A DNA stretch of 64,000 bases, taken from the NCBI GenBank assembly GCA_004335835.1, contig RWJK01001554.1:21765-85764 (forward strand). Direction: 5' to 3'. Below the pieces are notes generated by a model. It was not told the origin of the DNA. It made no database searches and saw nothing but the letters and a program-made list of their open reading frames with translations. Positions within the stretch are counted from its first letter, which is position 1. Every line of letters begins with the position of its first letter. Shown in pieces: positions 1 to 64,000 of the stretch. A program made the position numbers and the translations under genes. Source of the DNA: Scenedesmus sp. ARA3 (lineage: Eukaryota > Chlorophyta > Chlorophyceae > Sphaeropleales > Scenedesmaceae).

Positions 1-4
1 CCCA

Positions 5-175
5 CCTGGCGACACAATTGACGGCCTGGCAGTCCGACTGACGACCAAGCAGTACAATGGATGGCCTGGCAGTACGATCAACAACCTGGCAGTACAATCA
101 CCAACCAGGCAGTACAATTGACGGCCTGGCAGAACAATTGACGGCCTGGCAGTACAAGTGACAGCCCGGCAGTAT
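5..175. repeat. 20-bp tandem repeat array at the window edge
   Basis: About eight to nine imperfect copies of a 20-base unit resembling CCTGGCAGTACAATTGACGG run from the window edge to about base 175. Copies differ by one to five bases, so the array is decaying. It may extend to the left of the window. No coding role is apparent; it lies about 0.9 kb downstream of the paladin stop codon. Confidence 0.85.
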
Positions 176-1056
176 AATGTGCGCCAGGGCATGCACCAAC
201 ATGCAGCGGCCAACTTGCCACTTCCTGCCTTATGCTGCCGCTTCCTGCCTGATTTGGCACATCTGCATGCTGAGCCACACTGTCTAGCTGCTCCAAATAC
301 ATTGCAGCCGTGCAACAGACAGCTACAGCCAGCTGCTGCAGCACTGTCACCGCAATGCACAGTGCCATGCGTGCTGCTGCAGCCCATACAGATACCAACA
401 GCGCCGCATGCTGATTGACTGCACAGCACAGCAGCACACGCAGCATCATCCCAGGCAGTCATACAATGTCCTCCCCTCATGTACAGCACAAGCAAACACA
501 CGACAGCACACCTGAGCAGCCACTGCACCGGGTGATCAGCTTGCTTGCCTGAGCAGCCGTGCTGTCCATGGCCTGCTGTTTTGAGCTGCACGTAGCCCCA
601 CACACACTCAGAAAAAGCAGGCAGGGCCTGCATCATGAAAACCATGGATTCGAAAGTTTGGTGCTTGCTGCTGCTGCCGCCCTGGCGACATTTAAGTTGG
701 CGCATCATCCCAGCCACTGCAACCATAAGCATAGATAAGTCCCCAGCAACGAAACTAGTTGTCAGAGGTCAGGAGCTGCAGGGAGTGGGACACACCGAGC
801 TGCTGGTCAGGCAAAACTCATGCACTACTGCGATTCTTAGCAGAGCACTGCACGTGATAGTGCGGGACGACTGCAGCATATGCGCATGCTGCCGAAGGCC
901 TGGGGCACCAGGCTGCAACGGCTTGCCGCATACATACACAACACCAAACTTGCTGGCTGCAGCAAGATGCTTTGCTGCACCTGTGACACACTGTGCGCGC
1001 ACCGCACCACAGCGCAGGCAATGCATCATATCATCATCAGCAGCAGCAGCTGCCGC
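176..1056. other. Sequence downstream of the paladin gene; no gene seen
   Basis: This stretch holds the presumed 3' untranslated region of the minus-strand paladin gene and unassigned sequence. Open frames here are short, cysteine- and alanine-rich and match nothing I recognise. No clear TTACA (TGTAA on the minus strand) polyadenylation signal was found. Confidence 0.5.
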
Positions 1057-4000
1057 TCATGTGTCCAGGTTGAGGTGGTGCATCAAGTGCCCCAGCTCTC
1101 GCCTGTCCTCCACCCACTTTGTGAAGTCGGGCGCGGTGCGGCCCAGCTGCTCCGCGCGCTGCCGCTGCACCAGGTAGCACCTGCAGGCGAACAACAACAG
1201 CAGCAGGCGCGAGTGTTAGGCAGCGCTGGAAGAAAACTTCTGTACATCAACTGCTGAAGCACAGCAGCATTGCCACCGACTGACCCCACACCTGAAGGCA
1301 ACCAGCAGGACGTAGCGCTTCAAAAAGTGCACAAGAAGCTACGGCAGCTGCCCCTGAAGGCGACCAGCAATCGGCGTAAACCACACACACCCCTTCCCTC
1401 CCCCGTCTCACACACTCAACGCACCTGAACGCGATGAGCAGGAAGTAGCGCTTGAGGTAGTGCACGCCCAGCTGCCGCGCCGCCCAGGCCATGCTGCCAG
1501 GGTCGTCGCTGCTCTGCCCAGGCGCGGACGCGTTGTGCTTGCAGGCCTGCGGCACGTAGCGGCAGCAGCAGCAGCCATAAGATGTCAGGTTCAGCTTGAG
1601 CAAGATATGCAGCCAGCAGTACCGGTGCACTGCCAGTGTATTAAGTCAATTTCAACACATGAGGCGCGGCAACCGCTTGGTCCCCTGCCGAACTCGCAGA
1701 CATGCGCCTGACAAGTACTCGAGCAGCTGCAAGTACGCCTAAAGCCAACCTACGTATCCACATCAACCCCAAAGCAAGTCCGCAACACTGCAGAACTGCA
1801 GCTACCTCCACTAAAGATTCATCCTCACTATCCTCATTATCGCACCTTGATGTCCTCCCGCAGGTTGCCGATCGCCGAGCAGCGGTCAATGGCCGCATCC
1901 ACGGCCCCCTTCACCTCCAGCCCCCCCGGCAAAAGCCTCGCCACACTCATGATGCCCCGGTACTCCCCTAAGTCAGAATGCGTGCGCCGCATTCGCTTTG
2001 CGGGCCCCTGGCTCGGGCTGTCGCCATTCGCTGCTGCTGCTGCTGCCACAGCGCCGCCAGGACCCTTGCTTGGGCTGCCAGGTGCACCCGCTGCTGCTGC
2101 TTTGGACTCTGACTTGGAGTGCTTCTGCAGGAAGGTGGCAAAGGCGGCTGTGGCGAAGCGCGCACTGCTGCCGGTCGCTGTGCGAGACACCACCAAGTGC
2201 ACGATGCTGCGCGGCTGCTGCTGCTGCTGCTGGCCTTCTTGACCTCCTGCCACACCTGCTGGTGGCTTTGCAGCGAGCCGGTTCATGTCTGCTGCGCACT
2301 GCGCGGCCATGCGCATCATCTGCGCGGCACGCGGGCTGGCGCCACCCCCCGGGCTGCCTAGATCAAGCGGGCCCACCCCCGCAGGCAGCGCCAGCATCTG
2401 CTTCATCATGTCACCAAGATCTGAGGGCACAGGCGTGCGCTCACGCGACAGCGGGATGCGGCGGTACGTGATGTGGAAGCCCGCATGCTGCAGCTGCTTT
2501 GCAACATCTAGGCATGTCGCCAGCGGCGACGGCCGCATGCCCTGCTGCTGCTGCTGCTGCTGCTTGGGATCTGGCTGTGTGTCTGCTGCTGCTGCTGCTG
2601 CTGCACTGGGAGGGGATGCTGCGCTGTCGCCGCTGCTGGCAATTTCCACAGGCTCCCAATACGGCACCACGGCCGCACCTGGCCGCACATCCACGGGTGC
2701 TGTGACGTCATCGCCCGCAGTGTTGCTGGCAGCAGCAGCGCCCTCGGGCCCAATGAGGATCTGGCTGCTGCTGCCGCGGCCAGCTGCTGCTGCAGCCGGG
2801 CTGGTTGCAAAGGGGCTGGGGCTGATAGGCGGGAAACCAGGGAAGCCTGCTGCTGCTGATGCATCGCCTGCTGCACCGTTTACAGCTGGGCTGGCTGCTG
2901 CTGCTGCTGCTGGGCCGGGTGAGATTGGCGGCAGCTGCCCACTGATGCGGCGGGCGGTGCCTGCGGCTGCAACAGGTGACGGCGCAATCGCCGATGCCAG
3001 CTGCAGCGCTGTGGCAGGTACAGGGCCTGTGGGCGGCGTGAGGAATGACCCCAGCATTGGCAGCGGCAGCGCTGAGCTACCTGCGCGGCCAGGAATTGAC
3101 ACGCGCAGCGCCGCGCCGCCGCCGCCGCTGCCTCCTGGGATGAGGCCGCTCATGCGGCGCTGCGCATCTGCTGCTGTGTAGAGCTCCTGGTGCAGCAGCA
3201 CGCGGCCTCCCCACTTGGCTGCCTCGTTGGCCACATCTTCGCGCAGCGCTGCTTCCAGCAGCTCCAGCTGCCGTGCGTGCACGCCTGCGTGGTGCAGCGC
3301 AGCAGCTGGCATCTCCAGCTCGCGCCGGATGTGCGGCACGCCTGCGGGGGGCAGACGGGTGTGTGTGAAAACAGGCAAACAGGTTAGTGTTACGTTCAGA
3401 GCATGCACATACGGCACTGTATGCATGATTAGGGGGGGTTTTCTGCAGAGGTACCCGCTGCCGTGAATATGGTGTTAGGTAAGCTCCTCGCAGCCGCGCC
3501 GTCTACCACATCATCAACACACAGTTACCATTCACACCATAGAAGCGGCAAACCACAGCATTGTCATCTGGCCTCACCGCCCGCCCGCCTCCTGGCCTCA
3601 TCATCACCATGTTACAAATCAAACCATTACGATGATGCCAACCGAGCAATAGCAAATGCGACCTATGAAGCCATTGATACGACATCACAAACTCACCGTT
3701 GACATACACCACCAGCTCCTCCCTCACATCAGTCACCACCACATGCGTGCTGCCCCCCGGGCCCGCACCCAGGTGCAGCAGCAGCTTAGCCAGCGCCTCA
3801 TAAGCCACGTTGCCCACAGCAAACACGGGCAGGCCTGCGGCAGACAGCGCGGCACGTACACCACATACACACAGTGAGCGGCAGCAGGCAGCAGCAGGAC
3901 TCGGCACACCCAGCCAGGCAGCATAGCAGCAGGCATGAATCAGGTGCATTTCTACAGGAGTGTCAGACGAAACAGGCGCCATATCATGTGCATCTGGCAG

Positions 4001-7000
4001 CATTGATTGTGAGGTATTAGCCAGGGCTGCAGTTATCACTGCCAGCCTACTCAACAGCAACAGAACATGAGGTACACACACGCATGCACAACAAAAACTG
4101 CTGCAGTGCACAGCCTAAGCACACACAGCGCCACCAGCGCGCTGCCGCACCTTCCGCCTGCCGCACGTCGGGCGTGCCGGGGGGCAGCGAGGGGTCTGCT
4201 GCTCTTGCCAGGTAGGACTTGAGGATGATGCGGCGGTTCAGCGTCTTGCCACGGCGCTTGCGCAGCACCTGCGGGCGGGGCAGGGAGGAAGGGGGCCAGT
4301 TTGTCAACGTAATGGGTGGTGCTGTTGGTGCAGTTGGCAGCTGTGCAGCAAGCAGGCTGTGCAGCAAGCAGGCTGTGCAGCAAGCAGGCTGTGCAGCAAG
4401 CAGGCTGTGCAGCAAGCAGGCTGTGCAGCAAGCAGGCTGTGCAGCAAGCAGGCTGTGCAGTTGAACATGTACACAGCATGCAATGCGTGATGTGCAGCAC
4501 TTGTGCCGAATGTAACCAGAACACAGTTAATTATTTACGCTGCCCTTCGTCCAGCAGCACAATGCAGCGCAGCCGCGCACCTCCTCTTGCTCAGCTGGCG
4601 TGACCTCCACCCCGCCGCGCACGGAGCGGTACAGCACCGGCATGGCAGCCACAGGCACGGCCGCCAGCGCGGTGGCTGGGTTGCTGTGGATGTTGGACAG
4701 CGCCTGCGGCAGCAGCAGGAGGCAGGTGCAGGCAGCAGGTGCAGCAAGTGCATGTCAGCAGCGCATTGAACAGGCGCAGCCCAGCTGTGCATATGCTCAG
4801 GCTGCATGTGTGGTTGCCCTGCTGATGAAGCAAGGGCCACCTAGTTCAAGGAACAGAAGTCATGGCGGTCACGTCAAATAAAGGCTCAACTAGCGCGCAC
4901 ACCGGCACGCACAGATGCACAACTGCGCACCACAACCCAACGCACACCAACCCCTACCATTCCCCATACAAGATGAGCAGCGCACCTGCTTCAGCTCAGG
5001 CCGCGCCTCCAGCCACGCCTCAAAGCTGGTGGCGCTGCCCAGGCCCTCCGCCTGCAGGTAGGCCCCCAGCGCCACCAGCAGGCAGTAGCGCTCCAGGTAC
5101 GCGGAGCCGCGCCGGTACGCAAAGTGGCGCGCCGCCACCTCGCTCTTGTGGTTGTGGTACTGGTGCTTGGGGCGGCGGAACCTGGCGCAACGAGAGTGTA
5201 CAGGTTGTGGCAGCAGCAGCAGCAGCAGCAGCAGCAGGGCGGAGGGGTTGAGAAAAGGCAGCAGGCCGAGGGCAGCTTGGACATACCGCACGTGCAGCAG
5301 CCTGGCGCCGTAATTGCCGTTGCTGCAGGGGGCATGTGGCAGCTGTCAGTCCTGCTTCCAACAGGTGGTGGCTCCGCCATCTGAAGCAGCACTTCATGCA
5401 TGCATGCGCATGGCTGAGCTGCACAGGCACAAGTGGGAGGACATGAGGGCCGTAGATTTTGCAGACAGGGACCGCAGCAGCAGCATGCCGCCGCTGCGCC
5501 CACCTCATGATGGCCACGCGCAGGTTGAGCATCTGCGCGCAGCCGTCAATGACCGCGTCCACGAGCCGCTTGGCGCTGTCGCCGTGCTCCAGCAGCCGCA
5601 CCACCCGCCGCACGCCCACGTAGCCGCCCGCAGCCAGGCTCACGCGCTCCTGCAGCAGCAGCAGCAGCAGACTCTCAGTCATGATTCACCACCTCGTCAC
5701 CTAGCGGCGCGCAGGCGCTGTGCCTGGCAAGCTTGCATCCATGAGAGCGCTGATCTCGGCAGCAATTGCCAGGCAGCACTGGCGCTTCTACATATCCGGC
5801 AAGCACGATCCACGCGCAGGACCACACGCGTTGCAGGTCACCAGTCAGACAGGCACACCACCTCATCAACCTATCTAAACTGTGCCCAGTAGCTTTCATA
5901 CCACAAACATGCGCACCTGCACTTCCTCAGGGCTCAGGTCACTCCACAGCTCAGCAACGCTGCTGCAGCGCGGCACCGGCGGCTGCTGGCCCTGGCCTGC
6001 TGCTGCTGCGCCTGCTGCTGCTGCTGCTGCTGTTGCCTCGCCCCCGGCACGGTTGGCAAATGCGCCTTGCAGCGGCATGCCGGCAGATGAAAGGGGGCTG
6101 CCATTGTCTGAATCCTCTGCGGGTGCAGGGGCAACCACGGTAGGCAGGCAGGCAGCGTTACAACGATGAGCAAGCATAGGTGCTAGAAAGCCTGAAGCTG
6201 TAGGCAAGACCGCAAAACACAAGCAGCACCAGCTCCAACCATCCAACCTTCAATTGCACAGACCCGGCCCTGCTCAGACCTCTGCAGTGCACACAGTCTG
6301 TGCCCAGCCAGCGTCTGTCCATACAAATGCAACCGGATGCAGCCAAAATCGCACCTGAGTGCCGTGGTGAATCCCCAGCCAGCTCCTCCCGGATGATGTC
6401 CTTGCTCAAGTCATCCATGCTGGTGCTGCTGGGCATGCTCGCCAGGAACGCCCGCGCACTTGCAGCAGCAGCGTCAGCGCCGCCGCTGCCGCCGTCCTCA
6501 GCAGCAGCAGCAGCAGCAGCGCCCGGCGGCTGCGTGGCGCAGCCGTACATAGCCAGCAGGGCACCGATGACAGTGCCTGTGGTGGTGCGGCCTGCACCCA
6601 TTTGGCAGTTGAAGACCATGGGGTGGTCATAGCCCACATGCGCCACCTGGAAGGGCAGAGAGGAAGCAAAGAGGCAGCAGAGGGTGAGCAGGACACAGGT
6701 AGGGAGTGCTGGGACATGCCTGCAACATAGCGACTGCTGGCCCACATGCGCCACGTTGCAGGGCAGACAGGCAGGAAGCAGCGAGGGGCAGGTGAGCAAG
6801 GCACAAGCAGGGCAATGCTGTCTGCAGCGCAGCGACTGCTGACGTCAAACCCGCGCCACCTGACAGGGCACTAGACAGGAAGCAGAGAGGCAGCAGAGGG
6901 TGAGCAAGAGGAGCAAGATACAGGCAGGGAATGCCGGGACATGCCTGCAGCACAGCGAGCGCTGACGATGCTTCTGGGCGGTGATCTTGATAGCTGTGGG

Positions 7001-10000
7001 AGGCAGCTGCGGATGCAGCGGCAGCCAGATGCCCTTGCTGGCAGTTGATCTGCGCTGCGGGATGACGGCCGCGTACTGCATTAGGATGTGTCACCACCAA
7101 GCAAACATATTGTGCGTCTCAGATGGTTGTATACTGTCGCATGGCATGAACTGCATGTACTGCAGCAAGAGCCTGCAAAAACCCAATCAACACTGCAGTC
7201 CCACCTGGCGCATGATGGCGTCAATGTCGCCAGCTGAGGGCGCCTTGCCGTCCGTGACAGGCACGCGAAGGTAATGCACGCCCAGGCCCTCCCCAGCCAG
7301 CGCAGCATACACCTCAGCAGGGGTCTGCACTGCATCGGGGCCATCCACTGGCTCCCACATGTCCACCACCTCTCCTGTGCCGCTGTAGTGCACGGCGTGC
7401 TCTGAGGGCAGGCTGCCTGGTGCTGCTGCTGACTCACGCGCCACCAGGATGCGGCCGCTGTGGTGGGCTGCAGTGGAAAACAAGGTGTGTTACGTCAGCG
7501 TCAGCAGGAGCATCAGCAGCAGCACCTGGACTTGACAGAACTGCACTGGACGCGGACAAACCCTAGGTCGTTGAGCAACTGCACATCTGGCATGCTGCAG
7601 CTACCAACGCAACCTCACACTCAACCTGAACTTGAACCTGCACAACCCAAGCACAATCGCCAACCATCTAGCAGCAACACAGGTGTGCGGCGCACCCAAA
7701 CAGCCAAAACCTGCAGCTGCGCAAGCAGCAGCACCGGCAGCAGCAGCAGCACTGCCTCAGCCTGCACGTCGTATGCCAAGCCGCGCCTCCATGCGCTCCA
7801 GCCTGCCTGCATCTAAGCGTCGACACAACACATATATGCACTGATGAAACTATAACAGAAGGACCCCCTGCCCCCTCCTACACATACACACACCTGCTTC
7901 TGCCAGCACGTCATCTTTCAGCCGCGCCTCCATGCGCTCCAGCCGCCCAGCATCAATGCCCGCATACTCCTGCAGATTCTTCATGGGCCGCTGCTGCTCA
8001 CGCAGCACAAAAGGCAGCCCGTTGATGTACACCATGGGCTCCTCACGCATGTTGAACCACATCACAGACTGCAGGGGGTGCAGCGCAGCGCAGCACAGGG
8101 GGCAGTGCAGGGGGCACGGCGGCAGCAGTTCAAGGTGGAGCGCGCTACAGCCGCGATGAGGTGCATGCACAGCTGCACACAGCTTTGCAGCGGCACTCGA
8201 TGTGTCAATGCGGCATGCGGCAAGATCCAAGGTGCATGCTGCATATGCTGCTGGCTGATAGGACTCCAAAGCGCGCAGCCTGCCGCACCTTGGGCCCGCC
8301 AGCCGCCTGCTGCTGCTGCGCCACCGCTGCCAGCACGTTGCGGATGCCTCCCAGTGTGCACATGGCCACGCCGTACACAGGGGGCCCTGCGGCGCGCCTG
8401 AAGTTGCCCGCACCTGGCAGCACCTGCGGCAGCCTGATGGGAGGCACGGCAAGCAGCAGGCAGCACAGCGCCGAAGAAAAAGGAAAGTTGGTGCCTACTC
8501 ATGATGTGCAAAAGCAAAGGTAGCACCTGCGGCAGCCTGTTGGGAGGCGGCAGGCAGCAGGCAGCTCAACGGCAAAGAACTAGGATACGTGGAGCATACT
8601 GATCTGCACAACAGCGCAGCAGAGGCACAGCGCAGTTGTTTGCACCTCATCTGAGGATCTCGGCTACACATCAGTGAGCTCAAAAAGGAAACTCCAGAGT
8701 CACAGCTGCACCTTGACATGATCCAACAGCTGCTCACATCTGTCGTGCCAGCTCGCTAGCTCGATCCTGCGCCTGCTGCTGCACACACGCCCATCTGCCC
8801 CACACCCCATACACACCTGCTGCTCTTCATGCCTGGGAAGTAGTCCTCCTTGAGGATGGTCAGTGCGCCCAGCACCGCGCCGCTGCGCGACTCGATGATG
8901 ACGTCAGCACGCGCCTCAGCCTGGCGGCAGCAGCAGCAGCAGCAGGAGCAGCAGCAGCGCGCGGGCAAGGAGAGGCAGGTGCATCAGCGCGATGTGCAGC
9001 CAAGCATAGCAAGTAGGCGGCTGACCAGCGCACTCCGCAGCACGCACACCTTGGCGAGACACGTAGCGCAGGGCTGCATGCATGTGTCTGCTGTCTGTGT
9101 GGCACTGCACGCGGACGATGCGTAGCTGCTGCTGGGCGCTCTGCACAGAGTGCTAACCACCACACGTTGATACACATTTGGTTTGCCGTGACAGCCACCA
9201 AGTTGCTGTGCACCACGCTGATAGCAGCAGCAGCAGGAGCAGCAGCAGCAGCATCAGCGCCGCACCTGTGACCTCGCTGCCTGGTCTGCATCCTCGTCGC
9301 CGCCCTGGTGGCCTGCCGCGCTGTCCTGCAGCAGCGTGGCAGCAGGGATGTGCAGCTCAAGCGCAGACAGCGGGTTCCTGCAGCGGCAAGCAAGCAAGCA
9401 GGCAGGCAGGCAGAAGTCGGCAGGCAGAGGTCAGGTCACGAATTTGGCGACGTACAACAGCAGACACGGCCAAATAAATATTTGTGTGCAACAATGGCTC
9501 TGCACACATTTGCAAAACAGCATTCACACTCGATGAGCTGCTGTGTAGTACATGACGACCGCAACGAGCACCATACACAATGCAAGCTGTGGCGCATCCA
9601 ATGCTCGCACTCAGTACAGCAGATGCACTACTCCCCAGGCACTTGCTGCTAGACAAGCCCCACCCGGCCATGCCTGCCAGCCAGCACAAGGTGGAGTTCA
9701 AGGGGCCCTTTGAATGGAATCAACTCAAACCAGGTTGCATGTGACCAACACGCTGGTTCACACGCCAACATTCGTGTGCGTTGGTTCCAACCCACACACT
9801 GCCCTACATGCTGACCAAACCACGCACCTGCGCAGCATCCTGCTGAGCAAGCTGCGCAGGTGCACCACTGCACCTACAGACACACCATTGCCGCAGATGC
9901 CACCTTCCCCATGCACTGGCTGCGGTGCATGCTGACCAAACCACGCACCTGCGCAGCATCCTGCTGAGCACGCTGCGCAGCTCAGGCCTGCTGTCCATCC

Positions 10001-13000
10001 AGTCCTGAAACGTCACGTGCCCCCGCGAGGCCGGGTCAAACTTGGGCCAGGTGAGGTAACTCGTAAAAGCAATGAGCATGTAGTAGCGCTCCAAGTACTC
10101 CAGGCACACGCCCATCAGCTGCGCGCGGCGTGACTCCTTGGACTCAGCCATGAGGCGGCTGCGGTACGTGGTGATGGCCTCACGCAGGTTCTGCGGCATG
10201 CGGCAGAGAAACAAAGGTGTTTGCAAGTCAGCAGCAACTAGAAGCAATGCTCGTGTAGTGCATGTGCAGCAGATGGGCCGCAGGTCTGACCGCGGTGAGT
10301 GGTGATGCCCTCACGCAGGTTCTGCGGCACATAACATGTGACAAAACAGCAGTTGCAAGTCAGCAAGCCAGCAACACAGAGGCAATGCTCCTGCACATGC
10401 GGCCGATGGGCCGCAAGCCTGGCCAAGGTACGCGGTGATGGCCTCGCAAGTGGAATCTTTCACCAGCAACAACATTTTCACCCCAACCCCACAGCCAGTG
10501 CTGCTGCCAGCTACTGCGTCTCCTGCGCCCCTCTACTACCCCACCAGCGCAGCTGCGCCACCACGCTGCGCGCTGCACCCCCACCCACCTGCATCGCGCT
10601 GCACGCGTCCAGGCACACATCCAGGATGGCCTTGCCAGCCACGCCCCGCTCCAGCACACGCAGCAGGCTGCGCACCACACCAAACTGCCCAGCCTTCAGC
10701 TTCTGCTCAGTGCCGCGAGGCGTGCCGCCCGCTGCAGTGGGCGACCCCAGGCTGCCCACGCCGCCCGCGCCGCTGCCGCGCGCCGCCTTGCTGTTGCGGA
10801 ACCACGCAGGCACCAGCTGCTGCAGCTGGCTGCCGTATGCAGCAGCAGCGCCATCTCCAGCCTGCATGTGGAAGCCATTGCCGTTGCCGTTTGCCAGCTG
10901 CTGCTGCTGCTGCTGTTGTTGTCCTGCAAGGGGTGCTGCTGCCGCGCTGAATGCGCCGAAGCGCCGCAGCGTGAGCAGCGTAGCAATGACCATGCCTGTG
11001 GTGGTGCGGCCGCGGCCCATCTGGCAGTTGAAGACCAGTGCTGCATCAGGAGGCACGTTCCACAGCCGCTGAATGAGCAGCTCAAAGTCGCTGTCCTTTG
11101 GGGCCTTCTCATCGGTGATGGGCACGCGCGTGTAGTCCTGCAAGAGGCAGCGGCAGCGCAAAACGAAGCACAGCATTGCAGTGGTCATGATAAAGTGGCA
11201 AAAAGCCCCGAAGGCAGAGATGGACGGATGATCTGGATGGAGTGCACATCGCATGCTGGCATCTCACTATTCACACCGAATATGATACTGCCAGGAGGTG
11301 TCCGCAAACCGGCTGCTGCACAAAGCACCTGCCCTGTTGACAGCATTGCATACCACTGCTGCAGGACAAGCATGCAGCCAGTGCCTGCACCATGCAGCTC
11401 CTAACCAACTCGAGGAGCACCCTGGCATTGCGCGGCCTCACTCCGCGCTGCATCACTATATTGCAGCTTCAAAAATACAGTTCAACATAACAACAGTTCA
11501 ACAAATTCGCACGCACCACGTTGTATCCGTCCTCGATGAGCTCCTGGTACACCTCCATGGGCGTCTGCACGTCACTCTCCGTGACAGGCTCCCACACGTC
11601 AATCACCTGCAAGGATGGCAGCGGCAGCAAACCACACTCGTTGGAGTTGCGTTGGAGTTGCGTTGGAGAGGCGGAGATGCTAGGCCAGTGGCTCAAGCGC
11701 ACAAGACGCGCAGCTGTGGCGTCGCTGGGGATGATGCTTGAACCACACAGCCGCATCTGCTGTTCATGCTTGCAGGAATTGGCGCATCACGCAGCTGCAG
11801 GCCCTGTGGCAGCTGCAGGCATCACGGCTGCCATGCCTCAGCACTCACGCAGCTGCTGCCTGCACCACCAGCGCGCTTCACCTTCACATCACCGCAACCC
11901 ACACAGCTGCTTGCTGCTAGCTGGCATGCTGCCCCTGCTCACGTTCATGTCGTCGTCCTCCTCCGTGACCAGGATGTGGTGCCCGTAGCGACCCGCCTCG
12001 CGCAGCACGTCACGCTTCAGGCGTGACTCCATGTCCTCCACGCGGGAGCGGTCGATGCCTGCAGCACAGCACAGCACAAAAGAGGCCAGAGCCATGCTTG
12101 TTGTTTGCAGGCGACACTGTGGCTGTGTTCATGAACAGCACGTGTGGAGAGCCAGATGGCATGTGCAACAGCTGCCGCGATAGTGCTCGACTGCAACCAT
12201 CAAGAGCCAATGAAACGCTGAGAGCGTTTGCTGCAAAGCCTTGAATAGCCTGCCTAGGTTCTCTCCTGTGCTGTGCCGCCGACTACTGCACACAACATGG
12301 CTCTGTTGCCACTGCTGAGCCAGCGCGGCTGCCCTCTTGGTGCACCAGTTACTACTGCAGCCAAACAGGGCCAGTGCAGCAGCCATAGCTCTATGTAACC
12401 TGCCTGCTGCAGCTGCCCTTGCTGCCGCAGCCACTGCAGCTGTTGCCGTCCTGCAAGCGCTGCTGCGTGTCACCTGTGTACTCCACATTGCAGAAGGGCT
12501 GGTCTGACTCGCGCACGACATACGGCTTGCCATTGATGTACAGCACCGGCTCCTCCCGCATGTTGTGCCATAGCACACCGCGCTGGCCTGCAGCAGGGGC
12601 AGCAGCATACATCCAAGGCTGTTGGTACATGTTGGCACGTTAAGCAGCTGCAGGAAGCACGAAGCAAAGCTGCTGGGGAGTGCTGAAGGGTGCAGTTGCA
12701 CTGGACACCATTTCTGCAGCTGCTGATGTTCAAGGTCCTGCCTGTGCAGCAGCAGCTGCAGCAGCAACAAGGATGAGCTGCATGCAGCAAGCTTGCAACT
12801 GTTTGACAGCAGCTACACCTCAGCTGCTGTCCTCTGACACCTTGTGTTGTGATTTCCACTTCCATAGGTTGCAACCAACTTCTGCTGCTGCTGTTGCTGC
12901 CATTGATGCTGCTGCTGCGTCGGCTGCTGCTTGCACCTGGCATGGTTGCTGACAAGCAAACAGCCCTGGGATTCGCACCTTGCGCTGCACCCAGCACATC

Positions 13001-13702
13001 CATCACATTGCGCAGCCCGCGCACAGTCGGGATGGCCACACCGTACACCGGCAGGCCCTCCACCTGTCTGAAGTTTGGAGCTCCATCCAACAGAGGTGTG
13101 AGCTTGGTGTTCTGGCACCCTGAAAAACATGCACACCACACAGCACATGTGCTGCTGTCAAACAGCACACCTGGCGGGACAGCTCACTTGACAAGTGATC
13201 AAAGAGTGCGGGTGTCAAACAGTGCTGCTTGTGCGTGCAGTTCTATACGTGCTTGCAGGACTGCCCTTTGTGCATGTGTGTGGCAGGTTTGTCTGGCATC
13301 AGAGCAGCATCTGCTGTATGCCTCGCTGAGAGCCCAGGCGTGCCCACATTCCCATACTTCTCTGTTTTCCATTACGGAGTACAGAAGCCTGTCAAGACAC
13401 GTAATCTGTGCCAACACCTCGTGCTCACGACCGATACCCTCGGTCAAGGTAGTTTTCAAGCACTACTTGCCTGGAAAGTGGTCTGCTTTCAGCAAAGTGT
13501 TCTTAATCAAGACATCCCCAGCCCGTGACCTGATTACTTCCTCTGCTTTAGGCCATCCGGCCTCTGCAAGCCCCGTTGCATCTCCACTGCCAGTCTTCCG
13601 CAAGGCCATACGCTGGACTCGATCCCCCCAGCGATCTTTCGATCCTTGGAAGTTCAAGTGTTTGGTTGTGTTGGGAGTGTGTACTGTGCAAGCAGTTTGC
13701 AC
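1057..13702 (-). CDS. Paladin-type tandem PTP-like phosphatase (22 exons)
   Basis: Member of the paladin family: tandem cysteine-phosphatase-like (PTP-like phytase) domains, with inositol-phosphate or protein-tyrosine phosphatase activity suspected but not settled in the family. Modelled exons (minus strand): 13702-13471, 13119-12979, 12587-12474, 12058-11943, 11606-11517, 11137-10589, 10190-9949, 9377-9266, 8920-8817, 8433-8289, 8068-7894, 7467-7205, 6646-6355, 6116-5917, 5649-5504, 5181-4986, 4703-4581, 4268-4151, 3834-3697, 3341-1846, 1546-1425, 1180-1057. They close in frame at 1745 residues; a start at 13609 would give 1714. Three repeats are visible. Repeats 1 and 2 each begin with a DHFPG/DYFPG-type block, then REEPxxYING, then a CX5R loop (CQMGRGRTTTG near residue 269, CQMGAGRTTTG near 777). 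Repeat 3 (exons 18-22) keeps RRIILKS, REELVVYVNG and NLRE but has no CX5R. Exon 20 carries a low-complexity Ala/Gln/Ser insertion of roughly 400 residues. Intron 1 is GC-AG. Confidence 0.9.
4341..4460. repeat. 16-bp minisatellite in a paladin intron
   Basis: Seven perfect head-to-tail copies of CTGTGCAGCAAGCAGG plus a partial eighth sit in the intron between paladin exons 17 (ends 4581) and 18 (starts 4268). The copies are identical, which implies recent expansion or homogenisation. Confidence 0.95.
5211..5237. repeat. CAG/CTG microsatellite
   Basis: A pure run of CAG triplets (CTG on the paladin coding strand) lies in the intron just upstream of paladin exon 16, whose acceptor is at 5182. 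Confidence 0.8.
6735..6860. repeat. Two decayed copies of the paladin exon 13 acceptor edge
   Basis: The exon 13 start and acceptor (around 6640-6650, CCCACATGCGCCACCTGG) recurs at about 6741-6756 and, more decayed, at about 6850-6862. The copies are about 105-108 bases apart and flanking intron sequence is repeated with them. They are non-coding echoes inside the intron. Confidence 0.75.
9807..9862. repeat. Near-perfect copy of the paladin exon 7 donor edge
   Basis: The last bases of exon 7 with the GTGCGT donor (9928-9982 on the plus strand) are repeated 121 bases further into the intron at 9807-9862 with about one mismatch. A second donor with the same context therefore exists downstream of the real one. 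Confidence 0.85.
10290..10456. repeat. Two copies of the paladin exon 7 acceptor edge
   Basis: The start of exon 7 and its CTGCGGCA acceptor context (about 10166-10200) recur at about 10291-10331 and, weaker, at about 10430-10456, spaced about 130 bases. The copies lie in the intron upstream of the real exon. Confidence 0.7.
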
Positions 13703-14827
13703 TGTGCTGCGAGATGAAGTTCTTTGCTGTAGTAGTAGGTGTATGTCCCAGCAGGTAATTCAACAAGGGCGTTTACTATCAAGCCTTGAGTTCTTATACC
13801 ACTGAACTATCATGAAGCGCTTGAGCACGCGTTGTCAATGCAAGTGTCACTGACAAGCGCACGTGAACGTGGCGTGGAGTGTGTGTGAGGTCCGCTCCTG
13901 CAGCATCACCCGTCATTTTGCAATGTCCGCTTGTAACTTCATTGGTGGCTTATTGGCTCGACAGCTGCATGGTTTGTAAGCCCTGTGCCTGCAGCACATC
14001 ACTGTGCAGAAAGTACTGCAGGTTGCCTGGGGCGAGGTATCTTTCGCCTGCGCACCATCAAGTACAACATCAAGATCTACACCATATATGTGTGGTTCAT
14101 GCGACTTGTCCACCTGCTGTTACGTGCAAGCACTGGTGACAAGCACCCAGTGCCGGGCCAGCAAGTGTGGGCTCTATGCGTGGCCTCTGATGCGGTTGCA
14201 CATGGAGGCGGGAGTGTTTGAAAAGACACGCAGCACAGCGGCAGCCAGGCCCTGACAGCTTGTTGCACACAGCCTGCCAGAGCGCTTCTCAACCTGCAGT
14301 GCCCGGCGTAGTGACTACAGCCACCCTCAGGGCCTGCAGCGCATTGGCCTAAGGCTAGTATCCTTCGCGCGAAGTGGCTTCCTAAATAATGTTAGCTTTT
14401 CCCTACACATTCAGCCATTAAGTGAGCATTTGCCGAGGTGGTTGAAGCCCGTACCTGTACAAGGTTCTGGGGGTGTAGCAACAATGTGAGCCTCGGCCCC
14501 AACTGGGCCGAAGCAACAAGCATTGGCACTTGTACTACCGAAACCGTCTTATACTTATTTATGATCAGTTTGTTGGCGGTTCGGCTACCTGCACGGTCAA
14601 GAACGCCCGCGATGCAGGCTTGCTGACGTGTTCAGGGTCTACACTGATCTGTGCAGATCCGCACCGTTGGTGCTTGACCAGCACGCCGTTAAAGTCAACA
14701 CCGTTGTGGTAACCGATATCATTGATTTGAGTTGACGTTTTATCACTCTTACTGCCAGGAACGCACAGTAACTGTGATCACTGATCAAGACTCTGATCTT
14801 CACAGCCAACGGCTCATTTGCATCACC
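13703..14827. promoter_or_regulatory. Divergent intergenic region, paladin / plastid protein
   Basis: About 1.1 kb separates the paladin start from the start of the plus-strand plastid protein, so both promoters should lie here. I see no TATA box placed convincingly and no coding signal. Confidence 0.4.
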
Positions 14828-15773
14828 ATGGCCGCTTCAATGATGAAGATCAACAGCTCGTCGATTGTTTCAAGCCGCACGGCAGCCCCTTGTGCGTTCA
14901 AGGCAGCTGCTCCCAAGCCAGCCCGGACTCCCGTTGTGTGCAGGAGCTACGAGCTGCTGGCAGCTGCTGGTGACGTGGATGCACCTGTAGCCGTGCCGCT
15001 TATCGCGTGAGTAGCGCTCGGGGTCAAATGGCTGTTTGTAGCTGGTCGTGAGCTTTGACGAAAGGTGTCGCGTGTGCCCACATTGTGTTGGCATGCTCTG
15101 CTGACACGTTCAGCTTTTGCTTGTTTGTAGGGCTGTTGTGGTCACTGCGGCAGTGACGTTCCTGGTGCCCGCATACCTGCAAAGGGGTGAGTGCTCAACG
15201 GCAGCTGTGATCACCTGTCTGGCCCAGCCAGCCACTGGCGAAATGTTCCGTGCAACAAAAACTGTGATATTGGAGCTCAAACAATCATCTGTATAGGGAA
15301 GACGGCAGCTCGGGACTTGTGAGTACCCCACAGTTTGAAACAGTGGCCAACTGCCCAGGTGTCTCATGCCATGTCAGCACAGCAGCTGCACTGTGCAGCA
15401 GTCCAGTATGCTTGCACCAGCCAGGTGCACCTGGCTGGTGCAGGGTAACAGCCACATCCCATCGCCTCACTGCATTGTATGTAAACGTAAACAGCCAACA
15501 TTGGTCACACGCGTACTTGTCAGTGGGCAGAATCTACGTCCCCTGGCATGCTGCTGGCAGCGCCGTTGCCGCTCTGTTGCTGTGCCCTCACTGCGCCCTC
15601 ACTGGACACTCATATGCATCCTAAACCGACCCTGGCATCTGCTTGCAGGCCAGGCAGCTGCTGACAAAATCTTTGACAAGAGCGCGGCAAAGAAGGGCGC
15701 CACCACCAGCGGCAAGAAGACCGTCAGCGGCAAGAAGGCAACCGTGAGCGGCAAGAAGACCTCCAAGCGCTGA
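14828..15773 (+). CDS. Small plastid-targeted single-pass membrane protein, Lys-rich tail
   Basis: Three exons (14828-15006, 15131-15186, 15649-15773) close in frame at 119 residues. The N-terminus is a typical algal plastid transit peptide: MAAS start, Ser/Ala/Lys-rich, no acidic residues, with a likely cleavage near VVCRS. One hydrophobic segment follows at about residues 53-75 (VAVPLIAAVVVTAAVTFLVP). The tail is basic and carries three SGKK repeats, ending KTSKR. By the positive-inside rule the tail probably faces the stroma. I do not recognise the family; a small thylakoid complex subunit is possible but not shown. The start is the first ATG after in-frame non-coding sequence, in a good ACC-ATG-G context. 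Confidence 0.75.
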
Positions 15774-17171
15774 AGCAGCAGGGGCGTGCGGGCCGTGCCC
15801 ACGCAGCAGCAGGCGTACGGCGCAGTGTAGTACACCTGCAGGTTGCATCACATCGCGTGGCCGGAGTATTCATGTGTGGTAGCTGCGAGGTGGATGTTGG
15901 CAGGCGCGCTGGGCTTGCCTTTTGCCTGGCTGTGCGTGCAGCAGTGATGCAGGCAAATGTGTCGAACGCTCTTTTTGAGGGTCGGTGGCCAGATGCAGTT
16001 GTGCTTGTGCCCTAGAGTGTTGTACAGGGGAACCTGGGTTGCTGTGTCTCGCTCTCCAGAGCAAAGCAGCGCTAGGGTATGAGCAGCAGCGGCAGTGTCG
16101 GTTCTGGCATGTGCAGTTGCCCACCTGGCATTTCAAGTCGGCTGCGTCACAGCTGCTGTCAAGAACCTGGCAGTGTTGGCGCCATTGCGGTGCATTTGGT
16201 GCACACGATAGTTACCACGATTTGCCGATGAATCAATCATGAACAAGAATTGTGACGCCAGGGTGTGATCCAGTGAAGTTTGTGGAATGGTCACATGGAC
16301 GAGCAACTGTGATCACTTGTAACAAACCAGATAATAATAATAGTCTTCTTGTAAGCCATACCTTGTCATCGGCATCGGCAACCGCGCCCCATACGGAGCG
16401 GAAACTACGACTATTATTGCCTCTCTATTGGTGAGGGGTAGACCACCCAGACCCCCTCACCGCCTGCACCAGGCAGCAGGTGGGGGTAACAAACCAGATG
16501 TGTGCATTCAATCATGGCCAGAGGGAGTCACAGACAATATGATGCTGGGCAATAATGTGTGAACATATGAGACAAACTGTGTTTGCTCGCGAGCAAACGC
16601 AGTGCGAGTCGTGACAGCTCAGAAGGGCACACCCCACAGATGCGGCTGCTCTTGAAAAGAGAATGCCATATGCAATGCATTTTGTGCAGTGCACATCACA
16701 CAAATCACGTGCCTGGCAGGCAAAGTTGTGTATGCTCGGCAGGCTGCACCTGGTGTTAACCAAAGTGTGTTCAACTCCAAGATGGATGCAAAAACACAGG
16801 GTTGTGACTGTGTGCAAATGCAGCAACGCATGGCTCATTCTTCGGCAATGCAAGAGCAGCAGGTGCAGATGGGATGATCGCACACATCACGATGAACCTT
16901 TGACAAACATTCAACGTGAAAACAGAGGCCTGGCAATTGTTACTGCGGCGGCAGCACACAGTAGAATATCAATCCCCAGGCACTGCTCCAAAGTGCCGGC
17001 CACCAAGCTGCTCTGAGCTTATCCTGCCACAACCATATGTACACGTTTATGACCAAACACGGACAATACTGCTTGGGTAACACACGTCATGAATTCTGCT
17101 TCGAAGCAGCATGCCGCGTTACACATTGGTGTATCGCACATCACAGCATGCGGGTGCCTGCCAGCTCGCCG
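15774..17171. other. Intergenic region between convergent genes
   Basis: This holds the 3' flank of the plastid protein and the downstream end of the FAD oxidase. TGTAA motifs on the plus strand at about 16318 and 16350 could serve the plastid protein. A hairpin of GGTGAGGGG... with ...CCCCCTCACC sits at about 16431-16463, and AATAATAGTC (16337) pairs with GACTATTATT (16409). No gene was found. Confidence 0.45.
17119..17123 (-). terminator. TGTAA polyadenylation signal for the FAD oxidase
   Basis: TTACA on the plus strand reads TGTAA on the gene's strand, about 50 bases after the stop codon. TGTAA is the usual chlorophyte polyadenylation signal. The distance to the stop is short but plausible. 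Confidence 0.45.
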
Positions 17172-20100
17172 CTACTGCTCCTGTCCGCTCCAGCCAAGCC
17201 CGTACGGCACCACCATGCGGCCCTGCGGGTCGTACTGCCTCTTCACAACCAGCAGCCGCGCCACATTGTCACCCCAGAAGCGTGCCTGCCAGTCAGGCAC
17301 GCGATTGTAGCCCTCCGCTGATGACACCTCGTTCTGATAAGAGCCGGGGTAGAGCTTGTACAGGGGCAAGATGGCATCAGAGACTGCTTGGTAGGCCCGC
17401 AGGTCCCAGTCTGGATCCTTGCCACCTGCAGAATTGTGGAGGCGCATTTTTTGAGAGGATAGTTACATGTGGGTCCGGGCACCATCTTAGATGGTATGAG
17501 CCGCAACAGGTTGAACACAAGGTCTGAGACCAGAAAAGGATTTTGTTTGGCATTTTGTTTGGCGTGGCCGGCGGCAGGGTGGTGAGGTTGCAGGTAAGCA
17601 GCATCACGATGCACGCAACAGTCACGGCCCGATAGGCCCACATGTCCCAGGACGGGTCTGCAGCCGCTACGTGCTGTCATAATAGCGCAGCAGGCAACAG
17701 ACACTGCTGCGACAACTGCCACTGAAGTCGCACCACACAGCAACTCTCCTCTGCTGCGTGAGGTGTCACTGCTGCTTGCGACATGCTGCCTACGAAACTG
17801 GAATGTATTGCAAGATGACACTGTTGATTGTTGGCCCCACCCACCCGCGGTGAGCACCAACTCAGCTGCAAAGCTCCTAAAGGCGCGGCTGATGCTGGTC
17901 TTAGCAGCCTCAGGGTGCCCCGGCACTGCCCCGCCACCCACCAGACTGACTACAAACCCTAGGGTTTCAAAGCTATCTGGACCGGCCAGGGGCACCGCTG
18001 CAACGCGCTGCATGGTTTCTAGCGCAGTGAACAGGCGGCCCGTCGCACTGGGGTTCATGTCTTGCGGGCTGAGGAAAACATTGGACACGAACTGGCGCTG
18101 GTAGTTGCTGGTGTCTGCGTTGTGGTACATGAAGTCGTAGTAGCTTCGATACGATGTCTTGGTGGTATAGTACGTCATGTCGGACACCCAGGGCGCTCTG
18201 TAATTCAAAATAGCGCGTATGCCTGGGGTCTTATCAACTGCCAGAGGATCATTGCCCACATACACAAAGCTGAGCGCAGCCTGGCCTGCGCAGCTGGATG
18301 CTGTGCCAGATGAGATGCCTTGCGGGGCGCTGCAGTTCCTAGGGACAGATCCAACAGACCAGGCTGCCCAGGTAGGCCCCAGCGCTTGCCAGAAGCTGGC
18401 GTTGAATACGAAGGCATCAAAGATGTCTCGGATCTGCTTGCCTGCGCAGGTGACATCAGATGCACACGCAGATGGCGTGAGAGGGCAGCAAGGCCGGCAG
18501 TGGGTCAGGGATCCCAGTACACACGCCACACTTGCATGCAAAGCAATTGCAAGAAAAGTTGCAAACGTTCGGCAGCAGCACCCACATGGCTGAGGGTTCA
18601 GCATTGCTTGTGTGGCGCTGCTGCACACGTGTTCATCACAGCTGCTGCTGCAATAAATAGCGCAAGTAGCGCTCAAAGCACTCAGCCGCCACCCATTACC
18701 CTGCTGCATCTCACCCTGGGAGTCATACAGCAGCCATGTGACTGTCACCGTCTGCACAGCAGTAGGAGCCGGCACCAGCTGCATGCCAAACTGCACCACC
18801 ACGCCCAAGGTGCCTCCTCCTCCTCCTCTCAAAGCCCAGAACAGCGAGGTGTCTGAAGTAATCTGCTTGCCCTCTTTGAAGTCAAGGTCTCCATTAGGCA
18901 GCGTGTTCATCTGGTGCACTCCCCTGCTGGAGGCCTTGACTAGCTGGCCCGTGGGCGTCACCAGCACAATGCTTTGCACGTTGTCGGCACCTGCAGGCGA
19001 AGGGTGCAGCACATATGGTGGCAAAAGCAGCTGTGAGGTCCTCTCCTCAGCACAACCGTCACATCACAAGAGAAGTGTCAGTATGCTACCAGACGCTTGC
19101 TTGGAGGGCAGGACAGCTACCTCTGCTCACTCACATGAAGGATGCAGCTATGTCAGACAACAGCTTGCTCATGACCTTGTGCTATGAACTGTCTGCTTTG
19201 GTGATAAGCTGAACACAGCGGCAGCAGTGTGTTCTTTTTCAAGTCTACATTAAAGCCACAGCAGCCACAGCAACGTACACGCACCAAGTGTCTGGCTGCA
19301 GGTGATGCTGCATGCGCAAGCAGGGCCGAGTTCCTGCCCCGGCCAGGCGCTGCATGCAGCCCCAACCTACACTGCATCTGTGCGCCCTGCTGAAATGCTT
19401 GCTGCGCAGCTTTAAACCCACACTCACCCAGGCCATGCAGGCGTGCCAGTGCACCATGGCAGCCGCCCAGCAGGCAGCCCCCAGGCCCCACAGTCAGGTC
19501 ATGCAGATTGGCCCACTGTGCTTGGCATAACGGCCACTTTGGCTCAGCCGCACAACGTGTCCTATTGCACATCTCATGATGCAACGCACACACTCACCCA
19601 GGCCATGCAGGCGTGCCAGTGCACCATGGCAGCCCCCCAGCAGGCAGCCCCCAGGCCCCACAGTGAGGTCGTGGCCCGACACAACAGCGCAGCCGTGCTT
19701 GAGCACTGCAGGCTTGATGATGTCACCGAAAGTGGCACCAGCACCAAAGAACGTCTGCAGTGCAGCAGGGTTAGCAAGCACAAATACACGGAGTTGGGAT
19801 ACAAGGGCAGTGGCAGCATCCTAGTTGTGGTGCAGGGGACTGGGGTTTTGCTCCTGTCACAGGCGGCTGGCACAGCCATGTGCTCACGGCAGCACTAACA
19901 GCACCTGATGGTCACATGCTGGCGTGCTGTTGTGCTGTGGCATGCAGCATGTGTTGGGCAACCGCCTCCTCCAAGTTGCATGCCTGCAAGTTGGGCTGCA
20001 AGTGCGCCGCTGAGCTTGGCACAGCAGTCATGTGGTGCTTGGCACAGCAATCATTCGGCTCAGTTACGCACCTTGTTCTGCCGCACATCAAAGAAGACAT

Positions 20101-21295
20101 CGTTCAGCAGCCGTGTGTTGATGTTGAGCGAGCCATCTGACGAGCACCTGCCGTTGTAGTCATGCCCTGTGCCCTTCACTGAGATCGTCAGGTTGTTCTT
20201 GGCTGCAAACCTCTGCAGCAGCAGAACATCAGCAGTGGTGATCAGGTATCCACACCTGCTGCAGGTTGTGAGGCCTGGCACACAGGGACGTTAACGCTGT
20301 TGCTGTGGGCAACAGGGCACTGCAGCCAACACGCAGCATGGCATGTTACCAAACAGCTGCAGCACGGCTTGATGCCTGTGGACGCTCGCTGGTAAGAATT
20401 GCATGACCCTGCTGGTGCTGCTGAGCTGCTGGTGGGTGCGTGTCCGTGCAGATGCTGCTGCTGTGTGCTTCCCGCTGGAATGGGGCGGGTGCAGGGCCTG
20501 CAGGCCCTGAGAGTTCACAGCCTGCTGCCTCATGGGGCGGGTGCAGGCCCTGAGGGTTCACAGCCTGCGCTGACTCACCACAGCAGCAACAACGTCTTTC
20601 ACTTTGGCTGGATGCACTATGACTTGTGGATACGACTGGAAGTTTGTGCTGCGGAGTACAACGTCACGCCTGCGCACACGGCATTTGGGCAGGGCCTTGG
20701 TGAAACAGTGCTTGTGAAATTTGTAGGCACTGCTGGTAACACCCGGCCAAGCTCAATGCCTGATGCATTTGCAAGGGAACTGACTGCATAGTTGCGGACA
20801 AGGCTGGGACAGCAAGAACATAACCCATTACTTGTCGTGTGCGTGCATGCACGGCCGCTGCGCTGTTTTAGAAATCACAGTTTGCTGTGGTGCCTCTGGC
20901 AGCATACATCCCATGCATTGCGACGTGCAAATGAAATCGCTGCAAAGTGCTGACTGTTATGCTTCTTGATCACGTCTCTTTTATCTCTCCCCAGGCAGGA
21001 CTTTACAATGAGAAGCAGAGCTGCATCAGCCATACCACGCTGCAGCCAGCGCTCCTGTCCCGTGTTGTGGGCAGGCTGCTGCTTACCTGTACGCCGCAGA
21101 GAATGGCAGGAGGACCAATGCATTTGGGGCCAACTGAGATCGAAGCTCTGCTGCTAGGCTGTCTCCTAGACGGCACTGCTGCTGCTGCCCATGCACTGAT
21201 GCTGCCACACTGCATAGCAGCAAGACAGCAATTGCTGCACCCCACATCTGCTGCTGCACCAGTGCCATACAGCGCTTGTCGTACAGTTTAACCAC
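17172..21295 (-). CDS. Secreted FAD-linked oxidase of the berberine-bridge-enzyme type
   Basis: Seven exons (21295-21087, 20648-20579, 20212-20072, 19754-19598, 18990-18700, 18441-17845, 17425-17172) close in frame at 572 residues. The start includes a signal peptide: a hydrophobic run AAIAVLLLCSVAASVHG follows residue 19. An internal start at 21268 would also keep it. The PCMH-type FAD domain follows. KGTGHDYNG (about residue 110) carries the His that covalently holds FAD in this family. VGAGATxGD appears as FFGAGATFGD, and GLGADNVQ matches the family's GLAxDNV. ALRGGGGG comes next. The C-terminal BBE domain includes NxVSSAEGYN and FWGDNVARLLVVKRQYDP. At the second flavin-linking position (family GTCPTVG) this protein reads GHDLTVG, so the Cys is missing. 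These enzymes oxidise alcohols, sugars or alkaloid-like substrates; the substrate here is unknown. Confidence 0.88.
19421..19502. repeat. Copy of FAD oxidase exon 4 donor edge
   Basis: The 3' end of exon 4 with its GTGAGTG donor (19591-19680 on the plus strand) is duplicated 170 bases further into the intron, about 80 bases long with few mismatches. The copy still encodes the same VGPGGCLLGG segment but is not needed by the gene model. Confidence 0.85.
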
Positions 21296-23088
21296 ACAGA
21301 TGTTGAAACCTAGACATAGCGGCGACGCTGTTCGGCTTGGATGTAGCCAGATGCGACAATCTTCCTGCTACGTCGTCGTTGATGGTGGTGTTCTTGCAGC
21401 TGTCTTCGCAGGACTACCTGAAACTACCTATATTTGAAGCTTGCCTCGTGTTTAAGCAACAAAGAATCGCTCTGCAGTAAGATCAGAGTGGCAGGGGTGC
21501 AGGTCACCCGCCATCTGACAGCCCTGTCAGCCACATCCAAGTGACACTATAGGCAGGGCCTGCAGTGTGCTAACAACCCCGCAGCCCATGACATGTATCA
21601 GTTGATGACGAACCGCGTGAGTGCAGCTTTACCTGCTCAGAATTCATTTCTTTGCATGAAGCTTGCCGTAAGCTCACCAGTCAACAGTGCAACCAGGCCG
21701 CCGCTAGCTGCTAGCTGAGCTGCACTGCAGCCAGAATTACTCGCGCGTCTTCAGTCTTACTCTCAAGGTATGCCCAGAACGTCAAAAAAACGGAAGCAGA
21801 ACTGCAGGTGAGTCACACATGTTACCAGAGCCAACACATATGTCACTACAGCCCAGCGCTACAGAGCAGGCTGGCCAGACAGCCAGTCACAATGGAGTCA
21901 GCCTGGCCACATGCTCCATCCAGGAACCGAATAAGGGTCATCATTTTACATGCTCACATGCATGTGCTACGCAGCATGTCCTACGTATACCGAGATCCGC
22001 ACTGAAGAGAACAAAGGCACACACTGCGATGTACAATCATAAACACACGTGTGCAAAATGACTTGCTGCATGTGTCTCAGCAAAGTAAACGCCACTACGT
22101 GAACCGACACCCTTCATGTAACAGCTCAACGGCACTAATGGCACTAATGGCATGAAGAATACTCCCACGTGAAAGCGCAGGGCGCAGTAAGTGTCACCAC
22201 AAGTTGCCGTGCACAGCAGCCCTGCACAACTGCACCTACAATCGCCTGGACACTGCCTGTTGAAGCTGATATGCCAGCATCCCACAGGCAGAAAGAGGTC
22301 GCCATGCTGTGCAACTCGCCCATCGCTGGCTGGCAACACATTTCAGTGTTTTGAATGGCAGCCATTCTGCGAGCATGGCACACGTGCTCAACCCACCTGC
22401 CCAGGCTGTCCTCAACCAGCTGCTCTGCACACAAGGTTCACAGCTCAATCACTCTGTGTAATGCCCTGCTACCATCGATGTTCAAGGCCAACAACATCAG
22501 CTGAAACCCGGCAACACCCATAGGTGTCAGCAGTCGCATGCTAGCTGCGACATGTACAGCAACTGTCGATGCACCCCAGCTAACAAGCTGCCTGTCTGCA
22601 GCTTCTGCTGGCGATCCTGGTAGGGTCGAGAGGCTGCCAGCCAGCTGCTAAGGATGTGGAGCAAGCAGCAGCCACAACAGCTGCATGCAAGTCACTGCTG
22701 TAAGCGCAGCAGCCAGGAAACAGCGTGCCGGCCACCTGTACATCATTGCATGCTGCGCAGCCACGCCAGACATGCTCGTCCTGCAGCAAGTGCTGCGTCA
22801 GCAAGTAGCTGCCAACATTCATGCACGTAACATGTCACACACCAGCAACAGCAATGGCAGCTAACTGCCAGCTGGCCATACTTGACGCCGGCCTGCTGCT
22901 GCTGCTGCTGCTGCTGCTCCTGCTGTGGGAATGCCCAGCTGCTGCAAGGCAGCACACAGATCGCCGCATGGAGCTTCAGCAGCTGCGTGTCGTCCTTCAG
23001 CCAACTGGAGCTGCAGGTTGCCGTGGTTGTTGCTAAACTGGCTGCTCAACACACTGGCTGCCACTGTCTGTGTCAGCCCTGGTGGCTG
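21296..23088. other. Intergenic region, no gene recognised
   Basis: The region between the FAD oxidase start and the RPB12 stop should hold the oxidase promoter. A CTG microsatellite lies at about 22892-22920. Open frames are short and unsupported on either strand. Confidence 0.45.
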
Positions 23089-23280
23089 TCACCGGGCCTC
23101 AAACTGCACCACCTTCCTTGTGCGCTTCTTGTACAAGATTCTGTAGCCACATTCACGGCACTGGATGGGCTCCCCATGCTTCAGGCGCGTGCCGCTGCCG
23201 CAGCTGCCACAAACATAGTCACAGGCAGCATCAGAGCCCGTAGTGTAGGCGGGGCCGTAGCCACTCATGCTTTGCAGCAC
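23089..23280 (-). CDS. RPB12: RNA polymerase I/II/III shared subunit RPABC4
   Basis: A single-exon frame of 63 residues encodes the smallest zinc-ribbon subunit shared by the three nuclear RNA polymerases, where it bridges the two large subunits at the assembly platform. The zinc ribbon is complete: CGSC and CREC pairs, followed by the diagnostic GYRILYKKRTRKVVQFEAR-like C-terminus, which in other eukaryotes reads GYRIMYKKRTKRLVVFDAR. The N-terminal extension is short and Gly/Tyr-rich. Two starts are possible, 23280 and 23268 (MSGYGP); the second resembles the length of orthologues more closely. It is divergent from prefoldin subunit 2. Confidence 0.95.
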   Translation of the reverse strand: MLQSMSGYGPAYTTGSDAACDYVCGSCGSGTRLKHGEPIQCRECGYRILYKKRTRKVVQFEAR

Positions 23281-23873
23281 GCTGAAACTATTTAGCTATA
23301 TTAAAAAACAACTATACAGCAGTGAAGGGGTCGACAAGGTCAGTCCAGGCTGCTATGAACAGACACAGCTAGAAGTGCGAAGTGTGTAGAACAAGAGCGA
23401 GGCCAGTCGTCATCAAACAAAAGCATGAGCATCAAGGTAGTGTCAACGATCGTGTGCCTGCCTTACATGGAAGGCACTGTCACATTCAAGCGCACAGTGT
23501 CATAAGAAGTACTGCCCGTCCTCTTAGCCTCCTGCAAGAGGCAGATGGTATCTCTAGCTGTAAATACGCGGTAGCTACATTATTTCGAAGCCGTCGAGAT
23601 CGGTGCACCAATAGTTGTTCTGGCCTGTCAGGCGGGAAGCTGCGTTCCTGAGGCTGATCTGTCTGCCGTGTTCTTGACTTCTGAAAGAGAGGCGTGAAAC
23701 TGACACTGAAACAACATCTCTGGTCACTGTCTGCCACAGCTGCTCACCTGCTCAAGCCTGCAGCACAGACCAACAGCAGCACAGCCAACCCCGCAACAGC
23801 AGTGCTCTAGTTCTCTGCTTCAGACCACTTGCCTTGTTGCCGGCAGCAGCAGCTGCTAGTCTCACGAAACAGC
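23281..23873. promoter_or_regulatory. Divergent promoter region RPB12 / prefoldin 2
   Basis: About 590 bases separate the two start codons, so both promoters and both 5' leaders must fit here. No element could be assigned with confidence. Confidence 0.45.
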
Positions 23874-25320
23874 ATGGCTGAGCCTGTGCTTAGATCAGAG
23901 CAGGAGGTGCTTGCTCGCTTCCATGAGCTGCGCCAGGGCGTTAGCACACTATTTGCAAAGCTGAACGACATAGAGACAGGTGTGTGCACATGCAGCTGCT
24001 GCGCAGCATACTAAGTTCATGTTGGCTCAGCTAGAGGCTGCTGTGGTTTAAAGCATGTGTCTGGATAGGTACAAGGACCTGCATGTCCAGCAAATGCATA
24101 CTAGTTGCAGGCTTGCTGCATGTGACTGCATGACCTGTCGAAGCAGCAGTAGAAGAATGGTGACTTGTCACTTGCCATGAGAACAGGTTAGGTTCCCTGC
24201 ATGGCTATGCTCTGCATACCTGGGCAGCTAATCTGCGGTGTTCAGTACACTTGCGCAGCAGGCAGCCTTGCAGGAACAGCTGCTGCACTGCAATTCACTA
24301 CTGCCCTGTACATGTCAACACGTAGTGGCAGTAATGTTGCGCCTGCCAATATGTTGCCGGCCGCCTGCATGGCTTGCAGCCACTGTTCCCTCGTACATGT
24401 CCCGTGCATTGACAGCAGCAGCTGCGCACTGCGGTGCTTCCCACACCTCATTATCAATGCCGCGCTGCCATTGTAACACCACTGCATGCTGCTGCTGCCT
24501 GCTGCTGCCTGCTGCTTCCTGTTGCTGCTGCTGCTGCCGCTGCTGCCTGCTGCTGCTGCGCCCTCAGAGGCTGCTGAGCACGACCTTGTGCTGAAGCAGC
24601 TGGAGCCAATGGACAAGGGGCGGCGCTGCTACAGGATGATCGGCGACGTGCTGGTGGAGCGCACAGTGGCGGAGACGCTGCCCGCAGGTGCGGCACTGTG
24701 TGCAAAACATTTCAGCACAGGCAACTGCATACCGTTACATTGTTTTAATGGAGGAGTGTTGCATGGCAGCTGCCCGCAGGTGCGGCAGGGGCTGCTCAAG
24801 CCAGGTCAGGCAGCTCATTCTGAGCTGCGTCATCGTTACGTTCAGTTGATGGAGCAGCGATGCAAGCCAGCCCAGGCAGCTGAGGCAGCTTAGAAAGCTG
24901 CAACATTGCTACGTTGAGTTCATGTTGATGGGGCAGCACTTGATGCAAGGCAGGGGCTGGCAGCAGGGTGCAACCAGCGCTCCTGGCAGTTGGGTGATGG
25001 TCAGCATGCGAAATCAGCACTGCCTTTCTTGACATTTGCATACCGCACATAACCGCTGCGTGTGCCGCTGGCTGCCATTTGTTCTTGTTGCTGCACCCTT
25101 GTGCGTGCTGCACCCTGCAGTCCAGCGCAACCGTGAGGGCCTGGGCAACGTCATGAAGCAGCTGCAGGCGCAGCTGGAGGCGCAGCAGAAGGCCCTGGCT
25201 GCCTTCCAGCAGCAGTACAAGATCCGGGTGGGGCAGCCGGGCGAGGCGGGCAGCAGCGAAGGAGGCAAGCCAGCAGCCGCCAGCAAGGATGGACAGGGTG
25301 CAGCAGGTGTGCTGTGCTGA
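23874..25320 (+). CDS. PFD2: Prefoldin subunit 2 (beta-type)
   Basis: Three exons (23874-23979, 24568-24687, 25121-25320) close in frame at 141 residues. Prefoldin is the hexameric co-chaperone that hands nascent actin and tubulin to the CCT chaperonin. The two coiled-coil helices flank the beta hairpin: EVLARFHELRQ and EHDLVLKQLEPM, then the family hallmark CYRMIGDVLVERTVAETLP, then the second helix VMKQLQAQLEAQQKALAAFQQQYKIR. The C-terminus is a Gly/Ala/Lys tail ending VLC. Exon 2's donor edge is copied in intron 2 (24769-24787), and the last coding segment with its stop is tandemly copied downstream. Confidence 0.94.
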
Positions 25321-25685
25321 AACAGCGGCACTGACAAACGTATCAATGAGGTGGAGCAGGAGGGCGGCAAGCCAGCAGCCGCCAGCAAGGATGGAAAGGG
25401 CAGCGCAGGCGTGCTGTGCTGAAACAGCGGCGCTGATAAAAAATAAACGATGCGGTGGAGCAGGAGGGCGGCAAGCCAGCAGCAGCCAGCAGCAAGCATT
25501 GCAAGGGTGCAGCAGGCGTGCTGTGCTGAAAGCAGCGATGAACCGGTGACGTGGAGCAAGGCAGGTTGAAGTGCGGAGCTGCGTGATTGCTGTGCAGCGA
25601 AAGCAGCAAGCCTGCAGCCAGCAGAAAGACTGGCAAGGGCACGGCATGCATCCTGTGCTGAAAACGCGGCGCTGATGTAAGTTCT
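25255..25685. repeat. Tandem copies of the prefoldin 2 C-terminal segment
   Basis: The final coding bases (GGCGGCAAGCCAGCAGCCGC type, through GTGCTGTGCTGA) recur about every 85-130 bases: real copy about 25255-25340, then about 25360-25440, 25465-25540 and a decayed one about 25600-25680. Each keeps a stop codon in the same context. On the minus strand they create a long false open frame. Confidence 0.85.
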
Positions 25686-28491
25686 GGCGAGGTGGAGCAA
25701 GGCAGGTGGAGGCACGGACTGCTGTGTGGTGGCTGCGTGGCTGCAGCGGAGGGCAGCGAGTCAGACAGCAAGCGTACAGATCGGCGCGAATGCCGCAAGG
25801 TCTCTGGCGCATCCTGTCTAACAGGCACAGGCAGCTCAACGTGCTGGGCTCTGCCCCACCTCGCGGTGATGCGCACAGCCTGGTGTTGGTGCGCAGGAGC
25901 CTGCTGAATCCTGCACTAATAAGGCTGACCTTAGTGCTGCTGGCGGTTTTGTGCAGCTGTGCGCTGCGCAGGGGCTGCAGTGAGGGGTGTGGCGGGCGCA
26001 GCAATAGTTGCGGTGCGTTGTGCATGGTGTGGAGCAGCTGCTGTTTCGTGGTGCTGCTGTACGGCAGCACTGCAGTTGCAATGGACTGGGCCACTGTCAG
26101 CCCTAGCATGATGCTCTGGTTGTTTGCAAGCGTACCGGCACGCTGCACCTCGTCAGGATGCTGTGGCAGCTGCTGTATCTGTGTTGCGCTTGGGCAGCTG
26201 GCGCTCTAAAGCATTCCAGCAGGAGATGTGTTATGTGGCAGGACGGGCACTGCATGCGAGCAGTGCAGGTGCGGCCATTGTGTGCGCCGCACACACGCGG
26301 CATGTACAGCCACTTACTTGGGTGGCTGGGTTTGCTCCAGCAAACATGGCTGAATCCGCTGCGTCTATTGCTCCCTGTGTTGGGGCCAGCTGTACCACAG
26401 CGTTAGTAACAGAGTGTGTGTGTTGTCCATGCCACATTGTGGTCACCGCTGGCGCCAGTGGCCAACCTACAAACTATGCACAGTCGGTGTAAGCTGTGCT
26501 GAACAGCCAATCACTGTTGATCAAGCTCACGAGCAGCAGAACAGCAAGCCGCTTGCTGACATACACCTTGGCAGCATGCTCAGTTGCTGGTGCTCCTAGC
26601 TCTACATGTTATTGCCTGCAAAATACATCGTTGATAGTGATTATTGCCTGCAAAATACATCGTTGATAGTGATTGTGTGCAGCCTGCTGAGCAGATGGGA
26701 ACAACTTGTTACAGAAAGCTGATTCCACTTCATCCCCAGTCTGAACTTGATCCAAGCCAACGCACCAGCTGACGGGCTCCGCCACTCTGCTGGGCATGCA
26801 GCAATAAGATTCTGTGATAGATGCGTGGACAGAGGACCCTGTGCCGCGGAGGGTGTAATGAAAACATCACGAGCATGCATGCAAGTTCAAGCCACATGCA
26901 ACAATACGACTGGCAAACACAACGCCTGGGCATCGCAGAGCGCTCGTTGCCAGCAACATCAAACACTGCTAATGCAGATGCAGCGGGTGAACTGCTGCTG
27001 CCACAATGCGTCAGCAACGCTAGTGCAGAAAGCGCTCCCAACGAGTCGTGCTTATCATGTTCTTGGCTGTCACAGCAAAAGGCCTGAAGGATCGGACATG
27101 CACATGCCCAGTTTCCTGTTGTGCCGCACGCTGCAATGCATACTGCTCTACATGCACAGTCTGCTTATGCCACTTCTTCCCACGCCAACAACACCACCAG
27201 CACAACACCAGCCAGCAAAAGCTGCTGCACTGCCAACTACTAGATACTAGCAACTTGGAATCTGCCCCTGCTTGGGCATGCGCTCTTGCGGCAGCGCAGC
27301 GCCACCAAACATGCACAAGCAACACCACGCACCTTTGGCTGAATGCACACACAACGCAGCACAATCACTGTGCGAGGCCGTACTACAAACACATGCACGT
27401 TAATTCACACGATGCCACCAGGGGCTCGTTCGAATGCGACGCCAAAGACAGTCTTTGCTAACCTCCACATCCATAGCAGCCGGCACAGGACGTGTGCAGC
27501 ACGTCCGCAATGCCACCCTTGGCTGATCACGTGCGCCTGCACATTGTGCACACATTGACTCGGAGCTGCAGACCGCAAAACACATGATTCTTTGCAAGGA
27601 ACAGCACACTGCACACCACACCCCCATCTGTGACACCCATCTTTGGTTTCACAACATTTCCTGTTCTGCCTGCCGCTGCTCCCCACTTGTCAAATCAAGA
27701 TAGCGCAGTGGCAGTTGAGCAGCACATGATGCAATACGCACCCGTGTCCGCTCCTGAAGTACAGACGCCGACTTGCCTGATGCAACGTTCATCCTCACTA
27801 GTACAGCCCTCTGTCCCCACAGCACAGCCGGCAACCCGCCAAGACCCCAAATACACCCAAAACGGCGCACACAACGTACAACCACAAGCATAGCCGGCAA
27901 GCCGCTGCAACTGAGCCAGCATGGCACGTCTGCCGTGCATGCGCGTAGGCTCCGCGCAGCAGGGACTGCATGTTGCTCGTCCCACCAAAACTGTCGCCAG
28001 AAGCAGCGTCGAAAAACACACACAACACTCCCCCTGGCAGGCCGCGCCGAGCAGCATCCTGCAGATTCATGCACACGCATTCATCAAACCCCATGGACAA
28101 AAAGGCGGCCAAGCGATACTAGGCTTGAGCCCTGTGGGCAGTTGCCAATGTGGCACCTTCACCCACCGACAGCAAGGTACACGGGCGGCACATTAACAAA
28201 GCACGCCTCACAACATCTCCAACAGCGCAGCTCAGGGCCTACGCAAACATGCGCTTGCACGCATGGGAGCATCGCAACGGGCACGGCATCTGTTACTTCC
28301 AAGGCCTGCACCTGATGCATGCACTCCCGCGTGCTGCCACGCCGCAAGCACTGGCGCTGCACACAACTGCGGCTGCCCCCAAGACCCACCAGCACAAATG
28401 GCGCAACAACCCCAGCCGGCTGATCAGGCCTTCGATATCTGTTCTGCATTGCCACACCGCAGCAACATCTGGCCAATCACACACAGCTGCA
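25321..28491. other. Long intergenic region between convergent genes
   Basis: This 3.2-kb stretch lies between the prefoldin 2 stop and the AGPase stop. It contains the repeat copies above, a TGTAA at about 25675 that could end the prefoldin transcript, and a 32-base direct duplication. No open frame on either strand looks like a gene: all are short, His/Cys/Ala-rich and lack family motifs or splice continuity. Confidence 0.5.
26609..26672. repeat. Perfect 32-bp tandem duplication
   Basis: Two identical 32-base copies (26609-26640 and 26641-26672), beginning TTATTGCCTGCAAAATACAT, stand head to tail in intergenic DNA. The copies are more AT-rich than the surroundings. No function is apparent. 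Confidence 0.95.
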
Positions 28492-31400
28492 TCACACCTG
28501 TGTGCCGGCAGGAATCACAGCGCCCCGCATCACCACCAGGATTCCATCCTTGATCACAATGCCCTTGGGCAGGTTGCTGTTCCTGCCATCCCTGATGCCC
28601 TCCTTATTCACCAGCACACAGTTGGGCCCGATGCGTGCATTGCTGTCCACAATGGCCCGCTCCAGGCGCGTGTTGTGGCCTAGGCCGAGGGGAATGGCGC
28701 CGCGCGCCACTTCTTCGGCGCGCGACTCGGTCGTGTCGATGGTGTCCGCGCCGAAGATTATGGAGTCCTGTGTGTGGTGTAGCAGCGGCAGGCAGATATG
28801 AGTTGGCCGAGCAGAATGCAGATGGTACACCTTGCAGATGTGTGCAGCAGCAGCGGGCAGTGCTGCGACGACGCATGTAGAGCAGCAGGCACGAGCCGCA
28901 AATGTCAGCAGCTGGCGCAGCGTAACACAACCTCCTTAGTGAAGTTGGCAGCAGACCGACCCCAACCCAACCCAGCTGCTTACACGCATGCCCATACGCA
29001 TGCCCTTATGCACGTCCATACGCAAGCCCACCCAGCAGCAGCAGCAGCAGCAGCCGCCTCACGCCCTCACCTTGACGAAGCAGTCCTTCTCGATGTACGC
29101 GCAGCTGCCGATCACGCTGTTCTTGACCACGCTGCCCCGCTCCACCCTGCAGGCGTCCCCCACCAGGCTGTCAGCCACGCTGGCGCCGTACACCTTGCTG
29201 GGCGGCAGCACGCGCGCCTCGCTGAACAGAGGCGCCTCGCGGTCAAACAGCTGCAGCCGGCTCGTCTGCACGGGGCACAAGGGGAGAAGAGAACAGTAGG
29301 TCAACACAGGTTTGTGGTCCGCTTGCATGTCTGCATACACCTCACTGAACAGGGGCGCCTCGCGGTGAAACAGCTGCAGCCGGCTCGTCTGCAAGCGCAG
29401 CGGGGCAGAGATACTGCAAGTCAAAACACATGTTTGGTGGTCCACTTGCGACCCTGAACGGGGGCGCCTCGCGGTCAAACAGCTGCAACCGGCTCGTCTG
29501 CACGCGGCACAGCGGGACAAAGAACCTGTCGTTCAGCATAGGTTCCACAGGGGGTGTGATCGTGGCTGCTTTCCATTGCTCTGATGCAAGAGAGCAGCCA
29601 TCAGTAGGTTAGTGGGCGCAGCGCAGGTGGGTGCTACCATCTGACATGCCGAGCGCAGGAGGGCTGACCATCAGTGCATACAACATGCTGACATAAATCA
29701 TATACAGCTTACGTCTGCCGCCAGCGCCATTTGTGCCGCGTAGTAGTCCTTGAGGCTGCCCACGTCCTCCCAGTAGCCGTGGTGCGGGTAGGCCACGATC
29801 TTGAGCTCACCGTGCATCAGCGCAAGGATGTCACGGCTGAAGTCCACCGCCTGGGGGTTGCCAGCCGCAGGGCAGGACAGTACAGGGCAGGGTGCATCAA
29901 ACCGAGAGTGGAGCATGCACACAACGATGCATCAGGGCCAGCGTGTCGCGGGGACAGCCCACCGCCTGCGGCTATGCAAGGCAAGGGAGAGTGTAGGGCA
30001 GCACACACACCCCTCCAGCCGCTCACCTTGGGGAAGCGTGTTGACAGCAGCTCCTGCAGCACCTTGCGCTTGATCACGTACATGCCCATGGACGCAACAA
30101 AGGGCTTGCTCACGGCCTCCTCCGCGGTGTCGGCTGCGGAGGCAACAGGCAGACAGGTAAAAAGCAGACAGGGTGCAGACACGTGTCAGTTGCTCACAGC
30201 CTCCTCAGCGGTGTCGGCAGCGGCAGCACTGGCGGCAGGCGCAAGCACAGACATGCAGGTCAGATACGGACACGACAACGGGCTGACAAGCAATGTGTGT
30301 CAGCTGCTGCTGATGACCATGCACACCTGCAGGTGCTCACACAGATCCACATGCTGCACACTTGTCAGTTGCACGTACTGCTGAAACCTGGCGGGTGCTG
30401 CTGCTGCTGCCGCTGCCTCGCCTGCACCGCCTTTCACAGTCGCCCTGACACTTTGCTGCGGTAACAACATAGCAATACTCAGACGCAATCAGGCGGCAAG
30501 CATGCGGGCACCCTCACCGAAGCCGTACTCGTGCGTGTCGATGGACATGGTGGCCAGCTGCGTGCGCGGCGGCTTCTCGTGGAACTCCAGCACGTTGCAG
30601 CCGCGGTCCACCTGGCAGCAGCAGCGGTGTGGCAGGATCAAGTGCGAACAGCAGCAGCAGCAGCCGCCAAAAGGCACACGGATCAGCATCAGCAGCAAGC
30701 AACATGCAGCCGCCATCAGATTGCAGAATGTTGGGCAGTGTCACCTTCAGCAGCAGCCAACAAGCACGCGAACATGCAGGCCATGCAGCAGCTCAGACAC
30801 CGATGCTGCAGATGGTGCTCTTCCACTTTACTGAACGACGAGAGACGCGGAGCAGTCATCAAGCTGTTCTGCAGCAACCACAGGGCCGCAGGTTGGCAGC
30901 AGCATTCGCCGCACCGTGAGCATCCCCAGGTGTCTGGCGCCTGCAGAAAGTGCTGCCACGCTGCATGCTTTTTTACGTATGTGCTTCCTGCAACCCTTTG
31001 CACACACTTGTTACACTGCCGGCCGCAACAGCAGCAGGCTCACCGTGAGAACCCCCAGGTGTGCCGCCTGCCCCGTGCTGCTACGCTGCATGCTGTTTGA
31101 CGTAGGTACTTCCTGCAACCCGTTACACAATGCGTGTCACACTGTCAACTGCTGCTGCCAGCTCACCGTGAGCACCCCCAGGTGTGTGGCGTGCTCCTCG
31201 TCTGCCGGCGTTGTGGCGATGGTCACGTCAGCGCCCTTGGCCCTGTGGTAGTTGAGCAGCTGCGTGTAATCCATGCGGTAGCTGCATGAAGGGTGCAGCA
31301 GCAGCAGCAGCAGCAGGATGCGGAACTTCAGCCTTGCTGCAATCCCCTTGAAAAGGACTTCTCAAAGATCTTGCATTGCATTGCAAGCAGCATGCATGCT

Positions 31401-33899
31401 CGCAACAGGCTTGCTGCTCTGCAGCAGCCGCAAGCCCTGACGGCAGGCGCTGCTACAGCCGTGCAGCCGAACCAACCACCAGACGCAGCACCCTCCACAC
31501 CGCCCTGCTGGCTGCCACCTGCTGCGCCACCTCCCTTGCTGCTGCATCACCACTTGCACCACCCCCACCACCTGCTGCACCACCCCTTGCTGCTGTACCA
31601 ACTCCCTTGCTGCTGCATCAACCCTTGCTGCACCACCACCACCACCACCTGCTGCACCTCCCGCCACTCACAGCTGGTCTGCCGCCATGATGAGCACGTC
31701 CTCGCAGCCCTCGTGCTTGGCCTCGTCAAACAGGTACAGGTACCTGGGGGGCAGCACGGCGGCAGGGGCGTGGCAGTGACGTATGGTTAGCGCAGTGCCC
31801 AAGAATGCACAACATGCAGTCAAGTACAGGTGGTGGTGGCACAGCAGCACAGCAGCACAGGCAGCAGGACGGTGTCTGCCAAAGCTTCATACCACGCAAC
31901 ATAACACACAAGACACAAACGCAAGCATGCCGCACCTGCGCGCAGCATCAACAGTGCGCTGATACCATGCAACAAATACACAGGCACATGCACAAGCAGC
32001 TCCAGAAGCAACAGCAACCGAACCAGCACCTGCGCACTGCGTCTGCCCTGCCCTGGTACCACGCAACAACCACAGAAACACGCACGCAAGCAACTCCAGA
32101 AGCTGACGCATACGCGCCTGCTGTGCCCTGGTGCCAGGCCTCCACACACTCAACAGGTTATGTAACCAGATTTCCTTGTTTACGCACCTGCGCACTGCGT
32201 CTGCCGTGCCCTGGTACCAGGCCTCCTTGGACTCCAGGCCTGGCCGCTGGCTGGCCGCCAGCGTCTCCACAAAGCCGCTGCCGTGGCCGATGAGCGTCAC
32301 GTTGTTCAGGAACTGGTACGCGCGGCTCAGGTGCCGGTTCAGGCTGCAAGAAAAAGATGGCGGCAGCAGCAGCAGCAGGTTGTGAAGCGCAGCAGACAGT
32401 AACGAAACACAGCATGACAATAAACAGGANGGGGGGGGGGGGCAGCGAGGGCAGCAGATGGCGGCAGACATGCAGGTTTCAAGGCGCTGCTGTGGAATGC
32501 CGCGTGGTCCCCTCCCCCAACGCTCCTGCACACACATAGAAGCCATTCTCAGCCGCCTGCACAAGCTGCCCGCATGCGACCTCATGCCTCATGACATGGC
32601 TTCACCACGCACCTGGTGGCATTGCACACACATCAGACTGATACCTGCTGCCTGCACAGCTGCCCACACGCAGTCAATATGCCTGGTCACATCACCCCGC
32701 CCACCTGGTGGCGTTGTACTGCGTGAGCACGTAGATGTTGGAGATGCCGGAGTGGATGCAGTTGCTGAGCGGCACGTCGATCAGCCGGAACAGCCCCGCA
32801 AACGGCACTGCAGGCTCAGCGCGAGAGTTGGTCAGCGGCCACAGGTCAGTGCCGGGGCCACCACCCAGGATCATGGCTGCGCGGCGGCAGCAGCAGCAGC
32901 AGCAGCAGGACACGCAGCAGCAGCAGCAGCAGGACACGCAGCAGCAGCAGCAGGACACGCAGCAGCAGCAGCGCGGCACGAACCGGAGGTATCAACAGGT
33001 GGCCACGTCCGCAATGCGCAGGCAGCTGTGGCTGTGGCTGCTGAAGCGTACGGTGCAGACCAGCACAAACGGTGCGTGCAGGAAGCGGCCCGGATAATCT
33101 CAGTGGGGCAGCCGCACCCCACTCCAAGCAAGCGATGGCAAGGTTGCTTGCAAGCAAGCAAGCCGTTTGTGGTGTGCTTTGATTGTTGTTGATCAACATT
33201 CGGCACATCACAAAGGGCTTTATCGCTTGCAGAGCGTGCACTGGGTACTGCTGCTGCACAGTGGGCTGGTCATGTATCTAGATGGATGGCTAGATAGATA
33301 AGAGGGATGTCAAGCGCTTGCTGCATGGCTCAGGCCACCACCCTAAATGAAGCTCGCATGCATTGCCTGGCTGCAGCGATCACCATGCATCCTGAGCATC
33401 TGCATGCGATCTGGCATGGGCAAGTCTGATGCTGCCTGTGCTGGCTCATGCATCTGCTGCAGCGTGCGCTGCAGGCCATGCTGCATGCTGGGTGCTCTGA
33501 CGCACCCACGATCTCTTCCGAGGACTTGACTGGAGGCCGTGCATACGGTTTGAGCTGCTGCTGTGGCTGCTGGGGCGTCTGCTTTGATGCTGGGGGTTGT
33601 TGCCTGTTTGAGCTGCAGTGCAAGGACAGAACAGCGGAGGGAAATCGGAGTTTAGCGAAACGTGAGCGCTGCAGTGCGTCCTCGGCACCCGAAAACCGCA
33701 GACAATCCACAATTACCCAGGTGGACGGCTCAGCAGCGTAGCATGTGCCTTGACAGTGGAAGTCCGAGTAAAACTGCCTGTTGATACCCTGGCTCGGCAA
33801 CCCTCCAGTGTCTTCTGCTGCATCATAGCTGCTTTGGATTGTGAGAGGCACTTCAGATCGTCGATCGCGCGCGTTACAGACGATGTGTGCTTTGCTCAA
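28492..33899 (-). CDS. ADP-glucose pyrophosphorylase, large-subunit type
   Basis: Plastid starch synthesis: glucose-1-phosphate + ATP to ADP-glucose + PPi. Exons: 33899-33506, 32876-32705, 32343-32188, 31743-31672, 31281-31167, 30611-30518, 30133-30027, 29850-29713, 29265-29071, 28767-28492; in frame, 572 residues. The first exon fits as a transit region (basic, Ser/Gln-rich, ending KSSEEIV), but its 5' start is uncertain. The nucleotidyltransferase core follows: [31 protein letters not shown] (large-subunit wording), [68 protein letters not shown], then the left-handed beta-helix ([16 protein letters not shown]) and IPAGTQV. The catalytic signature is altered: family GTR is GTD and AKPA is AEPA, which suggests a regulatory rather than catalytic subunit. 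Six or more introns hold exon-edge copies. Confidence 0.9.
29341..29512. repeat. Two copies of AGPase exon 9 acceptor edge
   Basis: The first 45-50 bases of the exon starting at 29265, with its CTGCAC acceptor context, recur at about 29341-29398 and 29454-29510, spaced about 115 bases. Flanking intron sequence is copied as well, so these are three tandem units of one segment. Confidence 0.9.
29930..29980. repeat. Decayed copy of AGPase exon 8 start
   Basis: The acceptor edge of the exon starting at 29850 (CACCGCCTGGGGG context with the reverse complement of SRDILAL) recurs in degraded form about 110 bases upstream in the intron, CCCACCGCCTGCGGC. Confidence 0.6.
30180..30240. repeat. Copy of AGPase exon 7 acceptor edge
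   Basis: The first bases of the exon starting at 30133 (GCCTCCTCCGCGGTGTCGG on the plus strand) recur at about 30198-30222 as GCCTCCTCAGCGGTGTCGG, about 85 bases into the intron. Confidence 0.75.
30905..31075. repeat. Two copies of AGPase exon 5 donor edge
   Basis: The donor end of the exon finishing at 31167 (GCTCACCGTGAGCACCCCCA on the plus strand) recurs at about 31038 and about 30914, a period of about 124 bases, with the following intron sequence repeated too. Each copy keeps a usable GT donor. Confidence 0.88.
31930..32150. repeat. Several copies of AGPase exon 3 donor edge
   Basis: The end of the exon finishing at 32188 (CGCACCTGCGCACTGCGTCT on the plus strand, followed by GCCGTGCCCTGGTACC) recurs at about 32028-32062, and in weaker form near 31936 and 32118-32140. 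All lie in the following intron. Confidence 0.8.
32430..32442. other. Ambiguous base and G homopolymer
   Basis: One N at 32430 is followed by twelve G. It is a sequencing or assembly uncertainty inside an AGPase intron and does not affect the coding model. Confidence 0.95.
32889..32971. repeat. Interrupted CAG/CTG microsatellite in AGPase intron 1
   Basis: Four blocks of CAG triplets separated by GACACG lie just upstream (on the gene's strand) of the second exon. On the coding strand they read CTG and run into the acceptor. They also create a false Cys/Ala-rich open frame. Confidence 0.85.
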
Positions 33900-35086
33900 G
33901 CAGCTTGTCGAAACAAGCGTGATGCCTCAGCTAGAGAGCAGCAACGTATGTCCTTGGTCAATATATGCCGGAATCACAACAGTAACATGGCATCTTCTGT
34001 GGGTCAGAAAGGTGGAGGGAAAGCAGATGATGCAATCACTGTTCTTTGGTGTCCTTGCACCCTGGACGACAGGGACACTTGTACCAACATGAAGCAATCG
34101 ATACTCCGCAACCTAGTTTTAATGCAAATATGTAAAGCTTACAGGTTGCATCGCTGCTCACTGCACCATGCAATTGCTGCCAGCAGAATGCACACAGGTT
34201 CACTCATCACATGCCGCATTGTGCCCTAGCATCCAATCCTTGTGCAGTCAAATTGAACAAAGATGACACAGAGGAGAGGAGCCTGTAGATGACACAACAA
34301 CGCAGGCAAGCAGCCCGTAAGGGATCTGCTTTCACACCTGGCATATTGCTGACTCAGCATCCAAATTTGCTGGACTTCCCTCTGCCTTATAAACAAAGTT
34401 GCCGATTGCATTCATTACAAGCATAAGCATAATGCAACATCGTGCATACTCAAGCATACTCACATAGCTAGACGGCTCCCCAGGCCATCATGGCTGCTTG
34501 AACTTCAGACTCTAGTACTGCTGCTCCTTCTGCCTTGTTGAACTTGTGCCACGTTTGTTTTTAACACAACATAGTCTGTGAACAGTACACATGCAGCAGA
34601 CCAAGCGACCGTACTGCCATGCACACTTGCAGATGTGGCCCAGCAGAAGCAGCAGCGTGCACGTGTTGACGGGCAAGCCTGCATTGCAGCCGCTGACAGT
34701 ACATTCGCAGAACTCACAAGGATCTTCCTTGAAGCATGATCCGACACCGCACAGTGCAGCAGGGGCTTGCCTTTGGCGTTGTATTGCAGCAAGGAATGCC
34801 ACAGTTGCAGCACCAAAAACAACACAAACGCCATGCACGTGCAAAGCAATGTAGAACTGGCCCGGGCGTGCTGGCAAAACGGTGGCAACCACGCCTGCTG
34901 CTGTAGCCTACACTGCCATGGCGCAGCTTGCACACACCGCAGCTACACCTGAATGTGGGCCACCTCAGGCCGCCTCATGCTGGCCACCTTATAAAGTGTG
35001 GTTTTCCAGGTGGCAGCACTGCTGCAGTGGCACTGCTGTGCTTGCAACAGCAACAACACACCACCCTGTTGTATTCAAGCGGCAAC
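33900..35086. other. Intergenic region between AGPase and ZNG1 genes
   Basis: About 1.2 kb between the AGPase start and the ZNG1-like stop. It must hold the AGPase promoter and the 3' end of the zinc-chaperone gene. TTACA motifs (TGTAA on the minus strand) occur at about 34138 and 34406. No open frame here is convincing. Confidence 0.45.
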
Positions 35087-38000
35087 TTAACCATCCGCGC
35101 ATGCCGCGCAGCACTGCTCCAGCTGCTGCTGCAGCTGCTGCTGATCCAGGTGCCTCCCAATAAGCACCAGCCTGGTCAGCGCACCATCACTGGCCTGCTG
35201 CCCAGCAGCAGCAGCAGCAGCAGCAGCAGCGTGCTTGTGCAGCACCTGCCAGTCTGCACCCGGCACAATGTCATACAAGTCATACACAGCCTGGAACATG
35301 TGCGCCCTGCTGCTGCCTGCCACATGCAGCAAGCCCTTCATACGCAGCACCTCGGCACGAGCTACGCCTCGCCCTGCCGCTGCTGCTGCTACTGCCTCCT
35401 GCCCACCCTCTGCAGCTGCTGCAAGACCTCCTGCTGCTGCTGCTGCTGCTGCTGCTTTATGCTCCTTTGCTGCGGCTGGGTGGTCCCAGATCAGGCCCTC
35501 GACCCAAGCCCTAAAGCGCTCCAGCAGCAGCGGCCGAGCCACCCTCAGCGCAATGGTCCTGACAGCAGCGTCATGGGCCTGACAGGGCTCCCCAGGCCCC
35601 AGGCCAGCCTGGCCGCTGCTGTGCTGCTGCTGCTGCTGATGGTGATGTTGCTGCTCATGGTGATGGTGTGCAGGGTTGCTGCAGCCCGACGCAGTGCAGC
35701 TGCTGGCCGTGCTGCCGTTAGCAGCAGCTGCTGCTGCTGATACGTCTGCCAGCCACTGCAGCGGCTGCTGCACGGCTGGCGGCAGCGCTGATGTAATGCC
35801 ATCTGCAGCCTGCTGCTGCTGCTGTGGTTGGTCTGCTGCTGCTGGTGGTGGGGGCGTCTGCATCTGCTCCAGCAGGCGCAGGTGGTACGCACCGCGGTTC
35901 AGCAGCCGGGCCAGGTCCACCCTGCTGTGGCTGGTAGGGATGATGGCTGCTGCGCTGTTGATGGCCCGCAGCTGGGCAGTAACTGCTGCTGCTTGCTCTT
36001 CACTGAGCAGGTCCATCTGCAGCAGGCAGCAGAGCACATGCATGTGACAGACAGCATGGCAGCAACAAACCTTTGTGTGGGACAAGTGTAAGGCAACACA
36101 ATGTCACAGGCCAATCACAGGCTGCGCAACAACACTGCAGTCCTGGCATCGCTGGCAGCGATCTGGTCCGAGCCGACCCAACCTAAACACAGAACTCAAG
36201 GGGCAGCAGCACGTCAGCCGGCAACGCCTGCAGCTGTGCAATGCATGCAGCGCAGCCTACCAGCCACAGCAAGAGCACCCACACCAGCACCTCCCGACAA
36301 ACAGCAGATATGGCACTCGCAATGCCACGATGGAAAACATCAGCGCCACAGCAGGCACCTGATTCAATAGGATGACGTCAGCCAGTGCTACCTGTAGCTG
36401 CACCTCGTTGGTTCGCACCAGACATCAGCTGATTCCAACGTAACCACAGACACAGCAATCAGAAGCTACAATCATAAACAGCAGCACCGCCCCACCTTGT
36501 TCAGCAGGATGGCGTCAGCCAGGGCCACCTGCAGCTGCGCCTCATTCGCAGCGCCGCCATAACAGTCAACACAAAGTCTCGACAAGCAAAGCCAGCAGCC
36601 CCTGCAGCTGCTTTCCATGTGGCACCTACAGCTTGCCACGCACAGCACCTTACCACACACAACAGATACGGCAAAAATACCATACCAACAACCGGCCCAC
36701 TTTGTTCAGCAGGATGACGTCACCCGTTCACCCAATGCACACCCGCACCTGCCAACAACTACCTGCCACATACGGCAAGCACACTTAAACCACAAACAGC
36801 AGCGCCACAGCACGCACCTTGTTCAGTAGGATGACGTCAGCCAGCGCAACCTGCAGCTGTGCCTCATTGGCTGCGCCGCCAGGCCGCGCCTCGCCCAGCT
36901 GGCGCGCCACGTTGCGGCCATCCACCACCGCCACCACACCATCCAGCACCACTGCTGCTTCGAGTTCTTCGTCGGTCCACAGCTCCGACATGATGGGCCC
37001 GGGGTTGGCCAGGCCTGCAGCAGCGGCACAGAATTGAGTGCGCAGGTTTCGCTTTGAGTAACAAGGCAGTTGAAAAGGCAACCGCCGCCGTTCACAAATA
37101 TTCGCCAGAGCAGCAGTGACCGCCTCGATACAAACACGAATGCCTGCATTTTGACCAAGGCAAGGGGCACATCAACATCGATGCTCACGGAATTAAACCC
37201 TGGTATTAACATGCCTTGAACCCTGCCCGCTCAAAGCAGCAGCCCTCAACCCAAGCTGCGAGGCCAGATGCCGCCGTTCACGAATATTCGCCAGAGCAGC
37301 AGTGACCGCCTCAACACGCACACGAATGCCTGCAGTTTGACCAGGGCAAAGCACACGTTGAAATGGATGCCCCACGGTAGTGAAACTTGCCGGCATTGTT
37401 ACTCCACCAGCACGTAGTGAAACCTGCCGGCATTGTTACTGCCATAGCCCAGCAGCCCCTCCAGCGCCTCATGTGGCGGCTTGTGGCGCCAACAACAACA
37501 ATGATAAAAAGAATAACAACTGCGGCTGAACTATGGCGCACCTGTGGTCTCCACCAGCACGTAGTCAAACTTGCCGGCATGGCGGCTACCAGCGCCCAGC
37601 AGCCCCTCCAGCGCCCAGCAGCCCCTCCAGCGCCTCATGTGGTGCCAAAACCAACATACACATACACGATATACGACAAAATAACAAAGGCAAAGCGCAC
37701 CTGTGGTCTCCACCAGCACGTAGTCGAACTTGCCCGCATGCTCACTGCCAGCGCCCAGCAGTCCCTCCAGCGCCTGCACAAACTCCGCCTTCACGCTGCA
37801 GCACAGGCAGCCGTTGGCCAGCTCCACCCACTGAGGCACATCGCTGCGGCCGCCCTGCACTGCCGTGCAGCAGGGGAAGGAAGTTGCAAAGCAGCCGCCG
37901 ACGTGCTGCGACGGCGATGATGCTGCAACACATGCTCTGCAGCGCACAGCTTAGACTGCATAAGCCACAGCTGCTGGCACTCTGCCGCTGCAGCCCTACT

Positions 38001-38407
38001 AGACACCATGCAGCAGCAGCAGCATACATTGCAGTAGGGACACGGCAGGATTTAAGCAGCGTGGCCTGCGAGGCAGTGGCGACTCGCCATTGAGCTGCAA
38101 TACGTAGGGCGACACACAAGCATGATGTGTTGCGCTGATGTGGCGTCAGCATCAGCTGCTGCAGGCGCTGCTGGCATGCAGTGCGACAGCTGGGCCTGTA
38201 CAGTGGATGCATAGTGACCGGCACCGCGGGAGACACACTGGCTACACCATGCACACATCCGTGCTATGCATGGCTCTTGAACGCCATGTGATTGCTGCAA
38301 CGCCGTGGTACTGTTGCATGCTGGCGGCAACGCGCGGGTGGCTCACCTTGCCTGCCCCAAGGTACCCTGGCGCAGCAGTTATGGCAGCAGCAGCAGCAGC
38401 AGCAGCA

Positions 38408-38442
<35 letters not shown>

Positions 38443-38995
38443 TCTGCTACATCTCATGGATAGAAATAGCTGAGGAGTTGCAAGTCTGGCGTAGGTTGGG
38501 CAAGCACAGCAGCAGCACTCTGCACGAACGGCACCTGCTGGCACTCCACAGGTACAGCTGCGGCAGGATTTGGCGCAAGCTTTGCTGCTCTTACGGTAGG
38601 CTCGCTCCATACTTGCCTGCTGAGTGAGCTTGTGTGTTGCATTCACTAGACGAGCAGCGCAGAAGGCCACTGCAGCATGCAAGCCAGCAGAGCGCAGCTT
38701 CTGCCAGCAGCAAGCAGTGCTTGCTCACCTGTGATCAGCGTGACAGGCACAGGCGCCTGCCGCACTGCAGCTGCTGACTGAGATTGTGTCGCTGCTTCTT
38801 TCTGAGGTGCTGCTGTTTCTGGTGCTGGTGCTGTTGCTGGTTCTTCACTGTCTGCAAAACAGCGTTGGGAGCCTAGTCAGCAGCAGTGCCGTGCAGCCCC
38901 ATCCTTGGACATCCTGCAGCCAGATAGCTGCACAGCTCACCAGGGCCCAGGGGTACAGCGAGTGGAAGCTCCTCGTCATCGCTGAGGTTGTTCAT
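35087..38995 (-). CDS. ZNG1/CobW-family zinc chaperone GTPase, internal segment missing
   Basis: GTPase of the COG0523 family; ZNG1-type members deliver zinc to methionine aminopeptidase. Exons 38995-38941, 38851-38729, 38366-38347 (a 20-base microexon), 37854-37701, 37014-36818, 36016-35087 close in frame at 492 residues. Features in order: acidic N-terminus with EELPLAVPL, comparable to the N-terminal docking motif of animal ZNG1; PVPVTLITGYLGAGK (Walker A up to Lys); WVELANGCLCCSVK (zinc-binding CLCC); FDYVLVETTGLANPGP; VVAVVDGRN; ALADVILLNKMDLLSE (NKxD); then the CobW C-terminal domain (RPLLLERFRAWVEG, KGLLHVAGSSR) with a Gln/Ala/His-rich insert containing HHHEQQHHH. The 35-45 residues expected between Walker A and CLCC, including GKTT and the NEFG segment, cannot be found in the 492-base intron. 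Either the gene is broken or the assembly lost an exon. Confidence 0.8.
36362..36730. repeat. Three copies of ZNG1 exon 5 donor edge
   Basis: The 3' end of the exon finishing at 36818 (ACCTTGTTCAGTAGGATGAC on the plus strand) recurs at about 36702-36722, 36495-36560 and 36365-36405. The copy at 36495 extends about 60 bases into exon sequence. All lie in the following intron, spaced about 115-210 bases. Confidence 0.85.
37370..37645. repeat. Copies of ZNG1 exon 4 donor edge
   Basis: The exon ending at 37701 (CTCCACCAGCACGTAGTCGA on the plus strand, then TTGCC...CAGCAGTCCCTCCAGCGCC) recurs at about 37549-37640, where the CAGCAGCCCCTCCAGCGCC part is itself doubled, and at about 37400-37470 with a further fragment near 37380. 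The period is about 150 bases. Confidence 0.88.
38386..38441. repeat. CAG/CTG microsatellite in ZNG1 intron 2
   Basis: Two CAG runs interrupted by GAG lie about 20 bases upstream (on the gene's strand) of the microexon acceptor at 38367. Confidence 0.85.
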
Positions 38996-39583
38996 GATGG
39001 CGCTGGACGCAAGCACTACACACAAGACGCAGGAATGGCTGTGGCGCGTGTCGCTGTACAGCAGTTCTACTGCCAGGCGCGGGAGGCGAAGATATACGAG
39101 GTCTAGCGGTGCTTTTAACTGTCAAAGGTCACATGTACTTCATCCATTTTAGAAAAAAAGGAGCGTGAGCTGCTCAGAAGCTGGAGAGGCGGCAGAACTG
39201 TGTGCCAAACACACTGTGCGTGCATCTGTGACGTCCATTCAGCGTAGATTGACTGCTTTTTGTCTGAATCTATTGATTAATTTTTATCGGTGCTGCTGAG
39301 TTCTGCTTCAGTGTGCAGCTGTCGAACCCCTGTCTCCTATCACCCCATAGCCTGTCCTCTGCAGTCCTGCAACTGCATCCCTTCTGATCTCAGACGAAAC
39401 GTGACATCAGGTACAGCTTTGCTCGCAGACCCTGCCCTTGCAGCTAGCGCGCTGTCTCACGTCAGCAGCAGCACAGGAGCAGCAGCACCAGGCCAATCCT
39501 TTTCACATGTAGGCCTCCTCTCTCGTGCCTGCATCCCTTGCAGGAAACACTCATAACACAAAGCAAGCAGCAAGCTCGCCACA
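38996..39583. promoter_or_regulatory. Divergent promoter region ZNG1-like / TIM9
   Basis: About 590 bases separate the two start codons. The stretch 39260-39290 is AT-rich (TCTATTGATTAATTTTTATC) and stands out from the GC-rich surroundings. A promoter for one or both genes may lie there; no element is certain. Confidence 0.4.
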
Positions 39584-41051
39584 ATGAACTTCCCTGTGGA
39601 GGCAATGGCAGACTTGCCTGAGGAGCACAAGGCCTCCTTCCTGCAGCAGCTGGAGCACATGCAAGTGCGCGACAGGTGCGGCCAGCAGCTGGGTGGGGGG
39701 TCCACCCTAAACCCTAAACCCTACAGCAGCCTGCACTGTGGTGGGGGGTAAAACGTGTACACTGTTGGGCAGAGGGGTTGTTCTCTTTGAGAGGTGACAG
39801 CAGTGTGCGGGAGATCAAAGTTTTGATGAACATGGCTAGCTGGTGCAGGGGTTGTGGTGGTGCAAGTGAACCTGGGTCTGACATTGTTGGCCAGAAGCCT
39901 TCAGCCAGCAACAGCGACAGTCGCAGCAGCTGCACCTACCTTGCCTGAATGGCAGCAGGGCCATGCGATGGTGCGGTGTCTGCTGTTGCCACCATACTGG
40001 CATCAGCAGGGCTCTTCATAAGCACGGAAGCGCACACACATACATCTCACCGCTATGGCATGGCTCTAGTGTCGTGAGCAGTTGCCAGGTACGCCGCAGC
40101 TCTCCTGCCCCTGGTGTGCTGCTGCAGCAGCACAGAGCGTGACGTTGTGGTTACTGCACGTGTGCGCACATAGGCATCATGGCACAAGCTTAGAGTCAAT
40201 GCCCAACCCCCACCCCACCGCATTGCCTGCACCTGCATGCCTTCTCCCAGCGCGCCTCCTGGCCTGCCTTCTCCCTGCCCGATGCCACCTGCTGCCGCCT
40301 GCTGCTGCTGCTGCTGCTGCTGGCCCCAGCCTGCGTCTGTACAACGCGCTGGTGGAGCGCTGCTTCAAGGACTGCGTGAGCGACTTCCGCAGCAAAAACC
40401 TGGCCAAGGACGAGGAGAAGGTGCGGGGGCTGGGGGCTGAGTGCTTTACACAGCAGATGTCTTAGGGCTTATGTCAAACTCAAACTCAGGGTTTTGATAT
40501 CTCAGCAAGAAGCTCAGCAAGAACCTGGCGGGCTTGGGGCTTTAGGCTCAGGAGGGCTAGTAGGCGGCTAGTTAGCTGTCCTGCTGCTAATTGCTGTTGC
40601 TTGCCTGGTGCGTAGCGGGCTGCTGCTGCATGTAGCTGGCTGATGTCTGCATTGCACTGCACTGCCACTGCCCTTGTCACCCACCACTCACGTATGCTGC
40701 TGCTCGCTGCATCTGCGCCTGGTTGTGTGTGGCCTGCAGTGTGTTCAGAAGTGCTGTGAGAAGTTCATGAACGTGTCAGCACGCACAGGCATGAGGTTCC
40801 AGGTGAGTGGCGGGGCTTGAGCTCAAGCCTGTGGTGACACTGCCCATGTCAGCTTCTTATGCGTGTCGGTTTAGCAGGCAGGCGGCCAGCAGCTAGAGAA
40901 TACGCGTGTAGCGCTGCGCCATGTGCTCAGCGCAGGGTGGTAGGCGCTGCTGACGTGGCTCCGCTGCTGAGGTTGCAGGATCTAGGCTGTAGCCTGGCTG
41001 ACAGGCTCCTCACGGAAATCTTTTGCTGATGTTGACCTATTCACAGAGCAT

Positions 41052-41099
<48 letters not shown>

Positions 41100-41167
41100 A
41101 GGAGTTCTTCACAGAGATGGAGAAGCAGGCAGCAGAGGCAGCAAAGCAGGCCAGCAAAAAGCGGTAG
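39584..41167 (+). CDS. TIM9: Mitochondrial small Tim chaperone TIM9
   Basis: Four exons (39584-39675, 40330-40420, 40740-40802, 41102-41167) close in frame at 103 residues. TIM9 forms the hexameric TIM9-TIM10 chaperone of the intermembrane space that carries hydrophobic precursors to TIM22. The twin CX3C motifs are intact: CFKDC (residues 42-46) and CVQKC (62-66), with 15 residues between them, as in other TIM9 proteins. DLPEEHKASF, QVRDSLRLYNALVERCF and TGMRFQEF match the family. The last exon adds a charged tail ending KQASKKR. No presequence is present, as expected for a MIA40 substrate. The final acceptor is formed by the end of a long CTG tract. Confidence 0.95.
39705..39723. repeat. Short interstitial telomere-type repeat
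   Basis: CCCTAAACCCTAAACCCTA, nearly three units of the plant and algal telomere repeat, lies 30 bases after the TIM9 exon 1 donor, inside intron 1. Confidence 0.9.
41050..41101 (+). repeat. (CTG)n tract forming the TIM9 exon 4 acceptor
   Basis: About 17 perfect GCT/CTG triplets run without a break into CTGCAG, whose AG is the acceptor of the last TIM9 exon. The microsatellite occupies the place of the polypyrimidine tract. Confidence 0.9.
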
Positions 41168-42687
41168 GGGCCGAGCACCTGGCGCTGCGGGGAAGTAGCT
41201 TGCAATGGAACAAATTCAGTTGTGCAGAGTATTCAGGATCCTCAACTGCTGCTGCTGCCGCCACCTGGTGTTGTCAATTGATGCAGTAGACGGTCAGTCT
41301 TTAGCGGCGTGCTGCTTAGCTGTACGGCGCAGCAGGCAGCTGCAATCACAAGTGTGCTGCTGCACGTGTTGTGCATGTTGTTGACAGTGAGTTTGCAGTT
41401 TGCATGTTGTGTTTGGGCCGTGGTTGAGAGGCAGCTGGTAAAGCGCATGCAGCAAGACACGTGGTTTCTTGCAGCAGTTGCCATGCTCTTGGCCATGCAG
41501 TGGTGCCCTAGTGGCGGTTGTCACCGGCAAAGGGGTGTCCAAATGAGTGATCAGTTATTTTTGCTGTGCAGTATGGATGGCAGCTCGTTATACATACAGA
41601 GGTTGCCGCTGCATGGCAGAGGGCTGCTGTCTTGCGATGAAGCTGCATCTGTGACATGGCTAGTGCTTGCACCAGCAAGTTGACCATCGTGCAGAATAGG
41701 GCAGTGTTGCAGCTGCAGCTGAATGAGCTGCTGCTCAGGTTGCTGGTGTTTGGCGCTGACACTGCGGCTGCTGATGATTATTTTGGGTGTTTGGTCGGCA
41801 TGCGGCATTGCATGTTCGGCACATGCGCTGAAAGTGCATCACCTAATGCATGATGCACATGTGCCGTGCCAAATACTGCAGCCTGATGAGCTCTGTTTGG
41901 CGCCCGGGGTCTGCCGTTTGATGCGCGTGCAGCACGCTGCCAGCGGGCAGCGCCCATGCGTTTTTTAGTTCTCACCAGCAGCACGTATGCACGCACGTGT
42001 AACGGCCATCCGTAGCAGTGTAACACCATTCAACGCTCACCCCTCAGGAGGCAGTGCCAGTGTGAGTCAATTCGCCACTTGGCAACACTGCCTGCATGGC
42101 TGAGGCCTCTCATCCTGCTGTTCACGAACAGGCCAACATGTCACCCGGTGACTAGTGGCACTAGCAGACCACATCGACTGGATCCAGCGGTCCGGACCGC
42201 CGACATGCACCCCAGATGCAATCCCTCTGTCAAGATGATGCACCAGCGAGTTCAAATGCGAGTATGCCACACATGACTGGCACAATTCCCGACGCTGCTG
42301 CACTCACGGCAGATACGAGCGCAGAAACAAGCGCGGAAACAAGTGCAGAAACACTGCAGCTGCCCGTTCCAGGGCTTGCAGGGATCTTCTAGAAGCCAGC
42401 CAGCCGGCAGGTCAGCAGACACTGTGCGATACTTTGTTTCCCGCAACGTACCAACTGGGATGCAGCGCAAAAGCAGCTGCAGCGACCTGGCAACAACTCA
42501 ACAGCTGACAAGTACATCTCTGGGGTGGCCGCCGAGGCCAGCCGCCCCCGCAGACTGCCACTGCCCTGTACATATCAGCTGGAAGGGCTCCACTGCTGGA
42601 TGCTGGAAATTGACAAGGAGTTCAAATCAAGATGTTGGCATGCACCACAACCAGCACAGCAGCCCCTGCCAGCTCCCGCAGCTACAG
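41168..42687. other. Intergenic region between convergent TIM9 and PNG1
   Basis: 1.5 kb of unassigned sequence between the TIM9 stop and the PNG1 stop. TGTAA occurs near 41998 and 42019. Open frames are short and show no family motif. Confidence 0.45.
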
Positions 42688-45600
42688 CTAGGTGCCCGCA
42701 CTGCTCAGCAGCCGCACCGCCTCAGCATTCTCACGGCTGCACTCATCTGCAACAAGCCTCACACTCCGACCGCCCGCAGCAGCTGCTGCACCGGGTGCCG
42801 CCCCCAGCACCGGCCTGAACCCCAGCTGCAGCAGGAGGCCGAGCAGCGCAGGGTGACTCAGCACAGGCTGAATCTTGCTGCTGCTAGTGCCCAACTGCCA
42901 GAACTTGGCGTTGCTAGGGTACTGCTGCATGTTGTGCACAATGCGCTGCAGTGTGTCAAGCGCCTCTGCGTCTACCTCTCTGCCCAGCAGCTGCAGCGTG
43001 CCTGCTGGATCACTAGCACCAGCAGCTGCGCCAGCTCTGCTTATGAACAGGTTTCTGACGGCGGTCCAGTCGCACGCGTCTAAGTACAACATGCACGACG
43101 GCGTGCTGCTGCTGCTGCTGCTGCTGCCTGGCGGTGGCTGTGGCACCTCCTCCTGCTGCTGCTGCTGCTGCTGGCTGTCAGCGCCATGCAGAGCGCGCCG
43201 CGCAGCGCTGCTGCTGTACAAGCTCCAGCACGCCAGCTGCACCGAGTTGGCAGCTGTTGGGTCTTTCGTGCACGTAATGCGCAGCCTCCATTGCCGGCTG
43301 GGCACCCGGGCCGCCTCTGCCACCACAAAGCTGCGCGGCTGCTGCCGCCTGCTGAACACCTGTCCCCGCTGCTGATCCAGCACAACCAAGTCCGCACTAC
43401 AGCTGCTGCTGCTGCTGCTGCCGCTTTGCCCGGCGCTGCTGGCAGCAGCAGCAGGCACACACTCCAGTATCCAGTCAGCAGGGTCCCTCTCAGGGCAGTC
43501 ATCAGCAGCCATGACATCATAGTGACTCAGCACCAAAGCCTCCTGCCCAGGCAGCAGCCGGTACTCCAGCCAGGCAGTACCACCTGCCCCTCCACCTCCA
43601 AAGTCCAGCCACTTGCTGCTGCTGCTGCCGTCGAAGGCCCTGCAGGCCTGCTGCCCCGGCTGGCCGCCCCTGTGCTCGTCAGAGGCCCGGCAGGCACCGC
43701 CAGTGATGCGGCCGGCAGACGTGAACAGCTGGGGGAGTGCGGCGTCGCCTGCGCGCTGGTATGGCGTGGGGAGGCGGGCGCGGCTGGGCTGGGCGGTACT
43801 GGCTTGGCTGCCTGCAGTGGTGGCGCAGAAGGGCCGATTATCATGGCTTTTGATGCAGAGGAGAAAGGGTGGTGATTTTGATTGGCTCATGTGCAAGACG
43901 CCCACGGAGGCTGTTGACGCCTGTGTACCAACAGCCTACATGTTGCACACACAGCACACGCACACCGACGTGCTTGCCACAGCACACATAGGCGCAATAC
44001 TCGTGCTTCTTGAACCAGCACACGCGCACACCAAACGAACGTTGCCCTGCTGTCTAGAGGCCGGGCCAGCTGCATCCACGTGCACACATTGTGCAACAGG
44101 CACACAACAACACGTCGCAGCTGCACCCCGCTCACCCGCCTCTCCGCGTGCGCTGCGCCACGCCTCAGCGCCCGACTGCCGCCCAGGCAGACTGGCTGCT
44201 GCTGCTGCTGTGCTGCCGCCGTCTTCAAGGCTCATCAGCTGCAGCGCCTCTGCAGCATCCCGCATAGCCACCTGGGAAGGACAGCACAGCACAGCACAGC
44301 ACAGCACAGCACAGCACAGCACACGTACACAGCGGAGCCCTTTTCAGTTCGCGATATAAGCTTCAGGTTTTGTGTCGCATGCTTGCCACCGCCAAGGAGT
44401 GCGCTGCACAGTAATTGCAGGTGTGCACACACCCCGTACGCACCCCAACGAGCCAGGATGTCTGGCCCTGGTCACCTAGGCCCCAACTTCTGACACTTGG
44501 TATCGCTGCAGCCACTCACCTCCCGCCGGGTGCTGGTGTCCAGCGCTGCTCGTAGTGGGTTGCTGAGGCGCGCAAGTGTCGCTGCCAGCCACGCCTCAGG
44601 CACCTGCACGCGGCGCGATGGCAGCGACTCCGGCTGCACCACGTAGCGCCTGCATGGCAGTGCTGAAGCGTGAGCGGCGCGTGTCCTGTGGCGCGCCATG
44701 CGCTACAACAGCAAAGCAGACCCGGCGGAACAGCTGCAACCACACATGCACAACCGCTGCTGCATATGCAGTGCACCTTCGCAGCCTTTACGAATGAGAG
44801 GAAGTGCAAGGCACTGCCAGCCACCCACACCGCCCACACAGCATTCCACAGCCCACCCACCTTGTCACATCTGTCACCCCGTGCCTGCTGCTGCCAAACA
44901 CGTGCGCCAGCGCCTTGCCCCAGCCGCCCTCATACAGCAGCGGCGTGTCCCACGCCTCCTCACAGGCATCAACATGCACCCAACCATCACTGCACCACTG
45001 CTGCGGCAAAAGTTCCGGTACCTTTTGCGCTTGGCTGCAAGTGCGTGACAGCATGAGCCACACACGGCAAACTCCGTGCACATGAATAATGCCACAGCCC
45101 ACCCACCGTGTGACGTCTGTCACGCCGTGCCTGCTGCTGCCAAACACATGGGCCAAACTTTTGCCCCAGCCGCCCTCATACAGCAGCGGCGTGTCCCACG
45201 CCTCCTCACAGGCATCAACATGCACCCAGCGCCCCAGGGCAGCCGAGTAGTACTCGCACCACACGTGGTCCGCGTTGTCGGTGATGTGGCGCGCGTCCAG
45301 CCCAGCTGCGCGCAGCACCAGCAGGAAGGTGTGCGCCCACTCGCCACACCTGCGGCAGGATACAGCAGCATGAAGCAATGTAAAACGATGCATGCAGCGG
45401 GCAGACGGTCGCTGGCAGGGCAGAACATGAGCGGTTGCTTCGGCAGGCAAGATGTGACGCAGTGTGACAGCATGGTGCACACAGAGGATGTTCCTTGCCG
45501 AGTACTCGAAGCCTTGTACAGCTAAACACACACTCGCTGCCTGAACAAGGCGCATGCAAGGTATGCGTGTCCGACGGCATGCTCCCGCACAATGCAAAGC

Positions 45601-47444
45601 ATGCAAAACCCCAGTGTGGTTGCATGAGAAATGCGCTTGCGTGCATGCTGCCTCACCACCCACCTGCCGCGGCGCGTGTCCAGCAGCTTGGCTGGGCGTG
45701 CGTAGCGCGGGAAGCGCGTCACCTGCAACCAGCAGCAGGAGCGTGAGCAGCAGCGAGCAAAGCCGCGCAGAGCGGCAACAGTGTCGCAACAGTGCGGCAG
45801 GCCAGCGGCGCAGCACAGCAGGGTCACAGGCAGATGAAAGACACTGTCAGCCTGGCACATGTGCCTCTTCGATATGGAACAGAAGTTTCACCACAGCACT
45901 AAGCAATTTACAGCGCAAGCGTGCTGCTACTACTTACAAGGGTGCACGCCGCCCCGTCGCTGCCTTGCTAGCATTGGCGAAACAAACTGCACCGCCTGCC
46001 ATGTAGCTCGTTGAGCACGGCGAAGAACGAGTCTGAGCACATGCCATGCTCGTCTCTGCACACATCGGTGGCATGGCCTGAACCTGTCGCTGCCAGCCGC
46101 ACCTGCTGGCACACATTACACCTGTAGGCCTCAACACGGCCCGCGCCATCCCGCGCCTCTGCTGCTGTCGGCTGCACCATGCCAATGCCGCTTGTTGGGC
46201 AGCCGCACAGCTCACAAGCCGGCTGGTCGACCTGCAGCAGCAGAGCCACATGTTATGCACGTGGCAGGGCAGCAGTGGGTACGCAGATGAGGTATGGTAG
46301 TACGGCCGCGGAGTGTCAACTGATGCCACCACCGGTCCTGTGGGGCTTACTCTGGTTATCGCTGCCATCATCATCCAAAGCACCACCTGCGCGCACGCAT
46401 GCATGCGTGCCTGTGCTGGACGCGTAGGTGCACGTGTTTGAGGAAAAAAGCACGTCAGTCGTAGCATATGCCGGCTGGCGCTGGTGCTGTTGCCCGTTGC
46501 CCTTTCACTCGCACGCCCCAGCCACCCACCCAGGAGAAGAAGTCCCGCTTGAACCAGCGCAGCAGCCCCTGCACCATAAAATCCTGCAGCCCAAGCACAC
46601 CACTGCCGCCACCACCAGCTGCTTGCTGCTCCCCCAGCAGCAGCAGCGCGTTGAGGTCAGCAGCCTCCTGGGCTTCATGCCACAGCTGCTCCAGTGGCGC
46701 CAGAGCACGGGCCCGTGCCTGCAGCTCAGCATCCTCCACCTGCACATGTGTAAGAGGACGATCCTATGCAGTAAATGCATGGCTACGCACAGTTAAAGCA
46801 ATGCTAGACCAGAACAGACCAGCTGAAGTCTGCTGATGCTGCGAGTGGCTGTCATGCAGGCACATGTGTGTAGCAGAACACAGCATGAAGGCGGCAGCAG
46901 CGGCAGTGCCTGGCGCTGGCAGCACTGCCTGCTGCAACTCTTTTTATGGCATGCTCCTTCAGCAGAGCTCAGCTAGCCAGGCGCGCTCGGATGGCAGAGC
47001 ACTGACATGCCACAGGCAGGTGCTGACGCTGCACTGAGCAGCGCAGCCCAGGCCTGCGCTGGAGGCCTGCACCGCGGGCATGTACTAGGCTAGTGTACTG
47101 ATGGACGCATGGGGCACGTTTCAGAACGTGCCTGCACCACGGGCACGCACCGACAGGGCCTGCGCCAGGCTGTTCTGGATGAGGCTCAGCAGCGCTGCCT
47201 TGACTGCATCTGGGGTGCCTGGCTGCGGCTGCTGCTGCCTGGCCGCTGCCACTTCCTCTTCCTGCAAGCAGCAGCGCATGCATATGCATCATGAACATCC
47301 ATTGCTGGGAATGGTGGGCACTCTTACAACAGATCTCAGCTGCTGCGGCGTAATTTGTCAACGTAATTCAGCAGTGCTGCCGGCCTTTGCACAGCGCTGC
47401 GCAGGCACCTGCAGCGCCCTGGCCAGTGCCTCATCAGCATCCAT
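42688..47444 (-). CDS. PNG1: Cytosolic peptide:N-glycanase
   Basis: PNGase removes N-glycans from misfolded glycoproteins during ER-associated degradation. Nine exons: 47444-47409, 47261-47151, 46739-46530, 46231-46103, 45722-45664, 45349-45107, 44649-44520, 44271-44136, 43811-42688; in frame, 725 residues. The N-terminus MDADEALARALQEEE resembles a ubiquitin-interacting helix. The transglutaminase-type core has zinc cysteines at 125/128 and 157/160 (CELC, CNVC) and a catalytic triad Cys183 (CGEWAHTF), His210 (DHVW), Asp227 (VDACEEAWD). The spacing 27 and 17 equals that of yeast Png1. After DVTRRY comes a C-terminal galactose-binding-like (F5/8C) module (ITGGACRAS, FDGSSSSKWLDF, WLEYRL), then at roughly 600-695 a PUB-like domain (ALDTLQRIVHNMQQYPSNAKF, LLQLGFRPV). 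Animal PNGases carry PUB at the N-terminus, so this order is unusual. Confidence 0.93.
44281..44323. repeat. (AGCAC)n pentanucleotide microsatellite
   Basis: About eight head-to-tail AGCAC units lie right upstream of PNG1 exon 8 (acceptor at 44272), on the gene's strand inside the intron. Confidence 0.95.
44862..44992 (-). repeat. Partial duplicate of PNG1 catalytic exon 6
   Basis: The last 120 or so bases of exon 6, from WVHVDACEEAWD through DVTR and the GTGGG donor, are repeated about 244 bases downstream in the intron with few changes (KALAHV against KSLAHV). The copy includes the catalytic Asp region but not Cys or His and has no evident acceptor, so it is probably a pseudo-exon. Confidence 0.9.
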
Positions 47445-47958
47445 GCTGCCAGGGACGGTTGGTTGCCAGCACTTGTACTGCTGAATGTACAGTTCTGCGC
47501 CTCCCCGGCTGTGAGTTTTTGAAATTATGTTCAGGTTTTCTAGATAGGAGTGAAATGTTGCAAGCAGTGGGCAAGACGCAGTGGTGCCCTGGCATCAACC
47601 AACAGCAGCTGGGTCAGCCAACCAGCCAGAAATAGGCCAGCAGCTGTGCAAGCAATGTCAACCGCAAATTAGTTAAGGTCATAAAGAAAAGCTGCTGCTT
47701 AAAGATATGATGCATCGTGAGCGCAGACGTAGAGTAATTGTCTGTTAGACGAAACCCTTGGTGGTTCATGTTTCGTGCCCTTCAACGTGTTGAAAGCGAA
47801 GCGTGGGAGCTTTGATCAGTCTAAAAGCAAATTACTACAGTTTTGCAGCGCTTTTACCTTAATCCCATTCAGCCACGTGCGTGCGGTGTGCTGCTGCTGT
47901 TGCTGCTACTGCTGTCATCACCAGCCCTGCTGCCACCCCTTCTGCTTGTGTGTCGTGT
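47445..47958. promoter_or_regulatory. Divergent promoter region PNG1 / CDC26-TTM3
   Basis: 514 bases separate the PNG1 start from the CDC26 start. The stretch around 47640-47780 is AT-richer than the surroundings. Both promoters presumably lie here; no motif is assigned. Confidence 0.45.
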
Positions 47959-48474
47959 ATGCTTCCCCGCAAGCCAACCCGCATAGAACTCAAGCCAGAA
48001 GACAAAGAGGAGGTACACATCTGCTGCTCATCCTCAGCAGCTACACTCAGGCTCAGCCAGACAGGCGCCAGCGCTGCTTAGCATTTTGCTCACAGCAATA
48101 AGGGCAGGTAGCATCAGCCCATGATCTGCGTGCGCCAACTTGCAGTACGAATCCCTCAAAAGGCAGCAGCTGGCTTTGCAACAACAGCAGCAACAGCAGG
48201 GCGGCCCAGGCCCTACGCAGGTGAGAGCAGCCACACGCAGTTTGCCGCCGCTCCATCAAAACAGTGAGGTACTGCTGCCCCTTGACAACTCAGCTGCATG
48301 ACCCCTGACCAACATGGCTGCACAGACTCGACGCCGCACTGCACCAGATGCCTAGCATGCACCCGCCCTGAGCGTGCTGCTGCATGGTCTGCGTGTCTTG
48401 TGTGGCTGCCGCAGCAGCAGCAGCCGCTGCCTGGCAGCAAGGAGGCACGCAACGCGCGCCTGGGCGTCAAGTAG
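47959..48474 (+). CDS. CDC26: Anaphase-promoting complex subunit CDC26
   Basis: Three exons (47959-48012, 48146-48220, 48415-48474) close in frame at 62 residues. CDC26 stabilises the TPR subunit CDC16/APC6 in the APC/C ubiquitin ligase. The N-terminus MLPRKPTRIELKPEDKEEYE is the hallmark of the family, which docks into CDC16 with its first residues. The middle is Gln/Gly/Pro-rich, and the C-terminus ARNARLGVK recalls the family's conserved NDRIGYK-like end. If intron 2 is retained, an alternative C-terminus would read on from the exon 2 donor to a stop near 48282. The third exon also contains the start of TTM3 26 bases after this stop, so this gene is the upstream cistron of a shared transcript. 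Confidence 0.85.
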
Positions 48475-48500
48475 CCGCAACAGCGAGCAAGCAGCAAGCC

Positions 48501-51044
48501 ATGGAGGTGAGTGCAGCACCTGCGTGAGGGCCGAGTAGGGAGCAGCGCGTTGCGCGTGTTGGCCCTGGCGCATCTGCCTGCTGTGCAGCCTTACTAGCGC
48601 GCCGCAGCAGTGCTGCCACTGGCTTGCTGTTGGTATAGCGGCGCACCTGTTGCCACAGCCGACATAACAGCTGCCCTCCGTGCTCGTGCGCCCTCACACC
48701 TATTTGCACAGGTTGAGGTGAAGCTGCGGCTACCTGGGCCTGAGGCTCACCAGCAGCTGGCGGCGCTGCTGGCACCAGGCCACGTGGCCACACACCAGCA
48801 GGTGCGCTGCGGCGGCAGCAGCAGGCGGCAGCAGTAACAGTTACAGCACAGCATTGCATGTGCCAGACACCTTTTGCAGGAAGGTGGCTGTTACTGCTGT
48901 GGCTGCCCAAGCCGTTGCGGCCTGGCGCCGGCAGCAGTGCTGCTGGCTGCCTAAGCACATCAGTGTTGCGGCAGCAGCAGCAGCAGCGCCTCAAGCACAG
49001 ATGCTTTGTCAAGCCCGCAAGACAACCATCTGCAGCCTGGTCATTTACCGGCAGCCATGCTACAGCCCAGCCACATGCCATCTGTTGAACCGATGTATGC
49101 TGGCATGGCTGCCGTGCAGCTCTTAGATCATCCTCTGGTGGCTCTCCTGCGTGAGCAAGTATGCCTGCTCAATTCGTTGCTGCTGCATTTGTGCTGTGCA
49201 TTTGTGCTGCTGCACTTGCAGGAAAACTTCTTCTTCGACGGCCCTGGCCGCGAGCTCAACAGCAAGCGCGTGGTGCTGCGGCTTCGCTTCTATGACAGCG
49301 ACAAGAAGGCGGTGCTCACACTCAAGGTGCGGCAGCAGGATCAGTGTGCGTTGGTGTGCGCCAGCAAGCAATTGAAGGTTTGCTGTTGATCAGGATCTAG
49401 GGCCCCCTTGTGTGGACACGCCACACACTGCTGCTGCTGCTACTGCTGCAGCTTGATGCATAGGCAGACATGGGTGCGTTGCACGCATATGATGCGCAAT
49501 GCAGGACGTTCTGTACTCAAGCATCTATCCGCCGCACACACCGACACGCGCGTCATGCCTGCTGGGCCACCTCGCACCCTGCCTCACCTTCCTGCAGGGT
49601 GAGCAGGTGCTGGTGGATGGCATTGGCCGGGCCTCAGACATCCTTTAGCTGCCGCACACACGGACATGCGCTGCTGTGCTGCCTGACACGATGCTGCGCT
49701 GCCTCGCCTTGCCTCCCTGCAGGGCGAGCAGGTGCTTGTAGATGGCATTGGCCGGGCCTCTGAGGTGGAGGAGGTGCTGCCTGATGCTGCTGCCCGAGCC
49801 TGCTGCTGCGCTGCCTGACACCCTGCTGTGCTGCCTCACACACCCTGCAGGGCGAGCAGGTGCTTGTGGATGGCATCGTCGCTTGCTGCACACTGACTGT
49901 ACGCCTGTTGTGCTGCCTTTTTCTGCTGCGCTGCCTCACCGCCTCCTCCTCCCTGCAGGGCGAGCAGGTGCTGGTGGATGGCATTGAGCGCACGTCAGAT
50001 ACCTTCAGCTGCCGCACACACTGACATGCGCTGCTGTGCTGTTTCATCCCCTGCTGCGCTGCCTCTCACCCCCTGCAGGGCGAGCAGGTGCTTGTGGATG
50101 GCATCGGGCGCGCCTCAGAGGTGGAGCAGGTGCTGCCTGATGCTGCTGCTGCGCGGCGCTACTTGGAGCAGCCCAGCGAGCTGCTGGCGCTGCCTAGTGA
50201 CATCATGCGAGGGCTGGCAGAGTAAGTTGCTTTCCTTTGTAGTGTGCTTGTACTAGCAGCTGGCTGGCAGGCTGGCTGGCGGGCTGGCTGGCTGGCTGGC
50301 GGGCTGTGTTGTGTAGCGTGCGTGGGCTACAGCTGTAGCATGGAGCTGCTGGTGCTGTGTGCGATTATCACAAGGCAATGTTTCGTGTGCAGAGCGCATG
50401 CATAGCAGCAGCCCAGCGAGCTGCTGCGCCTGCCCAACAGCGACATCATGCGGGGGCTGGCGGAGTGAACTCACTTGCTGCTCTGCGTACACTGTTCATC
50501 ATGCCGCATCAACTGTGCAGGCGCTACGGCCTCAGTGACCTGGTGTCCCTGGGCGGCTTCAGCAACAGCCGCCAGGAGTGCACCTGGCAGGGAGTCATGC
50601 AATACGCTCAGCTCACGCTCCGCATCTGCATTGTGGGCTTTGTGTGCAGGCGCTACAGCCTCACTGAGCTGGTGTCCCTGGGCGGGTTCAGCAACAGCCG
50701 CCAGGAGTGCGCCTGGCAGGGCTTCACGCTGGAGCTTGACGCCACCAGCTACCCCTGGGGCTGCCTCTACGAGCTGGAGGCGGAGACGGTGAGTGGAAGG
50801 GCTGGCGGCAGCAGCAGCAGCAGCATGGCAAGGCAGGGTAGGGCGGGGTCAGCAGCAGGTTTACGCTGGAGCTGGATGCTACCAGCTACCCCTGGGGCTG
50901 CCTGTACGAGCTGGAGGCAGAGACGGTGAGCAAGAACCGCACAGCGCGCACAGGGGTGTACTGCGGCATACTTTAGATGGGCAAACAGGGGGGCTGGCTG
51001 GGGCTGCCTGTATAAGCTGGAGGCAGAGACGGTGAGTGGAAGAA

Positions 51045-51075
<31 letters not shown>

Positions 51076-51376
51076 GGTATGGCGGGGTCAGCAGCAGGTT
51101 TACGCTGGAGCTTGACGCTACCAGCTGCCCCTGGGGCTGCCTCTACGAGCTGGAGGCGGAGATGGTGAGTGCAGGGATACTGTCCTGCCAACTGCAGGGC
51201 TGAGCAGGGCAGGGCAGGGCTGGCGGCAGCAGGGTCGGCAGCGCTGCGCTGCGCTGAGGAGTGGCATGAGAAGTGCACGCTGCCAAGAGCAGGGCAGGGA
51301 GCGCTGGACACTCATCGGCTGTCAGAAAATGACCTGCAGCAGTTGAGGTTGCAGCCTTGAATGGATCTGCCGCTGC

Positions 51377-51430
<54 letters not shown>

Positions 51431-51549
51431 AGGACAAGCCTGAGGAGCTGCGGGCCCAGCTGGAGGCGCTGCTGCAGGGCCAGGGCATCCCCTACAGCTA
51501 CAGCAAGACCAGCAAGTTTGCAAACTTCATCAACAAGACGCTGCTGTGA
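48501..51549 (+). CDS. TTM3: Triphosphate tunnel metalloenzyme, TTM3-type (CYTH)
   Basis: Six exons (48501-48506, 48712-48801, 49222-49326, 50079-50221, 50650-50788, 51433-51549) close in frame at 199 residues, close to Arabidopsis TTM3. CYTH/TTM enzymes hydrolyse tripolyphosphate or related triphosphates inside an eight-stranded beta tunnel with a divalent metal. The protein starts MEVEVKLRL, giving the defining ExExK at residues 2-6. Further tunnel residues are in VVLRLRFYD, AVLTLK, LVSLGGFSNSRQECAW, FTLELDATSYPWGCLYELEAET and the C-terminal SKTSKFANF, all matching the plant enzyme. The first exon piece is only ATGGAG followed by GTGAGT and lies in the exon that ends CDC26. Nearly every intron carries copies of exon edges. 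Confidence 0.92.
49590..50000 (+). repeat. Four tandem echoes of the TTM3 exon 4 acceptor edge
   Basis: CTGCAG followed by GGCGAGCAGGTGCTTGTGGA-type exon sequence occurs at about 49599, 49724, 49850 and 49958 before the real exon at 50079, a period of 107-127 bases. The 49724 copy runs about 75 bases into exon sequence. Others meet TAG or lose frame soon. Linker sequence rich in GCTGCCGCACACA is also repeated. Confidence 0.92.
50405..50606 (+). repeat. Copies of TTM3 exon 4 end and exon 5 start in intron 4
   Basis: Bases 50405-50467 repeat the last 60 bases of exon 4, ending GGCGGAGTGA. Bases 50513-50600 repeat the first 75 bases of exon 5 with its TGTGCAG acceptor (RYGLSDLVSLGGFSNSRQEC against RYSLTELVSLGGF...). 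The second exon 5 copy at 50650 continues and is taken as the real exon; the first could be used only with a different downstream junction. Confidence 0.85.
50855..51170 (+). repeat. Three echoes of the TTM3 exon 5 donor edge
   Basis: The last 40-70 bases of exon 5 with a GTGAGT or GTGAGC donor recur at about 50859-50932, 50998-51036 and 51098-51166, a period of about 110-130 bases. The middle copy has TATAAGCTGG for TACGAGCTGG. A GCAGCAGCAG linker repeats with them. Confidence 0.9.
51376..51432 (+). repeat. (CTG)n tract forming the TTM3 exon 6 acceptor
   Basis: A run of about 17 CTG triplets ends in CAG, and the AG is the acceptor of the last TTM3 exon. This repeats the arrangement seen at TIM9. 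Confidence 0.9.
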
Positions 51550-51775
51550 GCAGCATGCGCATGCAGCCATGGCAGTGACGCTGCACCAGGCATTGGCCTG
51601 GCGCGTGGATTGTGGACCTTTTCGACAGCTGGTCCAGCTGGTTGCTGTCCCTGCGCTCGTTCACGGTGCCTGGCACAATGCAGCAAGCTTGGCTTGCCCT
51701 GTAGTGTGGCAAATCAGCTGCTTTTTCAATTCTTGATGATGCGCTGCTATTGTGATGATTTTGTACACCATGACA

Positions 51776-51780
51776 TGTAA
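51776..51780 (+). terminator. TGTAA polyadenylation signal for CDC26-TTM3
   Basis: TGTAA about 230 bases after the TTM3 stop, in an AT-rich setting, fits the chlorophyte polyadenylation signal and a normal 3' untranslated length. Confidence 0.5.
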
Positions 51781-52404
51781 TATGACGCTATGACATGTAC
51801 GTGGCTCGCATTTCCAGAGCTGCAGGAGTGTTACAGCTGTGCACTGCTTCAGCACACAAACAGTTGCGATTGTGGGTTTTGTGAATAGTCAATTGATGCA
51901 GCTGCGTTCAACAGCACCAGCATGGCCGAGTCGTCATGGCAGCCGTTAGCAGGTGGTACATGCTGTTGTTCACGTGTCCCGGTCCGGCGCGCCCATCGCG
52001 GCAACTTTTGAGATCTGGCCAGCACAATTTGTCAATGTGTACAGACGATTAAATAGCCAAAACGGTCTATTATACTTTGACACAACAAGCCCAGACGTGC
52101 ACTTGGCAAATTGAGCCGCTACCGAGCAGCTAGCGACATCCGAAGCTGTCCCCATTTCAGCCACACCCCGCCTGGCACATCGACAAATCGCCTCCAGCTA
52201 AATCGCAAACAGATCCACCACAGCTTTGATTCATCCTGCTATCAAGGTACGCAGGCCATCGCTGCTGTGATGGCGCTGGCCAAGCGGTTACACTTGTGCG
52301 AAGCTACGTCAATCACTGGCTCCTGACAGTGATCAAAGCTCTTAAACGGCATGCTTGCAATTCATCGAGCTACTTCCACCGCCGTGTCGCCTGCAGGGGC
52401 CCTC
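51781..52404. other. Intergenic region, no gene seen
   Basis: Sequence between the TTM3 3' end and the secreted protein. AT-rich around 52030-52085. It should contain the promoter of the downstream gene. No coding or RNA gene signal was recognised. Confidence 0.4.
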
Positions 52405-53018
52405 ATGAACACAAGCAACGCCCTTCCCACCCTGCTGGTGGCGCTGCTGCTGTGCAGCAGTGCAGCAGCGCAAAGGACGGTTACAACCACTCAAGTAACC
52501 ACAGTGACTACAACCACAGACGTTACAAACAACGCAGTGCCTCAATCTGGCCCAGCTGGCCGCTCTGCAGACAGGACCACACCGCAGAGGAAGGAGTCAG
52601 CTGGTGCAGCAGGATCCACCAGGCAGTTTGGTGGCATGGGCGGTAACAGCGGAGGCTATGGCATGGTCAACCCGTGCCTTGCACAATGTGCCAGCCTGTC
52701 TGGGACAACTGCTGCAGGCCCCTGCTTCAACAGCTTGGGCACCGGGGAGTGCTGCTGCAACAGCAACGGTGAGCGCAGCGCCATACTACGCAAGTAGCCT
52801 GCTTTGCGCAGCGTCAACACCAGATCTGTTGTGCTCCAGATTCGGCTGGTCAGCAGCAGCGGAGCAGGGTTGCCTGGTTAGCAGCAGCAGCAGCAGCGTT
52901 TGCGCTTCGCGCTTACTCTGATGGCCTCGGCTTTGGCAAACTGCACCATGCTGTAGCTGCGTGTCACGACCAGAATTATGCACAGGATTGCGTGCATGCG
53001 CATTGCGCATTGCGCTGA
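52405..53018 (+). CDS. Small secreted Thr-rich, Cys-rich protein
   Basis: Exon 1 (52405-52768) encodes a clear signal peptide, MNTSNALPTLLVALLLCSSAAAQ, then a Thr/Val-rich stretch (VTTTQVTTVTTTTDVT), a Gly-rich stretch (GGMGGNSGGYG) and a cysteine cluster (PCLAQC, PCFNS, ECCCNS). The donor is AACG|GTGAGC. A second exon from about 52897 (or 52881) to 53018 keeps frame and gives AYSDGLGFGKLHHAV, AACHDQNYAQDC and a stop, total about 161 residues with more cysteines. The start at 52405 was preferred to 52351 because it puts the signal peptide at the N-terminus. The family is unknown; wall or extracellular matrix location is likely. Exon 2 is less certain than exon 1, and further exons cannot be excluded. 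Confidence 0.5.
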
Positions 53019-56000
53019 TAAACCTGGACTTTCCAGCTGCTGTCTGGCATCATCGCTCACACAAGATTTGCCTGTCTGCTGCTGCTGCTGCTGCTGCTCG
53101 TCGTGCTTGATACTTTGCTGCTGGTGCTGCACTTGTTTGATGTCCCAGGCTTTATGGGAGGTGAGCCCGCAGCCGTGTACTCGGCAGCACCTGTGTGCCT
53201 CAATATGGGGCGTGCTGCTTGTGCTGCGTCTTGAAGCTTGTTCAGGTTGCAGCAGAGAACCATGGTTGCTGAACACACAGTAATGCTGCCCTGCTTGAGC
53301 CACACTACGTGTGATAATTCCTGCGCAGCAGTGTCCATGCATGCAGCACTGGCACAACCTTTTTCAACAAAAAAAATGTACGCTTGCCATGCAGTACCGA
53401 CAGATCGGCTGAACACAAAAATACTGCTGCTGCTGCTGCTGCTGCTGCTGATCCATGTCGGGCTGCGTTGCTGCCAGGCTGCTGGAAGGCGGCCAGCTTC
53501 GGCTGCTACACATGCTTCACACAAAGATACCGCTGCTGATTCGGATTGCTTATGGACTGCTAGGTGGCGCACCGTGGCTGCGTCCACAATTCTTTCCAGC
53601 GCCTCTGGCAGGGAAGGCACAGAGCACTGGCTGACAGTGGAGTTGGCGCAATAGGATGGCGGAAGGGCACGCTTATGGCAGATACAGATGTTCCGGCCGT
53701 GCAGCACTTGCTCAGCACTAGTCAGTCAATGGGCTGTATTGCCGACTTAGCAGTCGATTTGTTTGTTGCAGGGTCTCTGCACTTATTTCAGTACAGCTGC
53801 ACAGATAAATGGTGTGCACTTGGTTTCAGACGGCTTTAATCAAAGCTCTCAGTGTAGCGACTGCTGTACCATCTGCTTGGGATGCAGTGATTGTTGATGG
53901 CTTGTACATTGTCTGGAAGCTGCTGTGGTGTAGAGCCTCAAGGGGCTGGTGCTGTGATCTGTGCTGTGCTTGTATTGCAGAACCCTACGTCGATTACAGC
54001 ATGCACACTGCTGGGTGTAAGGCCTCTGTCTATGCTGCCGCAAACAAGCATTCGCATATATCACGGTCCTTGGGGATCCTGGAGCCGTAGAACTTCGTCC
54101 TTGTACAAGCATCATAGAATGTATCATTGTTTGAAACATAGCGTGTTCTGAAACAGGCAGCATGCTTTGTGCTTGGAGCAATCGCCCCACCCTATGTGTG
54201 ATGCATGTCCAATGCTGGATGCGTTGGACCAGGAAGGATCCGGCTAGGCCTCCTGGCACCCTTCGCATAAAAGGGTTACAACATGAAAGCAGGTCATACA
54301 TCACAAGCACAAGCATAATGCAACATAATGCGTACTCACTTTCGTGCGCTGCCGTGCAGGCGCACTGTCCTGTCACCCTCCAGCAGACACATCACTGCAG
54401 CACAACAGTGCATGCACTGCGCAGTACGACATCGCACAGCCTGTACTGGCAGTTCTGGCAGTACAGTACACGACTGCGCCCACGGAAGGGTTGGTTCCCT
54501 GCTGCACACGCCGACCTTGCCCACTGCACTTTGCACCTAAGAAACTTTCGTAAAACCAGGTTCCATGTCTGCAACTTTATGCCTGCAACTCTGAGATCAG
54601 CATGTGCCGGCGGTATTTGAAGTCACTTCTTCAGAGTCTGCCTCAGGTGCCGCGACAGGCTGTGGTTGAATGACAGCCTGACAGCAGGCGGGCATACAGC
54701 TGGGATAATCTGGCAGCCTACTTGGCTAGCAGCTTTGTTGCGTCTCAGAACAGCCTGTGACAGCGATACCTCAACCCTGCGCTGACCATTCATCTGACAA
54801 GATGTTGTTACACAGTTTCAGAATGCCAGCCTCACATGATGATGTACAGCGCCAACAGCGCTGCTGGACCCCCTCAACACCCAATGCACACCAACGTTGT
54901 ATCCAACACAAAGGTAGCGCGGCACGCATGGCCTTCAGCGCCACTCTTGACGTCACAACCACAAGAATACCACAACAGTTCAGCCGTCAAGCTTTGTTGA
55001 ATTTCCTTGACTCTAACCTGTGACACGATCACATGTATACTCGCAAACTACTCGAGCAACATCCGAGTAGAGTCTGTAAGTCATGACAGCATCATGGCGG
55101 CCACCACACACCCCGATTCCATCGCATCCAGTACTGACGAAGCTTGCCTGAGCACACAGCACGCAACAACGCTCAAGATCCGCGGCTAAACACATACACA
55201 CATGGCCACCATTGACAGCAAATGGGCTGCAGATACGAGATGGCGCTAACCAAATGACTGTTCAATCCTGCAACAACACTCTACACCACGGCTCCGATTG
55301 TCCAGCCAAACCCTCTCCAACACAAGATTAAGAATTGCTGCTCATTCTAATTTGATTTTTACGCACTCTGCTCCCTCGCCTGCACGTATGATACCACCCG
55401 CACGGTGGTGCTCCGGCAACCAAACCCAACAGCCTGCAGACACCACCTGACTTTGCTCACCGCATTCAGACCAGCAAACCCTCAGCTCAGACCAGTAAAC
55501 CCTCGCCTTGCTGCACAGTAAGCAAACACTACAAAAACAGGCAGCAGAACCACCAGCAGCAGCTCGCCAAACACCAAAAAGCCAAGTACTGCTTGCAACA
55601 AGCACCTGGCGTAACAACACCAAGCGCCGGCAGCCATAACACACGAAAAGCAACAGCAGCAACCGCCCTGCACACGCGCCACTGCTCAATGGCGCACAAC
55701 GCGACAGTTCAAGGCACACTGGAAGGTGCCACAGACACGCAGCACTGGCAGCGGCATGCACCGCTACCGATGACACAGGCCAGCTGCCGCCTGCTGCGCA
55801 CGACTAAGCGGGCCTCTACTCTGCTGCATCTGCATCTGCAAGTTGCAGGGTACAGATGCAGCTGTGAGTCAGGCGCGAGCTACTCGACACTGACAGTGCA
55901 AGTGCACACATACACCACTCGAAACAGGCAAGCGGCCAGCACATGCCCCAGGAAGGAAGGAATCACCAGATCCCATTGGCCTACCTACTGCTGCGGCACA

Positions 56001-56570
56001 CACAGGTGCAGCAACAGGCTGCACGCAACATGGAAGCAAACAAGCACACAACAGTTCACGCTCAAAAGCCTGCTCTCTGCAGACAAGATTGTCTACACTC
56101 ACACGCCCAGGAGAGATGTGCGCACAGGTGGACCAGGCAGATGCCAACCGCCTGCAGCCCTACACAACATGTGCGCAAGCTCGCACACTCTTTTTGCAAC
56201 AACACTCAGGAAGCAGCACCAGCAACTGCTCAAAAGCGCCAGCACTGCTGGCATAGTAACCATCACAAGTATAACACTGCTGCGCAGGCATGCAGCCTGC
56301 TGCCGCCCCTCATCAAGTGTTTGTCAAGTCATAACCCAACAGCAACACTCCACACGCATGCAGCCCGTCGACTGCCGCTGCCTACTGCAGCAGGCACAAG
56401 ATATAGGTATTAAGACATGGCATGAAGGCATCCCCATCAGCACAAGCAGCGCCAAGCATGGCCAGGTAATGGCAGCCATACAACTTGTCGCTGCTGCTGC
56501 TACAGCTTGCCCCGCACCGAATTCAGCAGTGCGCCCCACACACACAGTCAAACGCAGCTGCATTCAGTCC
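53019..56570. other. Long region without a recognisable gene
   Basis: 3.5 kb between the secreted protein and the COP1/SPA-like stop. It contains CTG tracts at about 53079-53100 and 53424-53450. Open frames, including one of 348 codons at 55593-56639 on the plus strand, are low in complexity, lack motifs and partly overlap the opposite gene. Possible short exon-like pieces (near 53150 and 53980) could not be chained. I see nothing that can be supported. Confidence 0.45.
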
Positions 56571-58999
56571 CTAAGGGTCAACCAGAGCAAGCAGCCGGCA
56601 CTCCCCAGCAGAATTAGCAGCTGCCAGCAGCGCAGATGACCTGAAGCAATCAGCGCCACCACTGCTGCCGCAGCTCGGCGCGCTCGGCTGCCACGCCACA
56701 GCACACGCGGACCGCTGCTGCAGCTGCTGCGACCACCCCACAGCCGCCGGCTTTGTCAGCTGCTGCACACACTGCTGCTGCGGTGCTGCTGCTGCGTCCA
56801 GCCTGTGCCGTGCCAGGGGGTCGCTCCAGCTGGTGTGGTAGGCAAACACCTCCCCGGTTTCAGACCCCACTGCCATCAGGCCTGCTGACGACTGCACTGC
56901 CAGGCCCACAAAGTTCTTCTCATTGGTGTGGCCCTTGAACACCTTCCGCGGCTGACTCAGCTGCTGCTGCTGCTGCTCGGCTCCCCGCCAGCGGCTGCCA
57001 GTGCCGGGGTACGCGCTGGCGCTGCTGCTGCTGCTGCTGGAGTGGCCGGTGCCGCTGCCGCTGCTGCTGCTCACAGCCTGGCCCAGCACTGGCAGCAGGT
57101 CCCATGCAGCCAGACTGCCATCTATGCTAGCACTGACCAGCTGCTGCCCGCCAAAGAACTTGGCGTAAGATACTGGCCGGCTGTGGCCCCGCAGCACCGC
57201 CAGCGGCTGCGCCAGCTGCCGCAGATCGTACAGATACACGCGCGCATCTGCTGCTGCCAGTGCCAGCAGGTTTGCGTCGTGCTGGCTGAAGTCTGCGCAG
57301 CACACCGCAGGCGCGCCAGGCAGGCTGATGGTGGCCACAGGGCTGTCAAAAGCGCTGCCTGCCCACAGCTTAGCAGTGCAGTCATCGCTGGCAGTGGCTG
57401 CGAGGTGGGGCCGCAGGCGGCTGTGTGCCACGGACCAGATACGGCGGCCGCAGTGCGCGTCCACTTCTGACAGGTAGTGTCCGGAGGCCACATGCACCTG
57501 AGGGGCGGCGGCAGCAGCAGCAGCAGGAGGTGAGGCGACAGTGCAAGGATACCCCCGTGCAGCAGTGTATAGCGCAGCTGAGCACAGCAAGAGGACACAG
57601 GGGGCTGCTGTTGCCATCGTACATGATAAGCATACCATGTGTTGGTGTGGTGCCATCATGAAGGCCGACATGGCTGCACCAGTATGCTGGCTGCAGGTGG
57701 TGAAGACAGCGCACGAGTAGCACAACTGCTTGATGGCAAAACCGCATCTTTCTACTGCTGTCACACCCTGGCAGAATAAGGGATGCAACTCAGCACACCA
57801 CTAGTACACACAACGCCTCTGCCGCGCACCTGCGTGAGTGTGCCGTCATAATCACCGATGCTCATTACGCCATCCATATCAGGGCTCCATGCGATGCTGC
57901 TGACCTTGCCAGGCAGGCGCACCAGCGCGACTGGCGGCAAGCTAGGCAGCCTGTCCTGCTGCTGCTGCTGGCGCCTGCTGCTGTAGCTTGCCTCTGGCTG
58001 CTGCTGCTCCTGTTGCTGCTCCAGCGCTGCAAGTGCATAGAGCGCCACCTGTGGACACAGCAGTAGGCAGTTGGGGACAGCAAAAGGCAACACCAGCTAG
58101 GTGAGTGGATGTCAAGTTGGGTAGAAACATCCTCCACAATCAAACATATTTGATCAATGCCCAACGACAGGCAACACAGGAGCAGGTGCATGTCGGCCTC
58201 CACATGATGTGGCAGTGATGCTGTCACAGCCATGAACTTCCACAGCCCACGCACGCACCTGCTTGGACACGCCAGCAGTGGCCAGCATCTGGCCATCTAG
58301 GCTGAACTCCAGGCCACAAATCATGTCGCCCCTGCGCACTTGCTGTCCTGCCGCGCCGCTGCTCAGCTCTGCAGGCGACTGCAGTGAGGCCAGCTGCACC
58401 ATCCTGCAAGGCGCGGGCTGCTGCCAGTCTGCCCACTCGGGGCGCCACGCCCATGGCTGGCAGCCCAGCAGACTGCTGAAGAACACGCCTTCTTGCTGCT
58501 GCGATGCAGAAGCATCTGGCTGGCTGGGTGCAGGAAGGAGAGCTGCCTGCTGTTGCTGCTCCAGCTCCTGCTGCTGTTCTGCAGAGTCCTGCGAGCCTTC
58601 CCGCCTGATACGCTTGCGCTGCTGCTGCACTGGCACACTGGCGTCATCCGAAGGCACAGACGCGGACAATGAGTCCCCCAGGCTGCTGTTGGTGGCGGAC
58701 ATGCGCCTTTCCAGCCAGCAGGAGACGTGGCTGGTCACAGCCTCACTGCAGAAGGTCCTCTGGCCCTGACACACCAGACAGTCGCTGCTGTCGCAGCGCG
58801 GGAATATAGCAGTGCGCTGACTTCTTGAAAGCACACAGTCCATCATGTCCTGCAGGAAGAACGCAGCAGGTGAAGAGCTGCGGGAACGAGCGGGAGCGTG
58901 GAGCAACCACAGAAGCGCTGGTGGACACCATACCTGTGAGAGCTGCTTCGTAATCATATTGCAAGTCTCAGTGTTGTTTTCCATTCCCACTTTGGACAT
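56571..58999 (-). CDS. COP1/SPA-like WD40 repeat protein
   Basis: Four exons (58999-58934, 58849-58259, 58048-57830, 57497-56571) close in frame at 600 residues. The C-terminal 400 residues are a WD40 propeller with COP1/SPA wording: ICGLEFSLDGQMLATAGVSKQ, SSIAWSPDMDGVMSIGDYDGTL, RRIWSVAHS, ATASDDCTAKLW, VYLYDLRQLAQPLAVLRGHSRPVSYAKF, SASIDGSLAAWDL, then the most diagnostic block FKGHTNEKNFVGLAVQ and VGSETGEVFAYH. COP1 and SPA proteins form the ubiquitin ligase that represses photomorphogenic regulators and binds blue- and UV-B-light receptors through this propeller. The N-terminus has clustered cysteines (CDSSDCLVCQG) but no RING pattern, no kinase-like domain, and a basic RKRIRREG that could be a nuclear signal. 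It is therefore closer to a truncated SPA-like protein than to COP1. Intron 1 is also open, so retention is possible. Confidence 0.82.
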
Positions 59000-60060
59000 C
59001 TTGAATCTCAGATGCTGTGGCCCACCGGGCCCGCACACATGCCCGCTACACTCGAGCGCTGTGATGGCTCGCAGGCTGTCGGAATGATTCAATGTTTCGT
59101 TACGATGTCCCCTGTACCTGTCTATGGTGTTTTGATCCAAAAACAAGCAGTCAAGGAAACTGCGTGGCTCGGAACTCTGGCACACCGATCTACAGCTTTA
59201 CGCAAATTCAACTAAAGAAAGATAATGGACGGCAGCTGCAAGTGCACCGTGCAAGTCACATACTGTCCCGGGCAGCAGGGCTTGTGGCTTTTACGGAGCC
59301 CACGAAACTATACCACACACCATGAGCCGTTCTCTTCTGGTACGCCTGATTTGATACAGCATGCAGTCTCACATACGACAACAAGTTATTGTTTTCTACT
59401 TGATAATCATTTTGTGCCTGTGGCAGACTATTCCAGTGCAGGTGACAGGCTGGACCACTGGCAGGTGAATTATGTGCACCTGTGTTGATGCAGTGGTTGT
59501 GAACAATAGCTCATTGCAACACATGATGTATCAACGAAGCTACTATGATTAATTGAGGTGCGAGGCCGTGCGCCTGGCCAACCACCATCCACACGCTGAT
59601 TTACTGGGCCCTCCAGTACAGTACTGCATCAGGTTGCCCTGCTGATGGCGGCAGGCTAAAAAATCCTCATCTGAAGGTGTGGCAGCAACCAAAACGTAGC
59701 GTTTTATAATCAGCTTGAGTGCTGCCTGGCTGTGGTGGCCCTGGTATGTGAAACCTCACACCTCGCCGAGTCAGGTTTGCCAGTGGATCACCCGCCTGCA
59801 CGTCACCGGCCCTTTCTAGGCCCTTTCTACCGGTTACAGCAGCGGACCACAGGTGTAAAACATTGCAGGTCGTGTTCAATGTTACGGCACACCGACACAA
59901 ACAACAACTATTCAGCAAAGATGGAACTGAATGATGTCAACGACCTCGTTCCTTGCTAAGAGCGCCAGGGGCCATCACCGCTGTTGCTGCCAACAATGCC
60001 CAAGCAGGGGACCCCCCTGGTTGAAAAAAGGGCCTGCAGGGCCTGCCTCCAGCCGACAAT
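59000..60060. other. Intergenic region, no gene seen
   Basis: Presumed promoter of the COP1/SPA-like gene and unassigned sequence. AT content is higher than average at 59380-59560. No coding signal was found. Confidence 0.4.
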
Positions 60061-60345
60061 GCACTGGCGCTGCTGCACTGGCGCTGCTGCAAACTGCAGC
60101 ACACTGATGCACACAACTGCACACTGCTGCACGCTGCCGCACGCTACTGCACGCTACTGCACGCTGCTGCACGCTGCTGCGCACTGCTGCACACTGCTGC
60201 CCGCTACTGCACACTGCTGCACGCTACTGCGCAATGCTGCACACTACTGCACGCTGCGGCGCACTGCTGCACACTACTGCACGCTGTGGCGCACTACTGC
60301 CCGCTGCTGCGCACTGCTGCACGCTACTGCAGCAGCAGGAACCTC
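60061..60345. repeat. Decanucleotide tandem array (CTGCTGCACA type)
   Basis: More than 25 imperfect copies of a 10-base unit such as CTGCTGCACA or CTACTGCACG run to the last bases of the plastid TPR gene. The array reaches into the final codons of that gene, whose stop is at 60324, so the end of the protein (FLLLQ) is encoded at the array edge. Confidence 0.9.
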
Positions 60346-61458
60346 GTCAGCGCGCCCATCAGCCGCGGGCCCCAGCCCTTGTTGCCCCGCACCCAGGCGG
60401 CATCCTGGAAGCGCGCATCAAACTCAACAGCAATGTTGAACTGCTGCTCCGCGCGCAGCCGCTGCGCGGGCCGCTCCGTGTAGAGCACCGCGGCCAGCGC
60501 GGCATGCACCTCAGGGTAGCCTAGCATGCAAAGCGGGCAGCCGCGGCAGTTGTTTGTCAGAGGTTGGCGTCAGCGCGCTCAGCTGCAGGGTAGCATACAC
60601 CTCGGGGTGGGCTGGCGGTTGTGGCATGCACAGGCTGCACGTGTGTTTCAACTGCACACCAAATATCAGACTTCGGGCAAGTTTGCGCTAATATTGGTTG
60701 CAGGGCATGCTGGCATCCTGGCAGCCAGCCAGTGCCTGGCCACAGCTCACCTCGCATGCTCAGCTCCTGGTCCTGCAGCCCGACGAGGCAGCCGCTGACG
60801 TCACCAGCCTGCACATGCACAGCGCAGCACGCCAGAGCAGTACGCAGGCACATCATCATTGTTTCACCGATCAGGTCATGGCAACAACGCTATCACAGCA
60901 GCATGCAGGAACATGTTATACTACAACTGTTTCGAACAGACAATGCTGATGAAACACAATCATGGTTTGGATCCTGGTAAATGCGCAGGGTGTTCAACCC
61001 CAGCAAACCCTAAACCTTTTGTCTGTTCCCGCCGCGATAATATGAATGCTTTCGACGCACTTTTCGATCGAACGTACTCAGGATACCTCCATGCTTACAT
61101 GCTATATGCAAACTCTCTGTGGACAACAGGCTCAATGATCGCGGCAGCGCACACAGCTATCCTAGCTGCCTCAGTGCCCAGCCGTGCAGCCCTGCCCTTC
61201 ATTACACGCAGCACTGCTGCCCACAACCTTCTTTGCTTCTATTCTGACAGCGGCTGCTAGCTGCAGCGCACCTCGTACAGCATCAGCGCCCGCCCCAGCC
61301 GTGCATACTCAGCCAGAGCCAGGTCAGGGTGCTGGGCCACCACTGCACTGTAGCCTGCCAGCGCTGCTGCATAGTCGCCGCTTTTTTGGGCCGCCTGGGC
61401 CGCCTGCAGCTGCGACAGCGCCTGCGCTGCTGCTGAGGCGACTGGCGACTGCCGGGGC

Positions 61459-61490
<32 letters not shown>

Positions 61491-62001
61491 GCCGAGGTTG
61501 CCAGTTGCGGCAGCTGCAGATGCAAAGGAGTGGCAGATTTGTCAGCCAACAGACGTGCCAGTTGAGGGACAGGCAGACACGCGTGTGCGTGCACTGCACA
61601 TGGGACTGCAGAACTAAATCTCTAGACTAAAAAGACTTCTTGCACACATCATCTCCATCAGGCGGTTACGCTGAAACGCACGCTCAATCAACCCAGGTAC
61701 TCCCCAGTGTCACCCACCTCGCATAGCAGCTGCTGCAGCCGGGTCAAAGCCAGCCGTCAGCGCTGATTGAAGTGCTGGCTGCTCCTGCTGCTGCATGAGC
61801 TTGTCAATTGCCACGTGGGCTGCCGCAGTCTGAGGCAGGATGGCTTGCAGCAGCAGCACACTGCCCAGCAGGCTGCTGGCAAGGGCTTGCTGGAAGTGCT
61901 GTTGCTGCTGCTGCTGTTCACGTTGCTGCTGCGGCTGCTTTCCTAAGGGATGGAGTTGGGTTTTGCAAATGCCAGCGCAACCAAGTTGGCAAACCTGTGA
62001 T

Positions 62002-62043
<42 letters not shown>

Positions 62044-62276
62044 TCAAAGCGACGACTGCAATCAATCAGCTCAGCCGGTCGCTGCCACGATGAAACATTA
62101 TGTGTCGCTATCATATTCCAGGGGTTGCCTGATACAAGCTGCTGCAGATTGCAGCAACGAAAAGCTCTCAGGGACGATGGTCGCTCCACGCCAGCACCGC
62201 TGCTCGCCTGTGCCTGGCATTGTGCTCTTCGGCTGGTGTACATTTCAATGTGCCGAATGTCTTTTGAAATGAGCAC
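60324..62276 (-). CDS. Plastid, probably thylakoid-lumen, TPR protein
   Basis: Four exons (62276-61718, 61513-61272, 60808-60751, 60520-60324) close in frame at 351 residues. The N-terminus is basic and Ser/Arg-rich (MYTSRRAQCQAQASSG), like a plastid transit peptide; a poly-Gln stretch follows. A hydrophobic segment ALASSLLGSVLLLQAILPQTAAAHVA looks like a lumen-targeting signal with an AxA site. TPR-like helices follow: LSQLQAAQAAQKSGDYAAALAGYSAVV, LALAEYARLGRALMLYE. The conserved C-terminus reads RGYPEVHAALAAVLY, EQQFNIAVEFDARF and GWGPRLMGALTRFL, which recalls plastid TPR proteins of the green lineage. The protein may assist photosystem assembly, but that is inference. A short intron near 61995-61944 inside exon 1 cannot be excluded. 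A decayed copy of the exon 4 start lies at about 60590-60620. Confidence 0.78.
62001..62041. repeat. CTG/CAG microsatellite coding poly-Gln
   Basis: About 13 triplets, read as CAG on the minus strand, give the poly-Gln run in the N-terminal region of the plastid TPR protein. Confidence 0.85.
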
Positions 62277-62939
62277 AGCTTGTGATGAAGGAAGACGGAA
62301 ACCGGCAGCACTACAGCTTTGAACCTCACACTGCAGGCAGGTGTTTGTGCTACGATATCAAGAAAGTTACACAATGCTGTCCAGTGGTGTGGAAATGGTC
62401 AAAGAGTTGTGCAGTACAACAAGGTTTTATTTGGTGCGCCAGCAGCCTTAACATCGGCCTTGTTGCAGCTGCACAGGCCTCACATGCAAGGGCTGCTGTG
62501 CCCGCCATGCTTATTAGCAAAACCTTCAGTATTACACAGTACCCGAACAGTGCCAGTGCCAGTGCACTGGGATGCCCGAACCCAATCCGAACACACTGAC
62601 GGTTCGGATACTGAGGAATATGGTTTTGGTAGGTTTTGGAGCACTTTGCGCCGCGCAGCGGAGCTCAATAAATCTCAATAAGTTTAAAAACATTTCCCCG
62701 TATTTTCGGAGCCATTTTTAGTGCTGTATGACGCCTGTTGGGCCTGCAGTCACCCCTCCGGTGAAGCGCCAGTGACAGCGTGGATCACTAACATAACGAG
62801 CCCAGGACCGTAGCGGTTTGTCAAAACAACGTTGAACGTAACGTATCTGCAATTTGGCTTGGACCTATCAAGTTGAGCAGCACCACGAGTTCGTTGTGAG
62901 CTTGATGTTAAGGCCTGTCTGTGTGCCCAACCAAGTGCC
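62277..62939. promoter_or_regulatory. Divergent region, TPR protein / AT-hook protein
   Basis: About 660 bases between two divergent start codons. The stretch 62660-62720 is AT-rich (AATAAATCTCAATAAG, AAAAACATTT). Promoters for both genes are likely here; no element was assigned. Confidence 0.4.
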
Positions 62940-63848
62940 ATGCGACTCCCAAGCTCACGAACAAAGAAAGCCAGCCAAAAGCTTCGAGATTCTCAGTCGC
63001 ATAAGACTAGCACTGCAACTGCCAGCGATGATGCATCATCAGGGTTACACCAGCAGCAGGCAGCTGAGGCCAGCTGCGGGGCTGCAGCGGTCGCGAGCAA
63101 GCCCAAGAGAAAACGAGGACGCCCTCAGAAGAAACAGCAGCAGGCGGAACAAGCTGATGAGGAGCCAGAGGAGCTGGAGGAGCAGGCAGCAGCAGTAGCA
63201 GCAGCAACAGTCCTTCTGGCTAACCTGGATGGGTGAGCCTGCGTGTGTTCATGTGACCCTCTAATGCAGATTTCAAATGTGTTCGGGCGCTGCATACACC
63301 TAGCATAGCAGCACCTCCTGAAGGGAAAACTTCAGGCACAGCTGAGCACAGCGGAATGTGTGTCACTTGATTTGAAGTGTCTCAGGATCCACTGTGGCTG
63401 TCTGCACTGGCCTGTCGTGCTGCAGGGACTACACAGAAGAGGAGAACCTCAGGTTTGCTGACATGGCCAAGGGCTCCACGAAGGACAGCACCAACAACCT
63501 GTATGCTCCATACCAGAAGCTGTACAATGTGAGTAACCACAGGACGTTTGAACACATGCCAAGTCTGCAGGGCAGCTGGCAGTGATGCATGAGCAGCAAC
63601 GTGTTGAAATAACAGTGCATGCATCAAAATCTGCAACAGTGAAGCAGCAGCTGCAACTTTCTGGTATGTGGCTGCAGCAACGGCTGCTGTGTCTTTCATG
63701 GCAAGTGTTTTGGCACGTGTCCATGACGATTGTTTTGGTGTGCATGCAGGACTTCTGCGAGAGCCACGGCATTGCTGCTCAGGTCACAAGCAAGAAGGAC
63801 ATCCCCAAGCTGACGCGCTGGTATGAGCTGTTCTGCGAGGGCAAAGCG
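62940..63848 (+). CDS. AT-hook protein, 3' end outside the window (partial)
   Basis: Three exons are visible (62940-63235, 63426-63528, 63750-63848) and join in frame; the gene continues past the window. The first exon is Ser/Gln/Ala-rich and contains an AT-hook-like core, KPKRKRGRPQKK, then an acidic stretch (EEPEELEEQ). The next exons read DYTEEENLRFADMAKGSTKDSTNNLYAPYQKLYN and DFCESHGIAAQVTSKK...LTRWYELFCEGKA, an all-helical pattern. This recalls the SAM-like core-binding domain of tyrosine-recombinase-derived or Ndc10-like proteins, but I cannot confirm the family without the C-terminal part. DNA binding through the minor groove is likely from the AT-hook. Confidence 0.6.
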
Positions 63849-63860
63849 GTGAGTAATCCT

Positions 63861-63898
63861 CAGTGCCTGCACTGTGGATATCCACAGTGCAGGCACTG
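63861..63898. repeat. Perfect 38-bp palindrome
   Basis: CAGTGCCTGCACTGTGGAT followed at once by its exact reverse complement, with no spacer. It starts 12 bases after the donor of the third exon of the AT-hook gene, in its intron. A perfect inverted repeat of this size can form a cruciform or an RNA hairpin masking the donor. Confidence 0.95.
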
Positions 63899-64000
63899 AA
63901 GTTCTGGTAGCTTCTGAGAAACACACGCGCAACACAGTTGCATGGGCTGGTGACCTTCAGCATGCATGAGTAGCCAGAGGCTTCGTGCTCATAATTTGCA

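What the first reader, a model, noticed from the sequence alone, without database searches (positions are those of the whole stretch)
47959..51549. CDC26 and TTM3 share one exon: an algal bicistronic locus
The CDC26 stop (48472-48474) and the TTM3 ATG (48501) are 26 bases apart in a continuous exon, and TTM3 is spliced six bases later (ATGGAG|GTGAGT). Any mature mRNA with the CDC26 C-terminus must also carry the TTM3 start. Arabidopsis is known to express CDC26 and TTM3 from one bicistronic transcript. Finding both in the same order, and so tightly packed, in an alga suggests the arrangement is ancient in the green lineage and gives a short-spacer case for studying reinitiation or leaky scanning.
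Basis: partly seen in the sequence, partly recalled or inferred. Interest (0 to 1): 0.9.

Follow-up and report, generated by a model that had tools for sequence, protein, structure and literature searches.

The report
Known CDC26–TTM3 two-gene unit, algal copy
In this green alga a small cell-division gene (CDC26) and a phosphate-metabolism gene (TTM3) sit 26 bases apart in one exon, a conserved two-genes-on-one-message arrangement that has already been described in land plants and in other green algae.

Summary
Both identities hold (Pfam CDC26 1.3e-9, CYTH 3.4e-20); exon-wise search finds CDC26 only here in the genome. The closest TTM3 proteins point to a Scenedesmus-like alga. That a CDC26 message carries the TTM3 start follows from the geometry, but no RNA was available. 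Indirect support: a relative's ORF, apparently from a transcriptome, spans CDC26 exons 2-3 and TTM3, and 13 of 40 N-extended TTM3 protein models contain the CDC26 N-terminus, fused or in another frame. The novelty claim fails: a 2025 PNAS paper lists CDC26/TTM3 as a deeply conserved, ribosome-profiled bicistron of Chlamydomonas and favours leaky scanning for the class. The window fits: weak CDC26 start, strong TTM3 start. The absence of AUGs between them is expected by chance (P=0.77). The 26-nt spacer is ordinary; inferred spacers elsewhere run from a 1-nt overlap to 47 nt. Side result: the shared exon supplies the first Glu of TTM3's ExExK motif, and the next intron looks conserved.

The parts
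47959..48012 (+). CDC26 exon 1 (ATG at 47959; weak start context, T at -3, C at +4)
48146..48220 (+). CDC26 exon 2 (phase 0 at both ends)
48418..48506 (+). Shared exon: CDC26 C-terminus and stop (48472-48474), 26-nt spacer, TTM3 ATGGAG. Acceptor ambiguous 48415-48424 in a CAG run
48475..48500 (+). Inter-ORF spacer, 26 nt, no ATG
48501..48506 (+). TTM3 start codon and Glu2 (first Glu of ExExK); strong start context, G at -3, G at +4
48712..48801 (+). TTM3 exon 2
49222..49326 (+). TTM3 exon 3
50079..50221 (+). TTM3 exon 4 (the complete copy among partial tandem copies)
50650..50788 (+). TTM3 exon 5 (the complete copy)
51433..51549 (+). TTM3 last exon, stop TGA 51547-51549
51776..51780 (+). TGTAA, candidate poly(A) signal; the only plus-strand TGTAA between 47000 and 53000
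   Evidence: role of the motif in chlorophytes from PMC1868727 passages; a TGTAA within 400 nt after TTM3 occurs in 18% of simulations

Best explanation
This is the Scenedesmus-like alga's copy of the conserved CDC26_TTM3 bicistron. One promoter upstream of 47959 drives a single spliced RNA that carries CDC26 first and TTM3 second, ending near 51.8 kb (inferred). Most scanning ribosomes start at the weak CDC26 AUG and make the APC/C subunit. A fraction pass it and start at the next AUG, the strong TTM3 start, and make the tunnel phosphatase (leaky scanning; inferred). The gene anatomy is shown here; co-transcription and the translation mechanism are inferred from relatives and from published work on the same locus and its class.
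For: Anatomy and gene identities. P0003, whose source name looks like a TransDecoder ORF from a transcriptome record (name format interpreted from recall), aligns at 71% over 94 columns with the window read from the end of intron 1 through CDC26 exons 2 and 3 in the TTM3 frame and on into TTM3, so one RNA of a relative would span both. Of 185 proteins held (every row listed, two of those lists capped at 120 rows) 40 have at least 25 aa before the TTM3 core. Five of 40 are fused to CDC26 in its own frame and 8 of 40 carry CDC26 read in frame +2. Three of the five fused ones stood in that profile; with a profile free of them the same 13 of 40 lead (z 13.8-16.6 and 6.8-12.4, next best 4.5). A C-terminal profile on 61 extended proteins gives 4 with z of 5.3 or more, three of them new: P0012, P0016, P0033. 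Start contexts: CDC26 T at -3, C at +4; TTM3 G and G. Of 14 histone, tubulin and ubiquitin start sites in the same genome 13 have a purine at -3 (one internal ubiquitin repeat among the 15 printed was dropped; several are family copies). No ATG between the two starts in the mature mRNA. Published: ribosome-profiling support in Chlamydomonas and leaky scanning shown for other genes of this class.
Against: No RNA data for this genome. The lack of internal ATG is expected by chance (P=0.77), and the +4 bases are set by Leu2 of CDC26 and Glu2 of TTM3. The TGTAA pattern is not significant. P0003 carries intron-1 sequence upstream, so it is not a clean, fully spliced CDC26 message. Of the 40 extended proteins 27 show no clear CDC26 N-terminus, and the match of P0047 (frame 1, z 4.6) is spurious. 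In Arabidopsis the second ORFs of seven of eight tested readthrough bicistrons were rarely translated (PMC9768141 passage); whether CDC26-TTM3 was among those eight was not seen.
Confidence: 0.78

Rival explanations
1. Same bicistronic RNA, but TTM3 is translated mainly by ribosomes that finish CDC26 and reinitiate 26 nt downstream.
For: Short first ORF (61 codons) and short spacer, which favour reinitiation in general.
Against: For two tested algal bicistrons and a synthetic one a stronger ORF1 start lowered ORF2 output, or a weaker one raised it, the reverse of the reinitiation prediction (PMC11291117 passages); CDC26_TTM3 itself was not among the loci named there as tested. The start contexts here are arranged as for leaky scanning.
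Confidence: 0.15
2. Two transcription units packed together: a TTM3-only promoter inside CDC26 intron 2 or exon 3, and a CDC26-only message polyadenylated in TTM3 intron 1.
For: Not excluded: no RNA ends are mapped, and intron 2 (48221-48417) could hold a start site.
Against: No TGTAA lies between 48475 and 51549, though this is weak (55% by chance). The adjacency persists across chlorophyte lineages and is reported as a bicistron in Chlamydomonas.
Confidence: 0.07
3. The shared exon is skipped in some messages, giving an in-frame CDC26(1-43)-TTM3 fusion protein, as several genome annotations predict.
For: Frames match here (phase 0 on both sides), and fused models exist in Parachlorella, Micractinium, Sanguina and the unnamed P0009.
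Against: The fused models that join directly to VEVK (P0009, P0070, P0128) lose the first Glu of the ExExK hallmark motif (motif), so they look like single-ORF gene-predictor artefacts. P0129 joins differently and keeps an EVEVK.
Confidence: 0.04

Closest known systems
Arabidopsis CDC26-TTM3 bicistronic transcript (Lorenzo-Orts et al. 2019; paper not held, seen through passages of PMC7943633, PMC6973038, PMC9768141)
   Same: Same two genes, same order, CDC26 upstream of TTM3.
   Different: RNA evidence, NMD control and polysome effects are reported there; none is tested here. The Arabidopsis spacer and intron positions were not seen.
Chlamydomonas reinhardtii CDC26/TTM3 in the high-confidence bicistron set (PMC11892635, PNAS 2025, section 5 and passages read)
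   Same: Same locus in a chlorophycean alga; the set requires ribosome-profiling evidence.
   Different: Different species. Its spacer would be in supplementary data that could not be opened; the window has 26 nt.
Auxenochlorella, Edaphochlamys, Volvox, Monoraphidium and Raphidocelis TTM3 gene models that contain CDC26 in another frame (P0056, P0058, P0041, P0012, P0016)
   Same: CDC26 immediately upstream of TTM3 on the same strand.
   Different: Inferred spacers -1 (one-base overlap), 5, 5 (by hand; the script printed 8), 38 and 47 nt against 26 here.

Membership tests
APC/C subunit CDC26 (PF10471) | Pfam ANAPC_CDC26 match over the curated cut-off, N-terminal MLxRKPTRIELKxEDKEEY | tested here: met
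   39.3 bits against cut-off 24.5; solved CDC26 chains of the APC/C, E 2.9e-4
TTM3 / CYTH inorganic polyphosphatase | CYTH domain with intact N-terminal ExExK motif | tested here: met
   73.1 bits against cut-off 23.2; EVEVK at residues 2-6; motif definition from PMC8233210 passages
TTM3 / CYTH inorganic polyphosphatase | Hydrolysis of short-chain polyphosphate | not testable with these tools
   needs enzyme assay
CDC26_TTM3 bicistron | Same strand, CDC26 first, contiguous, both ORFs intact | tested here: met
CDC26_TTM3 bicistron | One mature RNA carries both ORFs | tested here: inconclusive
   forced for the TTM3 start codon by the shared exon; a relative's ORF (P0003) spans CDC26 exons 2-3 and TTM3; no RNA for this genome
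CDC26_TTM3 bicistron | Both proteins made from that RNA | not testable with these tools
   needs ribosome profiling or proteomics
Leaky-scanning green-algal bicistrons | Short ORF1, short spacer, weak ORF1 and strong ORF2 start context | tested here: met
   ORF1 186 nt with stop, spacer 26 nt, contexts; published medians
Leaky-scanning green-algal bicistrons | Depletion of AUG between the two starts | tested here: inconclusive
   none present, but P=0.77 by chance
Leaky-scanning green-algal bicistrons | Short 5' UTR | not testable with these tools
   cap site unknown; the nearest upstream ATG is at 47768, 191 nt above the CDC26 start

The most novel reading that the evidence does not exclude
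The CDC26 exons are dual-coding: besides CDC26, the frame that runs into TTM3 (+2) is open through all of CDC26 and is translated in some messages as an N-terminal extension of TTM3, for example from the ATG at 48121 in retained intron 1, giving a longer TTM3 isoform that could be targeted differently. The window has this frame open, the relative's ORF P0003 starts at the equivalent ATG and matches it at 71%, and eight other algal TTM3 models read the same frame through CDC26. I raised the probability slightly (0.04 to 0.06) because of the P0003 alignment.
Probability: 0.06. Interest if true: 0.6.

Novelty: new member of a known kind. Interest (0 to 1): 0.2.

Why it matters
It adds a base-exact, Scenedesmus-like example to a published set of eukaryotic bicistrons. 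The exon holding the CDC26 stop and the TTM3 start also supplies the first Glu of the ExExK motif of TTM3, so TTM3 cannot be made complete without that exon; this may help explain why the two genes have stayed locked together (inference). It also suggests that fused or N-extended algal TTM3 entries in databases are often annotation errors.

Tried and rejected
A TTM3 alignment scan of viral contigs found 25 pattern stretches and no relative; genome contigs gave 6 bacterial CYTH loci only; a degenerate CDC26 pattern found nothing in viral contigs. So conservation rests on protein models.

AUG depletion as evidence for leaky scanning: rejected as uninformative (P=0.77). TGTAA distribution: too weak. 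RNA structure across stop, spacer and start: no more stable than shuffles (z 0.35), so no sign of a structured element.

Dual coding of CDC26 and an N-extended TTM3: considered. The +2 frame over CDC26 stays open in 16.5% of synonymous recodings, and gene predictors select for open frames. The window has no in-frame ATG upstream of the CDC26 start in that open frame (ORF 47733-48101); the ATG that I found in that frame is in intron 1 at 48121. I rate it unlikely and keep it as the novel case. Exon-skip fusion: rejected as most likely an annotation artefact (loss of the first ExExK Glu).

Shared longest-contig lengths of CDC26 and TTM3 hits (P0125 with P0039, 2663; P0124 with P0049, 1506; 2 of 7 CDC26 hits) suggest same-contig pairs, but the contigs could not be opened, so this is not counted as evidence.

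Full report
What is there. The window lies in contig C1167 of an 87-Mb, 1567-contig genome. The nearest TTM3 proteins are 93% (unnamed source) and 87% identical (Scenedesmus sp. NREL 46B-D3), so the host is probably a Scenedesmus-like chlorophycean alga. CDC26 is encoded by three exons from 47959 to 48474 and TTM3 by six from 48501 to 51549. The acceptor of the third CDC26 exon falls in a CAG run and can be placed at four in-frame positions; this changes only the number of glutamines. Both identities are secure. CDC26 shows no second copy in the genome by exon-wise search. The CYTH family search gives one match, exon 3 of this gene, and DNA of exon 4 matches only this locus (5 matches, all here).

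Does the geometry force a bicistronic message? Nearly. The CDC26 stop and the TTM3 start lie in one exon, so a message with the CDC26 C-terminus carries the TTM3 ATG unless it is cut within the 26-nt spacer. It need not carry the TTM3 ORF, because it could end in the 205-nt first TTM3 intron. The next in-frame methionine of TTM3 is residue 110, and residue 2 is the first Glu of the ExExK hallmark (definition in passages of PMC8233210). So an intact enzyme needs the shared exon.

Is it conserved? I tested this with proteins, since no algal nucleotide relatives were found. Gene predictors that expect one ORF per gene leave a trace: they either fuse CDC26 to TTM3, or extend TTM3 upstream through CDC26 in the wrong frame. 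Of 185 proteins held (all rows listed; one search listed 120 of 399 and 120 of 122) 40 have at least 25 residues before the TTM3 core. Five of 40 begin with CDC26 in frame: Parachlorella kessleri, Micractinium tetrahymenae, Sanguina aurantia and two without names. Eight of 40 carry CDC26 shifted by two bases: Astrephomene, Volvox reticuliferus, V. africanus (two entries), Edaphochlamys, Chlamydomonas sp. UWO 241, C. eustigma and Auxenochlorella. The profile included three of the fused proteins; with a profile free of them the same 13 lead, z 13.8-16.6 for the five and 6.8-12.4 for the eight, against shuffled extensions; the best of the other 27 has z 4.5. A profile of the CDC26 C-terminus on 61 proteins adds Monoraphidium, Raphidocelis and one unnamed protein at z 5.3 or more; weaker matches include P0003 (z 3.6) and Dunaliella (z 2.9), and one match in frame 1 (P0047, z 4.6) is spurious. 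Bryopsis (Ulvophyceae) gave no clear match. Together this supports CDC26-TTM3 adjacency in Chlorophyceae and Trebouxiophyceae (class assignments of the genera recalled). Prasinophytes were not tested.

The intron after ATGGAG also looks old. In 13 of 185 proteins the residue before the core VE(V/I)K is neither Glu nor Val; in 11 of these 13 it is Gln, as expected from the CAG of an acceptor read through or joined.

Spacers inferred by the script from the wrong-frame extensions are -1 (Auxenochlorella, stop and start overlapping by a base), 5 (Edaphochlamys, Dunaliella), 29 (P0003), 38, 41 and 47 nt. By hand I read 5 in Volvox (script 8) and 8 in UWO 241 (script 38, on a repeat). The window's 26 nt is ordinary.

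How it works. Published work on algal bicistrons found short first ORFs, short spacers, weaker first than second start contexts, and reporter behaviour that fits leaky scanning and not reinitiation (passages and section 7 of PMC11291117). Here CDC26 has T at -3 and C at +4, TTM3 has G and G, while 13 of 14 reference start sites of the same genome have a purine at -3. No AUG lies between the two starts, but this would happen by chance in 77% of recodings. Five exon junctions lie downstream of the CDC26 stop (32, 122, 227, 370 and 509 nt) and could make the message a candidate for nonsense-mediated decay unless TTM3 is also translated. That fits the interplay reported for Arabidopsis, but it is inference here.

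Is it new? No. PMC11892635 (PNAS 2025, section 5 and two passages read) lists CDC26/TTM3 as a deeply conserved bicistron of its Chlamydomonas set and says it is conserved in plants and green algae. I saw no statement about the ExExK-splitting intron in what I read, but I looked for it only through the listing and passages, so I claim nothing about its novelty.

Dual coding. Reading from the ATG at 48121 in intron 1, the +2 frame runs through CDC26 exons 2-3 into TTM3; P0003 matches this product with 67 of 94 columns identical and one gap. Part of that likeness follows from CDC26 and TTM3 conservation themselves, and the two species are close, so it is weak evidence for translation of this frame.

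Side finding. The TTM3 introns are full of partial tandem copies of exons 4 and 5. A 3-kb stretch placed by hand over them has 1030 nt in local duplicates, more than any of the 21 regular window tiles (7 of 21 have some, at most 599 nt) or of 14 other loci (6 of 14, at most 569 nt). The divergent neighbour on the minus strand shows the same kind of copy.

Noticed in passing
49590-50230, 50407-50466, 50514-50600, 50833-51170: TTM3 introns hold partial tandem copies of exon 4 (five acceptor-plus-start copies including the complete exon, and one extra tail) and exon 5 (one extra start, three extra tails), up to about 95% identical; only one copy of each exon is complete. The extra acceptors are potential decoy splice sites.
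   Followed up: partly
44843-44982 and 45089-45228 (- strand gene): The divergently transcribed neighbour, a transglutaminase-core protein that looks like a peptide N-glycanase (that name is recalled; Pfam gives Transglut_core 9.8e-8), also has a 140-nt tandem copy, 91% identical.
   Followed up: partly
47445-47958: About 0.5 kb between CDC26 and the divergent minus-strand gene (start near 47444 guessed by eye), a possible shared promoter region.
   Followed up: no
48121-48506: An ATG in CDC26 intron 1 opens a frame that runs through CDC26 exons 2-3 in frame +2 and into TTM3; the relative's ORF P0003 starts at the equivalent place and aligns at 71%.
   Followed up: partly
P0009, P0070, P0128, P0129 and P0018, P0036, P0041, P0056, P0058 (database proteins): Public algal TTM3 entries appear mis-annotated: fused to CDC26 or extended through CDC26 in the wrong frame.
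   Followed up: yes
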